Positions 1 to 64,000 of a stretch of 64,000 nucleotides of DNA are shown in pieces. Numbering within the stretch: the stretch's first letter is position 1; each line of letters begins with the position of its first letter. The position numbers and the translations under genes are program-made. Source of the DNA: an uncultured Bacteroidales bacterium (GTDB lineage Bacteria > Bacteroidota > Bacteroidia > Bacteroidales > Paludibacteraceae); the NCBI GenBank assembly GCA_902792535.1, contig CADAZU010000008.1, positions 29,814-93,813 on the forward strand. The letters run 5' to 3'. Under the pieces are notes generated by a model, which worked only from the letters and a program-made list of their open reading frames with translations, was not told where the DNA came from and ran no database searches.

Positions 1-281
1 GTACGGGTCAGGTCCAATTTGTCAGTCGTAGCCTGCGTTTTGTCATTGATTTGCTCGCGAAGCTCGTTGATACGCGCCTCCGCCTCCTGACGAAGCTGGT
101 TCAAAAGCTGTCCCAGTTCGCGTTTCTGGTCTGCCGGAACAAGGCGGAACTCATTGAAGAGCGCCGTGATCTCACCTTTCTTACTCAAATACTTGATACG
201 AAGTGCCTCCAGTTCCTCTGCGTTCGCAGCAGACATCGACTGAACCTGCGACAATAAAGATTGAATAGTCTCCTTTAACAT
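1..281 (-). CDS. pheS: Phenylalanyl-tRNA synthetase alpha subunit, N-terminal part (cut by window edge)
   Basis: The minus strand from an ATG at 281 is open to the window edge (93 codons). The residues read as the N-terminal coiled-coil arm of PheS: an LEALRIKYLSKKGEIT stretch, then QLLNQLRQEAEARINELR, which is the family's signature before the catalytic domain. PheS with PheT charges tRNA-Phe in the cytoplasm; the N-terminal coiled coil contacts the tRNA. The catalytic part lies outside the window. A TAATTTTG promoter element sits about 55 bases upstream, divergent from the amylase operon. The identity rests on sequence pattern recognised by eye and on correct reading-frame continuity. Confidence 0.9.
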   Translation of the reverse strand, partial: MLKETIQSLLSQVQSMSAANAEELEALRIKYLSKKGEITALFNEFRLVPADQKRELGQLLNQLRQEAEARINELREQINDKTQATTDKLDLTR

Positions 282-334
282 AAAACTATTTACAATTTGG
301 TCATTTATTATTTACAATTTCTCAAAAAATCGTG

Positions 335-342
335 CAAAATTA
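335..342 (-). promoter_or_regulatory. pheS promoter, Bacteroidetes -7 element
   Basis: Minus-strand TAATTTTG, with TTTG of a -33 element (plus 363-366) about 20 bases upstream. The spacing matches the other promoters in this window. It is divergent from, and interleaved with, the promoter of the amylase operon. Confidence 0.7.
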
Positions 343-374
343 CTAAAATATTTTGATATATGCAAAAAAAAGTG

Positions 375-382
375 TAACTTTG
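375..382 (+). promoter_or_regulatory. Promoter of the GH13 operon, Bacteroidetes -7 element
   Basis: TAACTTTG, with TTTG at 352-355 about 19 bases upstream. A transcript starting 7 or so bases downstream would begin almost at the ATG at 392, which favours the second ATG at 404 as the real start. Confidence 0.7.
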
Positions 383-403
383 CGGCGCTAAATGTGTAAA
401 ACC

Positions 404-2449
404 ATGAGAAAAAGTGTTTTTCTGATTTCGTTTTTGATGCTGTTGGCGGGTTGCCAACGCGCTTCGGAACCGGCGCAACAGATCGCCGTTTCCAATCCTA
501 TCATGCCGGTTCGTATGAGTAGCGACACGATGCATATCGTGCTGACCGACTATGTGCCTGTGCTCTACGGAGACACGGGACTATGGAAGGATATGCACTG
601 GATCGCCGACGAAGCGATTGAATGTCTGAATATCAGCGGCACGCTCCCTGTGGTGCGCGAGATGGACATCGTGAACCGCGACCGAGCGATGCACGCCATC
701 ACTTTCTACGACAAGAACGGCAGTTTTGAGATCCCTGTTCTGCCGAACAAGCCGGTGCGCCAAGCCTTGATTTCGCTGGGATACGAGGATGACAAGCTGC
801 GCGTGGGATTCTACGACAGCGTTGCCAATCCTACTTTCAAAGCGTTCTGGCAGAACATGATCGTGGATTATGACCTCTGGCAAGCCGAGGAAGACGGCAC
901 TTGGACGCTGGATATAGGAGCCCTCAGCCGTGAGCATTCCGCCATCAGCGGTCGCAGTTACCTGCGGATCTATGCGGAGGACGAGACGTATCTCTACAAC
1001 GATATGCTGCTGCCGATGCAGGACGGCAAGATCATTACCGATGCGGCGCAGTTGAATCGCCATGACCCGCAAGCGCAGGTACTCTACTCCATCCTGATAG
1101 ACCGTTTCAACAACGGCAATGAAGCCAACGACTGGAAACTCAACAGCCCCGAGGTATTGGATATCGTGGATTACCAAGGCGGCGATCTAGCCGGAGTCAC
1201 AGCCAAGATTGCTGACGGTTATTTCGACCGGCTGGGTGTGAACACCCTGTGGATCAGTCCGATCACCCAGAACCCATGGGACGCATGGGGCTTGTATCCG
1301 TTCAAAAACGGCAACAAATACGACAGCACAAAGAGCTATACCAAGTTCAGCGGCTACCACGGCTACTGGCCTATTTTCGCGACCAAGTTGGACGACCGTT
1401 TCGGTACGCCGGACGAGTTACGCACCTTATTAGATAGCGCGCACGCGCACGGGATAAACGTCGTGCTGGACTACGTAGCGAACCATATGCATATCAATTC
1501 GCCGACCTTGCAAGAGCACCCGGATTGGCACACCGACTCGATCTTGCCGGACGGAAGACGCAATTTTGAGCTGTGGGACGAAGCGCGGTTGACGACTTGG
1601 TTCGACAAACATATCCCGACGCTGGATCTGGAGCGCGAGGAAGTATGCGAAGCCATGACCGACAGCGCGCTGTATTGGTTAGCCAACTACGACTTGGACG
1701 GTTACCGCCACGACGCCTGCAAACATATTCCGGAGGGATATTGGCGGATGCTGGGACAGAAGATCGCCACCCGCTGGCCGGGCAGACCGATCTGGATGAT
1801 CGGCGAGACCTACGGCAGCCCGGAGTTGATTGGCAGTTATGTCAAAACCGGTATGCTGAATGCGCAATTCGATTTCAATGTCTATTTCACGGCGCGCGAG
1901 GCGCTATGCGGCTACAAAGGCATGGACCAGGTGCTGCAGAACGAGTTGACATCCTTACGCACCTACGGCGCGCACCACACGATGGGAAATATATCCGGCA
2001 ACCATGACCAGATCCGTTTTGCCTCTATCGCCGGCGGCGCGATTGATATCTACGCGTACGGCAAAGAGGAAGGATGGACGCAAGAGATCGGTATCGGCGA
2101 TGCGGAGAAAGCCTACAAACGCGCTATCCTGCTGGAGGTGCTGAATATGACGCTGCCGGGCGTGCCTTGTATCTACCAGGGCGACGAATACGGAGAAGTG
2201 GGCGGCAACGATCCGGACAACAGGCATATGATGCGGTTCGAGACCCTGAGTCTGGACGAGCGCGAGATGCGGAACAAAGTAGCGGAACTGATCCATATGC
2301 GCCGCAACTCCATGCCGCTGCTCTACGGAGATTTCATTCCGCTCATTGACCGTCCGGACGAGATCATCTACCAGCGTATCTACCTGGGAGAGAAAGTGAC
2401 GGTGATCATCAATCGTAAAGACTTAACATATCAAATAATTAAAGACTAA
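404..2449 (+). CDS. GH13 alpha-amylase-family lipoprotein with N-terminal extension
   Basis: Secreted glycoside hydrolase of family GH13, acting on alpha-glucans such as starch or maltodextrins outside or at the surface of the cell. The start at 404 gives a clean lipoprotein signal (MRKSVFLISFLMLLAGC, lipidated Cys17); an ATG at 392 would add four residues almost at the transcript start. After about 215 residues of N-terminal, probably carbohydrate-binding or beta-sandwich, sequence comes the (beta/alpha)8 barrel. It has VVLDYVANH (region I), GYRHDACKH with the expected nucleophile Asp437, IGETYG with acid/base Glu468, and SGNHDQ with Asp535. All catalytic residues are present. The stop overlaps the next start by one base (TAATG), so the two amylases are co-translated. 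The exact substrate cannot be read from sequence; a neopullulanase or cyclomaltodextrinase-like role is possible. Confidence 0.9.
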   Translation: MRKSVFLISFLMLLAGCQRASEPAQQIAVSNPIMPVRMSSDTMHIVLTDYVPVLYGDTGLWKDMHWIADEAIECLNISGTLPVVREMDIVNRDRAMHAITFYDKNGSFEIPVLPNKPVRQALISLGYEDDKLRVGFYDSVANPTFKAFWQNMIVDYDLWQAEEDGTWTLDIGALSREHSAISGRSYLRIYAEDETYLYNDMLLPMQDGKIITDAAQLNRHDPQAQVLYSILIDRFNNGNEANDWKLNSPEVLDIVDYQGGDLAGVTAKIADGYFDRLGVNTLWISPITQNPWDAWGLYPFKNGNKYDSTKSYTKFSGYHGYWPIFATKLDDRFGTPDELRTLLDSAHAHGINVVLDYVANHMHINSPTLQEHPDWHTDSILPDGRRNFELWDEARLTTWFDKHIPTLDLEREEVCEAMTDSALYWLANYDLDGYRHDACKHIPEGYWRMLGQKIATRWPGRPIWMIGETYGSPELIGSYVKTGMLNAQFDFNVYFTAREALCGYKGMDQVLQNELTSLRTYGAHHTMGNISGNHDQIRFASIAGGAIDIYAYGKEEGWTQEIGIGDAEKAYKRAILLEVLNMTLPGVPCIYQGDEYGEVGGNDPDNRHMMRFETLSLDEREMRNKVAELIHMRRNSMPLLYGDFIPLIDRPDEIIYQRIYLGEKVTVIINRKDLTYQIIKD

Positions 2450-3792
2450 TGAAAAAGACATTCTTTTTGCTGGTTGCTGCTATCGCAATGATGAGTTGCA
2501 CAGAGCAGCAAGAGCTGCGTCACCCGAAATGGGCGTATGACGCTACGATCTATGAGTTAAACACCCGTCAGGCGACGGAGGAAGGTACGTTTGCTGCAGC
2601 CGAGGCATTGCTGCCGGAGTTGAAGCAGAACGGTATTGACATCATCTGGGTCATGCCTTGCCAGCCGATCGGTAAGATCACCCGCAAAGGTACGCTGGGC
2701 AGTTACTACTCTATCATCGACTACTGCGCCATCAATCCGGAGTTCGGTACTCGTGCCGATTTCGAGCATTTCCTCGCGCAAGCACACAAGATGGGCTTCA
2801 AAGTGATCCTCGACTGGGTGGCTAACCATACGGCTCCGGACAGCGAGTGGACCAAGAACGAAGGATGGCACTATCGCGACAGTCTGGGTAATCTGATGGT
2901 TCAATACGACTGGACAGACATCTCCAAACTGAACTACGACAACCAGGACATGCGCGCCGAGATGCTGAAAGCCATGCACTGGTGGATGGACAGCATCGGT
3001 ATCGACGGTTTCCGCTGCGACGTAGCCGGAGAAGTGCCGACCGATTTCTGGAACTGGGCAATGGGCGACCTGCGTCAGACTCACCCGGATATGTTCACCC
3101 TCGCGGAGGATGAGGACAAAGCGCAAGAGTTGACCGAAAGTGCCTTTGATATGTACTACGGCTGGAGCCTGCACCACGTCATGAACGATGTAGCGCAAGG
3201 CAAGAAAGGTGTAGAGGACATATGGGAAAACTTCGCGAAAACCGACAGCACGATCCGTCCGGAGGCTATTCGCATGAACTTCATCTCCAATCACGACGAG
3301 AACAGCTGGAACGGCACCGAGCAAGAGCGGATGGGTGACGCTGTGCCTTTGTTCCAAGCCTTCTGCTACGTCATCCCGGGTATGCCGATGATCTACACGG
3401 GTCAGTTGAGCGGCAATCACCACCGTCTGGAGTTCTTTGAGAAAGACCTGATCGACCGGGACGAGAACTATGCAGAAGCCGATCTCTACCATCTGCTGAA
3501 CGGTCTGCGCGAGCGCAACAAATCGCTCTTCAGCCCGGAGGTAGGCGCGCCTATTCAACGCATCGTAACGGACAACGAGCATATCTTCGCTTGTGCGCGT
3601 CAGAAAGAAGGACGCTGGCACACCAACACCGTGATTGCGGTAATGAACATGAGTGGCGAGGAGCAGGAAGTGACGCTGGATCTCGCTGGATTTGAAGGCA
3701 AATACAAATGTATCTGCGGCAAAGAGGTTCAGTTGGAGACCGCGCAGAGCTTCACGATGAAACCCTGGAGTTTCAAGATCTTTGAAAAATAA
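2449..3792 (+). CDS. GH13 alpha-amylase-family lipoprotein
   Basis: A second, shorter GH13 enzyme of 447 residues translated from the overlapping TAATG junction with the upstream amylase. The N-terminus is a lipoprotein signal (MKKTFFLLVAAIAMMSC, Cys17). The barrel starts straight after the signal (ATIYELNTRQ). Region I is VILDWVANHT, region II is GIDGFRCDVA with nucleophile Asp191, the acid/base is Glu220 in FTLAEDED, and region IV is SNHDENSW with Asp283. A C-terminal beta domain of about 80 residues follows. Together the pair looks like a small two-enzyme module for cutting alpha-glucan oligosaccharides at the envelope. No SusC/SusD pair is adjacent, so this is not a full starch-utilisation locus. 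Confidence 0.9.
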   Translation: MKKTFFLLVAAIAMMSCTEQQELRHPKWAYDATIYELNTRQATEEGTFAAAEALLPELKQNGIDIIWVMPCQPIGKITRKGTLGSYYSIIDYCAINPEFGTRADFEHFLAQAHKMGFKVILDWVANHTAPDSEWTKNEGWHYRDSLGNLMVQYDWTDISKLNYDNQDMRAEMLKAMHWWMDSIGIDGFRCDVAGEVPTDFWNWAMGDLRQTHPDMFTLAEDEDKAQELTESAFDMYYGWSLHHVMNDVAQGKKGVEDIWENFAKTDSTIRPEAIRMNFISNHDENSWNGTEQERMGDAVPLFQAFCYVIPGMPMIYTGQLSGNHHRLEFFEKDLIDRDENYAEADLYHLLNGLRERNKSLFSPEVGAPIQRIVTDNEHIFACARQKEGRWHTNTVIAVMNMSGEEQEVTLDLAGFEGKYKCICGKEVQLETAQSFTMKPWSFKIFEK

Positions 3793-3841
3793 AAAGAATT
3801 CGGTATATCGAAATACCGAAATATCGGAACATTAAAACATT

Positions 3842-3873
3842 AAAAATCCCGAACAACTCGTTCGGGATTTTCT
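3842..3873. terminator. Bidirectional intrinsic terminator between the amylase operon and fabG
   Basis: Perfect 11-base stem AAATCCCGAAC / GTTCGGGATTT (3844-3854 and 3860-3870) with a 5-base loop, A-rich on the left and T-rich on the right. It sits between two convergent operons and overlaps the fabG stop region. Confidence 0.85.
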
Positions 3874-3874
3874 T

Positions 3875-4615
3875 TTATGCCATGGCGCCGTTTACTTGTA
3901 TAACTTGACCGCTGACATACGAGCTGAGGTCGCTCGCCAAAAAGAGTGCGACCTTTGCTACTTCTTCCGGTTCGCCGCCTCGGCGCATTGGAATAAGCGA
4001 GACGAACTGCTTGAGTGTCTCTTCCGGCAGCGCCTTTGTCATATCGGTCAGGATGAATCCCGGTGCGATGGCGTTAGCCCGCACACCGCGGGAGCCGAGT
4101 TCTTTCGCTACCGATTTGGTCAGCGCAATGATGCCTGCCTTGGAAGCGGCATAGTTGGCTTGTCCGGCGTTGCCGTTGATGCCGACTACGGAGCTGAGCG
4201 AGATAATAGACCCGCTGCGCTGGCGCATCATAACGGGCGTAGCCGCATGAGTGAAATTGAATGCCGATTTGAGGTTCACATTGATCACCTGATCCCATTG
4301 CGCTTCGGTCATACGCATCAATAAGGTGTCGCGGGTGATACCGGCATTGTTGACCAGAATATCGAGCGAACCGAAATCCGCCATCACGGCTTCCACCACT
4401 TGGTGCGCCGCCTCAAAATCAGCTGCATTGGAAGCATAGAACTGAACCTTCACTCCGAGGGCTGCAATCTCGTCGCGCGTGGCTTGCGCCTGCTCGTTGA
4501 GTTCCAGATCCGTGAAGGCGATATTTGCCCCTTCGCGGGCAAAAGCCAAGGCGATCTGTTTGCCTATTCCGCGGGCTGCGCCCGTGATAAGAGCCGTTTT
4601 ATTTTCTAATAACAT
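3875..4615 (-). CDS. fabG: 3-oxoacyl-[acyl-carrier-protein] reductase
   Basis: Short-chain dehydrogenase that reduces 3-oxoacyl-ACP with NADPH in fatty-acid elongation in the cytoplasm. The 246 residues match the family's usual length. Cofactor-binding TGAARGIG is at 11-18, NNAG at 89-92, Asn114 is present in INVNL, and the catalytic Ser142, Tyr155 and Lys159 (YAASK) are all in place. The C-terminal VSGQVIQVNGAMA is typical of FabG. It is the last gene of the minus-strand operon and is followed by a bidirectional terminator. A paralogous SDR function cannot be excluded, but the fit to FabG is close. Confidence 0.92.
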   Translation of the reverse strand: MLLENKTALITGAARGIGKQIALAFAREGANIAFTDLELNEQAQATRDEIAALGVKVQFYASNAADFEAAHQVVEAVMADFGSLDILVNNAGITRDTLLMRMTEAQWDQVINVNLKSAFNFTHAATPVMMRQRSGSIISLSSVVGINGNAGQANYAASKAGIIALTKSVAKELGSRGVRANAIAPGFILTDMTKALPEETLKQFVSLIPMRRGGEPEEVAKVALFLASDLSSYVSGQVIQVNGAMA

Positions 4616-4654
4616 ATTATTCTTTTACAAATTACAAACTGCTAATCACCTATT

Positions 4655-4691
4655 CCTCCCCCTTCGGGGGGGACTAGAGGGGGGCTCCCCT
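4655..4691. repeat. GC-rich REP-like element between lptC and fabG
   Basis: CCCCC-TTC-GGGGG hairpin (4658-4670) followed by a second G-run/C-run. It is unlike the AT-rich tracts between neighbouring genes and resembles the C-run/G-run core of the element inside ribBA (28638-28705). It may be a spacer element or a weak terminator. Confidence 0.5.
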
Positions 4692-5259
4692 ATTCTTCTT
4701 TAATGGGGAAGACGCCGGTGGGATTGAGGATGGTGTATTTGGTCATTTCTTCGTTGGAGTCAAACCCCACTCCCTCGATGATACTCTTCTCCCGTACGAT
4801 ATGAATGGAGGTGTCCGAGAAAACGCGATGCGCTTTCTGGTTCCATTTCATCTCCGGCGTATCAAACTGCTCCCCTTTCCTATTCAGCGCGTGCACGTTA
4901 CCCCGCAATGTCCATTGTTGCTCGGTCTCGTCATAATAGGCGTAGTCGGCTTTGAGCGAAGCTTGCACCGCCAGGTTCTCATCAAACTGCTCCAGATAAA
5001 TGCCCGAAGGGAACTCCTGGTAAGGCGGTTCGGTCCTGTCATAGACCAACCATTGCGGCGCCTCAATCCGATAGCGGGTAATACCCGAATCGGAGATCAG
5101 CGTAGAGACCGAATCGGTAATGAGCGCAGCTACTTGTTCCCGGGGACATGAGTTCTCGCTCTGAGAAACAGACCCTTTGGAACAAGAGGCAATAAACATA
5201 GCGAGCGCCAAGATGGCACTCGCTATGAAAATCTTATCGGATAGCGGTCGTCTCACCAA
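4690..5259 (-). CDS. lptC: LPS export protein LptC family lipoprotein
   Basis: Periplasmic or inner-membrane-anchored component of the lipopolysaccharide transport bridge, which hands LPS from the LptBFG ATPase complex to LptA/LptD. The 189-residue protein has an N-terminal hydrophobic segment ending FIASC, a possible lipobox at Cys26. The beta-jellyroll pattern of Bacteroidetes LptC follows (TRYRIEAPQW, LKADYAYYDETEQQWTLRGNV, FDTPEMKWNQ, IEGVGFDSN). The first 26 bases overlap the end of the upstream TPR gene, so the two are translationally coupled. An lptF/lptG-type permease lies elsewhere in the window (29317-30780). Confidence 0.85.
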   Translation of the reverse strand: MVRRPLSDKIFIASAILALAMFIASCSKGSVSQSENSCPREQVAALITDSVSTLISDSGITRYRIEAPQWLVYDRTEPPYQEFPSGIYLEQFDENLAVQASLKADYAYYDETEQQWTLRGNVHALNRKGEQFDTPEMKWNQKAHRVFSDTSIHIVREKSIIEGVGFDSNEEMTKYTILNPTGVFPIKEE

Positions 5260-6649
5260 TCCATCCTCCTACGAAGTAGGTCGATCCGCTGAACTCGTTC
5301 GGCAAGTCGAAGCGCTCCTCCTTGGTCGGGAAATAGCGGCTATAGGTAGAGATGAACTCCGAAGCCTGTGCCTCAACCGAAGGATCGATTTGTTTTGCCT
5401 TCACGAACTTATCTACAGCAGCCCAATAAACGGTCTTATTGAGGATACGTCCTTTAGCGTCATTGGGATAGAGCTGGGTAGCGGCATAGCACATACCGAT
5501 GATGATATAGCAGCGTCCCTGACCTTTGTTCATACCCAGACCGCTGAGGGTAGCGATCGAAGCCTGTGCGTACTTGCGCGCCTCTGCGTATTTCTTGAGG
5601 TTGTTGTAGCAATAGAATGCTGCGTTGTACTGGTAATCCGCTACGTCCTCCAGCTCGTCCTCAACCATCGCCAGTTTGATAGCCTGGTCGTAGTAGTCGA
5701 TCGCTGCCTCGTAGTCGCCTTTCTTAGCCGCCATAGAAGCACATCCGGCTGCGGACTCTTGGGTCGGCTGCAGTTTGTGCGCTGCCTCGCAGGCTGCGAA
5801 ATAAACCTCGCTCTCGGTGCAACGTACGCGTTTGTAGAGTTTCGCGATCTTCTGGAGCATATCCAGATTCGAGATATTCTCTTTTACAACTGCAGCGTAG
5901 ATCTCGTCCAACTTAGTGCAGTCTGCTGCGCCGGAGATAGCGAAGATATTATCTACGTAATCTTTCTGTTTGCCGGCGATCTCGGCGTTCTTGTTGTTCG
6001 CGTTTCCGGCTTGGTCTGCCAGCGCGTTGCTTGCCAGCTCGTAATCCGAGATGAACTGCTCTGCTTTGCCGTTCGGGTCTTGTTTATAGAGCGCATAGGA
6101 AACATCCACGAGTTTCACGAGCACCATGATCTTGCTGGAGTTACCCATTCCCTCAACCGACTGACGCAGACACTCCCGCGCCTCTGCCAGCTTGGTCTCG
6201 CCGTAGAAATCAACATATGCCAATCCCTTTTCGCCGAGGATATATGCCTTCGGGTATTTGGGATCGTTGCCGAAGAAACGGATACGTTTGTCCTGCATCT
6301 CGATGGCCAGTTTAGCCAGACGCTCTTTCTCTGCGGGATCCGAAGCAGCCTGATAGAGTGCTTCAACAATCTTCGCACCGTCGGAATAGATGGACTTGTT
6401 CGCATTCGGACAGGTGGAATAAACCTCCATCCACGGACCGTACGCGTCTGCGTACATTTTGTTTTTTACCGACTCATGGAAGAGCGACACGTTCATCACG
6501 CATTCCTCGGTGATCACCGGATCCTCCTCAGGAAGGGCTGCTTGTGCCTCAACGGGAGTTTCCTCTGCTACTTTTTTCGGTTTTTTAGCAAACGACATTG
6601 CCGGAACTGCGGCTGCCAATGCTACGACAAGTAATGTTTTCAGTTTCAT
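5234..6649 (-). CDS. Secreted tetratricopeptide-repeat protein
   Basis: A 471-residue protein with a signal peptide cleaved near SFAKK. The body is mostly alpha-helical with TPR-like pairs (for example GDYEAAIDYYDQAIKLA and LKKYAEARKYAQASIATL). It has a conserved place in Bacteroidetes between an outer-membrane barrel and LptC, so I infer an envelope role, perhaps scaffolding in outer-membrane or LPS assembly; the molecular function is not known. It ends inside lptC (26-base overlap). Its upstream region carries a TGGCACG-N4-TTGAA element and a 10-base-periodic array, so it probably has its own promoter as well as operon read-through. Confidence 0.8.
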   Translation of the reverse strand: MKLKTLLVVALAAAVPAMSFAKKPKKVAEETPVEAQAALPEEDPVITEECVMNVSLFHESVKNKMYADAYGPWMEVYSTCPNANKSIYSDGAKIVEALYQAASDPAEKERLAKLAIEMQDKRIRFFGNDPKYPKAYILGEKGLAYVDFYGETKLAEARECLRQSVEGMGNSSKIMVLVKLVDVSYALYKQDPNGKAEQFISDYELASNALADQAGNANNKNAEIAGKQKDYVDNIFAISGAADCTKLDEIYAAVVKENISNLDMLQKIAKLYKRVRCTESEVYFAACEAAHKLQPTQESAAGCASMAAKKGDYEAAIDYYDQAIKLAMVEDELEDVADYQYNAAFYCYNNLKKYAEARKYAQASIATLSGLGMNKGQGRCYIIIGMCYAATQLYPNDAKGRILNKTVYWAAVDKFVKAKQIDPSVEAQASEFISTYSRYFPTKEERFDLPNEFSGSTYFVGGWIGETTAIR

Positions 6650-6680
6650 AATTGTTATATTTTAGTGTTGTTTATTGTCT

Positions 6681-6730
6681 TTTCCAAGGTTTTCCTATAT
6701 TGACCTGGGTCGTCCTATGTCTTCCTAATT
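6681..6730. repeat. Five-copy degenerate 10-base array
   Basis: Five consecutive 10-base units share CC in columns 4-5, and most share CCTA: TTTCCAAGGT, TTTCCTATAT, TGACCTGGGT, CGTCCTATGT, CTTCCTAATT. It falls in the presumed 5' untranslated region of the TPR gene. The core is the same as in the array at 12101-12190. Confidence 0.65.
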
Positions 6731-6746
6731 CAAATATCGTGCCAAA
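6729..6746 (-). promoter_or_regulatory. Candidate sigma-54-like promoter of the TPR gene
   Basis: On the minus strand this reads TTTGGCACGATATTTGAA. It fits the -24 half (TGGCACG) of sigma-54 promoters, with a -12 half of TTGA instead of TTGC. It begins one base past the barrel gene's stop codon. A near-identical 18-base copy lies at 28021-28038 in front of another secreted protein. Confidence 0.5.
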
Positions 6747-7976
6747 TTACAGTCTGCGTTTGAAGAACCAGTTCTCCGCGATAGAAGCGCCGATGGTGAA
6801 ACGCAGCCCGTTGTCCTCCAATCCTGCCGGCGAACCGCGATGGGTATATTCGATCGTGGTATTGATCACGGTACCCACGCTCCAGAGCGGGAAACCGATA
6901 CCGATGGAAGCGGTGATCCGCTTGGCGCCGATCGTAGCCAGATACTCGTCCTGCACATTCACTCCCACGCGCCATAACATCCGCTCGGCGTACTTGCGTC
7001 CCATCGGGTTATGGCGATACTCCGCGCCGAAAGCGAAACGGTTGCGGTCCTGCAAACCGTTCAGCGGATCATTACCCGGCCGACCGTTGTACAGCGCGCT
7101 CGCCATGCATTGGCGCTCGTAGTCGAACGCTACCGTGAGGCGTTTGTCCCAGTTATAGGACGCACCCACGCCCCACACCATCGGCAGTTGCCAGCCGTTT
7201 TTGTAAATATTGATTGAGTCATTGGACTGGGTCTCCACCACCCAAAGCTCGCTGTTGAGTTTCATCTTGTTCTCAAATATCGCTCCGAGGTTCACCGTGT
7301 GCTTGCCCCATGTATGGAACAGCTGCGCGCCGTAACGCAGACGCACATTGCTGACGCTCATGTTCTCGTATTGGATCGTGGTGTTCAGACCCGCTTCGTC
7401 GAAAGTGACCGAACGCATATGGCTCAGATCACCCCACATATAATAGACGTTCGCGCCGAATGCAAACCAGTTCAGGACATTGAAACTGAGACCGCCATAG
7501 ACCTGGCTGATATTTCCTTCGCCGCCGTACGCTTTGGTGTAATGGTAATCGGAATTGATCGAGTCGCGCAGGGAAATATCGTACCCCACGGAGCTGTACG
7601 GCAGCAGACCCACCGACATAGCGATCCATTGTTTCCAGAGCGGAAACTGCAGAGTCACATACTCCAAGTTTCCGTTCGCTTTGTTACGCACGCCGTCTGC
7701 GTCGCGGTAATGGCTCCAGTTGGCGCTCGCTGCGATGTCAAACATGAACGTCAGCGTGTCGCAGGAGGTGAAAGAAGCCGGTTGGGAAGGGTTGATCGCG
7801 CGGTTGTTGCGCATACCGAAACCCACTCCACCCATGGCGCGATACGCCGTCGGCACGTTCTCATTCATATCGCCGTAAGCATAGCGCGAGTATGGTGAAC
7901 TCGTCATGTTCTGCGCATAGGCTCCAACGCTCAACACGAGCGCCAAAAGAATAACTATGAACCTTTCAACTTTCAA
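6747..7976 (-). CDS. Outer-membrane beta-barrel protein (FadL/OmpP1-like)
   Basis: A 409-residue outer-membrane protein with a signal peptide ending AYAQ. It opens with SSPYSRYAYGD, typical of Bacteroidetes barrels of the OmpP1/FadL-like type, and carries alternating amphipathic strands throughout. The only usable start in front of the signal peptide is TTG at 7976, which lies inside a TTTCAACTTTCAATTT-type repeat tract. The coaX stop is just 3 bases upstream in the same reading frame. It sits in the conserved coaX-barrel-TPR-lptC order of this phylum. Function is inferred as envelope transport or biogenesis; no substrate can be assigned. Confidence 0.8.
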   Translation of the reverse strand: MKVERFIVILLALVLSVGAYAQNMTSSPYSRYAYGDMNENVPTAYRAMGGVGFGMRNNRAINPSQPASFTSCDTLTFMFDIAASANWSHYRDADGVRNKANGNLEYVTLQFPLWKQWIAMSVGLLPYSSVGYDISLRDSINSDYHYTKAYGGEGNISQVYGGLSFNVLNWFAFGANVYYMWGDLSHMRSVTFDEAGLNTTIQYENMSVSNVRLRYGAQLFHTWGKHTVNLGAIFENKMKLNSELWVVETQSNDSINIYKNGWQLPMVWGVGASYNWDKRLTVAFDYERQCMASALYNGRPGNDPLNGLQDRNRFAFGAEYRHNPMGRKYAERMLWRVGVNVQDEYLATIGAKRITASIGIGFPLWSVGTVINTTIEYTHRGSPAGLEDNGLRFTIGASIAENWFFKRRL

Positions 7977-8001
7977 TTTTCAACTTTCAATTTTCAATTT
8001 G
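7968..8001. repeat. Junction repeat tract between coaX and the barrel gene
   Basis: On the minus strand, AAATTGAAAATTGAAAGTTG-type units. The tract encodes the last residues of CoaX (LKIES), its TGA stop, and the TTG start of the next gene. Confidence 0.8.
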
Positions 8002-8750
8002 TTAAACCTCAATATCTCATTCAGTCCGATGAGCACCAGATGTTTCTCGTATCGGATCTCGCGTTTCTCGGTACGCGAAGTACGCACATTGTTGAGCACG
8101 TAAGGTGCGTTTCCTCCGGTCAGGAACGTCCGGTAATGCGGCACTTTCTCTCCCAGCGTGCGCATGTATCCTTTTACCTCATACGCGACTCCGCGGATCA
8201 CTCCGGCGGCTATGGCGTCGCGGGTGTTCTTGCCGAAAAGCGGAATCAGTTCATTCTCGTCCACCTCCACCAGCGGCAGTTTCTTTGTCATCCGCTGCAG
8301 CATAATGAACCGCATCTTCAGACCGGGTGCGATGTTGCCGCCCATGTATTCTCCTTCGGCGGAGACGAAATCATACGTGATGGCGGATCCTGCATCGATG
8401 ATCAGCAGGTTCTCCTCCGGGCAGAGCGATTTCGCTCCCACAGCCGCAGCCAGTCGATCCTGTCCCAAGGTCTCCGGCGTGTCATAGCGGTTCACGATCG
8501 GAACCGGTGTATTGTGGTCAAACAGCACAAAATGCTGCGACCGCCGATGAAGCGTATTCACCACAGCGGCTTCTATATTGACCACAGAAGAGATGATCGA
8601 ATCGGTAATCTCGTATAGCTCAAACAGACGCTCTACCTCCGCCGACGAGAAGGATTTGTAGATGAAATGGTTAATCATCTTACCCTCGTCCGTCATCAAC
8701 GCCACTTTCGTGCGGCTGTTCCCTTGGTCAATACACAGATTCATCCCCAA
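7980..8750 (-). CDS. coaX: Type III pantothenate kinase
   Basis: Phosphorylates pantothenate with ATP, the first step of coenzyme A synthesis, in the cytoplasm. The ASKHA-fold motifs are in order: DQGNSRTKVA at 8-17 (phosphate 1), YDTPETLGQDRLAAAVGA near 90-107 (pantothenate pocket with the catalytic Asp), DAGSAITYD (phosphate 2), GGNIAPGLKMR, and TGGNA near the C-terminus. Length is 256 residues, normal for the family. The last residues come from the AATTGAAA repeat tract shared with the following gene, so the native C-terminus has probably been altered by that repeat. Confidence 0.93.
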   Translation of the reverse strand: MGMNLCIDQGNSRTKVALMTDEGKMINHFIYKSFSSAEVERLFELYEITDSIISSVVNIEAAVVNTLHRRSQHFVLFDHNTPVPIVNRYDTPETLGQDRLAAAVGAKSLCPEENLLIIDAGSAITYDFVSAEGEYMGGNIAPGLKMRFIMLQRMTKKLPLVEVDENELIPLFGKNTRDAIAAGVIRGVAYEVKGYMRTLGEKVPHYRTFLTGGNAPYVLNNVRTSRTEKREIRYEKHLVLIGLNEILRFNKLKIES

Positions 8751-8753
8751 TTC

Positions 8754-10430
8754 TCAACTATTCACCGTATAGAGGAAACGCTTGATGGATTTCTTCGGCG
8801 TTTTCTCGAACTCATGCGGATAGAGTTTGACCAGCGCGACCTGTTCGTAGGCAGCCAGTTCGGAGTTCACCTGCTTGCGGGCGTCCTCCATCGCTTCATC
8901 CAGTTGTTCGGGCGTCAGACCGCTGGAGTCCACTTCGTTGTAGTCCGGGCACACCAGAGCCACCAGACGGTTGTCCTCCTGCTGCAATACCAGCGACTCC
9001 AGCACGTAAGGCATGTTGTTGATCTTCGCCTCGATCTCCTCGGGGTAGATATTCTGTCCCGAAGGACCCAGCAGCATCGTCTTGCAACGGCCTTTGATGA
9101 ACAGGAATCCGTCTTCGTCCAGCATTCCCAGGTCGCCGGTACGAAGCCATCCGTCTTTGGTGAAAGCCTCTTTGGTCGCCTGCGGGTTCTTGTAATAGCC
9201 CTGCATGGTGTTCTCGCCGCGAACGACCACTTCGCCTATTCCTTCTTCGTTCGGATCAAGGATCTTCACCTCCATGATACCCTTCAGCGGACGACCGCAG
9301 GAGTATATCTTCGGACCTTCGTTTATCGGCGTGTAGCAGATCAGCGGAGCGCACTCCGTCATGCCGTAACCCACCGAAACGGGGAATTTGATACGATGCA
9401 GGAATGCCTCCACTTCGGGGTTCAGCGGCGCGCCGCCGATGATCATCTGGCTGAACTCGCCTCCGAAAGCCTGAACAAGCTGTTCGCGGATCTTCGAGCA
9501 TACCACCTCGTCCAGGAACGGCACTTTGAGCACCCAGCTTACGGGCGGTTTCTGAATCTGCGGAACGATCATCTTCTTGTATATCTTCTCCAGAATCAAC
9601 GGCACAGACAGGATGACGGTCGGTTTGACCTCCGCAAACGCCTTCAGCAGGATCTTCGGACTCGGCGTACGACCGACGAGCCATGTGTGTCCGCCGGCTG
9701 CCAGACAAGAGAGGAAATCGAATGCACATCCATAGGCGTGCGCCAGCGGTAGGAAGGTCACAAAACGAGAACCCTTGTACGCGATTCCGCTCTCCAAGCC
9801 GTAACGCACATTACCCGCCAGACCGTTCAGCGGCATGATCACGCCTTTGCTGAAACCCGTTGTGCCGGAGGTATAGTTGATCGAACCGATCTCCTTGTTG
9901 CTCCGTTCGTCGTAGTGTACATCCTTCGCCCAGTAGCCGTCCGGATGTTTCTCTTTGTATTTCTGCGCGATAGCGTCGTAGTTGATCTTCTTCGGATCCA
10001 ACGCCAGCGAAATCGGGTGCCAGTCATTCAGACTGACCGCCGCCAGAACCTTCGGAATCTGGTCCAGATCTATTCCCTCCCAGTTGATGTCGCTGATGAA
10101 CAGCAGCTTCGAACCGGAGTGGTTGATAATATGGATCGCGTCGTTTGCGCGGAAATCCTGCAATATAGGAACGATGATCGCGCCGTACGTAACGGTCGCC
10201 AGATAGACGGCAACCCAGTTGCTGTTATTGCGTCCCATCACGGCGATCTTGTCGTTCTTTTGGATGCCGCATTCCTCGAACAGGATATGCAGTTTCTCTA
10301 TGTTGATAGCCAGCTGACCATAAGTCAAGGTCACATCCGATCCGTAGTCGGTCACGGCGGGCGACTCCCAGTTCTCGCGGAAGGAGCGCTCGTACATCTT
10401 GACGAAATTGTATTTTTCTTCGGTCATCAT
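8754..10430 (-). CDS. AMP-binding acyl-CoA synthetase (long-chain fatty acid-CoA ligase type)
   Basis: Activates a fatty acid via an acyl-adenylate and transfers it to CoA. The adenylation motifs are present: NYTSGTTGFSKGV (A3), VGYGMTECAPLI (A5), GWLRTGDLGMLDEDGFLFIKGRCK (A7/A8), and a C-terminal Lys in KTPKKSIKRFLY. I chose ATG 10430 (MMTEEKYNFV) because the sequence upstream is a TTAAACGATTAAATG-type repeat rather than conserved coding sequence. The gene lies 3 bases from coaX and downstream of a small membrane protein gene, in the same operon. A second, different acyl-CoA ligase is at 52315. Substrate chain length cannot be read from sequence. Confidence 0.88.
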   Translation of the reverse strand: MMTEEKYNFVKMYERSFRENWESPAVTDYGSDVTLTYGQLAINIEKLHILFEECGIQKNDKIAVMGRNNSNWVAVYLATVTYGAIIVPILQDFRANDAIHIINHSGSKLLFISDINWEGIDLDQIPKVLAAVSLNDWHPISLALDPKKINYDAIAQKYKEKHPDGYWAKDVHYDERSNKEIGSINYTSGTTGFSKGVIMPLNGLAGNVRYGLESGIAYKGSRFVTFLPLAHAYGCAFDFLSCLAAGGHTWLVGRTPSPKILLKAFAEVKPTVILSVPLILEKIYKKMIVPQIQKPPVSWVLKVPFLDEVVCSKIREQLVQAFGGEFSQMIIGGAPLNPEVEAFLHRIKFPVSVGYGMTECAPLICYTPINEGPKIYSCGRPLKGIMEVKILDPNEEGIGEVVVRGENTMQGYYKNPQATKEAFTKDGWLRTGDLGMLDEDGFLFIKGRCKTMLLGPSGQNIYPEEIEAKINNMPYVLESLVLQQEDNRLVALVCPDYNEVDSSGLTPEQLDEAMEDARKQVNSELAAYEQVALVKLYPHEFEKTPKKSIKRFLYTVNS

Positions 10431-10476
10431 AACGATTAAACGATTAAATGATAAACGATTAAATGAGTGACGTGAG
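10430..10476. repeat. Junction repeat tract (ATTAAACG units)
   Basis: Three to four copies of AACGATTAAA(TG) between the ligase gene and the small membrane protein gene. It has the same placement logic as the AATTGA tracts elsewhere, but a different unit. Confidence 0.7.
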
Positions 10477-10487
10477 TACACTTGTAA

Positions 10488-10910
10488 TTACATATCCACG
10501 GTCACGGGAATCGGGGTTTCCACTTTGGATGCCGAGCCGGACGAGTAGATACTATCGACAATAAACTGGCTGTTGCCTCTCCACGGCAGCGTACCGAGAT
10601 AGCGTTTCCAATGGAGTTTGACACCCGTGTTCGAACCCTCCTCGATCTTGCGGGCGATACGCTCGTCCTCAACCGAGAATTTAAACTCGTTCGACTGGAT
10701 AGCGCCTTGGTTCTTGGACGATTTCAGACCCGTCTGGATCATCTTGCCCTCATAAGTCTTAAACAGAAAACCCTCCTTCTGGAAATAATTGATGTCTCCC
10801 TCGTTCACGCCCTCGCTATAGACGAAGCAGAACTTGAAGAAGATAAATCCCGCCAATGCCAGAACCGCAATCAGCGATGTCCATGTAATCACTTTACCTG
10901 TAGTACTCAT
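10488..10910 (-). CDS. Small single-span membrane protein, conserved in Bacteroidales
   Basis: A 140-residue protein with one N-terminal transmembrane segment (about residues 9-29, TSLIAVLALAGFIFFKFCFVY). A mixed soluble domain follows (GDINYFQKEGFLFKTYEGKMIQTG). I recognise the pattern as a conserved small Bacteroidetes protein of unknown function; similar proteins are sometimes mislabelled as a dehydrogenase, which nothing in the sequence supports. It is the first gene of the minus-strand operon that runs through the acyl-CoA ligase and CoaX to FabG. Confidence 0.75.
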   Translation of the reverse strand: MSTTGKVITWTSLIAVLALAGFIFFKFCFVYSEGVNEGDINYFQKEGFLFKTYEGKMIQTGLKSSKNQGAIQSNEFKFSVEDERIARKIEEGSNTGVKLHWKRYLGTLPWRGNSQFIVDSIYSSGSASKVETPIPVTVDM

Positions 10911-10949
10911 ATCTGTTTATATTTTAATTCTCAATTCGAAAAGCGGCTG

Positions 10950-10957
10950 CAAAGGTA
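10950..10957 (-). promoter_or_regulatory. Promoter of the envelope/cofactor operon
   Basis: Minus-strand TACCTTTG followed by CAGCC, about 40 bases upstream of the small membrane protein gene. It is the strongest -7 match for the minus-strand genes between 10910 and 3875. Confidence 0.75.
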
Positions 10958-11061
10958 CAACTTTTTTTTGACATACGCAAGCGCACGCGCGTTTTTTCAT
11001 TATTTTTTTGTTTTACTGCCAAATTTTCAATTCTTAATTTTCAATTCTCAATTATTTTTTG

Positions 11062-11069
11062 TACCTTTG
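11062..11069 (+). promoter_or_regulatory. Promoter of the ion channel gene
   Basis: TACCTTTG followed by CGCCCC, 42 bases upstream of the channel start. The -33 region is AT-rich and made of AATTCTCAATT repeats. Confidence 0.7.
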
Positions 11070-11110
11070 CGCCCCGAAAAGTTATTACTTCCCGCAAACC
11101 ACCATTTTTA

Positions 11111-11902
11111 ATGCGTATGAGACAATCTTTGAAGAAGTTTTTTCTGAATGACAACTGGATTATGGCGGTCATTCTTCTGAATGCCGGTATTATCTATTTG
11201 CAAGTCAGCGGATACGAGAACACCTTGCTAAATATACTGGACTCGGCATGCACGGTCATTTTTATCATTGAGATGTGCGTGAAAATAAACGAATATACGC
11301 TGCGCGGATATTGGTCTAGTTTCTGGAACCGGATGGACTGTATATTGGTGATCTTATCCATCCCCTCGCTTCTCAATCTTTTTATACCGACGATGGCGAG
11401 CAACCTCTCCGTTCTGTTGCTTCTCAGGACTCTGCGCGTTCTTCGTTTTTTCCGTATTATGCGCCTCTTCCCGAATTTCGCAAAGGTCGTTACCGGCTTC
11501 AAAATAGCGATGCGGCAGTCGTATGGTGTCTTGCTGAGTTTTTTTGTGATTATTGTGGTCTTTGGTTTGCTGAATTGCAGCCTTTTCAGAGAGGCGGATC
11601 CGGCGCATTTCTGCACGCCTTTGCGCTCGATCTATTCGGTCTTCCAGATCTGCACGATTGAGGGCTGGTATGAAATACCAAATGCCGTTGCGGCGTATTA
11701 CGGAGATTCGACTGTGATTGCGCATTTTATCCGGATTTACTTCACTTTCCTGCTCTTGATGGGAGGAATTATCGGAATGTCGTTTATCAATTCGATTTTT
11801 GTGGATGCGATGGTTTCCGACAACAATAATGACCTCGAAAAGCAGATCAAATCTCTCCAGAAAAGTGTCGATGAACTCAAATCCCTCCTGGAAAAGAAAT
11901 AA
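11111..11902 (+). CDS. Voltage-gated cation channel of the bacterial sodium-channel type
   Basis: A 263-residue, single-domain six-helix channel. S1-S3 are at roughly 15-100. S4 is a clear voltage sensor with arginines every third position (LLRTLRVLRFFRIMRLF, about 105-121). S5 follows, then a pore loop with the filter TIEGWYEI, comparable to TLESW of NaChBac-type channels. S6 is LLLMGGIIGMSFINSIFVDAMV. The C-terminus is an acidic neck and a coiled coil (LEKQIKSLQKSVDELKSLLEKK), the usual tetramerisation device. I infer a homotetramer in the inner membrane. The Gly instead of Ser after the filter Glu makes the Na/Ca selectivity uncertain. It appears to be a single-gene unit with its own promoter. 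Confidence 0.85.
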   Translation: MRMRQSLKKFFLNDNWIMAVILLNAGIIYLQVSGYENTLLNILDSACTVIFIIEMCVKINEYTLRGYWSSFWNRMDCILVILSIPSLLNLFIPTMASNLSVLLLLRTLRVLRFFRIMRLFPNFAKVVTGFKIAMRQSYGVLLSFFVIIVVFGLLNCSLFREADPAHFCTPLRSIYSVFQICTIEGWYEIPNAVAAYYGDSTVIAHFIRIYFTFLLLMGGIIGMSFINSIFVDAMVSDNNNDLEKQIKSLQKSVDELKSLLEKK

Positions 11903-12078
11903 ACCCGTTTTGTTGACTTTGGACACGGCTTTGCCGTCCTCTCTCTGCATTTCTCGCGCATCTTGCGCGAGCCTTATGTTGTTCCTTTCGTCTTTTTCTT
12001 CTTGGTAGTTTCAGGGCGATGCCATCGCCCGCCCTTTCGTTTTTTTTCAAAAAATTTGCATATGTCAAATATTTTTTG
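11903..12078. other. Spacer with three short hairpins
   Basis: No gene seen. It holds an imperfect GGAC..GGC-TTT-GCCGTCC hairpin (11921-11939), a perfect CTCGCGCA-TCT-TGCGCGAG (11953-11971) and GGGCGAT-GCC-ATCGCCC (12014-12030). The last two have 3-base loops. They may terminate the channel transcript, although no strong T-run follows the first two. Confidence 0.6.
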
Positions 12079-12086
12079 TACCTTTG
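12079..12086 (+). promoter_or_regulatory. Promoter in front of the 10-base array and small-family gene
   Basis: TACCTTTG followed by CACC, with TTTG at 12055-12058, 20 bases upstream. The extended match includes TTTGCATATGTC in the -33 region. Confidence 0.75.
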
Positions 12087-12100
12087 CACCGATTTTGACC

Positions 12101-12190
12101 CCACCTAGTTTGACCTAGTCCGACCTAGTTCGACCTAGTTTGACCTAGTTTGACCTAGTCCGACCTAGGTAAACCTAGTCCGACCTAGTC
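12101..12190. repeat. Nine-copy 10-base tandem array (YGACCTAGTY)
   Basis: Nine consecutive units of exactly 10 bases built on ACCTAG. Most read TGACCTAGTC or CGACCTAGTT, and one contains the palindrome ACCTAGGT. It lies in the leader between the promoter at 12079 and the gene at 12298. After it, AATAAGCC / AATAAGG / CATAAGG motifs recur. Confidence 0.9.
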
Positions 12191-12297
12191 CGAATAAGCC
12201 CTAAATAAGGCCTGCATAAGGGTACCTTCGTGGGTGTCCTAGACTTTGTTAATTGATACTACGACACAATAGACTGAAACACAGCACATTACGCACC

Positions 12298-12969
12298 ATG
12301 TCAATGCACTTGAAAACCATAGTGATTAACCGTTTGAAATGGGATGGATTCGATTTTGTCTCACTTCCGCGGTCTGCCACGCCTCACAAACGGGGTGTGT
12401 ACTACTTTCATGCCTGCGTGGGAGTGAAAGCCTTGTGGGGTGCCATGGACACACGAAAAGAAGGTCAACACTACAAGAAACGCATCGTCGTCCGCCCTTC
12501 GCGCTTTCGTGACGGACTCTTCGAACTCTACACGTACCATTTCCCGACCCATTGGTCCAAAGCCTGTGTCGCCAACCGTGAGTTGATCAAAGAAGCCCAA
12601 CGTCTGGCGCACGCCATCGAGCACGACCATTCCTTGGAGGCACTCACTTGGCGCGTGCGCTTCTTCAACCATTATTTCACGGTCGTCAAAGGCGGCGCGA
12701 AGCCCGAAGAAGGCATGAAACGCTATGCCCGTTTCTACCAATATACATACGTCTCGATCTACCGCCAACTCCAAGCCGAGCGCAAGAAAGCCGCCGAACC
12801 GGAACCCGTCTCATTTGAGCCCGTCTCCTCGGATCAGCCCTTCCGTCTCCGGCAACACACCTTCAAAACCGCCTCAAACACGGTTCTGAATGCCTTTTTC
12901 CACCCAAACAACACCTTTTCCAACCCCAATGAGCGCTCTTGGAAAGCCAATTTACCGCCTCCGATATAA
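12298..12969 (+). CDS. Accessory protein of a recurrent small-protein family
   Basis: A 223-residue protein of unknown function. I chose ATG 12298 (MSMHLKTIV) over an upstream TTG because the leader is repetitive. Residues about 110-180 (NRELIKEAQRLAHAIEHD..LEALTW) resemble the C-terminal half of the protein at 31561 (NRWRQACQQAYAELHDDTLRADW), including the spacing to a Tyr/Arg-rich helix ending in a Y-x-x-L motif. The last 45 residues are Asn/Pro-rich and look poorly structured. No signal peptide or enzymatic motif is visible. The long repetitive leader with its own promoter suggests separate regulation. Confidence 0.7.
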   Translation: MSMHLKTIVINRLKWDGFDFVSLPRSATPHKRGVYYFHACVGVKALWGAMDTRKEGQHYKKRIVVRPSRFRDGLFELYTYHFPTHWSKACVANRELIKEAQRLAHAIEHDHSLEALTWRVRFFNHYFTVVKGGAKPEEGMKRYARFYQYTYVSIYRQLQAERKKAAEPEPVSFEPVSSDQPFRLRQHTFKTASNTVLNAFFHPNNTFSNPNERSWKANLPPPI

Positions 12970-13009
12970 AAAATCGCACAAAATTCTTGCATATATCAAA
13001 TATTTTTTG

Positions 13010-13017
13010 TAATTTTG
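13010..13017 (+). promoter_or_regulatory. rho promoter
   Basis: TAATTTTG, with TTG at 12987-12989, 20 bases upstream. It leaves an untranslated leader of about 80 bases before the rho ATG, a usual place for Rho autoregulation (inference). Confidence 0.75.
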
Positions 13018-13104
13018 CAGCGGATTTCAGTAGAAGGATCTTTCTGCCGGATAATTTCCAAAGATTTACATTACTTATTTCCAAGCACATACATTATATT
13101 ATTT

Positions 13105-14952
13105 ATGCAATACGAATTACAAAAACTCGAGCGGATGACGCTCGAACAAGTGCGTGAGATTGCCGTCGAAATGGGTCTGAATCCCCGTCGCAGCCAGTCT
13201 ATACGCGAGATCAGTTATGCTATTTTGGACGCCCAGGCGGACCAGCGCGCCGCAGATGTGCAGGCGAAAGAAGACGCCCGTGCGGCAGCCGGTCAGGCGC
13301 CCAAACGCGAACGCACCCGGGGCGTGAAGAAAACAGCAAAGAAAGTGAACACATCCGGTCTGAAGAGCGAGCACGTGGTAGCCACCGTGGGTACCGAGAA
13401 AGAGCAGTTGGCGCAGATGGAAGAGCAGATTGCAGCGGACGGACATCGTCCGAACAAGACCGTTCAGGCGGCAAAGCCGTTAGTTGCTGTTACCCTTCCG
13501 CCGGTAGAGGAAAGCAAAGAGCCGAAAGAGGTAGCTCCGGAGGTTCCTGCTGCGACCGAAGAGACGAAAGAAGAGGCTCCTGCTGCTCCGAAGAAGAAAC
13601 GCGGACGTCCGAAAAAGAGTGAGACTCCCGTAGAGGAAGCACAAACTACACCCAAACTCCCCGCAAAAGAGGAGAAATCCGATGAAAAGCCGAAAGAGGA
13701 GAAGCCCAAAGAGGAGCAACCCAAAGAGGAGAAATCGGAGAAACAAGAGCAACCCAAAGAGGAGAAATCGGAGAAACAGGAGAAGCCGAAGAAACAGGAG
13801 AAGCCGGAGAGACCGGCTATGCCGGATTTAGGAGAGAACGTGATTGCGATGGGTACATTGGAATGCACGCCGGACGGTTACGGATTCCTCCGCTCCGCCG
13901 ACTACAACTACCTGCCGAGCCCGGACGACGTCTATGTCAGCAAAGACCAGATGCGCCAGTACGGTCTCAAACCCGGCGACACCGTGGAGTGCTCCATCCG
14001 TTTGAACCCGCAGCCGGAGAAATTCTTCCCGATGGACAAGATCATCCGCATCAACGGTCTGAACCCTGAGTTGGCGAAAAAACGTGTGGCGTTTGAGAAC
14101 CTCACCCCGCTCTTCCCTGACCAGAAATTCAAACTCTGCACGGGTCATAACGACTCGCTTAGCGTGCGCATGATCGACCTCTTCTCGCCGATCGGTAAAG
14201 GTCAGCGCGGACTGATCGTTGCGCAACCGAAGACCGGTAAGACGGTGTTACTCAAAGAGTTAGCCAATGCTATTTTGAAGAATAATCCGGAGGTTTATAT
14301 GATCGTTCTGCTGATCGACGAGCGTCCGGAAGAGGTGACCGACATGGCGCGCAGCGTGGATGCCGAAGTGATCGCTTCGACCTTCGACGAGCCGGCAGAG
14401 AACCATGTCCGCGTGGCGAATATCGTGCATGAGAAAGCGAAGAGACTGGTGGAAAGCGGTCACGATGTTGTGATCCTTTTGGATTCGATCACGCGTCTGG
14501 CACGCGCATACAACACGGTTGCTCCTTCGAGCGGCAAAGTGCTGTCCGGCGGTGTCGAAGCGCAGGCTTTGCACAAACCCAAACGCTTCTTCGGCGCGGC
14601 TCGTAACATCGAGAACGGCGGTAGTCTGACGATCATCGCAACGGCTCTGACCGAGACCGGAAGCAAGATGGACGACCTGATCTTCGAGGAGTTCAAGGGA
14701 ACAGGAAACATGGAGTTGCAGCTTGACCGCAAGCTGGCGAACCGCCGCATCTTCCCTGCTGTCGACATCCCTGCTTCGAGCACCCGCCGCGACGACCTGC
14801 TGCTTCCGGCAGACGTGCTGAGCCGCATGTGGCAGATCCGTAAGATGCTGAGCGACATGAGTGGTCAGGAAGCCATGGAGAAGCTCAAAGCATACATGGA
14901 GCGCACCGAGGACAACGACGAGTTCCTGCTCGCTGTCAACGGAGCGAGATAA
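13105..14952 (+). CDS. rho: Transcription termination factor Rho
   Basis: Hexameric RNA-dependent ATPase that terminates transcription. From ATG 13105 ([20 protein letters not shown], the Rho N-terminal helix bundle) the protein has 615 residues, longer than E. coli Rho. Residues about 50-245 are a Lys/Glu/Pro-rich, probably disordered insertion with repeated KEEKPKEEQ-type units. The RNA-binding cold-shock-like domain follows ([15 protein letters not shown]). The ATPase core has Walker A AQPKTGKT near 372-382, Walker [10 protein letters not shown] near 453-461, and [10 protein letters not shown] large charged insertion is common in Bacteroidetes Rho; the repeat content here is marked. An upstream in-frame start at 13015 would lie inside the promoter and is rejected. 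Confidence 0.95.
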
Positions 14953-14996
14953 ATGTACAATGTACAAAATTGACAATTGATAATTGAGAATTGAAG
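14953..14996. repeat. Junction repeat tract rho-aroQ (ATGTACAA and AATTGACAATTGA units)
   Basis: AATGTACAATGTACAA followed by AATTGACAATTGATAATTGAGAATTGAAG. The final TTG of this tract is the aroQ start codon. Confidence 0.8.
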
Positions 14997-15440
14997 ATTC
15001 TTATTATAAACGGTCCGAACTTGAATCGTCTGGGAATTCGGAAGCCTGAGATCTACGGTTCCAAGACGATGGCACAGATTTTGTTGGACATCCAGCGGAA
15101 ATGGCAGGATGTGCATTTTGTGTACCGTCAGTCGAACCACGAAGGGGATCTGATTGACTGGATACAGGAGCCTTCAGCCGATAGCCTTCAGCCGTCAGAT
15201 GTGGCAGGTATCGTGCTGAACGCGGGCGGGTACAGCCACACGAGCGTGGCACTACGCGACGCTGTGGAGGAATGCGAAGTGCCGGTGGTGGAAGTGCATA
15301 TAAGCGACATCTCCCAACGCGAACCGTTCAGACGGACCAGCCTCCTCACGGACGTGTGCGCGCATAGTATAATAGGAAAAGGAACAGACGGCTACCAAGA
15401 AGCCGTAGAGTGGCTATTACTCACCCGGAAAAAGCAATAA
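14991..15440 (+). CDS. aroQ: 3-dehydroquinate dehydratase, type II
   Basis: Third step of the shikimate pathway: dehydration of 3-dehydroquinate. The N-terminus KILIINGPNLNRLGIRKPEIYG matches the family, so the start must be TTG 14991, which belongs to the AATTGAGAATTGA tract; there is no ATG. The active-site Tyr is in EIYG, and QSNHEGDLIDWIQE, the substrate loop NAGGYSHTSVALRDA and EVHISDISQREPFR are all intact. Between WIQE and AGIVLNAGG, where the family normally has a short turn, are extra residues (PSADSLQPSDV) encoded by a CAGCCGTCAG-type repeat. The length of 149 residues is therefore slightly above the usual. Confidence 0.93.
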   Translation: MKILIINGPNLNRLGIRKPEIYGSKTMAQILLDIQRKWQDVHFVYRQSNHEGDLIDWIQEPSADSLQPSDVAGIVLNAGGYSHTSVALRDAVEECEVPVVEVHISDISQREPFRRTSLLTDVCAHSIIGKGTDGYQEAVEWLLLTRKKQ

Positions 15441-15449
15441 CCCAAGAAA

Positions 15450-18026
15450 ATGAAACAACTAAGTATAATTATTTCGCTCCTGTTGCTGACCGTCAGCATG
15501 TTTGCCGCACAAGTAACAGGTAAGGTAGTTGACTTCGGCACAAAGCAGGCTATCGATTTTGCGAACGTCAGTGTCTTAAAGCCATCAGCTGACAACTCGC
15601 AACCGTCAGAACAACTTGTGACCGGAACCATTACCGACGCTACAGGAGCATTTACACTTGAGTTGGCGGACGGTAAGTACGCCATCGTCGTTTCCTTCAT
15701 GGGCTATAGCGAACAGCGCAAAGAGATCACCGTAGCCGGCAAACCGCTTAACATCGGACGCATCCAACTCAAAGAAGACACCCAGACGCTGAGCGAAGTG
15801 GAAGTGGTGGGACAAGGCAGTTCGATGCGGTTCGAGCTGGACAAGAAAGTCTTCACCGTGGATCAGAATATCGCTTCTGCCGGTGCGTCCGTGACAGACG
15901 TGCTGGAGAACATTCCTTCCGTCGATGTGGATCAGGAAGGTACGATCTCGCTGCGCAACAGCGAAGATGTGGAGATCTGGATTAACGGCAAGCCCGCCGG
16001 ACTCAACTCCGAGAACCGCGGACAAGTGCTGCAACAGATGCCCGCCGGTACAATCGAGAAAATAGAAATCATTACCAACCCTTCCGCTAAGTTCAGTCCC
16101 GAAGGTACATCCGGAATCATCAATCTGGTTATGAAAAAAGACCGTGCAGCCGGTTATTACGGATCGGTACAAGCCGGTTTGGACTATGCGCTGGCGGCGC
16201 CATGGAACGTGCCACCCGGAGCGAACCTCGGATTTAACATCAATTTCAATGCAGGTCCGGTGGACGGCTATTTCAACGTCGGCTACCGCTATCATATCAG
16301 CAACGGCGGCAGCAAGACCGACCGGTATAACTTATCCGGCGCAGGAGCTCAACAGTTGGACAGTTCGTTGATCCAGAGCCACTTGCTGCAAGAAGGAACG
16401 CAGACCCATCGCGGCGGAGGACTCTTTGCCCGCGCAGGGTTCAATTTCCGTCTGGCGGAAGGCCATACACTGGGTGTGTCCGGTTTCGGCATGGTGAGCG
16501 AACCCAATGCGTTCAAAATGACCAACTCCAACCACCGTACGTACCTGTTGACGCAGCCGAATGGGACTGTTCTGCGTGACTACACCCGCGACCAGAGCGG
16601 CACAGGCTCGCACCCGGGAGGAAACGCGACACTCGACTACACTTTCGAACTGGACAACCATAAACTGTACGTCAGCGGCACATACAACAACTTCGGCTTT
16701 AACATGTTGACCGATTACATGCAGGCGGACCGGAATCTGACGACCAACTTGTATGACACAACGTACCAAGACCAGACCAGCCTCAGCAAAGACCAGAGTA
16801 TCGAGGTGAAAGCGGACTACGAATGGAAACCGACGCAGCAGAGCCGTCTGGAGGCAGGATACGACTACACCCGCAGCTGGAACAACAGCACGGCGGATGC
16901 ACATAACAACGACAAACAGGGCGCGCATATTAAGGAGTTGTTCCCGTACTACGCAGACTTCAACGGTCTGACGCAGAACCACGCGCTCTATATCACGTAC
17001 GGCAACCGGTTCTTCGACCGTCTGTCAATCCAGGTCGGACTCCGCGGCGAGTACTACATGCGCCATCTGGAGTCGAGTTACAAAGACGACGCCGGCACGA
17101 TTCAGGACTCCTATGCCGCTTTCCCGAACAAGAAAGACACGGCGTATTTCCAGCTCTACCCGAGCGCTTATATCAGTTATGATTTCGGCAACGGGCATGA
17201 GTTGCAACTCAACTACACGCGGCGTGTGAACCGCCCGTGGGGACACCAGATCAACCCGCGTATGGACTTCAGCGATAGTACCAACATCAGTTACGGTAAC
17301 GTCGATCTGCTCCCTGCTTTCTCCAATAACTTGGAGCTGAATTACCTCAAGACTTGGGAGCGGCACACGCTCTCCGCCGGAATATTCTGGAAGTACCGCG
17401 AAGGAGCCGTGCAGAACGTCAAATACATGGACGGCGAGGTGATGAAGAATACCTATTTCAACATCTCTACCCGTCAAGATCTGGGTGTGGAGGTCGTTGC
17501 CAAGAACCGGCTCTTCGGCGAAGTGCTGCAACTGACCACCAGCGCCAATTTCTATTGGAACAACGTCTCTGCGGTGAACCAAGATCTGGTTCACCAAGGC
17601 AACACGATCCATATCAACCTGCCGGCGCAGAACATCTTTGCCGGCTCGGTACGCGTCAATGCGCAGTTCCTATTCACCAAGAATTTCAGCGGACAGATCT
17701 CTGCCAACTACCGCTCTCCGCGCGTAGTGGCACAAGGAACGACGAGCCACAGCTATTCGATCGACATCGGTCTGAGGCACACTTTCCTCAACAAACAACT
17801 GGCGCTGGCGCTCAACGTGCGCGACCTGCTGGACAGCCGCGCGCGGCGTAACACCACTTGGGGAGACGGCTTCTGGCAATTCAGCGAAAACCGCTGGCAT
17901 AGCCGTACAATCAGCCTGACGCTGACCTATAACTTCGGAAATCAGACCGGCAAACGCCGCTCCGATAGAGGCGAAGGTCGACGACAGCGGAAACAGCAAT
18001 ATGGACTATTGAGAATTGAAAATTGA
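15450..18026 (+). CDS. TonB-dependent-receptor-like outer-membrane protein with carboxypeptidase-regulatory domain
   Basis: An 858-residue outer-membrane protein. The signal peptide ends FAAQ. Residues about 22-105 form a carboxypeptidase-regulatory-like beta domain (VTGKVVDFGTKQAIDFANVSV). A plug-like segment follows (DVLENIPSVDVDQEGTISLRN, GIINLVMKK, about 150-235), then a large beta-barrel. The barrel ends RTISLTLTYNFGNQ, a typical C-terminal strand. The last 24 residues beyond it are basic and end GLLRIEN, encoded by the AATTGAGAATTGA tract that also gives the TGA stop. An insertion-like PSADNSQPSEQ near residue 46 carries the CAGCCGTCAG-type sequence. No SusD partner is present, so it probably belongs to the outer-membrane-beta-barrel subfamily rather than SusC. 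Confidence 0.85.
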   Translation: MKQLSIIISLLLLTVSMFAAQVTGKVVDFGTKQAIDFANVSVLKPSADNSQPSEQLVTGTITDATGAFTLELADGKYAIVVSFMGYSEQRKEITVAGKPLNIGRIQLKEDTQTLSEVEVVGQGSSMRFELDKKVFTVDQNIASAGASVTDVLENIPSVDVDQEGTISLRNSEDVEIWINGKPAGLNSENRGQVLQQMPAGTIEKIEIITNPSAKFSPEGTSGIINLVMKKDRAAGYYGSVQAGLDYALAAPWNVPPGANLGFNINFNAGPVDGYFNVGYRYHISNGGSKTDRYNLSGAGAQQLDSSLIQSHLLQEGTQTHRGGGLFARAGFNFRLAEGHTLGVSGFGMVSEPNAFKMTNSNHRTYLLTQPNGTVLRDYTRDQSGTGSHPGGNATLDYTFELDNHKLYVSGTYNNFGFNMLTDYMQADRNLTTNLYDTTYQDQTSLSKDQSIEVKADYEWKPTQQSRLEAGYDYTRSWNNSTADAHNNDKQGAHIKELFPYYADFNGLTQNHALYITYGNRFFDRLSIQVGLRGEYYMRHLESSYKDDAGTIQDSYAAFPNKKDTAYFQLYPSAYISYDFGNGHELQLNYTRRVNRPWGHQINPRMDFSDSTNISYGNVDLLPAFSNNLELNYLKTWERHTLSAGIFWKYREGAVQNVKYMDGEVMKNTYFNISTRQDLGVEVVAKNRLFGEVLQLTTSANFYWNNVSAVNQDLVHQGNTIHINLPAQNIFAGSVRVNAQFLFTKNFSGQISANYRSPRVVAQGTTSHSYSIDIGLRHTFLNKQLALALNVRDLLDSRARRNTTWGDGFWQFSENRWHSRTISLTLTYNFGNQTGKRRSDRGEGRRQRKQQYGLLRIEN

Positions 18027-18031
18027 GAATT
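18006..18031. repeat. Junction repeat tract (AATTGAGAATTGAAAATTGAG)
   Basis: Encodes the end of the upstream barrel, its TGA stop and the TTG start of the PorT-like gene in a 4-base TTGA overlap. Confidence 0.8.
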
Positions 18032-18772
18032 ACGAATAGATTTCGAATCATAGTAGTATTATGTGCTCTGTGTGCCGTTTCGGCGCAGGCACAAATGGCG
18101 CAGAACAGGCCGTATGTGGATGACAAACTCTTCCATTTCGGATTCCAGCTGGGTGTGAATGTTTCCTCCTTCCTCATTACCGACAGCGAGACACCGATCA
18201 CAAATCCGCTGACGGGCGAAACGGAGATCTACCACTCCCGTGTTAGCAGTCTGCTGCCCGGTTTTCATGTGGGGTTTGTGTCCGACCTGCGGCTGTGTCA
18301 GTATCTGAACCTGCGCTTCTGTCCGGGTCTGCAGTTCTCCAACCGAACGATCAGTTATAAGACCGAAAGCGGCAATCCCGTCAAAGGAACGCCCGGCAAG
18401 AACGGCGCAAGCATTGATATCTTGGCGATCCCCGTGTATCTACCGCTGTATCTCAAATGGTCTGCGGCGCGGGAAGGCAACTACCGACCTTATGTTCTCG
18501 CCGGAGGAGGCGTCAGTTTCAATGTCAGCCGCGACAGAGAGAAACCTGTTCTGCTCAACATGACCGACTATTTCGCCGAAGTGGGTTTCGGCGTTGATCT
18601 CTATTTCCGGTGGTTTAAATTCTGCCCCGAGATCACGTACCGTTTCGGCTTTGCGAACCAACTGGCGCCGGCAGAAGGACGCATGGAGTTAGCACCTCTG
18701 GATGCCTTCTATACCAACTCGATCGCACGCATGACGAGTCATTGCATCTGTCTGACCTTCAATTTCGAATGA
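18023..18772 (+). CDS. porT: PorT-family outer-membrane beta-barrel protein
   Basis: A 249-residue protein with a signal peptide (cleavage near AQAQ). The text DDKLFHFGFQLGVNVSSF, then LLPGFHVGFVSDLRL, LRFCPGLQFSNRTISYK and YRPYVLAGGGVSFNV fits the PorT/SprT barrel family. PorT is needed for type IX secretion in Porphyromonas. The start is TTG 18023, overlapping the upstream stop. The end overlaps the next gene in ATGATG, so the next lipoprotein is translationally coupled. Whether this organism has a full type IX system cannot be told from this window; a generic PorT-family barrel of unknown role is the alternative. Confidence 0.7.
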   Translation: MRITNRFRIIVVLCALCAVSAQAQMAQNRPYVDDKLFHFGFQLGVNVSSFLITDSETPITNPLTGETEIYHSRVSSLLPGFHVGFVSDLRLCQYLNLRFCPGLQFSNRTISYKTESGNPVKGTPGKNGASIDILAIPVYLPLYLKWSAAREGNYRPYVLAGGGVSFNVSRDREKPVLLNMTDYFAEVGFGVDLYFRWFKFCPEITYRFGFANQLAPAEGRMELAPLDAFYTNSIARMTSHCICLTFNFE

Positions 18773-20214
18773 TGCGCAAATTCCTATTCATATTACTATG
18801 CGCATGTGCGCTCTTGGGATGCAAGGAATACCGCGTTTCGGACGATCCGACCTTGCGTCTCGCTTTCTCGGCGGACACGCTGTCGTTTGACTCGGTTTTC
18901 ACGGAGCAAGGCAGCGCGACGCTCCAGCTCATGGTCTATAACCGCAACGCGTCGGCGCTGAAGATTGACCGGATTTGGATGGAGGATGGCGAAGCTTTCC
19001 GCATCAACATAGACGGCGAGATGGATCTCTCGCGTCTTACCGACCTGCAGATCAACGGCGGAGACAGTCTGTTTGTCTTCGTGCGCGTGACCGATTTCGG
19101 TCCTATGGCGGAGGACGGAGTGATCCTGATTGAAGATCTGCTGCATTTCCATCTGGCGAACGGAGTCAGCCAAGAAGTGCTGCTGGAGGCGTACGCCCAA
19201 AACGCCACACGCATCGGTAAGAAAGGCAAAGGAAGAACGGTCGTTTCGCAATATACGTTCACCACAGAGCGTCCCTATATCATTTATGATACGCTGGTAG
19301 TGAACGGACCATTGACAATACAAGCCGGTGCACGAATCTACATGCATTCCAGCGCGTGCATCTATGCGCAAGGGGACGTGACAGCAGAAGGCACAAAGGA
19401 GAACCCTATCCTCATTCGTCCGGATAGACTGGACCGGCTCTTTGACTCGGTGCCTTACCTCTATGCCGGGGGCGGATGGAACGGACTGTATTTCGTCTCG
19501 GAGGAGCCTAAGACCTATAGCCTGCGGTATGTGGACATTCTCTCCGGCAACGTGGGTCTCTATTGCGCCAGCACATGCACCGACGCCCTGCCGCAACTGA
19601 CGATGGACGGATGCCGCATTCATAACCATACTTCGTATGGCTTGGTTCTCAACCATGTCGATGCCCTGGTGACAAACACCGAGATCAGCAACTGCGCCTC
19701 CTATTGCGTATATTGCAACGGCGGCAAGCATGAGTTCATTCATACCACGATCGCATCCTATTTCGGCTACACCAATATCCGCATCCAGTCGGCGACAAAA
19801 GAAGAGACCGCAGCGGTCTATATCGACAATCTTGCTAAGACCCCGCCGCAGACGATCGCCTCGTTCTGCAACTCGATCATTACCGGCTACCTGCCGAACC
19901 AAGTAGTGGTCGCAACGCCTTTTGACCGCTACTACCCGGGGGCTTTCACGGGAAACTACCTGAAAACCGACACGCTCGCTATTCCGCATGCCGAAGCCAA
20001 TGTCTATTGGCAGAAGACGGACACTGCCCGCGTCTTCCGCAACGATTACTATAAATACAAGGAATATATCTATTATGATTTCCGTCCTGACACACTCAGT
20101 CCGGTGATCGGTATTGCCGATAGTCTGGCGGCACTCCCCTATCCTATGGACCGCAACGGAGTCTCTCGCGCACTCATGCGTCCGGACGCAGGCTGCTATC
20201 AACATCAGCCTTGA
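18769..20214 (+). CDS. Lipoprotein with right-handed beta-helix repeats
   Basis: A 481-residue lipoprotein. The signal MMRKFLFILLCACALLGC ends in a lipobox Cys. After an Ig-like N-terminal region (DTLSFDSVFTEQGSATLQLMVYNRN), residues about 170-370 have the short-strand periodicity of a parallel beta-helix (GLYCAST, CRIHNHTSYGLVLNH, NTEISNCASYCVYCNGG). This is common in Bacteroidetes surface or periplasmic proteins next to porT. No catalytic residues are recognisable. It starts at ATG 18769 with a 4-base overlap with porT; ATG 18772 is equally possible. The last 41 bases overlap the convergent ribF gene. Confidence 0.75.
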   Translation: MMRKFLFILLCACALLGCKEYRVSDDPTLRLAFSADTLSFDSVFTEQGSATLQLMVYNRNASALKIDRIWMEDGEAFRINIDGEMDLSRLTDLQINGGDSLFVFVRVTDFGPMAEDGVILIEDLLHFHLANGVSQEVLLEAYAQNATRIGKKGKGRTVVSQYTFTTERPYIIYDTLVVNGPLTIQAGARIYMHSSACIYAQGDVTAEGTKENPILIRPDRLDRLFDSVPYLYAGGGWNGLYFVSEEPKTYSLRYVDILSGNVGLYCASTCTDALPQLTMDGCRIHNHTSYGLVLNHVDALVTNTEISNCASYCVYCNGGKHEFIHTTIASYFGYTNIRIQSATKEETAAVYIDNLAKTPPQTIASFCNSIITGYLPNQVVVATPFDRYYPGAFTGNYLKTDTLAIPHAEANVYWQKTDTARVFRNDYYKYKEYIYYDFRPDTLSPVIGIADSLAALPYPMDRNGVSRALMRPDAGCYQHQP

Positions 20215-21049
20215 TCTGCTCTTGCAGTTCCTGTAATGAATTGAACCTTCGCTCCTCGCGAATAAAGCGGTCGAACTGAATTTCCATCTGTTCGCCGTAT
20301 AAGTCTCCCTTGAAAGAAGGAATATGTACCTCTATGGTAAGGTCGCTATTTCCGACCGTAGGATTCGTACCGATATTCAGCATAGCGGGTCTTTGCGCCA
20401 TGCCGGAGGTCGTCACGCGCACTGAATAGACACCCGCGCGAGGCAGGATCTTATGGACATTCTCCGGAGCTATATTGGCGGTCGGGAAACCCAGACTGCG
20501 TCCTATACCCCGCCCGTGTACGACCGTGCCGGAGAGCGAGTACGGACGACCTAACAGCTCTGCGGCGACCGCTACATTGCCATTCTCCAGCGCGCGACGG
20601 ATCTCTGTCGAAGAGACATGCCATTCGCCCTCGACGTACTCATGCATCGTCAGAACCTCTATCCCTGTCTCCGCTCCGAGAGCGCGGTACGCCTGCGAGT
20701 GCTTCAGCCCGTCGGAGCCGAAACGATGGTCATAACCCATCAGAATGACCCGGACGTCGTACTCCTCCTTGAGCCGCCTCATGAACTGTGCCGCAGTAAG
20801 CGGTTGCACTTCCTCGAAAGGCAACATAACCACCTCGCCATACAGCTCCAGCAGCGCTTTTCGCTCCGCCGGCGTGGTCAGCAACTGAGGGATAAAATCC
20901 GCCTGCAGCACCGCCCTGGGGTGCTCTTCGAACGTGACGATCAGCGGCGTCAACTGCCGCTCGTCGGCTATCCGGCGCAACTGCTCAAAGAGATATTGGT
21001 GCCCCCTATGGACACCGTCAAAGAACCCTATGGTCGCTATCCGGCTCAC
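20174..21049 (-). CDS. ribF: Bifunctional riboflavin kinase / FAD synthetase
   Basis: Makes FMN from riboflavin and ATP, then FAD from FMN. The N-terminal nucleotidyltransferase domain has GFFDGVHRGHQYL (HxGH-like) and STEIRRAL. The C-terminal flavokinase domain has GTVVHGRGIGRSLGFPTANI and a FRFIREERRFNSLQELQ-like end. At 291 residues it is a little short but complete. Its start overlaps the upstream small gene by 4 bases and its tail overlaps the convergent beta-helix lipoprotein gene by 41 bases. FAD produced here complements RibBA encoded at 28043. Confidence 0.93.
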   Translation of the reverse strand: MSRIATIGFFDGVHRGHQYLFEQLRRIADERQLTPLIVTFEEHPRAVLQADFIPQLLTTPAERKALLELYGEVVMLPFEEVQPLTAAQFMRRLKEEYDVRVILMGYDHRFGSDGLKHSQAYRALGAETGIEVLTMHEYVEGEWHVSSTEIRRALENGNVAVAAELLGRPYSLSGTVVHGRGIGRSLGFPTANIAPENVHKILPRAGVYSVRVTTSGMAQRPAMLNIGTNPTVGNSDLTIEVHIPSFKGDLYGEQMEIQFDRFIREERRFNSLQELQEQIKADVDSSLRPDA

Positions 21050-21399
21050 TCTTCGCTGTAATAGCCGTGCTCGATGCCGTACTGCAATTCGGCGTCTTGA
21101 ATCAACTGGATTTGCACTGCCGAAATAGGACGTTGCTCCTCTTTCATTGCTGCCAGCACGAAATTAAGTTGCTCGGTTTCATCCACCTCGCCGTCCAGAT
21201 ACTCCATCTCTTCCGTCTCCGGATCGACACGGACCAAACCCTTTTCCTCCAAATAGTCGTCCATCAGATCCAACACCAGCAGAATATCGTCCGCCGTCAA
21301 CTCTCCGCGGTCCTCCGCAGGGATCGAATCATAGATAAAAGAGACCAATTCACGCTCTTCCGGCTCCAAAAGAGCCATCTCAATACTATTATTTTCCAT
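21046..21399 (-). CDS. Conserved small acidic protein upstream of ribF
   Basis: A 117-residue, strongly acidic protein (PEERELVSFIYDSIPAEDRGELTADDILLVLDLMDDYLEEKGL). No signal peptide, membrane span or catalytic motif is seen. It is coupled to ribF by an ATGA overlap and driven by a promoter that is back to back with the cdsA promoter. I recognise the arrangement as one seen in Bacteroidales, but I do not know a function. Confidence 0.7.
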   Translation of the reverse strand: MENNSIEMALLEPEERELVSFIYDSIPAEDRGELTADDILLVLDLMDDYLEEKGLVRVDPETEEMEYLDGEVDETEQLNFVLAAMKEEQRPISAVQIQLIQDAELQYGIEHGYYSEE

Positions 21400-21418
21400 A
21401 ATTTTTCGAAATTATTTG

Positions 21419-21426
21419 CAAAAGTA
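21419..21426 (-). promoter_or_regulatory. Promoter of the ribF unit
   Basis: Minus-strand TACTTTTG, 20 bases upstream of the small acidic gene's start. It overlaps the region where the -33 element of the opposite promoter should lie. Confidence 0.65.
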
Positions 21427-21438
21427 CTATTTTTTTTG

Positions 21439-21446
21439 TAATTTTG
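21439..21446 (+). promoter_or_regulatory. cdsA promoter
   Basis: TAATTTTG, 20 bases upstream of the cdsA ATG, with TTTG at 21415-21418, 20 bases upstream. That TTTG is inside or next to the opposing -7 element. Confidence 0.65.
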
Positions 21447-21465
21447 CAAAAATTTTTGAAGAAAA

Positions 21466-22311
21466 ATGACAGAATTTGTTAAACGCACGCTCAGCGGAGC
21501 CGTTTTTGTAGCCGCTGTGGTCGGATCAATCCTATGGAGTTCGTTCGCTTTTGACGCGCTGTTTCTGCTGTTCTGCGTGCTGGCGGTGGATGAGTTTCAC
21601 CGTCTGGTTCGCTCCCCTCGTGCGCTGCGGATTTATTCGTTTGTAGCGACGCTCTTCCTCTGGGCGGCGGTGATCTGCATCCCTTGGCAGCCTTTTGCAC
21701 TCACGCTGGCTTTCTCCTATCTCCTGCTGGTCGTTTTTGCGTTGCTGGACGAGATCTGGAACACGTCGGACAAGCCGCTTCATAACTGGGGAAACCTCTT
21801 GATCTCGCAGCTCATGATCGCCCTTCCTATGGCGACGCTCGGGGTGCTCTGTTACCTGGACAAATGGCTTCTGCTCGCTCTTTTCGTACTGATATGGGTC
21901 AATGACACCGGTGCGTATTGCGTCGGTTCCTCTACGGCGAAGCTGCCGAAAGGCAATCATAAGATGTCCCCTCATATTAGTCCGAAGAAGAGTTGGGAAG
22001 GACTCATAGGCGGATTTGTCTTCGCGATGGCAGCGGCGCTGTTACTCCACCATTTCGGATGGTTCGGTTCGATTGCTTCGCCTGCCACGGGATGGCTGGT
22101 GCCCTGCCTTTTTGCGCTCGTGGTGTCCACTTTCGGTACGATGGGAGATTTGATGGAGAGCCTGCTCAAACGCTCTGTTGGAGTCAAAGACTCGGGACGA
22201 TTTTTACCGGGGCACGGAGGTGTGTTAGACCGTTTTGACAGCGTCCTGCTGGCGGGACCGATAATAACTGCTTTTTGCTGGATATGCTATCTCATTGTGC
22301 CGCTCTTCTGA
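21466..22311 (+). CDS. cdsA: Phosphatidate cytidylyltransferase
   Basis: Integral membrane enzyme making CDP-diacylglycerol from phosphatidate and CTP, the branch point of phospholipid synthesis. The 281 residues contain about eight hydrophobic segments. The signature near the C-terminus is present (SVGVKDSGRFLPGHGGVLDR, followed by FDS), including the conserved Asp residues. The next gene, a lipid A-type acyltransferase, begins inside this one, linking phospholipid and outer-membrane lipid synthesis. Confidence 0.93.
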   Translation: MTEFVKRTLSGAVFVAAVVGSILWSSFAFDALFLLFCVLAVDEFHRLVRSPRALRIYSFVATLFLWAAVICIPWQPFALTLAFSYLLLVVFALLDEIWNTSDKPLHNWGNLLISQLMIALPMATLGVLCYLDKWLLLALFVLIWVNDTGAYCVGSSTAKLPKGNHKMSPHISPKKSWEGLIGGFVFAMAAALLLHHFGWFGSIASPATGWLVPCLFALVVSTFGTMGDLMESLLKRSVGVKDSGRFLPGHGGVLDRFDSVLLAGPIITAFCWICYLIVPLF

Positions 22312-23150
22312 GTCGCATGCCCCTCGGCGTGCACTACGGGATAGCGGACTATATCCTCTATCCGCTGCTCTATTATGTGGCGCGGTACAGGAGAAAGATC
22401 GTGGCTAAAAACCTTGCGCTCTCTTTTCCTGAGAAGAGTGAGGGAGAGCGGACACGCATCGCACGGGATTTCTACCACCAGTTCTGTTATACCTTCGTCG
22501 AGTCGGTCTATGGCTACAGGATCTCGGACGAAGAGATGCGGCAGCGCGTGGTCTTCGAGGGGATGGATGAAGTGAACAGGCTGGTCGATGCAGCCGGCGG
22601 AGGGATCTTCATGCTGGCGCATTTCGGCAACTGGGAATGGATGGCGTCCGTTCAGCAGTGGCTCTCGCCGGGAGTGACCGAACTCAACGTCTATCGGCGG
22701 CTCAAGAGCCAAGCGATGGACCGACTGATGCTCGACCTGCGCGCCAAACGAGGCGGTGCGTGCGTCGAGAAACAGCGGATATTACGCGAACTTGTGCGTC
22801 TGCGAGCAGAGAAGAAACCCGCAACGGTGGGACTGCTCAGCGACCAGAAACCGCGACCGGAAGTGACGCGCACATGGACCACTTTCTTGAACCAAGAGAC
22901 GGGTTTTCTGGACGGAGGAGAGATGCTGGGTAAGAAATTCGGTTATCCTGTCTTTTACGCGTATATCACCCGCGAGAAGCGAGGGTACTACCGCACCAGA
23001 ATGATGCTCCTCTCTGCCACACCCCAAGAGACAGCCGAAGGCGAGATCACGAGGGCGTACGCACGGCTCCTGGAGCAGAATATACAGGAACAGCCTGCCC
23101 TCTGGCTTTGGTCGCACAACCGATGGAAATGGAAAAGAATTGATAATTGA
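22284..23150 (+). CDS. Lysophospholipid/lipid A acyltransferase (LpxL/HtrB-like)
   Basis: A 288-residue member of the lauroyl/myristoyl acyltransferase family that adds secondary acyl chains to lipid A at the inner membrane. The catalytic block HFGNWEW (His-x4-Glu) lies near residue 113, and a GLLSDQKPRPE stretch fits the acyl-donor region. I chose ATG 22284, which overlaps cdsA by 28 bases; a TTG at 22275 is possible. The stop TGA and the last residues (RIDN) fall in an AATTGATAATTGAGAATTGA tract that runs into the next gene's TTG start. Confidence 0.85.
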   Translation: MLSHCAALLSRMPLGVHYGIADYILYPLLYYVARYRRKIVAKNLALSFPEKSEGERTRIARDFYHQFCYTFVESVYGYRISDEEMRQRVVFEGMDEVNRLVDAAGGGIFMLAHFGNWEWMASVQQWLSPGVTELNVYRRLKSQAMDRLMLDLRAKRGGACVEKQRILRELVRLRAEKKPATVGLLSDQKPRPEVTRTWTTFLNQETGFLDGGEMLGKKFGYPVFYAYITREKRGYYRTRMMLLSATPQETAEGEITRAYARLLEQNIQEQPALWLWSHNRWKWKRIDN

Positions 23151-23165
23151 GAATTGAGAATTGAA
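23138..23165. repeat. Junction repeat tract (AATTGATAATTGAGAATTGAG)
   Basis: Supplies the stop codon of the acyltransferase and the TTG start of the glycosyltransferase, 10 bases apart. Confidence 0.8.
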
Positions 23166-24054
23166 GTGTAGTATAATTATATTGAATTGGAATGGCGCAG
23201 AGATGCTACGGACTTATCTGCCGTCTGTCATCGCGCATACGGCTCTGCCGGAGTGCGAGGTCATTGTGGCGGATAATGGCAGCACGGACAATAGTCCAGA
23301 GGTGCTGGCGCAGGAGTTTCCCGCCGTGCGTACCATCGTGCTGGATCGCAACTACGGTTTTGCCGAAGGCTACAACCGTGCGATCGCACAGGTCTCGTCC
23401 GAGTACGTCGTCCTGCTCAATTCCGATGTCGAAGTGACGGAGGGTTGGCTCTCTCCCCTGCTCGACTACCTTGAGGCGCATCCGGAGACTGCCGCAGTGC
23501 AGCCTAAGATCCGCAGCTGGCGCAAACGCGAGTATTTCGAGCATGCCGGCGCTGCCGGAGGCTACCTCTCATGGCTGGGTTACCCGTATTGCCGCGGACG
23601 TCGTTTCGGACGCGTGGAGCAAGACCACGGTCAGTACGACACGGTGGCAGAGATCGACTGGACGACGGGAGCCGCTATGTGCGTCCGCAGAGAGGTCTAT
23701 GTCTCCTGCGGAGGACTGGACGCGGCTTTCTTCGCCCACATGGAGGAGATCGACCTGTGCTGGCGGATGAGGAACAAAGGATGGAAACTGGCTTGCGTGC
23801 CGCAGAGCACCGTCTTCCACCTCGGAGGCGGCGCACTCAGTTACGACAATCCGCGCAAGACCTTCCTTAATTTCCGCAACAACCTGCTCATGATCTACAA
23901 GAACCGCCCGTTCCCTTGGATGGTACTGAGCATCCGGTTCTTCCTCGACTACGCCGCAGCGGCTATGTTCCTGCTCACGGGCAAGAAAGGCAGCGCCAAA
24001 GCCATCCTCGACGCTCGCCGCGAATACAAACAAATGCGGCAGGCATACAAATGA
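23161..24054 (+). CDS. Family 2 glycosyltransferase
   Basis: A 297-residue inverting GT-A glycosyltransferase. The N-terminus KCSIIILNWNG is the classical GT2 start, so the TTG at 23161 is needed as initiator; it lies in the repeat tract. Nucleotide-sugar binding is marked by VIVADNGSTDNS (about 36-47) and LLNSDVEV (DXD-like). The acceptor/catalytic block is AHMEEIDLCWRMRNKGW. A hydrophobic C-terminal segment (WMVLSIRFFLDYAAAAMFLL) may tether it to the inner membrane. Its position beside cdsA and the acyltransferase suggests an LPS or glycolipid role (inference). Confidence 0.88.
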   Translation: MKCSIIILNWNGAEMLRTYLPSVIAHTALPECEVIVADNGSTDNSPEVLAQEFPAVRTIVLDRNYGFAEGYNRAIAQVSSEYVVLLNSDVEVTEGWLSPLLDYLEAHPETAAVQPKIRSWRKREYFEHAGAAGGYLSWLGYPYCRGRRFGRVEQDHGQYDTVAEIDWTTGAAMCVRREVYVSCGGLDAAFFAHMEEIDLCWRMRNKGWKLACVPQSTVFHLGGGALSYDNPRKTFLNFRNNLLMIYKNRPFPWMVLSIRFFLDYAAAAMFLLTGKKGSAKAILDARREYKQMRQAYK

Positions 24055-24083
24055 ACAAATTGTAAATGAACAAATTGTAACTA
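24051..24083. repeat. Junction repeat tract (ACAAATTGTAAATGA units)
   Basis: Two copies of AAATGAACAAATTGTA. The first ATGA gives the TGA stop of the glycosyltransferase gene. Confidence 0.8.
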
Positions 24084-24088
24084 TATTT

Positions 24089-25048
24089 ATGGCCTTTTTC
24101 GGTTTATTCAACAGAGAGAAAAAAGAGACCTTGGACAAAGGTCTGGAGCGCAGCAAAGAGTCTGTGCTGAGCAAGATCAGTCATGCCATCGCCGGCAAAT
24201 CGACGATAGACGACGATGTGCTGGATAATTTGGAGGAAGCGCTCATCACGTCCGATGTGGGCGTCGAGACGACCTTGCGCATCATCGAGCGTGTACAGGA
24301 GCGCGTGAAGCGAGACAAGTACATCGGCACAGACGAGCTGAACAGACTTCTGATCGACGAGATCGCATCGTTGCTGCAGGAGAACAACGTCGAAGACGTG
24401 CTGGATTTCAGCGCACCGCTGCCCGCCAAACCCTATGTGATCATGGTCGTCGGCGTCAACGGCGTCGGCAAAACGACCACCATCGGCAAGCTGGCTTACC
24501 AGTACAAAGCGGCGGGCAAGAAAGTCTATCTCGGCGCAGCGGACACGTTCCGCGCAGCGGCTGTAGAGCAGCTCTGCATCTGGGGCGAGCGCGTAGGTGT
24601 GCCGGTGATCAAACAGCAACAGGGCTCCGACCCTGCCTCCGTTGCGTTCGACACGCTCCAGTCCGCCAAAGCCAATGACGCCGATGTCGTGCTGATCGAC
24701 ACCGCCGGGCGTCTGCATAACAAGATCAACCTCATGAACGAGCTGACAAAGATCAAGTCCGTCATGCAGAAAGTAGTGCCGGACGCGCCGCACGATGTGA
24801 TGCTCGTGCTGGATGGTTCTACGGGTCAGAATGCGTTCGAGCAGGCGCGACAGTTCACTGCGGCGACGCAAGTATCATCTCTTGCTATCACCAAACTGGA
24901 CGGCACTGCCAAAGGCGGCGTAGTGATCGGCATCTCCGACCAATTCAAGATCCCTGTCCGTTACATCGGTTTGGGAGAACAGATGACCGACCTGCAACCC
25001 TTCGACCGCATCGAGTTCGTCCGCTCCCTCCTGACCAATAACAAATGA
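24089..25048 (+). CDS. ftsY: Signal recognition particle receptor
   Basis: SRP GTPase that docks ribosome-SRP complexes at the inner membrane. The 319 residues hold a short A domain, the N helical bundle (TIDDDVLDNLEEALITSDVGVETT) and the G domain. The G domain has G1 GVNGVGKTTTIGKLA, the insertion-box motif DTFRAAA, G3 DTAGR, G4 TKLD and closing GLGEQMTDLQPFD. It lacks the long acidic extension of E. coli FtsY, as usual in this phylum. The TGA stop lies in an ACAAATG repeat tract. Confidence 0.96.
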   Translation: MAFFGLFNREKKETLDKGLERSKESVLSKISHAIAGKSTIDDDVLDNLEEALITSDVGVETTLRIIERVQERVKRDKYIGTDELNRLLIDEIASLLQENNVEDVLDFSAPLPAKPYVIMVVGVNGVGKTTTIGKLAYQYKAAGKKVYLGAADTFRAAAVEQLCIWGERVGVPVIKQQQGSDPASVAFDTLQSAKANDADVVLIDTAGRLHNKINLMNELTKIKSVMQKVVPDAPHDVMLVLDGSTGQNAFEQARQFTAATQVSSLAITKLDGTAKGGVVIGISDQFKIPVRYIGLGEQMTDLQPFDRIEFVRSLLTNNK

Positions 25049-25090
25049 CAAATGTCAAATATCAAATGTCAAATATCAAATCACAAATAC
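25040..25090. repeat. Junction repeat tract (AAATGTCAAATATC units)
   Basis: ACAAATGACAAATGTCAAATATCAAATGTC-type units fill the whole ftsY-aspA gap and supply the ftsY stop. Confidence 0.8.
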
Positions 25091-25091
25091 T

Positions 25092-26483
25092 ATGAACTAT
25101 CGTATTGAATCCGATCTGCTCGGTGAATTGCAAGTGCCGGCAGAAGCATACTACGGCGTGCAGACGCAACGTGGTATTAACAATTACCAGGTCTCAAACC
25201 TCAAGATGTCCGATTTCCCGGAGTACATCATTGCCATGGCATATATCAAGCTGGCGGCAGTGGAGGCGAACCATGAACTCGGTGTGATCAACGACGAGAT
25301 TTACGCCGCTATCGCACAGGCTTGCCGCGAGATCATTGACGGTAAGATGCACGACCAGTTCCCGACCGATATGGTACAGGGCGGCGCGGGCACGACCGTT
25401 AACATGAATGCCAACGAGGTCATTGCCAACCGTGCTTTGGAGATCATGGGACACCAACGCGGCGAGTACCAGTTCTGCTCGCCGAACGACCATGTCAACT
25501 GCGCGCAATCGACCAACGATGCATACCCCTCTGCTTTCCGCTATGCCTTCATCCGCATGAACAGAGGGCTGGTAGCCGAACTCCAGAACCTGATCGCATC
25601 GCTGCGCAAGAAAGGCGACGAGTACAACGACTCGATTAAGATGGGTCGCACCCAACTCCAGGACGCTGTACCTATGACGAGCGGGCAGGAGTTCCATGCC
25701 TTTGCCAACAACCTCGAAGAAGAGGTAGCGAACCTCGAGCGCAACGTCAAACTGCTCTATGAGATCAACATGGGCGGCACGGCAATCGGAACGGGTCTGA
25801 ATGCCGTAGCGGGCTATGCGGAGCTCTGTATCAGGAAGATGTGCGAACTCACGGGCGAACCCTTCGAACTGGCGTCCGATCTCGTGGAGGCAACGCCTGA
25901 CACAGGAGCCTATGTCTCCTATTCGGCGGCGCTGAAACGTCTGGCGGTCAAACTGTCCAAGACCTGCAACGACCTTCGTCTCATGGCGTCCGGTCCGCGA
26001 TGCGGTCTGAATGAAATCAACCTGCCACCGATGGCGCCGGGATCGTCAATCATGCCGGGCAAAGTGAACCCCGTCATTCCGGAGGTCACCAACCAAGTGT
26101 GCTTCAAGGTCATCGGTAATGATACAGCGGTCACTTTTGCTGCAGAGGCAGGTCAACTTCAGCTCAACGTCATGGAGCCGATCATTACCGAGTGCATCTT
26201 CGAGTCCATCACATGGCTGCGCAATGTAATGAAGATCCTGCGCGAGAAATGTATCGACGGCATTACCATCAACCGCGAGCATAATATGGAGACCGTCAAG
26301 CACTCCATCGGCATCGTAACCGCCCTCAATCCGGTCATCGGCTACAAGGCTTCGACCAAGATTGCAAAAGAAGCGCTGGAGACAGGCAAGAGTGTCTATA
26401 ACCTGGTGCTGGAGCACGGACTGCTGAGCAAGGAACAACTGGACGAACTGCTCGATCCGAAGAACATGCTGGCAAGCCACTAA
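25092..26483 (+). CDS. aspA: Aspartate ammonia-lyase
   Basis: Converts aspartate to fumarate and ammonia, feeding the fumarate respiration common in Bacteroidales. The 463 residues match the aspartase/fumarase superfamily. The N-terminus is RIESDLLGELQVPAEAYYGVQTQR. The mobile catalytic loop GSSIMPGKVNP is present. QGGAGTTVNMNANEVIANRA and SPNDHVNCAQSTND agree better with aspartase than with class II fumarase, which usually has different residues around SxND. The stop lies in a CACTAAA repeat and is followed by a terminator. Confidence 0.9.
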   Translation: MNYRIESDLLGELQVPAEAYYGVQTQRGINNYQVSNLKMSDFPEYIIAMAYIKLAAVEANHELGVINDEIYAAIAQACREIIDGKMHDQFPTDMVQGGAGTTVNMNANEVIANRALEIMGHQRGEYQFCSPNDHVNCAQSTNDAYPSAFRYAFIRMNRGLVAELQNLIASLRKKGDEYNDSIKMGRTQLQDAVPMTSGQEFHAFANNLEEEVANLERNVKLLYEINMGGTAIGTGLNAVAGYAELCIRKMCELTGEPFELASDLVEATPDTGAYVSYSAALKRLAVKLSKTCNDLRLMASGPRCGLNEINLPPMAPGSSIMPGKVNPVIPEVTNQVCFKVIGNDTAVTFAAEAGQLQLNVMEPIITECIFESITWLRNVMKILREKCIDGITINREHNMETVKHSIGIVTALNPVIGYKASTKIAKEALETGKSVYNLVLEHGLLSKEQLDELLDPKNMLASH

Positions 26484-26508
26484 ACACTAAACACTAAAAC
26501 ACTAAACA
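26478..26508. repeat. CACTAAA tandem tract after aspA
   Basis: CACTAAACACTAAACACTAAAACACTAAAC: about four units. The first supplies the aspA stop TAA. Confidence 0.75.
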
Positions 26509-26510
26509 TA

Positions 26511-26540
26511 AAAAAAGGAGGTCACCGACCTCCTTTTTTT
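26511..26540. terminator. Bidirectional intrinsic terminator
   Basis: GGAGGTC-ACC-GACCTCC hairpin (26517-26533) flanked by six A on one side and eight T on the other. It serves convergent aspA and the secreted low-complexity protein gene. Confidence 0.9.
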
Positions 26541-27969
26541 ATCTTCTTACGCTTCCACCTGAGCGGCCACCGCCGCCACCGCCGGAGCGAGAACTACCTC
26601 CTCCGCTGTATCCGCCACCTCGGCTGCTGCTGCCTCCGCTGTAGCCACCTCCGTAGCTGCCGCTGGAGCGGGTGCTGCCGCCGTAACTGCTGCCTCTATA
26701 GGTGCTGCCGGAGCTGCTGCTCGGTGCGCGATAAGTACTACTGCTGCTGGAGCGTGTGCTGGTCGAGCGGGTGCTGGTCGAGCGAGTGCTCGTGGCTGTA
26801 GTGCTGCTCGTGGAGCGGGTGGATGCCGTACTGCTGCTCGTCGTACGAGTGCCGGTGCTGCGGGTAGTCGTAGCGGTCGTCGTGTTGGTCGAACGAGACG
26901 GAGCCGAAGCGGTCGTACGGCTGCTGGTCGAGCGGGTGCTGCTGCCGGTCGTGCGGGTTGCAGTCGCCGTTGTAGCGGTAGAGCGCGTGCTCTTCACCTC
27001 GGTGCTGCGCGTGTCCTGACGGCTGGCGGCTGACGACTGACGGCTGCTTCCTGTGCCGGCGGAACGAACGGAACTATTCGTGCGGTTCGACGCCTCCGAA
27101 CGAGACGCTGCCGTGTTGCTGCCGTACGTGCGGCTGGAGGTCAAGCTGCGCTCGTTGCCTCCTGCGCGGCTATTATTGGACGAAGCCATGCGTGCGCTGC
27201 CGTCTGCGCTCCGTGCCGAACGGACGCTGCCGGTGCCGCGGATCTCGCGGGCGTTCACCATCGTCGTGTTACGGCTGTGGAAAGAGCGCTCCGGATTAGC
27301 TGCTGCGTACTCTGTGCGCGATACACGGCGGTACAGATCGTTGTAGCCGACATAGACCGTGTGTCCCGGACGGAAAGAGCACCAGTGGTGGCGGTGATGG
27401 AAAGCATAGCAGTGGTGCCAGTACCAGTCGTGTGCCCAGCAGCTATGAACGTACCACCAACTCGGGTAATAACCCCAGTACCACGGCGACTCCCATGCGT
27501 ACCAGTACGGACCCCAGAACCAGTCGTAGATAACAGGTCTATAGACGTACACCGGCTCGATGATATAGTTGGTTCCATAGACGTACTCGTCGCCTATCAC
27601 TTGCACTTTCACCTGCTCCTTTTCGTCTTTCTCGATGTATATCGAAGCTACGTCTTGGAATATATCCTTTGCCAAGATCGCTTGGAGAACAACCAGACGC
27701 TTGTTGCCTTCGCCTGTTTCTACTACGCGCAGGTAATCCACTTGACCGTCACCATTGAGGTCCAGATTACAGAATGCGCTGTCAGGGTTGTTCAGCATCG
27801 TCTCGAACTCTTCCAGGTTCTTAGCCTCCGCAAACAGCTTAGCTACGACCTTCAGATCGAGTCCTTCCGAGATGTCAGAACTGTTGGCAGAGACGGTGAT
27901 CGTCTCGTCTGCCCATGCCATGGCGCTTACCATCGCCAAGGTCATCAGAAGTGTAGTTAACTTTTTCAT
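26539..27969 (-). CDS. Secreted protein with EF-hand-like motif, aromatic/His region and Ser/Thr/Arg/Gly low-complexity tail
   Basis: A 476-residue protein of unknown function. The signal peptide ends AWAD. A folded N-terminal domain contains a calcium-loop-like DLNGDGQVDYL (about 71-81). Residues about 140-205 are extremely rich in Trp, Tyr and His (WFWGPYWYAW, HHCYAFHHRHHW). From about 225 to the end the protein is low complexity: RST/TTR/SSS units turning into GGYSGGSSSRGGG. A CAGCCGTCAG-like stretch (27019-27050) encodes part of it. A TGGCACG-N4-TTGAA element identical in layout to that of the TPR gene lies upstream. A surface or matrix role is a guess only. Confidence 0.75.
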   Translation of the reverse strand: MKKLTTLLMTLAMVSAMAWADETITVSANSSDISEGLDLKVVAKLFAEAKNLEEFETMLNNPDSAFCNLDLNGDGQVDYLRVVETGEGNKRLVVLQAILAKDIFQDVASIYIEKDEKEQVKVQVIGDEYVYGTNYIIEPVYVYRPVIYDWFWGPYWYAWESPWYWGYYPSWWYVHSCWAHDWYWHHCYAFHHRHHWCSFRPGHTVYVGYNDLYRRVSRTEYAAANPERSFHSRNTTMVNAREIRGTGSVRSARSADGSARMASSNNSRAGGNERSLTSSRTYGSNTAASRSEASNRTNSSVRSAGTGSSRQSSAASRQDTRSTEVKSTRSTATTATATRTTGSSTRSTSSRTTASAPSRSTNTTTATTTRSTGTRTTSSSTASTRSTSSTTATSTRSTSTRSTSTRSSSSSTYRAPSSSSGSTYRGSSYGGSTRSSGSYGGGYSGGSSSRGGGYSGGGSSRSGGGGGGRSGGSVRR

Positions 27970-27989
27970 AATTCATAATTTTTAAAGGG

Positions 27990-28020
27990 TTAGACTAGTT
28001 TTTCTAGTTTCCTATTAGAC
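27990..28020. repeat. Short CTAG-containing periodic leader
   Basis: Contains GACTAGTTTTTCTAGTTTCC followed by TATTAGAC, with cores about 9-10 bases apart. It lies downstream of the sigma-54-like element and resembles a shorter, decayed form of the arrays at 6681 and 12101. Confidence 0.45.
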
Positions 28021-28038
28021 TTCAAATACCGTGCCAAA
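28021..28038 (-). promoter_or_regulatory. Candidate sigma-54-like promoter of the low-complexity protein gene
   Basis: Minus-strand TTTGGCACGGTATTTGAA, with 17 of 18 positions identical to 6729-6746. It again sits just past the stop codon of the upstream gene (ribBA). Confidence 0.5.
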
Positions 28039-28042
28039 GTCC

Positions 28043-29311
28043 TTACACCAGTTTGAGATCGTGGTGCATTTTATCTTTTTTGGTGCGCATATAGCGTTCG
28101 TTCCAGCGGTTGGGTTGGATCTCAATGGGTATGTTCTCCACGATCTCGATGCCGTAACTCTCCAGTCCGACGCGTTTGACGGGGTTGTTGGTCATGAGGC
28201 GCAGTCTGGTGGCATTCATCTCGCGAAGGATCTGTGCGCCGACGCCGTAGTCGCGTTCGTCGGGTCGGAAGCCCAAATGGACGTTCGCCTCCACGGTGTC
28301 TTCGCCCTCTTCCTGCAGCTTGTACGCACGGATCTTGTTCATCAGACCAATGCCGCGGCCTTCTTGGTTCATATAGACCAGAATGCCCTTCCCTTCGGCT
28401 TCGATCATCTGCATCGCCTTGGCGAGCTGTTCGCCGCACTCGCACCGCATCGAGCCGAACACATCGCCGGTCATGCAGGACGAGTGTACGCGGCAGAGGA
28501 CGGGTTCGCCTTCCTGCCATTCGCCTTTGGTCAGCACAACGTGCTCCAGTCCGGTCGTCAGGTCGCGGAAGGGCGTCAGCATAAACTCTCCGTTCGTCGT
28601 AGGCAGGAACACCGTCTCGCCCCGCTCGATCAAAGAAGAAACCTCTCTCCCGTCTCCCCCAAGGGGAGAAGCCCCCTCTCTTGAGGAAAGGGTTGGGGTG
28701 AGGTTTTCTTTCTCCAGCCGATAGGCAATCAGGTCCTTGATCGTGATGATCTTCAGTCCGTACCGTTTGGCAACCTCCTGCAGTTGCGGCATGCGCGCCA
28801 TCGTACCGTCTTCGTTCATGATCTCTATCAGCGCGGCAGCGGGTTGCAAGCCGGCTAATTTCGCCAGATCGACACCGGCTTCGGTGTGTCCTGCGCGTTG
28901 CAGCACACCGCCGGCTTTGGCGTAGAGGGGGTTGATATGTCCTGGTCGACCAAAGGTCTCGGGTTTGGACGCAGGGTCAGCCAGCGCACGGATCGTAGCC
29001 GCGCGGTCAGCCGCCGACACACCCGTCGTGCAGCCCTCCAGCTTATCGACCGTCACGGTGAAGGGCGTGCCCAGCATGGAGGTGTTGTTCGCCACTTGGT
29101 GCATCAGGTCCAGCTCCGCGCACCGCCGCTCCGTGATCGGGCAGCAGAGTACGCCGCGACCGTGCTGCAGCATAAAATTCACTTTCTCCGGCGTGATCTT
29201 CTCCGCCGCGATGATGAAATCGCCTTCGTTCTCGCGATCCTCATCGTCCACGACGATCACAAATTTCCCTTCCCGGAAATCAACTAATGCTTCTTCTATT
29301 GTATTTATCAT
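28043..29311 (-). CDS. ribBA: Bifunctional 3,4-dihydroxy-2-butanone-4-phosphate synthase / GTP cyclohydrolase II
   Basis: Starts both branches of riboflavin synthesis. The N-terminal DHBP synthase domain has the acidic loop [12 protein letters not shown] and [14 protein letters not shown]. The C-terminal cyclohydrolase has zinc ligands in [17 protein letters not shown], the catalytic block [11 protein letters not shown] and [11 protein letters not shown] chose ATG 29311 ([12 protein letters not shown]), 5 bases from the upstream permease stop. The interdomain linker (about residues 203-225) carries an extra [17 protein letters not shown] segment encoded by a GC-rich repeat, absent from usual RibBA. 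Both active sites are intact, so the enzyme is probably functional. Confidence 0.94.
28638..28705. repeat. PTLS-type repeat element inserted in frame in ribBA
   Basis: GC-rich element with CTCCCCCAAGGGGAG and CCCCCTCTCTTGAGG segments. On the coding strand it reads as [10 protein letters not shown]. Similar LTPTLS-encoding elements are known to me as dispersed repeats in several bacterial genomes. Confidence 0.7.
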
Positions 29312-29316
29312 AATTC

Positions 29317-30780
29317 TCAATCTTTCCTCTGTATTCGTATAAAGAACCGTTTCAGCGGAGTCGTCCACACCTCGGGGTTGAAGAGCGGCGAATCGGTCGC
29401 GGCTTTGTAGGTCAGGAAAATCCCCGTCGGCAGCAGGATAAACGAACTCAACCACATACCCGCCCAGCAGGGCCATATCGCTTCGCGTGCCATCTTGTAT
29501 CCCGTGTTATCAATGATGTAATAGATGATAAACAGGATGACCGAGATCACAACCGGTGCACCGAGTCCGCCTTTGCGGATGATGGCTCCGAGGGGTGCAC
29601 CGATGAAAAAGAACACCAGGCACGCAAACGCCAGCGTAAACCGTCTGTACAGCTCGATCTCGTGCTTGCGGATGTATCGGTCGGCGTCCTCCAGCAGGAT
29701 CGCGTTATATTCAATCTGATCGCGGTACGTGCGTGCGCGATCCTGTGCTGCGCGCAACGCCTGTTGCTGCTGGTGAACCGTCAGCCCTGCCCAGAGCGAA
29801 TCGGGATCGTGCGTCCGCGACTGTTCGGTGGTCATCGCCGGCAGCTGAAAATCCTCATTGCGGTTCTCCCGTCCGAAATAGCGGTCTCGCACCAAGGTCG
29901 CACTCTGCTCGGCGCAGCGCTCTTTCGACACACCCTGCATCGAGTCAATCGAGTGTACCAGTTTGGACACGTTCTTGCTTACATGCTGGTCATCGAGGAT
30001 CGACTCGTCGTAGCGGTTGAACTCGGTCGCGAAGTCGATCACGAGCCGCTTGCGGCTGAAGGTCTCGCGCCGGTATGGAATGCTCTTGGTTGTGCCCGTC
30101 GCGCGCTGCTGTTTCTTCTCCAGGTTCTCAAAACTCTCGCCGTTCACCAGATCCAGCGTCAGGTACCGTTTGTCGGCACTCGCCGAGAGCCGTCCCGTGT
30201 CCGCCACCATCACTTTCGCGTTCTCGAACCCGCCTGAGTAATCATAAATCATCAGGTCCAGCAGCTCACCGTGAGACGTCTTGTCGCGCACGTAGATATG
30301 GTAACCGCTTATCTCGTCGTAGAACTCTCCGATCGGAATCTGCAACTCCGGGCTTTTCTGCCTGAGGGAGAAGATGAGCGCCCATAGTTTGGTCTGCGAT
30401 TTAGGCAGGACATTGTTGCTGAAAAAGAACGCGCCTATGCTGATGAACGCGACCAGAAAAGCCAGCGGTCGCAGTATCCGGAAAAGCGAGATTCCCGAAG
30501 CCTTCATAGCGGTCAGCTCCATCTTCTCCGCCAGGTTTCCGAAGGAGATCAGCGAAGCCAGCAGGATCGCCAGCGGCAGCGCGAGCGGCACCACGGTCGC
30601 AGCGGCATAGACGAAAAACTCCGCCAGCACGCCGATGCCGATACCTTTGCCCACCAGGTCGTTCACGTGCATCCACATGAACTGCATCAGCAATATAAAG
30701 ATCGCGATGAAGAAAGTAGCCAAAAACAGCCCCAGAAAATTCCGCAGCAGATAAATGTCTATTTTCTTAACAACTCTCAA
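29317..30780 (-). CDS. LptF/LptG-family permease (YjgP/YjgQ)
   Basis: A 487-residue inner-membrane subunit of the LPS export ABC transporter. There are three N-terminal membrane spans after [13 protein letters not shown], the conserved coupling region [16 protein letters not shown], a periplasmic jellyroll domain (about 150-350, carrying a long helical insertion [22 protein letters not shown]), and three C-terminal spans. The only plausible start is TTG 30780 ([12 protein letters not shown]), in a TTGAGAGTTG repeat tract; family members begin just before KKIDIYI. It is in an operon with cdd and ribBA. Which of LptF or LptG it is cannot be decided here. It would work with LptC at 4690. Confidence 0.87.
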
Positions 30781-30797
30781 CTATCAATTTTCAATTA
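30774..30797. repeat. Junction repeat tract cdd-permease
   Basis: Minus-strand AATTGAAAATTGATAGTTGAGAG. It contains the permease's TTG start and lies right after the cdd stop. Confidence 0.7.
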
Positions 30798-31277
30798 TCC
30801 CAACAGGTTTTCCTTGACAAAGATGAGCGGCAGGAGGTCGGCGGCGGAGTCGAAGACGTAGGTCTCTTTCTCGCCGTAAAGCAGGATCTCCATCTTGCCT
30901 CCGTAGCGGTGTTCGCTCTCCAGCATCACTTGCCTGCACGCGCCGCAGGGCGCACCGGGTTCGTCGGTGAAATGTCCGCCGGTGTAGCAGGCGATGGCTA
31001 ATTTGAGCACGGGCACCTCGGGGTACTGCGCACCGGCAGCAAAGAGGGCGCTCCGTTCGGCGCAAAGACCGCTGGGGTAAGCGGCGTTCTCCTGGTTGCA
31101 ACCGCGGATGATCTCCCCGTTCTCCAGCAGCGCTGCCGCGCCCACATGGAAATGGCTGTAAGGGCAGTAACTGCGTTGCACTTGTTCTTTCGCGATCGCC
31201 AGTACGCGCTGTTGATCAGCGTCCAGTTCGTCCCATTGATAGACGCGCATTTTCGTCGTCAAATTGCATTCCTTCAT
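30795..31277 (-). CDS. cdd: Cytidine deaminase
   Basis: Deaminates cytidine or deoxycytidine to uridine for pyrimidine salvage. Zinc and catalytic motif CAE at 72-74 and PCGAC with Cys111 and Cys114 are intact; YCPYSHFHVGAA precedes them. I chose ATG 31277 (MKECNLTTKM), which gives 160 residues; ATG 31250 is a possible later start. Longer forms would begin upstream of the promoter at 31323-31330 and are rejected. It is the first gene of the cdd-permease-ribBA unit. Confidence 0.92.
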   Translation of the reverse strand: MKECNLTTKMRVYQWDELDADQQRVLAIAKEQVQRSYCPYSHFHVGAAALLENGEIIRGCNQENAAYPSGLCAERSALFAAGAQYPEVPVLKLAIACYTGGHFTDEPGAPCGACRQVMLESEHRYGGKMEILLYGEKETYVFDSAADLLPLIFVKENLLG

Positions 31278-31322
31278 AGTATTACAATATTCGGATTTTA
31301 TACTTCGCACTATTTTGCGCTG

Positions 31323-31330
31323 CAAAATTA
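31323..31330 (-). promoter_or_regulatory. cdd operon promoter
   Basis: Minus-strand TAATTTTG followed by CAGC, 45 bases upstream of the chosen cdd start. The TGCATATATGCA palindrome (31341-31352) lies in its -33 region. Confidence 0.7.
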
Positions 31331-31415
31331 CTATTTTTTTTGCATATATGCAAATAAAAAGCGCCCTCGCTGCATTTTTTTTCGCTTTTTTCTTGCATTT
31401 TTCCAAAAAAAGCAC

Positions 31416-31423
31416 TATCTTTG
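31416..31423 (+). promoter_or_regulatory. Promoter of small-family gene at 31561
   Basis: TATCTTTG followed by CACCC, with TTG at 31393-31395, 20 bases upstream. Confidence 0.7.
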
Positions 31424-31446
31424 CACCCAATTTCTCATGCAGTAAC

Positions 31447-31512
31447 CATTATGATCTTATTATGTGATTATTATGTTGTTATTATGTGATTATTATGATA
31501 TTATTATGTTTC
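31447..31512. repeat. TTATTATG tandem array in the leader
   Basis: About six copies of an 11-base unit (TTATTATGTGA, with variants) fill the leader between promoter and start codon. It has the same position as the 10-base array in front of the gene at 12298, but a different unit. Confidence 0.75.
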
Positions 31513-31560
31513 TCATATAACCGGACTATAACCTCAGTATAACCTAAAAATACGCTTTAT

Positions 31561-31968
31561 ATGGCTAAAATTAAATTTGAACATCCCGTTACGGAGATCA
31601 CGGGCGCACTAACCAAGCATGGTATCATCAACCGCCGCAAGTCATTCCGCGATGACCGCGGTAGAGTTATTTTCGAAGGAGCACCGGAGGCATATGCCGT
31701 CCGCCATCCTCGGGACTGGACCAAAACGCCGGCTACCGGCAACGAACTCGCGCATCATAACCGCTGGAGACAAGCCTGCCAACAGGCTTATGCCGAACTC
31801 CATGACGACACGCTCAGAGCCGATTGGCAGAAACGCTTCGACGCGCAACTCAAGCATGCCACGGCGGACACTCCGATTGACTCCAAAACCGGCAATTATA
31901 AGCATTACCACCGCCTCGATGCCTTCGTCCGTGCCGTCATCTATGCCCGACTCAAAGCCCAGCAATAA
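31561..31968 (+). CDS. Small protein, recurrent family member
   Basis: A 135-residue basic protein of unknown function. The N-terminus MAKIKFEHPVTEITGALTK matches in layout the proteins at 38545 (AKISPMTHIDTMSGKYAK) and 38873 (GKPVFLDPIDYISGKISR): a short strand, then I-x-x-(I/M)-(S/T)-G. The C-terminal half (NRWRQACQQAYAELHDDTLRADW) resembles the protein at 12298. No signal peptide or catalytic motif is seen. It has its own promoter and a repetitive leader, and is followed by an array of hairpins. I recognise this style of small protein from Bacteroidales genomes, where several copies occur per genome, but no function is known to me. Confidence 0.7.
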   Translation: MAKIKFEHPVTEITGALTKHGIINRRKSFRDDRGRVIFEGAPEAYAVRHPRDWTKTPATGNELAHHNRWRQACQQAYAELHDDTLRADWQKRFDAQLKHATADTPIDSKTGNYKHYHRLDAFVRAVIYARLKAQQ

Positions 31969-31974
31969 CTTCTT

Positions 31975-32071
31975 CGTCTCTTGTTCTGGCATCTAATGCC
32001 GGTTTCTTCGTCTCATGTCCCGGCATCTGATGCCGGTTTCTTCGTCCCGTTCGCGGTACTTTAGTGCCGCG
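31975..32071. repeat. Array of three hairpins separated by a TTTCTTCGTCTC spacer
   Basis: TGGCAT-CTA-ATGCCG (31987-32001), CCGGCAT-CTG-ATGCCGG (32020-32036) and CGCGGTACT-TT-AGTGCCGCG (32052-32071, two-base loop). Each is preceded by TTTCTTCGTCTC or a close variant, about 34 bases per unit. It follows the small-family gene directly. Confidence 0.75.
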
Positions 32072-32256
32072 TATACCCTCTTTCTACCTCTCGATAACCC
32101 CGCTATATCGATCTCTCGATTTCTCGGAAGAACCCTAAATATGCCTATTCCTGCCTAAATCTGCCTATTCTTGCCTAAATCTGCCTAAAGTGGCATATTC
32201 TGGCATATTCTGGCATATTTTCTTCTTTTCCTCTTGCATATCTCGAAAAAAAGCAG
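32072..32256. other. Non-coding stretch with CCTA/GCATATT periodic repeats
   Basis: No gene seen. Positions 32141-32220 hold GCCTATTCCT / GCCTAAATCT / GCCTATTCTT units of 10-11 bases, then three copies of TGGCATATTC. It lies upstream of the promoter at 32257. Confidence 0.6.
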
Positions 32257-32264
32257 TACCTTTG
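32257..32264 (+). promoter_or_regulatory. Promoter of the structured leader RNA
   Basis: TACCTTTG followed by CACCC, with TTG at 32234-32236, 20 bases upstream. It is one of the best promoter matches in the window. It is 313 bases upstream of the first protein gene, so it makes a long leader or an independent RNA. Confidence 0.8.
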
Positions 32265-32269
32265 CACCC

Positions 32270-32556
32270 GCAATGCAGAAAAAAGGCACTGCCACCTATA
32301 CCGATGATGCAAAATCGGTAACAAATTGACATAAATAGCGCAAAGCGTTGCGCAAATAAGCATTACTATTATTTCGCGTTTAGCCAAGAGCCTCGGAAAC
32401 TTATGGAAATAACACGACATGAATAGTCACGTTGTCTCGTAGAGATAACCTTGCGGACTTAATAAGTAGCTACGTTAGTGTAGTTTCTTAAAGTCCGTAG
32501 AGGTTTCCATCCGAGGCCGCCTCAAGCTGAACGCGAAAAGAAACTACACTTTTTAA
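32270..32556 (+). ncRNA. Candidate structured RNA or attenuator leader upstream of the exonuclease-BRCT gene
   Basis: About 285 transcribed bases without a normal gene. Helices seen: TACCGAT/ATCGGTA (32299-32305/32314-32320), GCGCAA/TTGCGC (32338-32343/32348-32353), TTTCGCGTT/AACGCGAAA (32372-32380/32530-32538), GCCTCGG/CCGAGGC (32390-32396/32511-32517), TCTC/GAGA (32435-32445) and CGGACTT/AAGTCCG (32454-32460/32491-32497). These nest into one domain. A competing or pseudoknotted 13-base perfect helix joins 32477-32489 with 32538-32550 and is followed by TTTT, like a terminator. A tiny reading frame (MQKKGTATYTDDAKSVTN, 32273-32329) could be a leader peptide. I do not recognise a known RNA family. 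Confidence 0.6.
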
Positions 32557-32576
32557 TATTATACTAATATCTACCC

Positions 32577-33434
32577 ATGCAAGATTTTATAGCAGTTGAT
32601 TTTGAGACCGCCACATTCAGTAAAATGGCATGCCAAATAGGCGTTACCATAGTGGAAGATGGTGTTATAAAAGGTACTGTGGTTGATTATATCCAGCCGC
32701 CTGATAATAAATATGAAATAGGCTGTATCAACGTACATCATATTACACCAGAGATAACCGCCAATGCCCCTTTATTTGATGTTATTTGGCAGAATTACAA
32801 AGAGTTATTTGAGAATTATCCTATTGTTGCCCACAACGCACCTTTTGACGAGTCAGTATTGCGTGCAAATTTAGATTATTATGGTATTCCTCATCATAAC
32901 ATAAAAAAATTTATTTGTACATACCAAATTTATCAACTGTCACTAGATAAACTCTGCTGGGTTTTCGATTTGCAAGACGAAGGTCACCATGATGCAGGCT
33001 TTGACTCATTACGTTGTGCACAATTCTATAATTTCTATTTGCAAGGAATACAGCCGGATTTATCAAAATTAGCCAGTTACATTCCAGAAGAGGAACGAAA
33101 AAGAAAGATTATTCAACACCAGCAACTTAAAGGAGATGTATTGAGAAAAGACTTGTCAGGTGCAGATACTAGTAACCCGTTCTATAATAAAAAAGTCGTA
33201 ATTACTGGAGTGTTTGATGTGGAAAGAGAAGAACTGGCAAGAAAACTAAAGTCTTTAGGAGCGGATATAGATACAGCCATTTCAAGACGAACGAACTTTG
33301 TTATTATAGGTCGAGAAGCTGGTCCCTCCAAATTAGCAAAATTACAATCCTTGATTGAGAACGGTTATAATATCCGACAACTAGGACAACAGGAAGTATC
33401 ACTGATTATGTCAGACGATTTAAGTACAATATAA
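32577..33434 (+). CDS. DEDD-family 3'-5' exonuclease fused to a BRCT domain
   Basis: A 285-residue protein. Residues 1-165 are a DnaQ-like exonuclease: FVDFET-type motif I (AVDFETATFS), HNAPFDESVLR as motif II, and HDAGFDSLRCAQFY as motif III with the DEDDh histidine, so the catalytic set looks complete. Residues about 200-275 are a BRCT domain like that of bacterial DNA ligase (NPFYNKKVVITGVFDVEREELARKL). The gene is AT-rich compared with the core and starts 27 bases after the leader RNA's T-run. The expected activity is 3'-5' degradation of DNA or RNA. Fusion with BRCT suggests recruitment to nicked or phosphorylated DNA structures (inference). It is followed 3 bases later by a BRCT-BRCT partner. 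Confidence 0.85.
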   Translation: MQDFIAVDFETATFSKMACQIGVTIVEDGVIKGTVVDYIQPPDNKYEIGCINVHHITPEITANAPLFDVIWQNYKELFENYPIVAHNAPFDESVLRANLDYYGIPHHNIKKFICTYQIYQLSLDKLCWVFDLQDEGHHDAGFDSLRCAQFYNFYLQGIQPDLSKLASYIPEEERKRKIIQHQQLKGDVLRKDLSGADTSNPFYNKKVVITGVFDVEREELARKLKSLGADIDTAISRRTNFVIIGREAGPSKLAKLQSLIENGYNIRQLGQQEVSLIMSDDLSTI

Positions 33435-33437
33435 AAT

Positions 33438-34178
33438 ATGGAGAATAACTTATTTATACCACAGAGAGAATTGAAAGACAATCCTTTCTACAACAAGCGG
33501 GTTGCGTACATAGGCAATTTTACAATAGATAACAGAACGCTATCCAAGTTACTAAAGCATTGGGGAGCAGAAGTAAATAATACCATTTCCAAAGCCACAA
33601 AATTTGTGCTGATTGGAACTAACCCTAACCCGGAAAAGATATCAAAACTTGATACATTGTTGCACGATGGCTTTTCTATAAGAAGACTCTCACAGACAGA
33701 TATAGACCTTATATTTCAGGGTGAAAATTGGGAAGATTATACGACCTTAGATGAAGTAATTAAAGATCTTGATTTTACTATTGAGCACTTCAATCAACAT
33801 CACTATACCTTCGACGAAGGGGTACGAAATAAGATTGCAGGCAAAGAGTTATATTTTTGCGGCGGCTTTCGCGAGGACAAATATGCCATTTCGCAAATCG
33901 CAGGTAATCTAGCAGCATGGTGTAATCATATGTTATCATCGCAAATACAAATCTTTGTACTAAGCAATTCTACTATTGAAAAACTCAAACAAGGAGAGAA
34001 AGATGAGAATATTTTAATGATTCAAAACTATTATAATCGGAACAAAACTGACAAATTCGATTTTAGTTTTATGACAGAGGATGACATACTTAACTTTGCC
34101 AAACTCTGGATTGAGACCTACGACGACCAAGTTCTCAACTCTTTGCTTCAACGTTATCTGCAATCTAATTACGTATAA
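33438..34178 (+). CDS. Tandem BRCT-domain protein
   Basis: A 246-residue protein with two BRCT-like regions. The first (about 15-90) begins NPFYNKRVAYIGNFTIDNRTLSKLLKHWGAE and is clearly similar to the BRCT of the upstream exonuclease (shared NPFYNK start and ISK/ISR-x-T-x-F-V-x-I-G pattern). The second is weaker (KELYFCGGFREDKYAISQIAGNL, about 140-165, with a diverged remainder). No nuclease motif is visible. It lies 3 bases downstream of the exonuclease gene, so the two are surely co-expressed and may interact through their BRCT domains (inference). No annotated system with this pair is known to me. Confidence 0.7.
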   Translation: MENNLFIPQRELKDNPFYNKRVAYIGNFTIDNRTLSKLLKHWGAEVNNTISKATKFVLIGTNPNPEKISKLDTLLHDGFSIRRLSQTDIDLIFQGENWEDYTTLDEVIKDLDFTIEHFNQHHYTFDEGVRNKIAGKELYFCGGFREDKYAISQIAGNLAAWCNHMLSSQIQIFVLSNSTIEKLKQGEKDENILMIQNYYNRNKTDKFDFSFMTEDDILNFAKLWIETYDDQVLNSLLQRYLQSNYV

Positions 34179-34201
34179 TATTTAGAAAAATTAAATTCGA
34201 T

Positions 34202-34717
34202 ATGAAAAGGTTATTTGTAGCATTGATGCTATGTATGATTGGTTCCTTAGCGTATTGTAAGATTATTTCTCTCGGTAATGGATGGTCTAAATACTATGAC
34301 CAGTCATTCATGAATAATGAGATAGAAGGTCGCTATTCGGTAAAGATTGACGACAAAACACATTTCGGTTTCTACATTGACATTACTGAAGAAGGTGATA
34401 CATTATGTACGCTTAATATGGAAAACTGGGAGGAAAAGGGTCTAAAGAAAATTTACTATTTCTTCGAAGATAAAGCTACTTACTATTTTAATGTCTTTCG
34501 TAATAGCGAAACACAGAGAGTGAGAATGATAAGTTTCAGTTATGATGAATATGATGATTTTACAACCGGTTTCAATGCAGAAGGATTAGGTCAGAATAAA
34601 CTTGCATTACAATGCGCGCTCGACTTACTTAATGGCTACGCTCTTAAACTGATCTGCCCCAAGAACATGGAAGAATTTCAAGAGTTGAAAGAACTTACCG
34701 TTCCCGGTATCGAATAA
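34202..34717 (+). CDS. Small secreted protein of unknown function
   Basis: A 171-residue protein with an N-terminal signal peptide (MKRLFVALMLCMIGSLAYCK), AT-rich, 23 bases downstream of the BRCT gene. The mature part has beta-strand-like alternation and many aromatic residues. I do not recognise a family. It may be part of the same transcript as the exonuclease and BRCT genes, or a separate cargo gene of the island. Confidence 0.6.
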   Translation: MKRLFVALMLCMIGSLAYCKIISLGNGWSKYYDQSFMNNEIEGRYSVKIDDKTHFGFYIDITEEGDTLCTLNMENWEEKGLKKIYYFFEDKATYYFNVFRNSETQRVRMISFSYDEYDDFTTGFNAEGLGQNKLALQCALDLLNGYALKLICPKNMEEFQELKELTVPGIE

Positions 34718-35230
34718 TATATAGATTCATTTAAAAGCATCATCATTGTCCTCGCCGAAACCGCCCGTCTCATGCGTGAGATAGACTCCTGACCGCCTGC
34801 TGCCGTTTGCTCTTTCGTCTTCGGGTCTTTAATCCCGTATCCTTTCTTCCTTTCCGCCCGAATCTGATTCGGGCATCGGCGCTGCCGATATACACCCATG
34901 ATGTGTCTTGTGTGCGCATCCTCCGCCTGCGCGAGATGCACCATTATTACCAACACTTCTATATATCGCAACTCTATCTTTATATATTTTTATATAATAT
35001 GGAATAACACCTGAACAATACACAATATAAACATGTGCAATAACACAAATAATACAAATACAATGAGCACCAAGAAACACAAATCTGGTTTTTTAAATAC
35101 AAAAAAGTTGTAAAAAATATTTTTAGCTTAAAATAGTCATTATCAGATATTTGCATGATAGAACACTAAATTTTCATAAAATTTTACGGATTTTCTTTGC
35201 GAAAAATTTGCACAATTCAAATAAAAGCAG
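34718..35230. other. Non-coding stretch with hairpins
   Basis: No gene seen in about 510 bases. Positions 34740-34900 are GC-richer and contain GCCCGAAT-CTG-ATTCGGGC (34856-34874) next to ATCGGC-GCT-GCCGAT (34875-34889). Upstream are CTCTTTCGTCTTC and CCTTTCTTCC stretches like the spacer of the array at 31975. The rest is AT-rich. Confidence 0.55.
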
Positions 35231-35238
35231 TAACTTTG
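35231..35238 (+). promoter_or_regulatory. Promoter of the gene at 35266
   Basis: TAACTTTG followed by CACC, with TTTG at 35207-35210, 20 bases upstream; 28 bases from the ATG. Confidence 0.75.
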
Positions 35239-35265
35239 CACCGGAAATCAAAAAAAACAACAATC

Positions 35266-35670
35266 ATGGCAGTCAGAATTATAAGTACGAAAGACTTCGC
35301 GAAACCCCTCAAGGTGACGCTACAGTCTTCTGGCAAATTAGGTTTTACAGCGGAAACAGCGAAAGCGCTCCGCCTTGAGTCCGGCAAACTGATACAATTT
35401 GGAAAAGACGAGGAGAAAAACGAATTATACCTCATCCTCTGTAATGGAGCACCGGAGGATGCCTTCGCGGTTGCCAAAGCTGGAGACTACTTCTATTTGC
35501 CTACTACGCTGATGTTTGACTCTCTGGAGTACAACTACAAACGTGCAACATACTTTTTCGATCTCGTCCGCAGAAAAGAAATGGACGCAGAACTAAATGG
35601 AGAAGTCTATTATATGAAAGAACGTATGAAATACAAGAAAAGTAAACAGGAAGAAGAAATTTTAATATAG
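35266..35670 (+). CDS. Small conserved Bacteroidales-type protein
   Basis: A 134-residue protein starting at ATG 35266 (MAVRIISTKDFAKPLKVTLQ); an in-frame start at 35197 would precede the promoter. The N-terminal half has short strands with QSSGKLGFTAETAKAL and GKLIQFGKDEEKNELYLILC, suggesting a compact beta domain that might bind DNA or a partner. The C-terminal half is helical and basic (RRKEMDAELNGEVYYMKERMKYKKSKQ). No function is known to me. It has its own strong promoter and is convergent with a small minus-strand RNA whose terminator lies 5-60 bases after its stop. Confidence 0.7.
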   Translation: MAVRIISTKDFAKPLKVTLQSSGKLGFTAETAKALRLESGKLIQFGKDEEKNELYLILCNGAPEDAFAVAKAGDYFYLPTTLMFDSLEYNYKRATYFFDLVRRKEMDAELNGEVYYMKERMKYKKSKQEEEILI

Positions 35671-35674
35671 AGCT

Positions 35675-35729
35675 AAAAGAAATCGCCTCTCAATCGGAAC
35701 CCGCCAAGATACCATTTTGAGAAGCGATC
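35675..35729 (-). terminator. Terminator of the minus-strand small RNA
   Basis: On the minus strand GATCGCTTCTCAA pairs with TTGAGAGGCGATT (13 pairs, two of them G-T) around a 23-base loop, followed by TCTTTTAG. The T-run fits termination only in the minus direction. Confidence 0.65.
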
Positions 35730-35787
35730 GAACAGCCCTTTTGTTATCCGATAATAATAACTGATAGGACGGACTGTTTTGTGAATT
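35675..35787 (-). ncRNA. Candidate small RNA of about 110 nt
   Basis: A full-quality promoter (35793-35800) points to a minus-strand start near 35787, and a strong hairpin with a T-run ends the transcript near 35675. The interval has no convincing open reading frame. The transcript lies between, and antisense-oriented to, two plus-strand genes. Confidence 0.6.
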
Positions 35788-35792
35788 TGGTG

Positions 35793-35800
35793 CAAAGGTA
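35793..35800 (-). promoter_or_regulatory. Promoter of the minus-strand small RNA
   Basis: Minus-strand TACCTTTG followed by CACC, with TTTG (plus 35821-35824) exactly 20 bases upstream. Confidence 0.75.
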
Positions 35801-35860
35801 CAAAAAAAAATCCAAATACGCAAATCTCCATCCTGTCATAATTCCAAAAGTCAAGTAACA

Positions 35861-36580
35861 ATGAAAACTGATTTTTTAGTTTTAGACAGTATTTCTCACA
35901 ATGAGAAGAAAAGGAGACCTTTGCTCTCTCGCTCTGCATGCATGCTCCAACGAGAAGCGTTAATGTTAGGTTTTCTGCAAGGAGACCTACAAGTGGATAG
36001 TCGGACAAAAGTACCAGTCATTTTTAGGTACAACGTATTAGAGGATTTGCCTGCGCGCATTTTGGCATTCCATGAAGCTATGTGTGCCACACAGACTGAT
36101 TTTGACGCCATCGTTCATTTTTATGAACACGACTTTCAATTCATGCGTCTGTTTCGCAATCCTGAAAGATACGTTCCTAAATTGAAAAAATACCGATTTG
36201 TATTATCGCCTGACATGTCGCAATACATTGAAATGCCTTATTTTACCCGATATGCTAATAATTGCTATAACAAAGCGATGGCACAGTATTTACAGAGACA
36301 AGGTGTCAACATCATTGCTAATGTAACATGGTCATTACCTGACAGTTTTGAATATTGCTTTGCCGGAATACCTTGTGGTACTACTATCGCTATTAACAGC
36401 AACGGAGTAAATGCCAATAGCGATTCTAAATATCTTTGGTATAAAGGCTATGAGGAAGCATTAAAACGATTGCAACCTACTCGAATCATTCGTTATGGTC
36501 AGAAGATGCCTGGCGAATGTGAAGATATTAGCTTCTATTATGATAACACTTATTTGAGGAGGATGCGTCATGGGAGCTAA
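35861..36580 (+). CDS. DUF4417-family protein
   Basis: A 239-residue protein that I recognise as DUF4417. The pattern includes AIVHFYEHDFQFMRLFRNPERYVPKLKKYRFVLSPDMSQY, NNCYNKAMAQYLQRQGVNIIANVTWS, CFAGIPCGTTIAINSNGV and the ending LKRLQPTRIIRYG. The family is found in mobile elements and phages and has no established function; the conserved Asp/Trp/Gly residues could form an active site (inference). It is the first of three overlapping genes (overlap of 11 bases with the next), so the three probably work together. It is AT-rich compared with the core. Confidence 0.75.
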   Translation: MKTDFLVLDSISHNEKKRRPLLSRSACMLQREALMLGFLQGDLQVDSRTKVPVIFRYNVLEDLPARILAFHEAMCATQTDFDAIVHFYEHDFQFMRLFRNPERYVPKLKKYRFVLSPDMSQYIEMPYFTRYANNCYNKAMAQYLQRQGVNIIANVTWSLPDSFEYCFAGIPCGTTIAINSNGVNANSDSKYLWYKGYEEALKRLQPTRIIRYGQKMPGECEDISFYYDNTYLRRMRHGS

Positions 36581-36953
36581 TGGAAGTCACGCTTCCGGCG
36601 TACTGAACACCGAAGAAGGAAGAGCATACAAGCTGCTCTTCAACATGGGAGATAACATAGTGTTTTTAGAACAGAAAGACCCCAAAAAGAAAGGTAAACT
36701 CCCAGAAGAAAGCCACACACCAAACAGAATTTACGTCTCTTTCATGGCTAATGGACGAGATGTGAAGGAAATTGCTAAATATGATAAGGATGGCAAAAAG
36801 GTTTGGGCTATTCATACGAATGAACACAAAGGGATACAACCCCACTATCATATTTGGAAGGATGGAAAACCTACCAAAGACGGATTTGAATTAACATCAG
36901 AAATGAAATCACTACTTAAAAAAGTTAGAAATTATGGAACTGACGAAAAGTGA
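36570..36953 (+). CDS. DUF4417-associated protein with HYH-W motif
   Basis: A 127-residue protein (MGANGSHASGVLNTEEGRAY), overlapping both neighbours. Conserved-looking blocks are KLPEESHTPNRIYVSF, DVKEIAKYDKDGKKVWAI and the His-rich NEHKGIQPHYHIW. The His pattern could be a metal or catalytic site, as in small nucleases or toxin domains, but this is inference. The GANGSHASG start has been seen by me in phage and mobile-element proteins. Function unknown. Confidence 0.6.
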   Translation: MGANGSHASGVLNTEEGRAYKLLFNMGDNIVFLEQKDPKKKGKLPEESHTPNRIYVSFMANGRDVKEIAKYDKDGKKVWAIHTNEHKGIQPHYHIWKDGKPTKDGFELTSEMKSLLKKVRNYGTDEK

Positions 36954-37302
36954 AATAGGCGTTGTTGGGAGAGACCTTATGGGTTACCCTTATAACATAA
37001 AGTATCCTCCGATGATTAGCAAATATGGAGACCACTATTTAGGCTATCCGAATTGGAATCAAGAGGTGTTTTTCTTTGAGTTTGCTGTACAAGGCTATGA
37101 TGTAACCTTTGTATATCATGGAGTGAAGTATTTTCTCATGGCAGATTCAGAATACTATTGTACATGCGAGGACATGCATTTTACTCCTTCTGATAAAAGC
37201 ATCTATTTCAAAAATGGTAACGAACTCATCGAACAACTTGAAATCGAAGGACATAAACTCATCGAAATTTTGGATGATTTAGAGGAAGTGGAAATGTGGT
37301 AA
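36934..37302 (+). CDS. Third gene of the DUF4417 cassette, acidic small protein
   Basis: A 122-residue acidic protein with many aromatic residues (YPPMISKYGDHYLGYPNWNQEVFFFEFAVQGYDVTF) and a C-terminal helix (NELIEQLEIEGHKLIEILDDLEEVEMW). It overlaps the upstream gene by 20 bases. Its size, acidity and position resemble immunity or antitoxin proteins (inference). No family is recognised. Confidence 0.55.
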   Translation: MELTKSEIGVVGRDLMGYPYNIKYPPMISKYGDHYLGYPNWNQEVFFFEFAVQGYDVTFVYHGVKYFLMADSEYYCTCEDMHFTPSDKSIYFKNGNELIEQLEIEGHKLIEILDDLEEVEMW

Positions 37303-37352
37303 ACGCGATGGGCTTCCTATAGGTTATTTACTCCTTTATAAATTCAATCAAT

Positions 37353-38237
37353 ATGGAATTTACAAGATTAACAGACAAAAAACGTAAAGCCATCACTTTG
37401 GAAATTCTCAATAGGACTTCCTTTTTGAAATTAGCGGAACGCAACGAATTAGATCATGACAGCCATCGTTCCATGGAGTATGTACAGCACTTTCTGGAGA
37501 CACCGGAAAGTGAATTGGCAGATGACATATTAGCAACCTTTGGTACCATTAAGGATACGTTTAATACTGCCATACAAGGCACGTACCCGTACATGGCAAA
37601 ATATCAAGTTCTATGGGGCAGAATCTATATATGGCTGTATTTCTTCAAACATGATGACACGTTGTGGAACGAGTATCTTTTCCCATTGATGCTAAATGGT
37701 AGAGTCGCCGCTACCATACTGGAAGATATTAAAATGGCTATGGAGCGAATGGATAATTATCTAAGCCGACAAGCACGAATAGATTCGTACATTAGTAAAA
37801 GACACGAACTCCACGCACAGCCTGCCTGCGATAGTACAGTCGAGACTCCGGACGCGGAATCAGAGCCTCTTTTGGGCAATACCAAAACGCCCGGCAGACC
37901 CAAACAGAACTTGTTTGTCAATCTGTCATACGAGCAACAGGCAAAAGAGCAATTGACTAACTATCTCAAACAGCATAAACTATCTTCTCGAACCATTAAA
38001 GGATCCAAAGATGATACCCTTAACAAAACGATCGCTTGCTTCTGCTGGAGATGGAAAGAATTAGGACATATCAGCGATCTGTCTGCTGCTGCACTATACC
38101 GTTTCATGTATGATACATGCCATATAGAGTTTGAAATCACGGAAAAAACCTTTACCAACAAGATGGGGGAAATATTACGGAACCCCCGGTCTTTTGATGG
38201 ATTAATGGGCGATATTAGAGCCTATATCCAAAAATAA
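37353..38237 (+). CDS. Uncharacterised island protein
   Basis: A 294-residue soluble protein. The N-terminal half is helical (KAITLEILNRTSFLKLAERNEL, MERMDNYLSRQ). A Pro/Ser-rich linker follows near 150-190 (NTKTPGRPKQNLF, an AT-hook-like GRPK). The C-terminal half (about 190-294) is helical with LNKTIACFCWRWKELGHI and ALYRFMYDTCHIEFEITEKTFTNKMGEILR. Similar C-terminal text occurs, to my memory, in Bacteroidales mobile elements, but I cannot name a family. It is separate from the DUF4417 cassette by 50 bases. Confidence 0.55.
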   Translation: MEFTRLTDKKRKAITLEILNRTSFLKLAERNELDHDSHRSMEYVQHFLETPESELADDILATFGTIKDTFNTAIQGTYPYMAKYQVLWGRIYIWLYFFKHDDTLWNEYLFPLMLNGRVAATILEDIKMAMERMDNYLSRQARIDSYISKRHELHAQPACDSTVETPDAESEPLLGNTKTPGRPKQNLFVNLSYEQQAKEQLTNYLKQHKLSSRTIKGSKDDTLNKTIACFCWRWKELGHISDLSAAALYRFMYDTCHIEFEITEKTFTNKMGEILRNPRSFDGLMGDIRAYIQK

Positions 38238-38363
38238 TTATACCACCTCTACTTTTTTTATTGCTCTCTAAACCTTGATTCAACTGCGGGGGAAAAATAA
38301 TTCACCTATTTCTCCCCGAGGGAATATATACAATCTCTATTTGACCCCTCCAACTAAAAGCAG

Positions 38364-38371
38364 TACTTTTG
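38364..38371 (+). promoter_or_regulatory. Promoter of the small-family pair
   Basis: TACTTTTG followed by CACC, with TTTG at 38340-38343, 20 bases upstream. Confidence 0.7.
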
Positions 38372-38379
38372 CACCGTCT

Positions 38380-38544
38380 TTCGGATTGAAAAGATAATCT
38401 GAACGGACGGCGCTTTTCTTTTTATCCTCAGTCGACCGTTCAGAAAAAGGGATAACTCCGACGGACATGCGCGCATAATCATTATTGATAATCTTTAAAA
38501 TGCTCCGACCCCGAAGCGGACGCAAAGAAATCTTCGGGACAAAT
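38380..38544 (+). other. Structured 165-base leader
   Basis: The leader between promoter and ATG contains CTGAACGG / CCGTTCAG (38399-38406/38436-38443) around a T-rich loop, and several TCCG/CGGA pairs further on. There is no gene in 38238-38544; the part before the promoter shows nothing else. Confidence 0.45.
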
Positions 38545-38880
38545 ATGGCAAAAATATCGCCAATGACCCACATTGATACAATGTCGGGTAAATATGCAAA
38601 AACGGATCAAGTGTACACTCGCGTTCGTATGTTCGATGACCAAGTGATTGGTGTCCGCCTCAAACACCCGGTTACCAACAACCCGCCTTCCTCGGCGCAA
38701 CAGGCTGCCCAGACAAAATTCACTGCCGCAGCTGCGCGCGCAAAAGCCGCTCTCGCGGACCCCGAACAGAAAGCGACTCTGAAAGCCGAATGGAAAGCAC
38801 AAAAGAAGTGCAAAACTCTTTTTAGTTATGTGCTTCATAAGTTGTATAACGCTGAAAATGGAGGACAAAACAATGGGTAA
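38545..38880 (+). CDS. Small protein, recurrent family member
   Basis: A 111-residue basic protein (MAKISPMTHIDTMSGKYAK) with the same layout as the proteins at 31561 and 38873: a short N-terminal strand, I-x-x-(I/M)-(S/T)-G, an RVRMFDDQVIGVRLKHP strand pair, a Pro/Gln turn (NNPPSSAQQ), then Ala-rich helices (AAQTKFTAAAARAKAALADPEQ). I chose ATG 38545 because the leader is structured; a start at 38485 is possible. The last 8 bases overlap the next family member. Function unknown. Confidence 0.7.
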   Translation: MAKISPMTHIDTMSGKYAKTDQVYTRVRMFDDQVIGVRLKHPVTNNPPSSAQQAAQTKFTAAAARAKAALADPEQKATLKAEWKAQKKCKTLFSYVLHKLYNAENGGQNNG

Positions 38881-39211
38881 ACCTGTTTTTCTCGACCCGA
38901 TTGATTATATCTCGGGCAAAATATCAAGGAAGTACCGCACGATCTATAATCGTCGAAAAGACAATGACCGACGTTATACCCAAGTGCGGGGAGAGAGAAC
39001 AACTCAGCCTTCCACTAAGGAGCTGAAGCTCCGCGAGCGTTTCACCGCCGTGGCAGCGATGGTTCGGGCGCGTAAGATCGATCTCAGCAAGATCGTTACC
39101 GACCAGGAGAACTTCCTCGCGCAGAAGGATCTCGCTACTGGCGCAAAAACCATGAAAGCCTACCTCTGGCGCGTCTGCGGACAGGAGTACGACGCGGAGC
39201 ACAACGGCTAA
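38873..39211 (+). CDS. Small protein, recurrent family member
   Basis: A 112-residue basic protein (MGKPVFLDPIDYISGKISR), overlapping the upstream paralogue by 8 bases. It shares the ISGK motif, an Arg-rich strand (YNRRKDNDRRYTQVRGER), a TTQPS turn and a helical C-terminus. Unusually for this window, a GGAGG Shine-Dalgarno-like sequence lies 8 bases upstream of the ATG, consistent with coupled re-initiation. The pair has one promoter and one terminator. Function unknown. Confidence 0.7.
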   Translation: MGKPVFLDPIDYISGKISRKYRTIYNRRKDNDRRYTQVRGERTTQPSTKELKLRERFTAVAAMVRARKIDLSKIVTDQENFLAQKDLATGAKTMKAYLWRVCGQEYDAEHNG

Positions 39212-39230
39212 ACGCTGACGGCTAAACGCC

Positions 39231-39245
39231 GCGACCTACGGTCGC
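39231..39245. repeat. Short hairpin with 3-base loop
   Basis: GCGACC-TAC-GGTCGC, lying among ACGGCTAAACG / ACTAAAC repeats just after the small-family pair. Confidence 0.55.
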
Positions 39246-39253
39246 ACTAAACC

Positions 39254-39284
39254 GGAAAAAGCGTCCCTCGGGGCGCTTTTTTCT
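39254..39284 (+). terminator. Terminator after the small-family pair
   Basis: GGAAAAAGCG...CGCTTTTTTC hairpin with a CCC/GGG inner stem and a T-run. It ends island 1 before the relA promoter. Confidence 0.8.
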
Positions 39285-39315
39285 CTTTTTATTTGCATAT
39301 ATGCAAAAAAAGTAG

Positions 39316-39323
39316 TACCTTTG
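39316..39323 (+). promoter_or_regulatory. relA/spoT promoter
   Basis: TACCTTTG followed by CAGCG, with TTTG at 39292-39295, 20 bases upstream. A TGCATATATGCA palindrome lies between them. Confidence 0.75.
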
Positions 39324-39363
39324 CAGCGTATTTTGGTTTTTTATGCGATAAGAGGAAAAAATC

Positions 39364-41646
39364 ATGCAGAAGAGCGAATTTACAGCGGAAGAGGATCTGA
39401 TGATCCGACGTGAGTTTGAAGCCCTGTTGGACGACTACGCGCACACGCTCCACAGCCAGAAAGTGGAGCTGATCACGCATGCGTTCAATTTTGCGTACAA
39501 GGCGCACTACGGTGTGCGGAGACTGAGCGGCGAACCGTATATCATGCATCCCCTTGCTGTCGCGCGCATCTGCGTGAAACAAATAGGTCTGGGCAGCACG
39601 AGCATCTGCGCGGCGCTGCTGCACGACGTAGTAGAAGACACGGACTACACGGAGCAGGACATAGCGGGTCTGTTCGGGGAGAAGATTGCGCAGATAGTGG
39701 GGGGTCTGACGAAGATCAGCGGCGGTGTGTTCGGCAGCCAGGCGAGCGAGCAGGCGGAGAACTTCCGCAAGCTGCTGCTGACGATCAGCGACGACATCCG
39801 CGTAGTGCTGATCAAGATTGCAGACCGGCTGCATAACATGCGGACATTGGGTTCGCAACCCAAAGACAAGCAATACAAGATCGCCGGCGAGACGCAGTAT
39901 ATCTACGCTCCGCTGGCGCACCGCCTGGGTCTGTTCCCCATCAAGACGGAATTAGAGGACCTGAGTTTCAAATACGAGCACCCCGATACATGGCAGGAGA
40001 TCCACGACAAGCTGGAAGCCATCAAGGGGAGCAAGCTGGAGGACTACGAGGCCTTCTCCGCTCCCATCCGTGAGCGGCTGGAGAGCATGGGTTACACCTT
40101 CACGATGAAAGCGCGCATCAAATCGGTCTATTCGATTTGGAAGAAGATGGTAAGGCAGCAATGCGCCTTTGAGGACGTGTATGACCTGATGGCGGTGCGC
40201 ATCGTCTTCACTCCGAACGAGTCGATGAGCGAGAAAGACCAGTGCTGGATGATTTATTCGGCGATCACGGAGATCTACCGTCCCCATCCGGAGCGGATCC
40301 GCGACTGGATCTCGACGCCGAAAGCGAACGGTTACGAGGCGCTGCATGTGACGGTGATGGGCAAGAACGGCGAATGGGTGGAAGTGCAGATCCGAACGGA
40401 CCGCATGCACGAGATAGCCGAGCACGGCTATGCCGCCCATTGGAAATACAAGACCGGCGAGAGCGACGACGGGCTGGACAAATGGATCCAGGAGATCAAA
40501 GAGGTGCTGGCTCATCCGGACAAAGACGCGATGGAGTTCCTGGGCACATTCAAGCTCAATCTCTTTGCGCAAGAGGTGTTCGTGTTCACGCCTTCCGGCG
40601 AGATCAAGACTCTGCCTCAAGGCGCGACGGCATTGGACTTTGCGTTCCTGCTCCACTCGGAGTTAGGCGAGCACTGTATAGGGGCGAAAGTGAACCACTC
40701 GCTGGTGCCGATGTCGTATAAGTTACGCGGCGGCGACCAGATCGAGATCCTGACGTCGAACAGCCAGCACCCTCAACGCGAATGGCTGGACATCGTGACG
40801 ACGGCGCGCGCCAAGAACGGACTGAACCAATACTTCCGCCGCGAAGAAAAGCGTTATATCAAGCACGGCGAAAAATTAGTGGAAGACGCGATCCAGATGG
40901 ACAAGGACCTGTCGGAGAACCGCGATCTGGTTTTGGCACAATTATTGAGCTACTATGATCTGACGCACCCCAATGAGCTGTATGCGCAGGTGGGTCAGGG
41001 GACGATCCGGCTGGATAACATCCACGAGATCGTGTTCCCGAAACGCAGTTGGCGCGAGTACATACCGTTTATCGGAAAAAAGCCATCAGCCGTCACGGCC
41101 ACGGGCTCGCCGTCAGCCGTCACGGCCACGGGCTCGCCATCAGCCGTCAGCGGTCAGCCGGAAGAGATCGTGAAGCCGAAGAAAGGTCCGCACACAATTG
41201 TCCTGACGGACGAGAACCTGGGCAAGGAGTACGTGCTGAGCAACTGCTGCCACCCGATCCCGGGGGACGAGGTGTTGGGATACCTGGACGAAAACGGCAT
41301 GATGCATATCCACAAAGTGGACTGTCCGGAGGCGGCGCTGCTGAAGACCAGTTTCGGCAAGCGGTTATATTCCGCAACATGGAACACCCACCGCGTGCAG
41401 TCGTTCGTAGAGACGATCGAGCTGAAAGGAATAGACAAATTCGGTGTGTTCATCCAAGTGCTGCAAGCCATCACGACGGATTTCCACATCAACATGCGCG
41501 CCATCAACATCTCCTCCGAAGACGGAATCTTCAAAGGCACGATGGAGATCTACGTGTATGACAAATCGGAGCTGGAGAATCTGTTCAAAGCGCTCCGCAA
41601 GATAGAAAACATAAAAGAAGTAAAACGGATTGATAATTTAGTATGA
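39364..41646 (+). CDS. Bifunctional (p)ppGpp synthetase/hydrolase (RSH)
   Basis: Makes and degrades the stringent-response alarmone. The 760 residues hold an HD hydrolase domain (about 45-190) with intact LLHDVVEDTDYT, so hydrolysis is expected. The synthetase domain (about 245-370) has KSVYSIWKKM, YDLMAVRIVF, STPKANGYEALHVTV and VEVQIRTDRMHEIAEHGYAAHW. A TGS domain begins near 405 (VFVFTPSGEIKTLPQGATALDFAF), and an ACT domain occupies about 685-757. Between the TGS/helical part and the zinc-finger/ACT part, residues about 574-599 are a PSAVTATGS tandem repeat encoded by 27-base repeats, absent from usual RSH proteins. The stop overlaps the next ATG (ATGA). Confidence 0.94.
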   Translation: MQKSEFTAEEDLMIRREFEALLDDYAHTLHSQKVELITHAFNFAYKAHYGVRRLSGEPYIMHPLAVARICVKQIGLGSTSICAALLHDVVEDTDYTEQDIAGLFGEKIAQIVGGLTKISGGVFGSQASEQAENFRKLLLTISDDIRVVLIKIADRLHNMRTLGSQPKDKQYKIAGETQYIYAPLAHRLGLFPIKTELEDLSFKYEHPDTWQEIHDKLEAIKGSKLEDYEAFSAPIRERLESMGYTFTMKARIKSVYSIWKKMVRQQCAFEDVYDLMAVRIVFTPNESMSEKDQCWMIYSAITEIYRPHPERIRDWISTPKANGYEALHVTVMGKNGEWVEVQIRTDRMHEIAEHGYAAHWKYKTGESDDGLDKWIQEIKEVLAHPDKDAMEFLGTFKLNLFAQEVFVFTPSGEIKTLPQGATALDFAFLLHSELGEHCIGAKVNHSLVPMSYKLRGGDQIEILTSNSQHPQREWLDIVTTARAKNGLNQYFRREEKRYIKHGEKLVEDAIQMDKDLSENRDLVLAQLLSYYDLTHPNELYAQVGQGTIRLDNIHEIVFPKRSWREYIPFIGKKPSAVTATGSPSAVTATGSPSAVSGQPEEIVKPKKGPHTIVLTDENLGKEYVLSNCCHPIPGDEVLGYLDENGMMHIHKVDCPEAALLKTSFGKRLYSATWNTHRVQSFVETIELKGIDKFGVFIQVLQAITTDFHINMRAINISSEDGIFKGTMEIYVYDKSELENLFKALRKIENIKEVKRIDNLV
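41083..41160. repeat. 27-base tandem repeat inside the RSH gene
   Basis: Two full copies and a partial third of a 27-base unit containing CAGCCGTCACGGCCACGGG. It is in frame and encodes PSAVTATGS repeats in an interdomain linker. Confidence 0.9.
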
Positions 41647-42722
41647 AAAAGATTTTCAGTACTCTCTGCATGGCTCTTGTAGCAGTAGCCATGATGGGTC
41701 AAGACCCTGTAATCACATTCACAAAGACCGAGCATGATTTCGGTAAAATCAACGAAGCCGACGGTCGTGTATCGACGGTATTTGAATTCAAGAACGAAGG
41801 TATGTCTCCTCTCGTCCTGAGCAACGTGCGTGCGTCCTGCGGTTGCACCACTCCGACCTGGACGAAAGAGCCGATCGAGCCCGGTCAGACCGGTTCGATC
41901 ACCGTGACCTACAACCCGAACGGCCGTCCGGGTCGTTTCCAGAAGACCGTGACGATCACGTCCAATGCGACCGAACCGACCAAACGCGTGTATATCAAGG
42001 GCGAAGTGATTCCGAAGCAAGCCAAACCGGCGAACAAATACACCGTTTCGGTAGGCGAGTTGAGCATGAAGACCCTCACGCTGGACCTGGGTACGATCAA
42101 AAAAGGCGATTCCAAATCCGGCGAGCTGGAGTATGCGAACCTGACCAAAGAGGACCACAACGTAGAGTTATTCACCAGCCCGGCAGACAATTTCGTGATC
42201 AACCAAGTGACGCTTCCGACCGTGAAGCCGAACGAGACCGGTAAGTTCGTCTTCGCAATGGATACCAAAAACGCCAAGTTATACGGACCGGTCGATGCAT
42301 TTGCATACGTGGTAGTGGACGGAAAGAAGAATATCTCCGATCCGTACCGCATTGTAGTCAAAGCCAATGTGGTAGAGGATTTCAGCAACCTGACCGTAGA
42401 GGAAAAACAGCAGGCTCCGATCATGGAGGCTGAGAATTACCTGAACCTCGGCAATATCGCAGCCGGCAAGAACCATAAGTTCGCATTCCCGATCAAGAAC
42501 ATCGGTGTGAACCCGCTGGAGATCCGCCGCGTGTATAGCGTGGGCAGCAACCTCAACGTCAAAGCACCGAAACCTGTCAAATCGGGCAAGAAAGGTGCTG
42601 TCACCGTCGAGGTGAACGCAAAAACCCTGCAACCGGGCGCATACAGCCGCGAGGTGGTGATCATCACCAACGACTACCAGAACCCGGTTAGACACATCAA
42701 AGTGGATTTCTTCGTAGAATGA
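41643..42722 (+). CDS. DUF1573-family secreted protein
   Basis: A 359-residue protein with a signal peptide (MKKIFSTLCMALVAVAMMGQ). It has two or three Ig-like DUF1573 units: VITFTKTEHDFGKINEADGRVSTVFEFKNEG with the conserved ASCGCTTP, and a second LNLGNIAAGKNHKFAFPIKNIG. These proteins are common in Bacteroidetes and are predicted periplasmic or surface; the biochemical role is unknown. It is coupled by ATGA overlaps to the RSH gene upstream and meaB downstream, so it is in a housekeeping operon. Confidence 0.85.
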   Translation: MKKIFSTLCMALVAVAMMGQDPVITFTKTEHDFGKINEADGRVSTVFEFKNEGMSPLVLSNVRASCGCTTPTWTKEPIEPGQTGSITVTYNPNGRPGRFQKTVTITSNATEPTKRVYIKGEVIPKQAKPANKYTVSVGELSMKTLTLDLGTIKKGDSKSGELEYANLTKEDHNVELFTSPADNFVINQVTLPTVKPNETGKFVFAMDTKNAKLYGPVDAFAYVVVDGKKNISDPYRIVVKANVVEDFSNLTVEEKQQAPIMEAENYLNLGNIAAGKNHKFAFPIKNIGVNPLEIRRVYSVGSNLNVKAPKPVKSGKKGAVTVEVNAKTLQPGAYSREVVIITNDYQNPVRHIKVDFFVE

Positions 42723-43816
42723 TAGACCATCCTGAAAATAGCGATGAATACAAAGGGTTGACGGTGAATGCAGGCGTGGAGAACATGCCGAGTGTCAACC
42801 CTTATGCCACCTTCCGCCGGAAGAAGACGGTGCTTACCCCCGAAGCGTATTTCGAGGGTATCCGCCGCGGCGACATGACGATTCTGAGTCAGGCGGTGAC
42901 GCTGGTGGAGAGCAATCTGCTCGCTGACCAAGCCATCGCCCAGAAAGTGATCGAACTATGCCTACCCTACGCCGGCAACTCGATCCGCGTAGGTATCACC
43001 GGCGTGCCGGGAGCAGGCAAATCGACCTTCATCGAGGCACTCGGCAGCGAGCTGTGCAACCAAGGCAAACACTTGGCGGTGCTCGCTATCGACCCTTCCA
43101 GCGAACGGAGCAAAGGTTCGATCCTCGGCGACAAGACGAGAATGAACGAGCTGTCGGTCAAATCGAATGCGTTCATCCGCCCCAGCCCGTCGGCAGGTTC
43201 GCTCGGCGGCGTGGCGCGCAAGACGCGCGAGACGATCGTCCTATGTGAGGCGGCAGGATTCGACACGATCCTGCTGGAGACCGTCGGTGTAGGTCAGTCC
43301 GAGACGGCGGCACACTCCATGGTCGATTATTTCCTGCTGCTGCAAGTGACCGGAACCGGCGACGAGCTGCAAGGCATCAAACGCGGCATCATGGAGATGG
43401 CGGACGGCATAGCAATCAACAAATGCGACGGTAATAATATTGAACGTGCGCGCGTTGCGCGCGTAAGTTTCAAGAACGCATTGGCACTCTTCCCTCCCTC
43501 CGAATCGGGATGGAAACCAGACGCGATATGCTGCTCATCCATCGACCACAGCGGCGTGATGGAGGTTTGGCAGAACATAGAGCAATACATCGCCTTCACG
43601 AAAAAGAACGGTTTCTTCGACGCTCATCGCACCGAACAAGCCAAGTACTGGATGTACGAGACGATCAACCAGGCTCTGCTGGACGGATTCTACAAAAACG
43701 AACAGATGGAGCACCAGATAGAAGTAGCCGAGAGACAAGTGCTGAACAACGAGATCAGCAGCTTCGTTGCGGCGCATAACTTATTAACCGAATATGGCAG
43801 GACCAAGCAAAAATAA
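42719..43816 (+). CDS. meaB: Methylmalonyl-CoA mutase-associated GTPase MeaB
   Basis: G3E-family GTPase that loads and protects the B12 cofactor of methylmalonyl-CoA mutase, part of the propionate/succinate pathway of Bacteroidales. Motifs are Walker A GVPGAGKSTFIEALG, the DPSSERSKGSILGDKTRM switch, GG-rich ETVGVGQSET and the base-recognition NKCDG. At 365 residues with a MeaB-type C-terminal dimerisation helix it fits the family. It overlaps the previous gene by 4 bases and dnaB by 23. The mutase genes are not in this window. Confidence 0.93.
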   Translation: MIDHPENSDEYKGLTVNAGVENMPSVNPYATFRRKKTVLTPEAYFEGIRRGDMTILSQAVTLVESNLLADQAIAQKVIELCLPYAGNSIRVGITGVPGAGKSTFIEALGSELCNQGKHLAVLAIDPSSERSKGSILGDKTRMNELSVKSNAFIRPSPSAGSLGGVARKTRETIVLCEAAGFDTILLETVGVGQSETAAHSMVDYFLLLQVTGTGDELQGIKRGIMEMADGIAINKCDGNNIERARVARVSFKNALALFPPSESGWKPDAICCSSIDHSGVMEVWQNIEQYIAFTKKNGFFDAHRTEQAKYWMYETINQALLDGFYKNEQMEHQIEVAERQVLNNEISSFVAAHNLLTEYGRTKQK

Positions 43817-45365
43817 CAAACGTACCCAGCCGACGACAATCATCAAAGTGGGCGCTAACGAGATGGGCAAACTACCCCCTCAGGCACAAGAGTTGGAAGA
43901 CTCCGTGCTCGGCGCGATCATGATTGAGAAAGACGCCTACGGGTCGGTAGCCGACCTGCTGCGTCCGGAGGTGTTCTACAAGGATCAGAACCGGCTTGTG
44001 TACGAAGCGATCCGGGAGTTGGCGGTCAAAGATCTGCCGATCGACATCCTCTCGGTGGGCGAGAAAATGCGGAGCTTAGGCACGCTGGAGAAAGCCGGAG
44101 GAGCCGTTTACCTCGCAGACCTGACCCGCCGCGTGGCGTCCACCGCGCACCTGCGCTACCACGCGGAGATCATCTCCAAGAAAGCGACGGCACGCGACAT
44201 CATCGCCCTCGCTGCACAGATCGAGGAGAAGGGTTTCGACGAGACCCAGGACGTAGATGAGCTGATGCAAGAAGCCGAATCCGGCATTTTTGAGATATCG
44301 CAACGCGCGCAGAAGCGCGACGTGACGCAGATAGACCCGGTGATAGAAGAAGCGTTCGCGCGCATGGAGAAAGCCGCGAAGAACACCGGCTCCATCAGCG
44401 GTATCCCCTCCGGATTCCATGCCTTGGATAAGATCACCTCGGGCTGGCAGACACCGGATCTGATCATCATTGCCGCTCGTCCGGCGATGGGTAAGACCGC
44501 TTTCGTGCTCTCCATGGCAAAGAACATGGCGGTGGACCACGAGATACCCGTAGCGATCTTCTCGCTGGAGATGAGCAATGTGCAGCTCGTCAACCGTCTG
44601 ATCATGAACGTCTGCGAGATAGAAGGCGACAAGATCAAGACCGGCAAGATGAGCAAAGAGGACACGAAACGGCTCAACACGAAGATCAACATCATGAAGG
44701 GCAAGCCGCTCTATCTGGACGACACCCCTTCCCTCTCGATCTTCGAGTTGCGCTCCAAAGCGCGTAAGTTAGTGCGCGAGAAAGGGATCCGGATGATCAT
44801 CATTGACTACCTGCAGCTCATGAACGCCCAAGGTTCGTCCTTCGGCAGCCGTGAGCAAGAGGTGTCAATCATCTCCCGAAACCTGAAAGCGCTTGCCAAA
44901 GAGTTGGATATTCCTATTATCGCGCTCTCGCAGCTGAACCGTGGTGTCGAAGCGCGTCAGGGCGTGGAAGGCAAGACGCCGCAGTTGAGCGACCTGCGTG
45001 AGTCCGGCGCTATCGAGCAGGATGCCGACATGGTATGCTTTATCCACCGACCGGAGTACTACCACCTCTATAACGACGACAAGACCGGCAAGGATCTGCG
45101 CGGCTTGGCACAAATCATCGTAGCCAAGCACCGTAACGGTGCTACCGACAGTATATGGCTGCGTTTCCGCGGCAAGTACGCCAAGTTCCAGAACGAGGAC
45201 GAAGCCATCGACCCGGACGAATTAGGTATCGGCGGAGGCGGAGAAAGTGTCTCCATCCAATCCAGCATGAACAACGACATGGGAGCTGTTTCCTTCGGAC
45301 AACAGATGAACCCCGACGGAGCGGTCCTCAATAACATGGGAGAAGACCTGACCCCGAAGTTCTAA
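43794..45365 (+). CDS. dnaB: Replicative DNA helicase
   Basis: Hexameric 5'-3' helicase of the replication fork. The N-terminal DnaB domain (PPQAQELEDSVLGAIMIEKDA) is followed by the RecA-like core with Walker A ARPAMGKTAFVLSMA, Walker B IIIDYLQLM, ALSQLNRGVEAR and the arginine finger region KHRNGATDSIWLRF. No intein is present, and the Gly-rich tail (GIGGGGES) is normal. The start overlaps meaB by 23 bases. Confidence 0.96.
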   Translation: MAGPSKNNKRTQPTTIIKVGANEMGKLPPQAQELEDSVLGAIMIEKDAYGSVADLLRPEVFYKDQNRLVYEAIRELAVKDLPIDILSVGEKMRSLGTLEKAGGAVYLADLTRRVASTAHLRYHAEIISKKATARDIIALAAQIEEKGFDETQDVDELMQEAESGIFEISQRAQKRDVTQIDPVIEEAFARMEKAAKNTGSISGIPSGFHALDKITSGWQTPDLIIIAARPAMGKTAFVLSMAKNMAVDHEIPVAIFSLEMSNVQLVNRLIMNVCEIEGDKIKTGKMSKEDTKRLNTKINIMKGKPLYLDDTPSLSIFELRSKARKLVREKGIRMIIIDYLQLMNAQGSSFGSREQEVSIISRNLKALAKELDIPIIALSQLNRGVEARQGVEGKTPQLSDLRESGAIEQDADMVCFIHRPEYYHLYNDDKTGKDLRGLAQIIVAKHRNGATDSIWLRFRGKYAKFQNEDEAIDPDELGIGGGGESVSIQSSMNNDMGAVSFGQQMNPDGAVLNNMGEDLTPKF

Positions 45366-45403
45366 TTGAGAATTGAGAATTGACAATTGACAATTGAGAA
45401 TAT
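45363..45403. repeat. Junction repeat tract dnaB-asnS
   Basis: AATTGAGAATTGAGAATTGACAATTGACAATTGAG: five units. Here the downstream gene keeps an ATG start at its end. Confidence 0.85.
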
Positions 45404-46799
45404 GGAAAGAACAGTAATTATAGATGCATTGAAGCGCACCGATTTCGGTGCTCAGATCAACGTCCGCGGATGGGTTCGCAGCCGCCGCGGCAACAAGAAC
45501 GTATCGTTCATCGCCCTCAACGACGGTTCGACGATCAAGAATATCCAGATCGTTGTGGACCTCGAGAAATTCAGCGAGGAGCAACTCAAACCCGTCACGA
45601 CCGGATCCTGTATCTCGGCTACCGGCACGCTGGTAGAGAGCCAGGGAGCAGGTCAGGCTGTGGAGATCCAACTGACCGACTTGGAGGTCTATGGAACCGC
45701 CGATCCGGAGAAATACCCGCTGCAGAAGAAAGGGCTAAGTATGGAGTTCCTGCGCACGGTAGCCCACCTGCGTCCGAGAACCAACACCTTCGGCGCCGTC
45801 TTCCGCATCCGGCATAATATGGCGATGGCGATCCACACCTATTTCCACGAGCACGGCTATTTCTATTTCCACACGCCGCTCATCACCGCCAGCGACTGCG
45901 AAGGAGCCGGTCAGATGTTCCAAGTGACGACCAAGAACCTCTATAACCTCAAGTTCAACGAGGACGGTCAGATCGACTACAGCGACGATTTCTTCGGCAA
46001 ACAGGCGGCTTTGACGGTCAGCGGACAGCTGGAAGGCGAGTTAGGCGCTATGGCGCTCGGCAAGATATACACCTTCGGCCCTACCTTCCGCGCGGAGAAC
46101 AGCAACACGCCGAGACACTTGGCGGAGTTCTGGATGATCGAACCCGAAGTGGCGTTTATCCAGAAAGACGAACTGATGGACCTCGAAGAGGACTTTATCA
46201 AATACTGCGTCCGCTGGGCGTTGGAGCACTGTAAGGACGATCTGGAGTTCCTCAACCAATACGTGGACAAAGGTCTGATCGAGCGACTGAAGTCGGTTGT
46301 AAACACCGAATTTGTCCGTTTGCCATACACCGAGGGTATTCGTATTCTGCAAGAGGCAATCAAGAACGGTAAGAAATTTGAGTTCCCCTGCGAATGGGGC
46401 GACGACCTGAGCTCCGAGCACGAGCGTTTCCTCGTAGAGGAACACTTCCGGAAACCGGTCATCATGACCGACTACCCGAAGGAGATCAAGGCATTCTATA
46501 TGAAGATCAACGAGGACGGCAAGACCGTGCAAGGCACCGACGTACTCTTCCCGCAGATCGGCGAGATCATCGGCGGTAGCGTGCGCGAGGAGAGCCTCGA
46601 CCTGCTGAACGCAGAGATCGAACGCCGGCATATTCCGATGAAGGATATGTGGTGGTATCTCGACACACGCCGTTTCGGTTCAGCTCCGCACGCGGGCTTC
46701 GGTCTCGGCTTCGAGCGACTGATGCTCTTCGTTACCGGCATGCAGAACATCCGCGACGTGATCCCCTTCCCGAGAACGCCGAAGACAGCAGAGTTCTAA
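45402..46799 (+). CDS. asnS: Asparaginyl-tRNA synthetase
   Basis: Class II synthetase charging tRNA-Asn. The N-terminal OB-fold ([14 protein letters not shown]-like [24 protein letters not shown]) binds the anticodon. Motif 1 lies around [15 protein letters not shown], motif 2 is [26 protein letters not shown], and motif 3 is [13 protein letters not shown] chose ATG 45402 at the end of the repeat tract; a TTG at 45387 would only add repeat-encoded residues. The 465-residue length is normal. Another repeat tract follows the stop. Confidence 0.96.
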
Positions 46800-46826
46800 T
46801 TGACAATTGAGAATTGAGAATTGAAA
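46799..46826. repeat. Repeat tract after asnS
   Basis: AATTGACAATTGAGAATTGAGAATTGAAAAA directly after the TAA stop. Confidence 0.8.
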
Positions 46827-46855
46827 AACCATAAAAACACTAACAAACAATCGTT

Positions 46856-49800
46856 ATGAGAAACAAACTCTTTTCACTGATGTGTGTGCTGGCTTTGAGC
46901 CTGACGGCTTTCGCACAGACATCTCTCAAGGGACGAGTGATCGACGAAGCCACCCAGACTCCGGTTGTGGGAGCGAAAGTGACACTCGCAAATCAAAACA
47001 TCTCTACTACGACGAATGCGTCCGGCGAGTTCTCTCTACTCTATCTGGACGCAATGGACGAAGAGGTGATGATTGAGGCAGACGGCTATGTCGCAGCCCT
47101 CGAGTTAATCAACCTCCAAGCCGATCAAGCCAACAAGATGGACGACGTAGTGCTGCAGCAAGACATCGTGACGCAGACGCAAGACGAGATCCTGCTGAAC
47201 TTGACGGAAGAAGAGATGACCGACGACGAGGGTCGCTCGCAAGCCCAGGCTTCGTCCTCTTCCGCCTCGACGGATGTGTTCAATTCGAACACCTCGTTCG
47301 CTTGGTCCACCGCGCGTTACCGCAACCGCGGCTACCAGGCTACGGCAGAGAGCTACTACATCGAGGGTCTGAACTTCAACTCAGCGGAACGCGGCCAGTT
47401 CAACTATTCCGCTATGGGCGGTCTGAACGACGCCAGCCGCTACAAAGAGGTGCTCAACCCGATCGAAGCGACCAACTTCACCTTCGGCGGACTTGGTCAA
47501 TCGACCAACTACCTGATGGGCGCAAGCCGCTATGCGCAGGGTTGGAAAGTAGGTGTAGCCGGAACGAACCGTAACTACAAAGCCCGCGTGAACGCGACCT
47601 ATTCCAGCGGCGTGCTGAACAACGGATGGGCGTTCACAGGACAGCTGGCATACCGCTTCTCGCCTTATGTGGACAACAAGGGTATCATCGGCGAAGGTAT
47701 CAAATACTACTCGCTGGGTTATTTCTTCACCGCCGAGCGCATCTGGGATAATGCCCGCCTCAAGCTGATCACCTTCGGTGCTCCTACCGAACGCGGCCAG
47801 AACGCAGCGGTGACCCAAGAGGTGTATGACCTGACCGGCTCGAACAACTACAACCCCTATTGGGGTTACCAGAACGGTAAAGTGCGCAACTCGCGTATCG
47901 TCAAGTCCTATGACCCGACCGTCATTGCCGCCTATGAATACAAGATCGACGAGCAGCAGCACATGAAAGTGGCTGCGGGCTACCACTACTCGATGTATTC
48001 CAACTCGGCGCTCAATTTCTACAATGCCCCGGATCCTCGCCCGGACTACTACCGCAACCTGCCTTCCTTCATGTGGGATGGTCAGATCGCGAACCCGAAT
48101 AGCGAGGCGTCCGCAGGACAACTCTTCGACGAGAACGGAAACCACTATCCTTGGGGTCTCTTCATCGGCGAGGACCTGAAGGGGAACAGCCTCGGCTCCG
48201 GTTTCATCGGCAACGACGGCAACCTCGTAGGTCCGTCCGTCGATCAAGACCAATACAACAAACTCGTTGACCTTTGGAAAGCGCGCGATAACAAGACGAC
48301 CCAGATCGACTGGGAGAACATCTACGCTTCCAACTATGCCAACAATGCCAATGATCCGAACGCTTCGGCACGTTATATCCTGGAGCGCCGCCATAACGAC
48401 ATCCAGGAGGCAAACGCTTCCTTCAACTATGTCAACACCCAGTACGACCATCTGAAAATGACGCTGGGCGTGGAGGGTAAGTTCTCGCAGGGTATCCACT
48501 ATAAGACGCTGGACGACCTGCTGGGCGGCAACCAATGGCTGGACGTAGATGCGTTCGCAGACCGCGATATCAAGGAGTTGGCTTCCAACAGCGGCTTCAC
48601 CCAGGAGGACATCGCTAACGTCCGCAAGAACGAGATCGCAGGCGACTACAACCAAGTGGTCAAAGCCGACGGACGCCGCTTCGGCTACGACTACCGCATC
48701 AACATGGGTAACCTGAAAGCGTGGTTCCAGAACGAATGGACCTTCAACGAGGTCGATCTGTACTACGGTATCGCTTTCGACTACAAGTCCATGCAGCGTA
48801 CGACCAACATGCTCAACGGTCGTGCTTGGTATCTGACAAAAGTGGCAGAAGAGCGCGCTATCGGCGACGGTAGCAACAAATACCTGTACTACGGTCATAA
48901 CGCGTATGACCGGATCAAAGCAGCCGAGGCTGCCGGCACACTCAAAGCCGGAACGACCTATGTCGGCGATGCGCACCATTTCCTTGATCCTGCTTTCAAG
49001 TTCGGTGTCAACTACAAGATTAACGGACGCAACCGTTTGAAACTGAATGCGATCGCAGAGACCCGCGCGCCGTACGCACGCGATGCCTATATCTCGCAGC
49101 GCGTACACGACCGCGTCGTTTCCAATATCTATACCCACGATAACGCCAAATCGCTGAAGGACTTCTATGCCGCCAGCGAGAAAGTGGCTTCTGCGGATCT
49201 GACCTATGAGTTCAACTATCCGGTCATCCGCGGTCGCGTCACCGGTTTCTTCACCCAGAGTTGGAACGGAACCGAACTGAACGGCTACTACGACGACGAG
49301 GCGCGTACTTTCGTGAACCAAGCCCTCACCGGCATTGACAAGCGATACATGGGTATCGAGGCGGCAGCCGCTGTCAAACTCGGCACGTACTTCACCCTCA
49401 CCGGTGTGGCTTCCGTTGGCGACTACCGCTACACCAGCGACGCCAAAGCTATCCAGTCGGCGGAGAACGGTATGCCGATGACTCAGAACCTCTCGACCAA
49501 AGAGCTCGTCTTCGAGACCGAGGACAAAGTGCTGCTGAAGGGTCTCAAACTCTCCACCGGTCCGCAGGTGAACGCTTCGCTCAAACTGTCGTTCTTCCAC
49601 CCGAAGATGTGGTTCGCGGACGTGACCGTCAGCTATCATGACTGGAACTACCTCTCCGTCGCTCCAAGCCGCCGTATGCAGGGTCTATATACCGGCACAC
49701 GTACCGACGGAACCTCGGTGAACGGTAATTTCGCAGACGAGAACGCCAACGCCATCCTTACAACGGACGGACAACTCCTCCGCTGGGATTTCGACGCAAA

Positions 49801-50182
49801 CGGCAATGTGGTTTATGACAACGCCGTGCTCGACGCCAACGGTGTGCCGGTGCTCAAATATCCGTATAACATCATGACGATGCAGGAGAATCTGGCAGCC
49901 ACCAACCCGCTCAACCGCTTCCTCATCGACGCTTCGGTCGGTAAGTTGCTGTACTTGCCTAACCGCCAGTCGCTGTCGATCAACTTGAGCGTGACGAACC
50001 TCACCAACAACACCCATTTCAAGACCGGCGGTTACCAGCAGGCTCGTCTGCCGCGTGCCGTACGTCAGGGAGAAAAAGACTACCAGAACTCTGTTATCAC
50101 GGCTAACGCGTGGAAATATCCGTCCAAGTACTACTACGCGTGGGGCGTGAACTTCTTCTTAACTGTAACTTATAAATTCTAA
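46856..50182 (+). CDS. TonB-dependent receptor with carboxypeptidase-regulatory domain
   Basis: A 1108-residue outer-membrane transporter. The signal peptide ends AFAQ. Residues about 22-100 are a carboxypeptidase-regulatory-like beta domain (LKGRVIDEATQTPVVGAKVTL). An acidic linker and a plug-like domain follow (FAWSTARYRNRGYQATAESYYIEGLNFN), then a large barrel with the typical final strand WGVNFFLTVTYKF ending in an aromatic residue. The next gene, 5 bases downstream, encodes a DUF5689 lipoprotein, a known partner arrangement of such receptors. Imported substrate is unknown. Confidence 0.88.
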   Translation: MRNKLFSLMCVLALSLTAFAQTSLKGRVIDEATQTPVVGAKVTLANQNISTTTNASGEFSLLYLDAMDEEVMIEADGYVAALELINLQADQANKMDDVVLQQDIVTQTQDEILLNLTEEEMTDDEGRSQAQASSSSASTDVFNSNTSFAWSTARYRNRGYQATAESYYIEGLNFNSAERGQFNYSAMGGLNDASRYKEVLNPIEATNFTFGGLGQSTNYLMGASRYAQGWKVGVAGTNRNYKARVNATYSSGVLNNGWAFTGQLAYRFSPYVDNKGIIGEGIKYYSLGYFFTAERIWDNARLKLITFGAPTERGQNAAVTQEVYDLTGSNNYNPYWGYQNGKVRNSRIVKSYDPTVIAAYEYKIDEQQHMKVAAGYHYSMYSNSALNFYNAPDPRPDYYRNLPSFMWDGQIANPNSEASAGQLFDENGNHYPWGLFIGEDLKGNSLGSGFIGNDGNLVGPSVDQDQYNKLVDLWKARDNKTTQIDWENIYASNYANNANDPNASARYILERRHNDIQEANASFNYVNTQYDHLKMTLGVEGKFSQGIHYKTLDDLLGGNQWLDVDAFADRDIKELASNSGFTQEDIANVRKNEIAGDYNQVVKADGRRFGYDYRINMGNLKAWFQNEWTFNEVDLYYGIAFDYKSMQRTTNMLNGRAWYLTKVAEERAIGDGSNKYLYYGHNAYDRIKAAEAAGTLKAGTTYVGDAHHFLDPAFKFGVNYKINGRNRLKLNAIAETRAPYARDAYISQRVHDRVVSNIYTHDNAKSLKDFYAASEKVASADLTYEFNYPVIRGRVTGFFTQSWNGTELNGYYDDEARTFVNQALTGIDKRYMGIEAAAAVKLGTYFTLTGVASVGDYRYTSDAKAIQSAENGMPMTQNLSTKELVFETEDKVLLKGLKLSTGPQVNASLKLSFFHPKMWFADVTVSYHDWNYLSVAPSRRMQGLYTGTRTDGTSVNGNFADENANAILTTDGQLLRWDFDANGNVVYDNAVLDANGVPVLKYPYNIMTMQENLAATNPLNRFLIDASVGKLLYLPNRQSLSINLSVTNLTNNTHFKTGGYQQARLPRAVRQGEKDYQNSVITANAWKYPSKYYYAWGVNFFLTVTYKF

Positions 50183-50187
50183 GCGCT

Positions 50188-51399
50188 ATGAAGACGAACA
50201 AATATCTTTTGTACTTTGTACTTAGTCCATTAGTACTTTCCTTGGTTTCCTGCGAACCGAAAGCCATAGACGCGGAGCATGCCTTTGTGCAGGAGACTTC
50301 GCTGGACCAAATCTTGGCGGACGAGAACCCGGAGGGCTATCAGATCTATACCCTCAATGAGTTTCTCGATGCGTTCATGACGGAGGAAGGCTCTTATGTC
50401 AGCGACACGACGCCGTATCGCGAGCGTTCTCATGACGCCACCCACGGGCTCTATCTCTACTCCGTGGATACCCTTCCTACGGCAGGAAAAGGTATCTATA
50501 TCCGCGGTCGCGTCACGACAGATGACTATGCCGGTAACTTCTATAAATCGATTGTTATTCAGCAGATTGTCAATGGTCAGCAGCAGAACTTGCGTATCGG
50601 TGTGGACCTCGGTTCATCCGGCGGTATGTACCAGCTCGGCCAGGAGATCCTCATCCGTTGCAACGGTCTCGCCGTGGGACGCTATGCGAACCAGCCGCAG
50701 CTCTGTGTGCCGTCCTACAACAATAATATCTATGCGATGAATGCGTCGCAGAAAGTAGGCTGGTGTCCGGGACGTATAGAGGGCTCGGTCTTCCGCCGCG
50801 CTACGCGACTGATCGGTGCGCCGGATCAGTCCAAACTCAAATACGACACGCTGACCTTGAGCGAACTATTCGCACAAGTGCCACTCAAACCGACCGCTGA
50901 CGCAGCCGGAATGGACCAGATCCGCAAGGCGGACGGTCGTCTCGTCGTCATCAAAGGTGTGCATTTCACAGGTGAGTTCGACGACAATGGTTCGCTGGCT
51001 AAATGCGACACGCTCCATCCGGACAGTTCGTCCAACGCCAATGTCTTTGCGCCGACGACTAATAACATCGGCTATCCGCAAAGCCGCGTGATCGCACAAG
51101 GAACCAACAAGATGATGTGCTCCTGCTCCGAGTATGCCAAGTTTGCCTATTACTATATCCCGGGAGCAGACCGCCACGGCGTGAGCGGCTGCGAGCAGTA
51201 TAGCGGTAGTGTAACCGGTATCTTGGGCTGGTATCTGGATAAAGCGTCCGACATGGCGTCCAACAAACTGGACGGATACGAGTGGTCCGTTACTCCGCGC
51301 GGCATTCCCGGAGTGGGCATTCCGGATATCAAAATGACCAACGATCATGACGATCCGTGGATTCCGAAAGAGTTTGATCCCAAACAGTATATCAAATAA
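50188..51399 (+). CDS. DUF5689-family lipoprotein, receptor partner
   Basis: A 403-residue lipoprotein (signal with LVSC lipobox, about Cys22). It contains OB-like segments typical of DUF5689: IYIRGRVTTDDYAGNFYKSIVIQ and LGQEILIRCNGLAVGRYANQPQL. It is probably exposed at the surface next to the TonB-dependent receptor encoded 5 bases upstream, binding the same ligand (inference). No catalytic residues are apparent. Confidence 0.8.
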   Translation: MKTNKYLLYFVLSPLVLSLVSCEPKAIDAEHAFVQETSLDQILADENPEGYQIYTLNEFLDAFMTEEGSYVSDTTPYRERSHDATHGLYLYSVDTLPTAGKGIYIRGRVTTDDYAGNFYKSIVIQQIVNGQQQNLRIGVDLGSSGGMYQLGQEILIRCNGLAVGRYANQPQLCVPSYNNNIYAMNASQKVGWCPGRIEGSVFRRATRLIGAPDQSKLKYDTLTLSELFAQVPLKPTADAAGMDQIRKADGRLVVIKGVHFTGEFDDNGSLAKCDTLHPDSSSNANVFAPTTNNIGYPQSRVIAQGTNKMMCSCSEYAKFAYYYIPGADRHGVSGCEQYSGSVTGILGWYLDKASDMASNKLDGYEWSVTPRGIPGVGIPDIKMTNDHDDPWIPKEFDPKQYIK

Positions 51400-51402
51400 C
51401 AA

Positions 51403-51885
51403 ATGAACTGGCTGGATGTAATCTTACTTCTGCCGCTTCTTGTAGGCCTCGTCAGAGGCTTGATGCACGGGCTGATCTCCGAGGTCATTGCTATTGTAGT
51501 AGTGATCCTCGGAGCGCTCGGCGCACGGTTTGCCGCTCCCGCTTTCTCCGCTTGGCTGCTGACCCAATTCGCTTGGCCGCAAGGAGTATGCGATGTAGTG
51601 GCATACACCATCATTTTCCTTGGGATAGCGATCATTCTTTCTATTTTAGCAAAAGGAATTACGCGTTTTTTGCGCGCGATACACCTCGGATGGGCAAACA
51701 GGCTGCTGGGAGGAGCATTCGGGGTATGCAAATACGGAGTGTTGGTTTTGTTGGTGGTGTTTGTGATGGATCGGACGAACGAAGCGTTTCACTATCTGGA
51801 TGAATCGCCCGTCGTCAAGACCTCCGTCATTTATCCTTATTGCGTGAAAGCGACGAATGCTTTATTATCTTTCTCTCGGCAGTAA
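51403..51885 (+). CDS. cvpA: CvpA-family membrane protein
   Basis: A 160-residue inner-membrane protein with four hydrophobic segments. It begins MNWLDVILLLPLLVGLVRGLMHG, the typical CvpA start, with GWANRLLGGAFGVCKYGVLV further on. CvpA is linked to colicin V export and envelope homeostasis; the precise role is unclear. It lies 3 bases after the DUF5689 gene and overlaps folK by 29 bases. Confidence 0.85.
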   Translation: MNWLDVILLLPLLVGLVRGLMHGLISEVIAIVVVILGALGARFAAPAFSAWLLTQFAWPQGVCDVVAYTIIFLGIAIILSILAKGITRFLRAIHLGWANRLLGGAFGVCKYGVLVLLVVFVMDRTNEAFHYLDESPVVKTSVIYPYCVKATNALLSFSRQ

Positions 51886-52318
51886 CTTGGGCGAGCGGGA
51901 GCGCACGCTCCGCGAAGCCTTGGATCTCATCGGGCAGCAGATTGGTACTCTTCTTCGCTGCTCTTCTTTGTATTATTCCGACCCGTGGGGGTTTGACAGC
52001 CACCATGAATTTTGCAATCTCTGCTGCGCAGTCCGGACAGACCTTGCGCCGCTGGACATGTTGCGCGCCACACAGGCGATCGAGCGCCAACTCGGACGGA
52101 CGGAGAAGACCCTCAACGGCATCTACCACGATCGTCCCATTGACATCGACCTCATCCGCGCTTTCGACGACGAAGGCAAGGAAATCAAACTACAAATAAC
52201 AAATCACAAATCACAAATGAGCAACGCCCCGTTGCTCACCCTCCCCCACCCCCTCTGGCAAGAGCGGGATTTTGTGGTGGAACCAATGAAGGAAATATTT
52301 AATGATTCTATTATATGA
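51857..52318 (+). CDS. folK: 2-amino-4-hydroxy-6-hydroxymethyldihydropteridine pyrophosphokinase
   Basis: Transfers pyrophosphate from ATP to the pterin in folate synthesis. SLGSNLGER opens the protein. The metal-binding motif RPIDIDLI (Asp-x-Asp) and the closing LTLPHPLWQERDFVVEPM are intact. Between LIRAFDDEGKEIK and LLTLPHP are about 12 extra residues (LQITNHKSQMSN) encoded by an in-frame ACAAATAACAAATCACAAAT repeat tract plus a hairpin; they replace a short loop between the last strands. ATG 51857 overlaps cvpA, and the end overlaps the next gene in ATGA. Confidence 0.93.
   Translation: MLYYLSLGSNLGERERTLREALDLIGQQIGTLLRCSSLYYSDPWGFDSHHEFCNLCCAVRTDLAPLDMLRATQAIERQLGRTEKTLNGIYHDRPIDIDLIRAFDDEGKEIKLQITNHKSQMSNAPLLTLPHPLWQERDFVVEPMKEIFNDSII
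52190..52237. repeat. ACAAATC repeat tract and hairpin inside folK
   Basis: Four ACAAAT(A/C/G) units (52190-52219), then GAGCAACG-CCC-CGTTGCTC (52219-52237). Both are in frame in folK. The unit is the same as in the ftsY-aspA gap. Confidence 0.85.
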
Positions 52319-54222
52319 AAGAAAAACCGACAATAATTGATTTTGTGGAGCACTACACCCACAAATTCAGCGAACATGTCTTCCTCCGCGAGAAGATCGG
52401 AGAGGTATGGACGGAGACGACATTCCGCGAAACAAGAGAGTTAGCCCATCGTATCGGAGCCGGTATGATGGCTTTGGGCTTGAAAAAAGGAGAGCGTGTT
52501 GCGCTTCTCAGCCAAGGTAGAAACCTATGGGTCACCGGGGAATTAGGTATTCTCTATGCCGGAGGCGTTAATGTGCCTCTGTCTATCAAGTTGGAAGAAG
52601 CCGGCGACCTGCTCTTCCGCATCCGCCACTCGGACGCACGGTTTATCATGACCTCTGAGCAGCAACTGACGAAGATCCGCAAGATCATAGCCGACTGTCC
52701 CAACGTGGAGAAAATCATCGTCTTTGACCCGCTGGAGCACTATGAGGACAAAGAGATCAGTATCGACGAAGTGATCGCCATGGGCGACCAACTGCTGGCG
52801 AAAGACGCCGCTTCGTTCCAAGCCCGGTATGAATCCGTCGGACCGAATGACTACGCCAATATCAGCTACACTTCCGGCACAACGGCGGACCCCAAAGGTA
52901 TTCTCCTCACCCACCGCAACTACACGGCGAACGTGGAGCAAGGAGGTTCAGTCATCCATTGCGATACCGACGATGTCATGCTCATCATCCTGCCGCTCGA
53001 CCACTGTTTCGCACACGTTGCGGGATTCTATACGATGATGTCATACGGAGGCAGTATTGCTACCGTTCCGGTCGGCAAAACAGCCATGGCGACGCTCAAA
53101 AACATCCCTATCGCCATTCGAGAAGTGCGTCCGCATGTGATGCTTTCCGTTCCTGCGCTTGCCCGCAATTTCCGCAAGAGTATCGAATCCGGCATCAAAG
53201 CCAAAGGACCCAAAGTGGAGAAACTCTATAATTTCGCCCTCAATAACGCCATCGCCTATAACCGCGAATATTGGAATCGCGGCGGATGGCAAAACGCGTG
53301 GAGATACCCGCTCGTCAAACTCTTTGACCGATTGATTTTCAAGGCGGTACGCGAGAATTTCGGCGGACGGATGAAGTTCTTTGTCGGCGGTGGAGCGCTG
53401 CTCGACATCGCCCTCCAACGCTATTTCTGCGCGATCGGAATGCCGATGTTCCAAGGCTACGGACTGAGCGAAGCGACACCTATCATCTGCTCTAACTCGC
53501 TCGAAGGAGCCATCTTCGGTTCGTCCGGACGAATCGTCAGCCCGATGGAACTGAAGATATGCGATGCGGAAGGTAATATCGTGCCCGATGGCGAACGAGG
53601 AGAGATTGTGATCAAGGGTGAAAACGTCATGGCGGGCTATTGGAAGAACCCCGAGAGCACGGCGGCTACGATCGTCGATGGTTGGCTGCATACCGGAGAT
53701 ATGGGGTATGTCACCTCTGCGCACCCGGGATACCTCTGGGTCGTTGGACGGTTCAAATCGCTCCTCATCCGCGCGGATGGAGAGAAATACAGCCCCGAGG
53801 GATTTGAGGACTCGCTTACCGACGGCAGCATTTACGTGGACCAGTGTATCCTCCATAATAATCAGGATCCCTATACGATCCTACTCATGGTTCCCAATAA
53901 AGAAGCGCTGCAGGCATGGGCAAAAGAGCAAGGCAAAGATCCGGCGTCCAAAGAAGGAAAAGAATGTATGCTGCTCAAGATCCAGAGCGAGGTTGATTCG
54001 TACCGTCCGGGAGGATCGAGAGACGGTATCTTCCCCGAAGCATGGCTGCCGACCACTATTGCGGTCCTTCCGGAAGCATGGACGGAGCAAAACCACCTCG
54101 TTAACTCGACGATGAAAGTGGTGCGCGGCAAAGTGGAGACCTATTTCCAAGACCGCATCGAATATGCTTATACCGCGGAGGGAAAGGAGCTCTTCAACCC
54201 CAAGAACCTTGCCGCACTATAG
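52315..54222 (+). CDS. Long-chain fatty acid-CoA ligase
   Basis: A 635-residue AMP-forming acyl-CoA synthetase. Motifs are ISYTSGTTADPKGILLTHRN (A3), MFQGYGLSEATPIICSN (A5), GWLHTGDMGYV (A7) and GRFKSLLIRADGEKYSPEGFED (A8). The C-terminus is longer than in the ligase at 8754, as in the FAA1/FadD15-like type. It is coupled to folK by an ATGA overlap. The role is activation of exogenous fatty acids for lipid synthesis or turnover (inference). Confidence 0.88.
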   Translation: MKEKPTIIDFVEHYTHKFSEHVFLREKIGEVWTETTFRETRELAHRIGAGMMALGLKKGERVALLSQGRNLWVTGELGILYAGGVNVPLSIKLEEAGDLLFRIRHSDARFIMTSEQQLTKIRKIIADCPNVEKIIVFDPLEHYEDKEISIDEVIAMGDQLLAKDAASFQARYESVGPNDYANISYTSGTTADPKGILLTHRNYTANVEQGGSVIHCDTDDVMLIILPLDHCFAHVAGFYTMMSYGGSIATVPVGKTAMATLKNIPIAIREVRPHVMLSVPALARNFRKSIESGIKAKGPKVEKLYNFALNNAIAYNREYWNRGGWQNAWRYPLVKLFDRLIFKAVRENFGGRMKFFVGGGALLDIALQRYFCAIGMPMFQGYGLSEATPIICSNSLEGAIFGSSGRIVSPMELKICDAEGNIVPDGERGEIVIKGENVMAGYWKNPESTAATIVDGWLHTGDMGYVTSAHPGYLWVVGRFKSLLIRADGEKYSPEGFEDSLTDGSIYVDQCILHNNQDPYTILLMVPNKEALQAWAKEQGKDPASKEGKECMLLKIQSEVDSYRPGGSRDGIFPEAWLPTTIAVLPEAWTEQNHLVNSTMKVVRGKVETYFQDRIEYAYTAEGKELFNPKNLAAL

Positions 54223-54240
54223 TGTTTGTGTGAGGTTTTG

Positions 54241-54248
54241 TACCTTTG
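54241..54248 (+). promoter_or_regulatory. Promoter of the acetyltransferase gene
   Basis: TACCTTTG followed by CAG, just after the ligase stop and 16 bases from the ATG. The -33 element is not clear. Confidence 0.55.
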
Positions 54249-54263
54249 CAGAAAATATTAATT

Positions 54264-54842
54264 ATGACAATAGAACAATTTCGTGAACGAATGGCGACAG
54301 GCGAGCCTATTATCGGCGGGTCGGAGTTGCACATGGAGTTTCATAAATATTCGCAGGACGCCCTGCGAATTACTGCCGAAATCAATAATTCGTACCATAC
54401 GCCGGAAGAACTGCGGCGGCTGTTGAGCGAACTATGGGCGATTGACGTGCCGGAGAGTTTTGGTATGTTTCCGCCTTTCTATACCGATTGCGGCAAGAAC
54501 ACGCATGTCGGCGAACGGGTGTTCATCAATATGGGCTGCAAGTTCCAAGATCAAGGGGGCATCTTCATAGACGACGATGCGCTCATCGGTCATAACGCGA
54601 CGCTGTGCACGCTCAATCACCTCCCCGATCCGGCGCAACGGGCGGGCATGATTGCCAAACCGATACATATCGGCAAGAGAGTGTGGCTCGGCGCGAACGT
54701 CACGGTTTTGCAAGGCGTCACGATCGGCGAAAATGCCATCGTGGCTGCGGGAGCTGTTGTGACCAGGGACGTCCCGGCAAACGCCATCGTTGGCGGCGTT
54801 CCGGCGAAAGTGATTAAGATGATAGAAAAATTTGATATTTGA
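54264..54842 (+). CDS. Sugar O-acetyltransferase, left-handed beta-helix (maltose/galactoside acetyltransferase type)
   Basis: A 192-residue hexapeptide-repeat enzyme transferring acetyl from acetyl-CoA to a sugar hydroxyl. The N-terminal helical part is shorter than in LacA/Maa. The active-site region [15 protein letters not shown] (His) and hexapeptide repeats [49 protein letters not shown] are clear. The start is ATG 54264. Exact sugar acceptor unknown. Confidence 0.87.
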
Positions 54843-54879
54843 TTTATGAAATAAATTTGCATATCTCAGAAGATTTTAG

Positions 54880-54887
54880 TACCTTTG
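54880..54887 (+). promoter_or_regulatory. Promoter of defence island 2
   Basis: TACCTTTG followed by CACCC, with TTTG at 54856-54859, 20 bases upstream. It drives the YhcG remnant and probably the restriction-modification gene. Confidence 0.75.
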
Positions 54888-54971
54888 CACCCGAAATTGT
54901 AAAATGGGGAATTGTGTCAACACTGTTGCCATAATCCCCCTCCGTGACACGATCAACCGACAAATAAAACC

Positions 54972-55598
54972 ATGGCAGATATAGAGAAAATAACGCATAT
55001 AGGATTAGTTCCGGCGGAACTCATCAATGACTTGCGACAGATCATCGACTCTGCCCGATCACACGTAGCCGCAACTGCCAATTACGAGGTTACGATGATG
55101 AACTGGAACATAGGCAATCGGATCAACCGCGATGTACTTAATTATGAGCGTGCCGAATATGGAAAACAAATTGTCGCGCAGGTGGCGCGACAATTGCAAG
55201 ATGAATACGGAACGAAGGGATTTGAAGAGAGAACCATCCGTCGAATGATGCAATTTGCCCTGCAATTTCCCGATTTTCAAATTGTGTCACCACTGGTGTC
55301 AAAAGTCATGGTCTCATTTTGTGATAGTTATGCCGATAAAAGATGAACTCCAACGAGAGTTCTATCTTACTATAGCAGCAACCGAAAGATGGAGCAGAAT
55401 GAGATGCAACCGGGTGAAGAGTCACCGCTTGGATTACTATTGTGTACGGAAGGAAGCGAGGAACAGATAAACTTGCTTCAATTGGACAAGTCGGGCATCC
55501 GGGTAGCGCAATATCTGACCGAACTACCATCCAAAGAGGTTCTTCTGCGCCAATTACAAAAATCCTTAGCCGCCAAAGAATTATCCACCGAGCGATGA
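54972..55598 (+). pseudogene. DUF1016/YhcG-family nuclease gene with internal deletion
   Basis: The first 110 codons read as the DUF1016 N-terminal domain (LINDLRQIIDSARSHVAATANYEVTMMNWNIGNRI, RAEYGKQIVAQVARQLQDEYG). After QFALQFPDFQIVSPL a frameshift near 55300 moves the expected SWSHFV..IKDELQREFY into another frame. At about 55390, ERW joins directly to EQNEMQPGEESPLGLLLC, the family's last segment. The central PD-(D/E)XK nuclease domain, some 150 residues, is therefore missing. The DUF1016 tail is still recognisable up to 55598. It is presumably inactive, though the intact N-terminal 124 residues could still be made. Confidence 0.8.
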
Positions 55599-55628
55599 GC
55601 GAGCGATGAGCGAGAGATGACCGAGACA
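55592..55628. repeat. GAGCGATGAGC short tandem repeat
   Basis: CGAGCGATGAGCGAGCGATGAGCGAGAGATGACCGAG at the end of the YhcG remnant. A related AGCGAGCGAGATGCGAATGAGAGCGATAG stretch occurs at 62591-62620 in the same island. Confidence 0.7.
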
Positions 55629-55679
55629 CAAAATCGCAAAGAATAGCGAAGAAAGAAAAATTGAAACACACAATAAACT

Positions 55680-58600
55680 ATGACAGAATATATTGCTGCC
55701 TATATTAAAGAGGTAAACCAACTCTACCAAACAGGTCTCACCACCGAGCACTCTTTCCGCCCGGCGCTACAGCGTCTTTTACAGGATAGCACGCATCTCA
55801 CTGCGGTGAATGAACCGACACACATTGCTTGTGGCGCGCCGGATTTTACATTGCTGACCAGGAACAACTTGGCGGTGGCTTATGTAGAAGCGAAAGACCT
55901 GTTTGACAGCGATCTGGACGGCAAGAAAAAGAACAAGGAGCAGTTTGATAGATACAAGAATGCGCTTGACACAATCGTCTTTACGGACTATCTGGACTTC
56001 CATTTATATGTGGACGGCGTCCACTTGGATAGTGTGAAACTGGCTCATGTGCAAGACGGAAAGATTGTTCTTGACGAACCACAAGAAGGTCGTTTCCAGT
56101 CGCTGATAGAGAAACTGCGTTCTGCTCATCCTCAAAAGATTACTTCTCCTGCCAAACTCGCCAAACTGATGGCTGGGAAGGCAAGGCTGATGGCTGATGC
56201 AGTGCGGAAGAGTCTTGACAATGATACGAACAAAAGCGGAAGCCTGTGGCATCAACTCAAGGCATTCAAAGATGTGCTGAACAAAGACTTGGACGAAACA
56301 CGCTTTGCTGACCTGTATGCACAAACCATTGCTTACGGACTGTTTGCAGCACGCATCCACGACACAACTCCGCTGACATTCACACGCCAAGAAGCAGCTA
56401 ATCTTATCCCTCACTCCAATCCGTTCTTGCGACAGATATTCCAACAGTTGGCGGGCTATGACATCAACAATTCCATTGTATGGATAGTGGATGATTTGGT
56501 GAATATCTTTGCTGCGACGGATGTCAAGAAACTGCGCAAGAACTTCGGCAAGGAAATGCTGCGTCGCGACCCGATGATTCATTTCTACGAAGATTTCTTG
56601 AAGTTCTATGACCCGGCAGCCAAGAAGAAATACGGTGTCTATTATACGCCCCAACCTGTTGTGGAGTTTATCGTCCGCGCAGTAGATGATATTCTCAAAA
56701 CCGATTTCGCGCTGCCGAAAGGTCTTGCAGACACAAGCAAAGTGGATGTGACGGTCAAGGAAATGGAGGAAGGCAGCGATACGGTAGTCAGTAAAGTGGT
56801 TTCCAAACACCGCGTGCAAGTCCTTGATCCTGCTACCGGAACAGGAACGTTCCTTGCAGAGGTGGTCGGTCGTATCAAAGAGCAACAGCAAAAAGGTGCA
56901 TGGCCGGCGTATGTGGACGAACATCTGATTCCCCGTATATACGGGTTTGAGTATATGATGGCACCTTATACCATCGCTCACCTCAAGTTGGATATGTTGA
57001 TTAACTGGTGGGACGATGAGGCGTTAGCCGCAACGCACAATAACCGCTTGCAGATATATCTGACTAATTCGCTTGACCAAACGGAACTGACCAACAAACA
57101 CTTGTTGGCGGAAATGATTGCCCGCGAAGCGAACGAGGCGAACAATATCAAGCACAATGCACCGGTGATGGTCATGCTCGGTAATCCGCCATATTCGGTA
57201 AGTAGCAGCAATAAAAGCCCATGGATTCTTAATTTGTTAGAGGATTATAAGAAGAATCTCAACGAACGCAATATACAGCCACTTTCGGATGATTATATTA
57301 AATTCATTCGTTTAGGGCAATATTATATTGAGCGGACAGGCGAAGGTGTGTTGGCATACATTAGTAACAATAGTTTCTTGGATGGGATTATTCACCGTCA
57401 AATGCGCCGTGAATTGATGCGTTGCTTTGATGATATATACATCCTTGATTTGCACGGAAATAATCGCAAGAAAGAAACAGCTCCCGATGGTAGCAAGGAC
57501 GAGAATGTTTTCTCTATTATGCAGGGTGTAAGTATCAATATATTTGTCAGAAAGCCCAATAGCGATAACAAACCGGCAACAATTCACCATTTTGACTTGT
57601 TCGGCTCACGCAAAGAGAAATACGCCTTCCTATTAGAACATAGTTTATCAAATGTCGAATGGCAAATCCTCAATTCCCAAGAACCAAACCTATTCTTTGT
57701 GCCTAAGGATTTTGGAGCGATAGAAGAATACAAGCAAGGTTTCAAAATTGAGGAGTTGATGAAAATAAATGGAAGTGGTATAAAATTTAGAAAGGACAAT
57801 CTCTTAATACATTATGGAGAAAAAGAAACAGCAACAATGCTGCAAGATATACAATCATTGTCCGCAAGTGAATTGATGCAGAAGTACCATTTCAAAGAAA
57901 CAGATGATTGGAAAGTTGTTGAAAAAAAACAATTCTTTAAATTAGACTACGAAAACATAAAAAAAGTCAATTATCGTCCTTTTGATACAAGATATTCTTA
58001 TTATCCGTTAGACCGCATCGGCCAAATTATTGTTCGTGGTGATTCACGTCTAAAATTAATGTACCATATTCTTTGTGGTTACCCTTGTTCTACACAGACG
58101 TTATCAAAAGAAGGGGAAAATATTTCTCTTATTGTATGTAAACAACAAAGTACATTTGATTTTCAACATGTGTTTTGTTCTTCGCTGATAACTGACATGT
58201 GTTCTATTTCTGCGCAAACAAAAGAAGCAGGTTATGTATTCCCTCTCTATCTCTATCCTTCCGAAAGTGAATTAGGTTTTGATACAGAGCGTAAACCCAA
58301 TTTGGATGAAACTATTTGGCGCACCATAGAGAACTGGGTGCAATACGAGGAGGCTTTCAAACCGCTTACATCGAATGAGCGAAACGGAGAATTAGGTCTT
58401 GATGCAGAGCCTGAGTACCCCCATTTCCTTGCTCCTGAAGATATTTTCGATTACATATATGGTGTTCTCCATTCGCCGTCTTATCGCGCTAAATATAAGG
58501 AATTCCTCAAGGTCGATTTCCCGCGCATCCCATACCCGAAAGATAAAACCGACTTTGAGCATTTCCGCTTCTATGGTCACCAACTCCGTGAACTCCATTT

Positions 58601-58904
58601 GATGCACTCTGTGCCGGAGTCACCGGTTACTTTCCCCAATGCTGGTAGTATGCAAGTGGATGCTTTGCGGTGGGAGTGGAACAAGGATGACGGCTATTCG
58701 GGTAATGTGTATATTAACGAGACACAGTGTTTTGAGGGCGTTCCGGCGGAAGCCTGGGATTTCTATATCGGTGGCTACCAACCTGCACAGAAATGGCTCA
58801 AAGACCGCCGCGGTCGCACACTCTCCTTTGATGACATAGAGCATTACCGCAAAATCATCTCCGTCCTCATAGAAACCAGCCGACTAATGGAGAAAATAGG
58901 ATAG
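55680..58904 (+). CDS. Single-polypeptide restriction-modification enzyme (type IIG/ISP-like)
   Basis: A 1074-residue protein combining cleavage, methylation and specificity. The N-terminal nuclease has PD at 54-55 and EAK at 70-72 (PD-(D/E)XK). A helical connector follows. The N6-adenine methyltransferase has YYTPQPVVEFIVRAVDDIL, motif I DPATGTGTF (383-391) and motif IV NPPY (502-505). The rest is a target-recognition region ending near 1074. No helicase motifs are seen, so it is nearer to type IIG than to type ISP. From about 57190 to 58320 the base composition turns markedly AT-rich, while both flanks are moderate, which points to exchange of the recognition part. It is placed between the YhcG remnant and a SIR2 gene. 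Confidence 0.88.
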   Translation: MTEYIAAYIKEVNQLYQTGLTTEHSFRPALQRLLQDSTHLTAVNEPTHIACGAPDFTLLTRNNLAVAYVEAKDLFDSDLDGKKKNKEQFDRYKNALDTIVFTDYLDFHLYVDGVHLDSVKLAHVQDGKIVLDEPQEGRFQSLIEKLRSAHPQKITSPAKLAKLMAGKARLMADAVRKSLDNDTNKSGSLWHQLKAFKDVLNKDLDETRFADLYAQTIAYGLFAARIHDTTPLTFTRQEAANLIPHSNPFLRQIFQQLAGYDINNSIVWIVDDLVNIFAATDVKKLRKNFGKEMLRRDPMIHFYEDFLKFYDPAAKKKYGVYYTPQPVVEFIVRAVDDILKTDFALPKGLADTSKVDVTVKEMEEGSDTVVSKVVSKHRVQVLDPATGTGTFLAEVVGRIKEQQQKGAWPAYVDEHLIPRIYGFEYMMAPYTIAHLKLDMLINWWDDEALAATHNNRLQIYLTNSLDQTELTNKHLLAEMIAREANEANNIKHNAPVMVMLGNPPYSVSSSNKSPWILNLLEDYKKNLNERNIQPLSDDYIKFIRLGQYYIERTGEGVLAYISNNSFLDGIIHRQMRRELMRCFDDIYILDLHGNNRKKETAPDGSKDENVFSIMQGVSINIFVRKPNSDNKPATIHHFDLFGSRKEKYAFLLEHSLSNVEWQILNSQEPNLFFVPKDFGAIEEYKQGFKIEELMKINGSGIKFRKDNLLIHYGEKETATMLQDIQSLSASELMQKYHFKETDDWKVVEKKQFFKLDYENIKKVNYRPFDTRYSYYPLDRIGQIIVRGDSRLKLMYHILCGYPCSTQTLSKEGENISLIVCKQQSTFDFQHVFCSSLITDMCSISAQTKEAGYVFPLYLYPSESELGFDTERKPNLDETIWRTIENWVQYEEAFKPLTSNERNGELGLDAEPEYPHFLAPEDIFDYIYGVLHSPSYRAKYKEFLKVDFPRIPYPKDKTDFEHFRFYGHQLRELHLMHSVPESPVTFPNAGSMQVDALRWEWNKDDGYSGNVYINETQCFEGVPAEAWDFYIGGYQPAQKWLKDRRGRTLSFDDIEHYRKIISVLIETSRLMEKIG

Positions 58905-58961
58905 AAGGATAGTAAGGTGAGGACAATATATAGTTATACGAAAAACTAAACTGTATATGAC

Positions 58962-61900
58962 ATGGAAAAAAATGCAAAAAATATACTAGAGGAATTAAAA
59001 GATAGTTATGATAAGGGATTAGTCTCTGCATTAGTTGGTGCCGGATTTTCTAAGAACGTGTCTAATATGTTTTTGGGCTGGGGAGAACTTTTGCAAGATA
59101 TGATAGGTGTACTATATGAAATAGATATCAAACGAAACTATGACAATTATCTCCATCAAAGTAGAGGGTTGATTGATATAAAAGATGAAGCAGAAGTAAA
59201 GAAAGAATACATTAAAGAGATAAGTCAAAAGGAAGATTATTTAGATATTGTATCCAGTTATATTAAAAAGAAAGGTTTTAGGGAGTCTTTAGAAATATAT
59301 ATTGAGAGTAAGATTCCCTATGTGGCATATGATGAAGATAATAATATTGTATTGCGTATAGGAGATAAAATAGTAGATACAATTTCTGAACAGTTTTTCT
59401 CTGCACATAAAGAACTATTAAAGGCAAAGAAATTACAGAATATATACACAACCAATTACGAAAACCTATTAGAATTTACAACAAAGGTATTAGAAAAAGA
59501 AGAAGAGTTAAAATTACCAGAAGTTGTAAAAAGTGGACGTGAGTTATCGAATAAACTCAGAAGTAGAAATATCATAAAAATTCATGGAGATTTGCGTGTG
59601 GACCCTAATTGTCCAATGGGATTTGATGGCGATAACAAACTATGCTATATAATTGCGAGGGAAGATTATGATACATATAAAGAAAAACATGAAGCATTTA
59701 CATCTCTTATGAGAATTGCCATGTTGCAGGGCAAGTTTATGCTTTTAGGCTTTTCGGGGACAGATGCGAATTACAAAGGTTGGGTCTCCTGGATTAGAGA
59801 TGTCCTTGACAATGACAGTAAAGATACAAAGATATATATTATTGATGTAAGTGGAGAAGACATTCCTCTTGATTTACAATGGTATTATTCAAATCATCAT
59901 ACTGATATTATTAATCTTATCGAAAAAGATAATCTTAGTAGATTGGAATTCACAGAGGAAGAAATATCCCAATTATTAAGCAAAAGGCAAGAAAAGAAAT
60001 TAGGGAACGACGACAAAAGACTTGTTTTAACTTCATTTTTAAAATATTTAAATAAAGAGACAAAAACTATTGATGAACAAACTCAACAACTTGGCGGTAC
60101 TCACGATACCATTTCACAAGCCCCTAACCAGAGCAATGAAACCAGTGAACAAAATAGTTCCTCTTTAGATATATCGACTGATGTAAAATTTTCAAATGTC
60201 AGACCCAAGGCGTATGTTTATAGGAAATTGTGGAATGAGGCAATTATAGCTGTTTCAAACAAGCAAAATACTGATGTTATTGCTGATAAAATTAAGCAAG
60301 CAAAACAACTTTATAGATTTCCTAAAGTTATATATAATCAAGATAATATTATTGATGAAATTTTGCAAAAAACAAAATTAAGTGGTTCTGAGGCATATTT
60401 GTTGGCTTTGGCAATTGAAGAATGTGGTAGAAATCCGCATTATTATTCAAAATTGATCCATGATTATGAGGAATTGGACAAAATTCCTTTGTGGCAAATG
60501 TTAAAAGTTAAAGAGGAAACTTTTAATGGACAAACTGCATTATTGTCCGGCAAAAATGATGATGTCATATATGAGAATATTCAAAGACTATTATTCCATT
60601 TAGATTTTAAGAAAGCAAATAACATAATCAAACGTTGGAACCCCAATGGATATTTCATCATAGCAAAAGCTATGAGACTTGCAGCAATAAAAGACCAAAA
60701 AGAGCATGCATCTAATTTATTAGCCAATTATATCAAGAAAGAAGATAATCCGTTATTGCAATTATATGCAATACAGATTGCAAATTACATTTCAGACTTA
60801 TATCCCAAACCATATAATACAGAAGAATTTTATCGATATGGTATAGATGGAATAGGCGACAATCTTGACTTCATGCTGCAACAACTAAGAGGTAAATTTG
60901 AAAATCCTCGGGTACGTGGTTGGATTGGATCTACACTGGATTTTGGCCGCAGTTACCCTGAATACGAAAAAAGTTTAAGAATACTTCGATATATCTCAGA
61001 TACAGGATTGTATCTTAATTTTGGTTTTACTTATTTTTTTGACAAGGCTGCATGGTATAATGTATTTAAAAATCTATATGAAGAATTTCCATACCCGTGT
61101 TTCTTTTATTCAATTCAATATAAAGATTACGATTTGCAAACTAGAATAGGTCAGGATTTTGCTTATTCACAAAAAATGTGTGAATTTAATAAAGACATTT
61201 TAGTACGAGCGATAAGAGCATACGACAACGATAGTACTCCTAAAATTTTTCTTCAGGGATTGTTAAATGTAATTGCCCCAATATACATAGCCGTAAACGA
61301 AAGTTTGTGGTTTGAGGAGTTTAAAAAGCATATTTTCAAGAAGCTCATTGATAACTTTGACAAATTTGATATATCAGATACGTTAATAAAGAATATTAAA
61401 CATGCATTAGTGAGTCTGAAAGAAACTCATCATATTATTTATGTCTTTGAAGAGTTGTTGAAACATTATGGTGAGAACCATGTATTAGCAGATAGTTTCA
61501 TTAGAGATAATCTGCAAATAAAGTACATTAAGGATAATATTCCTGATGAGATATGGATGGCATTAAAAGAACTGATTACTAATTATCCGAACATAGATAT
61601 TACAGAACTTATTTTCTTTTTAGAAAATAATGAAGTAATGAAAAAAGAGATAAAAGAAGCTTTCATTGAAAAAATAATCGAAACGGGAGAGGAAGAACTA
61701 CCACAAGGACGCTCTGTTTCTTTCTATTTGTGTCTTCTGACAAAAGAAAATCCAATAGCTTTAAATATTTCCAAGAAGTTACTCTTAAAGCACGATGTAT
61801 GGCATTGCGGCTTGCTAGAAGAAGGGAAAGGGTGGTCGACACCTAGATATATCCGTATCAATGAATTACAACGTAAAATAGAGTGGACAGAAAATGAGTT

Positions 61901-62531
61901 CAATTACATTTCGAATAATTTGAAGGCTAATATTAAAAAATACAATCAAATACATAATAACTTACGCAAAGAATCATTTATGCGGAATGTACAAGTTCGG
62001 TATTTGTCCGATATTATAAGTTTTATTGATGGACTGAGTGAAGATAGGAAAACTTCATTACAAGAAGTGCGAAAAATAGTTGAAAAATTTCTAAATGATC
62101 GTATCTCATATAAAACCCTTATCGAAGGTATGCTCTCTAAACAATCTGTGGATGCTGATTATGCAATGGACAATGTTGTACAGGGTATTAAAGCAAATGG
62201 TCTTTCCACCTATCTTAATGAGTTCAATTTCATTTTGGATAGAGCAATACTTGGAGACGGATTAATAATCAATGCTATATTAAGAAGAATTAGAATTGTT
62301 GTTGAGAATTTTCCAGGACAGGTTATAGAAGCTAATTTATGTTCAAAACTTCATACTATAATAACAATATATAAAGAACATTGGGCGACGTATGAAGAAT
62401 TTAAACCTGTATGGTCTTTTAATCATCTGTACATAATTGCCGATTTTTTAAAGAAGAATGGATATAAAGACTCTGAGTCAGTTGCATATTGGTTAAATGA
62501 TTCATTTGTCCAGATATTTATTAGATTGTAA
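58962..62531 (+). CDS. Large SIR2-domain protein, probable anti-phage NADase
   Basis: A 1189-residue AT-rich protein. The N-terminal 290 residues are a SIR2-like domain: LVGAGFS (24-30), YTTNYENLLE (162-171), IHGDL with the catalytic-type His208, and GFSGTD (263-268) near a WVSWIRDVL helix. Such defence sirtuins hydrolyse NAD+ and stop infected cells. A Ser/Thr/Gln-rich linker near 370-410 follows, then roughly 780 residues of helical repeats without P-loop or nuclease motif, which I infer to be a sensor domain as in the Dsr1/Dsr2 type. It starts 57 bases after the restriction gene. Overall similarity to a specific named system cannot be decided by eye. Confidence 0.82.
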   Translation: MEKNAKNILEELKDSYDKGLVSALVGAGFSKNVSNMFLGWGELLQDMIGVLYEIDIKRNYDNYLHQSRGLIDIKDEAEVKKEYIKEISQKEDYLDIVSSYIKKKGFRESLEIYIESKIPYVAYDEDNNIVLRIGDKIVDTISEQFFSAHKELLKAKKLQNIYTTNYENLLEFTTKVLEKEEELKLPEVVKSGRELSNKLRSRNIIKIHGDLRVDPNCPMGFDGDNKLCYIIAREDYDTYKEKHEAFTSLMRIAMLQGKFMLLGFSGTDANYKGWVSWIRDVLDNDSKDTKIYIIDVSGEDIPLDLQWYYSNHHTDIINLIEKDNLSRLEFTEEEISQLLSKRQEKKLGNDDKRLVLTSFLKYLNKETKTIDEQTQQLGGTHDTISQAPNQSNETSEQNSSSLDISTDVKFSNVRPKAYVYRKLWNEAIIAVSNKQNTDVIADKIKQAKQLYRFPKVIYNQDNIIDEILQKTKLSGSEAYLLALAIEECGRNPHYYSKLIHDYEELDKIPLWQMLKVKEETFNGQTALLSGKNDDVIYENIQRLLFHLDFKKANNIIKRWNPNGYFIIAKAMRLAAIKDQKEHASNLLANYIKKEDNPLLQLYAIQIANYISDLYPKPYNTEEFYRYGIDGIGDNLDFMLQQLRGKFENPRVRGWIGSTLDFGRSYPEYEKSLRILRYISDTGLYLNFGFTYFFDKAAWYNVFKNLYEEFPYPCFFYSIQYKDYDLQTRIGQDFAYSQKMCEFNKDILVRAIRAYDNDSTPKIFLQGLLNVIAPIYIAVNESLWFEEFKKHIFKKLIDNFDKFDISDTLIKNIKHALVSLKETHHIIYVFEELLKHYGENHVLADSFIRDNLQIKYIKDNIPDEIWMALKELITNYPNIDITELIFFLENNEVMKKEIKEAFIEKIIETGEEELPQGRSVSFYLCLLTKENPIALNISKKLLLKHDVWHCGLLEEGKGWSTPRYIRINELQRKIEWTENEFNYISNNLKANIKKYNQIHNNLRKESFMRNVQVRYLSDIISFIDGLSEDRKTSLQEVRKIVEKFLNDRISYKTLIEGMLSKQSVDADYAMDNVVQGIKANGLSTYLNEFNFILDRAILGDGLIINAILRRIRIVVENFPGQVIEANLCSKLHTIITIYKEHWATYEEFKPVWSFNHLYIIADFLKKNGYKDSESVAYWLNDSFVQIFIRL

Positions 62532-62799
62532 AAACAAAAACATATATTGTTATCGCAAAACAAGGCGAAATCTTACTAAACTATCCGTAAAGCGAGCGAG
62601 ATGCGAATGAGAGCGATAGTGATAGTAGTTTGCTAAGTCGCCAACAAAGATTACATAAAGAAAAAACGAAAGATTTTTTGCAAAAAAGTTGCTTTTGAGG
62701 TGATAGATTATAGGTCTTTTTTGACTTATATATGGAGGGGGATATAAAAACACGAATCTATTAACACAAAACACAACGGATAAACATATTATCAAGAAT

Positions 62800-63669
62800 A
62801 TGAGTACAAAACAATCCATACGATTCTACAAAGACCGCGAGGTGCGGGCAATATGGAATGACGAACAAAGCAAGTGGTTCTTTTCCATCGTGGATATCGT
62901 GGCTGCTATTACCGAAAGCCCGCGTCCTCGTGTCTATTGGGGTACGGTCAAAAACCGCCAGAAAACCCAATATGGCGAGTTGTATTCAAAATGTATACAA
63001 CTGAAATTAACCGCACTAGACGGCAAACGGTACGCCACGGATTGTTTTGCGCAAGAAGATATCATCGAAGTAGTCAAAACACTGCCGGCTAAAAACACAG
63101 CTGCTTTCTTGGATTGGTTTACCTATTCAGATAATACCATAGACGGGCAAAGCCGCAAGAAAGCTTATACGTTCTGGGAAAGCAACATGATTTCCGATGC
63201 GGAAGTGGGAACGGTAAAGGCCTTGCAAAAGATTCATGCATATTTATTTGGCGGTCTTTATGATTTTGCGGGAAAGATACGCCAAGTGAATATTGCGAAA
63301 GGAGGTTTCCAGTTCGCTATGGCGCAATACTTACCGCAGACACTGGAGCAGATTGAACGTATGCCGGAGAATACCTTTGATGAGATTGTAGATAAGTATG
63401 TGGAGATGAATATTGCTCATCCTTTCCGCGAGGGTAACGGACGCAGCACGCGTATATGGTTGGACCTGATTTTCAAGAAACGCTTGCAGCGTTGTGTCGA
63501 TTGGAGCCGTATCCCCAAGAATGAATATTTGGACGCTATGATTCGTAGCGCAGTAGACGCAAGTGTCATCCGCGAACTGCTACGCAATGCGCTGACCGAC
63601 CAAATCAAAGACCGTGAGTTGTTCATGAAAGGAATAGACTATTCTTATTACTACGAACAAGAAGATTGA
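62800..63669 (+). CDS. Fic-domain protein with BRO/RhuM-like N-terminal domain
   Basis: A 289-residue protein. Residues about 5-100 (IRFYKDREVRAIWNDEQSKWFFSIVDIVAAI, then SPRPRVYWGTVKNR) resemble the BRO-N type DNA-binding domain of phage antirepressors. The Fic core follows (TFWESNMISDAEVGTVKALQKIHAYLFGGLYDFAGKIR) with the complete catalytic motif HPFREGNGRSTR at 207-218. Fic enzymes attach AMP or similar groups to target proteins. No obvious inhibitory (S/T)xxxE(G/N) helix is seen by eye. The base composition is less AT-rich than the SIR2 gene. It is the first gene of a unit with a Cys-rich small gene and another Fic gene. Confidence 0.85.
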   Translation: MSTKQSIRFYKDREVRAIWNDEQSKWFFSIVDIVAAITESPRPRVYWGTVKNRQKTQYGELYSKCIQLKLTALDGKRYATDCFAQEDIIEVVKTLPAKNTAAFLDWFTYSDNTIDGQSRKKAYTFWESNMISDAEVGTVKALQKIHAYLFGGLYDFAGKIRQVNIAKGGFQFAMAQYLPQTLEQIERMPENTFDEIVDKYVEMNIAHPFREGNGRSTRIWLDLIFKKRLQRCVDWSRIPKNEYLDAMIRSAVDASVIRELLRNALTDQIKDRELFMKGIDYSYYYEQED

Positions 63670-63671
63670 CC

Positions 63672-63815
63672 ATGCCCTGTCCTCATAATCACATAGATTG
63701 CCCTTGTCCTAAAGACTGTCCTCGTCACGGACATTGTTGTGCTTGCGTCGCTCATCACAAAGCCGCAGGAACCAAACTCCCCGCCTGCTTGCGTGGAATA
63801 GATTGGCAGAAATAA
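63672..63815 (+). CDS. Tiny cysteine/histidine-rich protein
   Basis: A 47-residue open frame, ATG 63672 to TAA 63815, just 2 bases after the Fic stop. It has eight or nine Cys and several His in the arrangement CPCPKDCPRHGHCCACVAHH, then PACLRGIDW. This matches, to my recollection, a small Bacteroidetes/anaerobe family (DUF6485-like) with a probable zinc or iron-sulphur-type knuckle. The regular motif makes chance unlikely. Function unknown. Confidence 0.75.
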   Translation: MPCPHNHIDCPCPKDCPRHGHCCACVAHHKAAGTKLPACLRGIDWQK

Positions 63816-63836
63816 TAGTTTTATAAACAAACAACC

Positions 63837-64000
63837 ATGTATACACCGCCGTTTACAATAACAGATGAGATTTTGCATCTGGTCTCTGAGATCTCAGAGC
63901 TGATAGGCACATTGAATGCACTCCTTGGAGAGCGTATGCCATCGCCTATGCTCCGAAAAGAGAACCAAATAAAAACCATCCATTCCTCTTTGGCAATTGA
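63837..64000 (+). CDS. Fic-family protein, N-terminal part (cut by window edge)
   Basis: Open frame from ATG 63837 to the window end. MYTPPFTITDEILHLVSEISELIG and LRKENQIKTIHSSLAI match the N-terminal helical region of widespread Fic/DOC proteins, in which the (S/T)-S-L-A-I-E block precedes the Fic core and often carries the inhibitory helix. The catalytic motif lies outside the window. Confidence 0.8.
   Translation, partial: MYTPPFTITDEILHLVSEISELIGTLNALLGERMPSPMLRKENQIKTIHSSLAI

What the first reader, a model, noticed from the sequence alone, without database searches (positions are those of the whole stretch)
32257..34717. Structured-RNA plus exonuclease-BRCT plus BRCT-BRCT module
Seen: a strong promoter, about 285 bases of folded leader, a DEDD exonuclease fused to BRCT, 3 bases later a two-BRCT partner sharing the NPFYNK start, then a small secreted protein, all AT-rich in a GC-richer genome. 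Known: DEDD exonucleases and BRCT domains both act at DNA ends or nicks. Inference: an RNA-linked or RNA-regulated nucleic-acid processing or defence module. I know no described system with this set of parts.
Basis: partly seen in the sequence, partly recalled or inferred. Interest (0 to 1): 0.75.

Follow-up and report, generated by a model that had tools for sequence, protein, structure and literature searches.

The report
Shuffled RNA leader of defence genes
The folded RNA in front of this exonuclease gene is one copy of an apparently undescribed RNA family that sits just before the start codons of many DNA-modification and cell-surface genes in gut Bacteroidales, where it probably acts as a switch for them.

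Summary
The anatomy is mostly real: promoter box, a roughly 190-nt structured leader core, an exonuclease-BRCT gene, a BRCT partner 3 bases later. The grouping as a defence module is not supported. The leader (core 32365-32553) is a dispersed RNA family without an Rfam match. A covariance model finds it in 99 of 151 genomes of the genus sample and 56 of 150 of the family sample; a wider model finds it in 0 of 295 other genomes of a phylum sample. The BRCT partner is in 5 of 151. I read 162 copies: 154 lie -8 to 70 nt before a same-strand start codon; of 158 downstream genes, 76 are labelled DNA methyltransferase/restriction, 55 envelope modification, 3 this exonuclease. Covariation exceeds every shuffle, including a 14-bp pseudoknot-forming 3' helix followed by a U-run. 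G-U outnumbers A-C 3.5- to 11-fold, so it works as sense-strand RNA. Two strands each have alternative, covarying partners, as in a switch. Near-identical cores precede unrelated genes, with identity at background beyond 50 nt, so the leader is shuffled as a unit. Best reading: a cis-acting attenuator-type leader RNA, signal unknown. The exonuclease-BRCT layout is ordinary.

The parts
32257..32264 (+). Bacteroidetes-type -7 promoter box TACCTTTG (consensus recalled)
   Evidence: read; 77 of 162 copies have TAnnTTTG within 200 nt upstream, against 12.4 (sd 2.9) in base shuffles
32338..32353 (+). small hairpin GCGCAAAGCGTTGCGC upstream of the core
   Evidence: inverted repeat; a loose pattern for such a hairpin fits 100 of 162 copies within about 90 nt upstream, no control made
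32360..32375 (+). conserved 5' flank GCATTACTATTATTTC; may pair with the P2 junction (second pseudoknot, suggestive only)
   Evidence: CTATTATT at the 5' edge of 154 of 162 copies (the models used to find them include this stretch); duplex test
32365..32553 (+). structured leader RNA core
   Evidence: 128.3 bits with R1, E 2.1e-21 (the window was one of the 21 rows behind R1); covariation
32372..32384 (+). P1 5' arm, pairs with 32526-32538
   Evidence: 92% complementary; helix 1, 86.4% of cells paired
32390..32397 (+). P2 5' arm GCCTCGGA, pairs with 32510-32517
   Evidence: fold; in A4 95.5% of cells paired, 9 of 10 pairs with double changes (helix 4)
32468..32483 (+). P4 hairpin; its 3' strand is shared with helix T
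32477..32489 (+). helix T 5' arm, pairs with 32538-32550
   Evidence: 13 nt, 100% complementary; in A2 96.5% of cells paired, 11 of 14 pairs with double changes
32538..32550 (+). helix T 3' arm (tail), crosses P1-P3
32550..32554 (+). U-run at the end of helix T
   Evidence: at least 5 T in 8 bases in 155 of 162 copies, 2.4 expected from composition
32577..33434 (+). DEDD exonuclease fused to BRCT (downstream gene of this copy)
33438..34178 (+). partner with N-terminal BRCT; C-terminal domain unresolved

Best explanation
It is a cis-acting leader RNA: a roughly 190-nt core that is transcribed with the gene behind it and sets whether that gene is expressed. Supported by sequence comparison: the helices P1-P4, the pseudoknot-forming helix T with a U-run, the sense strand, the place just before start codons, and two shared strands with competing partners (P4's 3' strand pairs with P4's 5' strand or with the tail, making T; in copies with a start-codon hairpin, P1's 3' strand pairs with P1's 5' strand or with downstream sequence, making hairpin X). 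Inferred: P4 forms first during transcription and T then replaces it; T with its U-run stops transcription (or, where T abuts the start codon, blocks translation), and an unknown signal acting on the P1-P3 body decides. The targets are mostly DNA methyltransferase/restriction genes and envelope-modifying enzymes, i.e. genes that could alter phage sensitivity; in the window it is an exonuclease-BRCT pair.
For: Covariation above both controls. G-U 472 against A-C 99 in the nested helices and 132 against 12 in T of A2, 410 against 118 in A4. 154 of 162 copies are -8 to 70 nt from a same-strand start codon. U-run in 155 of 162. T more stable than P4 in 74 of 74 distinct strand sets, mean -17.1 against -8.1 kcal/mol. 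Hairpin X fits its own copy better than swapped ones, -9.2 against -6.9, sd 0.16, n 108. Promoter boxes upstream in 77 of 162. In the genus sample, 57 of 106 methyltransferase genes with an N-terminus have a listed RNA hit, and of 20 fetched from the other 49, 11 have one too.
Against: No expression data. No ligand, protein or trans RNA is known. Helix T encloses about 50 nt and crosses P1-P3, which is unusual for an intrinsic terminator; the terminator scan (loops of 3-8 only) cannot and does not report it. For T, 7 of 500 shuffles reach the observed number of pairs with double changes, though 0 of 500 reach its covariation score. Some model pairs are poor (A4: one pair unpaired in 60 of 94 rows, helix 9 only 60.6% paired). 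Start-codon hairpins (ATTGATAG within 65 nt) are in 113 of 162 copies only, not in the window, so of the switch elements only T with its U-run is common to all classes. Swapped-partner controls still pair (T -13.1, X -6.9), so part of the fit is general conservation.
Confidence: 0.62

Rival explanations
1. It is a stand-alone small RNA ended by helix T and the U-run, acting in trans; the gene behind it is a passenger.
For: U-run after a strong helix in 155 of 162 copies; three copies (of seven loci scanned) follow tRNA-Ala genes; the core, not the flanks, is what stays alike.
Against: 154 of 162 copies lie just before a start codon on the same strand; some abut the ATG (L156, L163, L172); gene classes are strongly non-random.
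Confidence: 0.15
2. It is mainly a mobile or recombining DNA unit (MITE-like, single-strand transposition or cassette site) whose fold matters as DNA.
For: 69 RNA pairs at least 88% identical (not independent of each other) stand before genes of different families, with identity at background beyond 50 nt on either side; palindromes upstream and before the ATG.
Against: G-U exceeds A-C on the sense strand; same orientation and short distance to the gene; no second strong hit in the stretches fetched (besides the main hits only L197 28.6 bits and L250 22.1 bits antisense, L241 23.4 bits); none found in phages, plasmids or viral contigs by searches with one copy or one pattern.
Confidence: 0.12
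3. RNA and exonuclease-BRCT proteins form one ribonucleoprotein defence system.
For: Exonuclease-BRCT and partner lie side by side in five genomes of the genus sample, and the leader is before the exonuclease of the closest relatives; the exonuclease resembles PADLOC candidate PDC-S48 (E 3.3e-23).
Against: The RNA is in 99 of 151 genomes, the BRCT partner in 5 of 151; the pair occurs without a detected leader in L045.
Confidence: 0.03

Closest known systems
Riboswitch and attenuator leaders (as a mechanism class)
   Same: Structured 5' leader with mutually exclusive helices and a 3' helix followed by U's, just before the gene (class features recalled).
   Different: No Rfam family matches; the downstream genes share no obvious metabolite; the 3' helix is a long pseudoknot.
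JUMPstart (RF01707) and epsC (RF01735) leader motifs of PMC2864571
   Same: Leader RNA elements tied to cell-surface polysaccharide genes (function recalled; names, taxa and Rfam numbers seen in table passages).
   Different: Other taxa (gamma-Proteobacteria, Bacillales); neither Rfam family matches here; here the genes are mostly methyltransferases and single envelope enzymes.
PRK06195-type exonuclease-BRCT proteins (NF004844)
   Same: Same exonuclease-BRCT layout, E 3e-32 over residues 3-273; similar proteins in 50 phage records, mostly Staphylococcus and Streptococcus, 26-32% identity in the 15 rows shown.
   Different: 112 bits against a cut-off of 373, so not a member by that model; here paired with a BRCT protein and preceded by the RNA leader.

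Membership tests
Any Rfam 15 family | match at gathering score | tested here: not met
   window: 0 matches; 31900-33000 up to E 10: four sub-threshold hits; seven related loci up to E 1: one sub-threshold hit
6S RNA (RF00013) | match to the family in this genome | tested here: not met
   0 of 1 genome; the same search rings in 5 of 14 control genomes
cis-regulatory leader RNA (riboswitch-like) | conserved RNA structure with covariation on the sense strand | tested here: met
cis-regulatory leader RNA (riboswitch-like) | consistent position upstream of genes | tested here: met
   154 of 162 copies
cis-regulatory leader RNA (riboswitch-like) | mutually exclusive structures | tested here: met
   P4/T and P1/X in copies with a start-codon hairpin; by sequence only
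cis-regulatory leader RNA (riboswitch-like) | changes expression of the downstream gene | not testable with these tools
   needs reporter or transcript data
riboswitch proper | binds a small ligand | not testable with these tools
   needs in-line probing
NF004844 (PRK06195) DNA polymerase III epsilon-like | score over the curated cut-off | tested here: not met
   112.3 against 373 bits
two-BRCT protein | second BRCT domain | tested here: inconclusive
   C-terminal half at pLDDT about 32-45

The most novel reading that the evidence does not exclude
A transferable RNA switch: one structured leader class, shuffled as a unit among unrelated genes, that places restriction-modification, other nucleic-acid enzymes and envelope-modifying enzymes of a whole Bacteroidales family under one (possibly phage- or envelope-related) signal.
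Probability: 0.35. Interest if true: 0.88.

Novelty: new variant of a known kind. Interest (0 to 1): 0.72.

Why it matters
If right, it is a new structured RNA class with strong comparative support and a clear gene set, open to direct tests. It would show how uncultured gut Bacteroidales control DNA methylation and surface modification through one RNA that is passed from gene to gene, a question usually approached through invertible promoters and protein regulators (recalled, not looked up).

Tried and rejected
6S RNA, tmRNA or a tRNA-like element: no Rfam match, no tRNA or tmRNA in the window. Exonuclease-specific leader: rejected by the dispersed copies. Presence on phages, plasmids or viral contigs: none found with one copy by blastn and one exact 23-base pattern; these are weak tests for a divergent RNA. 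Diversification of copies inside a genome: not seen; 65 within-genome pairs are slightly more alike, 0.738 against 0.719. Second pseudoknot between the 5' flank and the P2 junction: duplex -8.7 against -5.5 for shuffled but -7.9 for swapped junctions, so only suggestive, and no better than shuffled in the window itself. Start-codon hairpin covariation: small, -12.5 against -11.8 swapped. A small H-type pseudoknot-like element upstream, seen by eye: one exact pattern match in the genome; not pursued. Relatives of the BRCT partner in viral contigs: none. Paper searches listed no paper whose title or abstract start describes such a leader; only passages found by term were read in PMC8040213 and PMC2864571, other papers only as listings; most subscription papers are not held.

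Full report
OBSERVATION. The window holds a -7-type promoter box (32257-32264), a leader, an exonuclease-BRCT gene (32577-33434), a BRCT-containing partner (33438-34178) and a small ORF (34202-34717). The leader folds with z -7.6. The second BRCT of the partner is not established, and the small ORF has no match in the stretches held for 12 exonuclease relatives (tblastn, E 1e-3, some stretches short).

THE LEADER IS NOT SPECIFIC TO THE EXONUCLEASE. A DNA search of 101 genomes gave matches to some part of the leader in 39 of 101, mostly short ones in the genus, and in G033 a match over most of the core (85% over query 98-297; L022) before an unrelated gene, an EcoRI-type adenine methyltransferase (Pfam run on the same place, L153). 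I aligned 21 copies (one of 22 candidates, L029, was left out because its tail is broken off) and built covariance model R1. R1 has matches in 99 of 151 genomes of the genus (41 of 60 high-quality ones), 56 of 150 of the family sample (17 of 33 genera) and 9 of 198 of the order sample, three of them G000 and two of its family. Each sample includes G000. The wider model R2 (94 copies) matched only G000 among 296 genomes of a phylum sample. With many genomes the tool uses stricter filters that lose weak matches, so these are lower bounds.

STRUCTURE. On 94 distinct rows of A2 (100 of the 162 copies), 88.5% of cells pair (shuffles 73.4%), 38 of 48 pairs show double changes (shuffle mean 32.1) and the covariation score is 0.477 against 0.208, 0 of 500 shuffles reaching any of these. 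On A4 (94 copies chosen for diversity): 87.1% (68.3%), 44 of 48 (37.8), 0.541 against 0.209, again 0 of 500; sliding by 1-3 columns drops pairing to 32-43%. Not all modelled pairs are good: in A4 one pair is unpaired in 60 of 94 rows and helix 9 is 60.6% paired. Both alignments were fitted to R1, which favours that structure; but the first MAFFT alignment, made without structure, already gave helix T with RNAalifold, and the 21 sequences, folded singly with both ends held unpaired, share by eye P1 and the P3/P4 stack. Helix T joins P4's 3' strand to the tail across P1-P3: 96.5% paired (shuffles 91.1%), 11 of 14 pairs with double changes (shuffle mean 7.1, 7 of 500 reach it), covariation score 0.340 against 0.232 (0 of 500); in the window it is 13 nt with 100% complementarity. 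T is not among the pairs of R1 or R2. G-U pairs outnumber A-C 472 to 99 (A2 nested), 132 to 12 (T) and 410 to 118 (A4), which places the function on the sense RNA strand.

POSITION AND GENES. They were taken mainly from the best-scoring hits, so they are not a random sample. My script finds a same-strand ORF after 158; 154 start at -8 to 70 nt from the core, 110 of them at 40-60 nt; four start farther off (L103, L118, L127, L157) and four have none (L083, L110, L129, L246). Labels come from single-linkage BLAST clusters named by the Pfam match of a representative: 66 EcoRI-type methyltransferases and 10 other DNA methyltransferase/restriction genes (76); 25 MBOAT, 16 sulfatase-fold, 8 acyltransferase-3, 5 glycosyltransferase-like and 1 HAD (55, called envelope-modifying by inference); 3 exonuclease-BRCT; 4 small HTH-like (named by eye); 20 others. 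From the gene side, one search lists 117 places of PF13651 in the genus sample; I used the 106 with a usable N-terminus (11 fragments dropped). 57 of 106 have an RNA hit in the capped list. Of 20 fetched from the other 49, 11 have an R2 hit at E below 1e-11 on the gene's strand, L279 has a weak one (21 bits), and eight have none on that strand, of which L262 is cut at a contig end and L265 is partly masked; L264, L275, L277 and L279 look by eye like divergent leaders of the same plan.

SHUFFLING. Among RNA pairs at least 85% identical over 170 nt, 161 precede genes of the same family and 93 genes of different families. In 69 pairs at least 88% identical with different downstream families (pairs share members, so they are not independent), mean identity is 0.92 in the core, 0.73-0.84 in the flanking leader, and 0.57-0.59 beyond 50 nt on either side, against a random 0.56. 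Some unrelated methyltransferase/restriction genes also share their first residues (MAGN or MAKN in L143, L193, L181), as if the leader brought the first codons along.

SWITCH. P4's 3' strand can pair with P4's 5' strand or, more strongly, with the tail (T): T is stronger in 74 of 74 distinct sets (mean -17.1 against -8.1 kcal/mol), and matched tails fit better than swapped ones (-17.1 against -13.1). In copies with a start-codon hairpin, P1's 3' strand can also pair with downstream sequence (X): -9.2 against -6.9 swapped, sd 0.16, n 108. A U-run follows T in 155 of 162. In G000's other copy (38.3 bits with R2, E 3e-4; L219) T-like strands form 17 pairs with one mismatch at -20.1 kcal/mol, and six U's then lead into the ATG of another gene. 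From this I infer attenuation by T; the direction of control and the signal are unknown.

THE EXONUCLEASE. The fusion resembles NF004844 (E 3e-32 but below cut-off) and proteins in 50 phage records (40 with at least 80% of the query covered). The partner gene is found in 5 of 151 genomes of the genus at high score (a sixth, G146, is a BRCT-length hit). The closest relatives have the leader (window, L041, L048) or, by eye, a divergent leader of the same plan (L042-L044; L042 z -5.3); L045, L046 and L047 have no hit, and none is seen by eye before the exonuclease of L050. The upstream sides of L002, L003 and L006 were not properly examined (two matches lie on the minus strand of the stretch printed). 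So leader and pair are separable.

WHAT IS KNOWN. No Rfam match at gathering scores in the window, and only sub-threshold hits at relaxed thresholds in the core and seven related loci. Paper searches with these terms gave no description; this covers only the open-licence library, and only two papers were looked into, by passages.

Noticed in passing
L219:1490-1660 (G000:C33:20019-20175): A second, divergent copy in the window's own genome; its U-run abuts the ATG of an ORF that looks ATP-grasp-like by eye (family not searched).
   Followed up: partly
L264, L275, L277, L279; L042:5806-5989, L043, L044: Leaders that by eye have the same plan (P1, P2, P4/T, U-run) but little sequence likeness to R1/R2; L275 folds with z -7.2 and L042 with z -5.3.
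   Followed up: partly
L105, L121, L179: Leader copies right after tRNA-Ala genes on the same strand (3 of 7 loci scanned).
   Followed up: no
L157, L236, L244, L252: Leader in front of small HTH-like proteins (about 71-84 aa), which could be regulators (by eye; no Pfam match for L236).
   Followed up: no
L042:5775-5801 and, by eye, many copies 60-110 nt upstream of the core: A recurring CGTC-loop-GACG element followed by TAAA, whose loop can pair downstream, like a small H-type pseudoknot.
   Followed up: partly
window 31986-32036: Two near-identical short hairpins (GGCATCTRATGCCGG) each followed by TTTCTTCGTC, just after the upstream gene.
   Followed up: no
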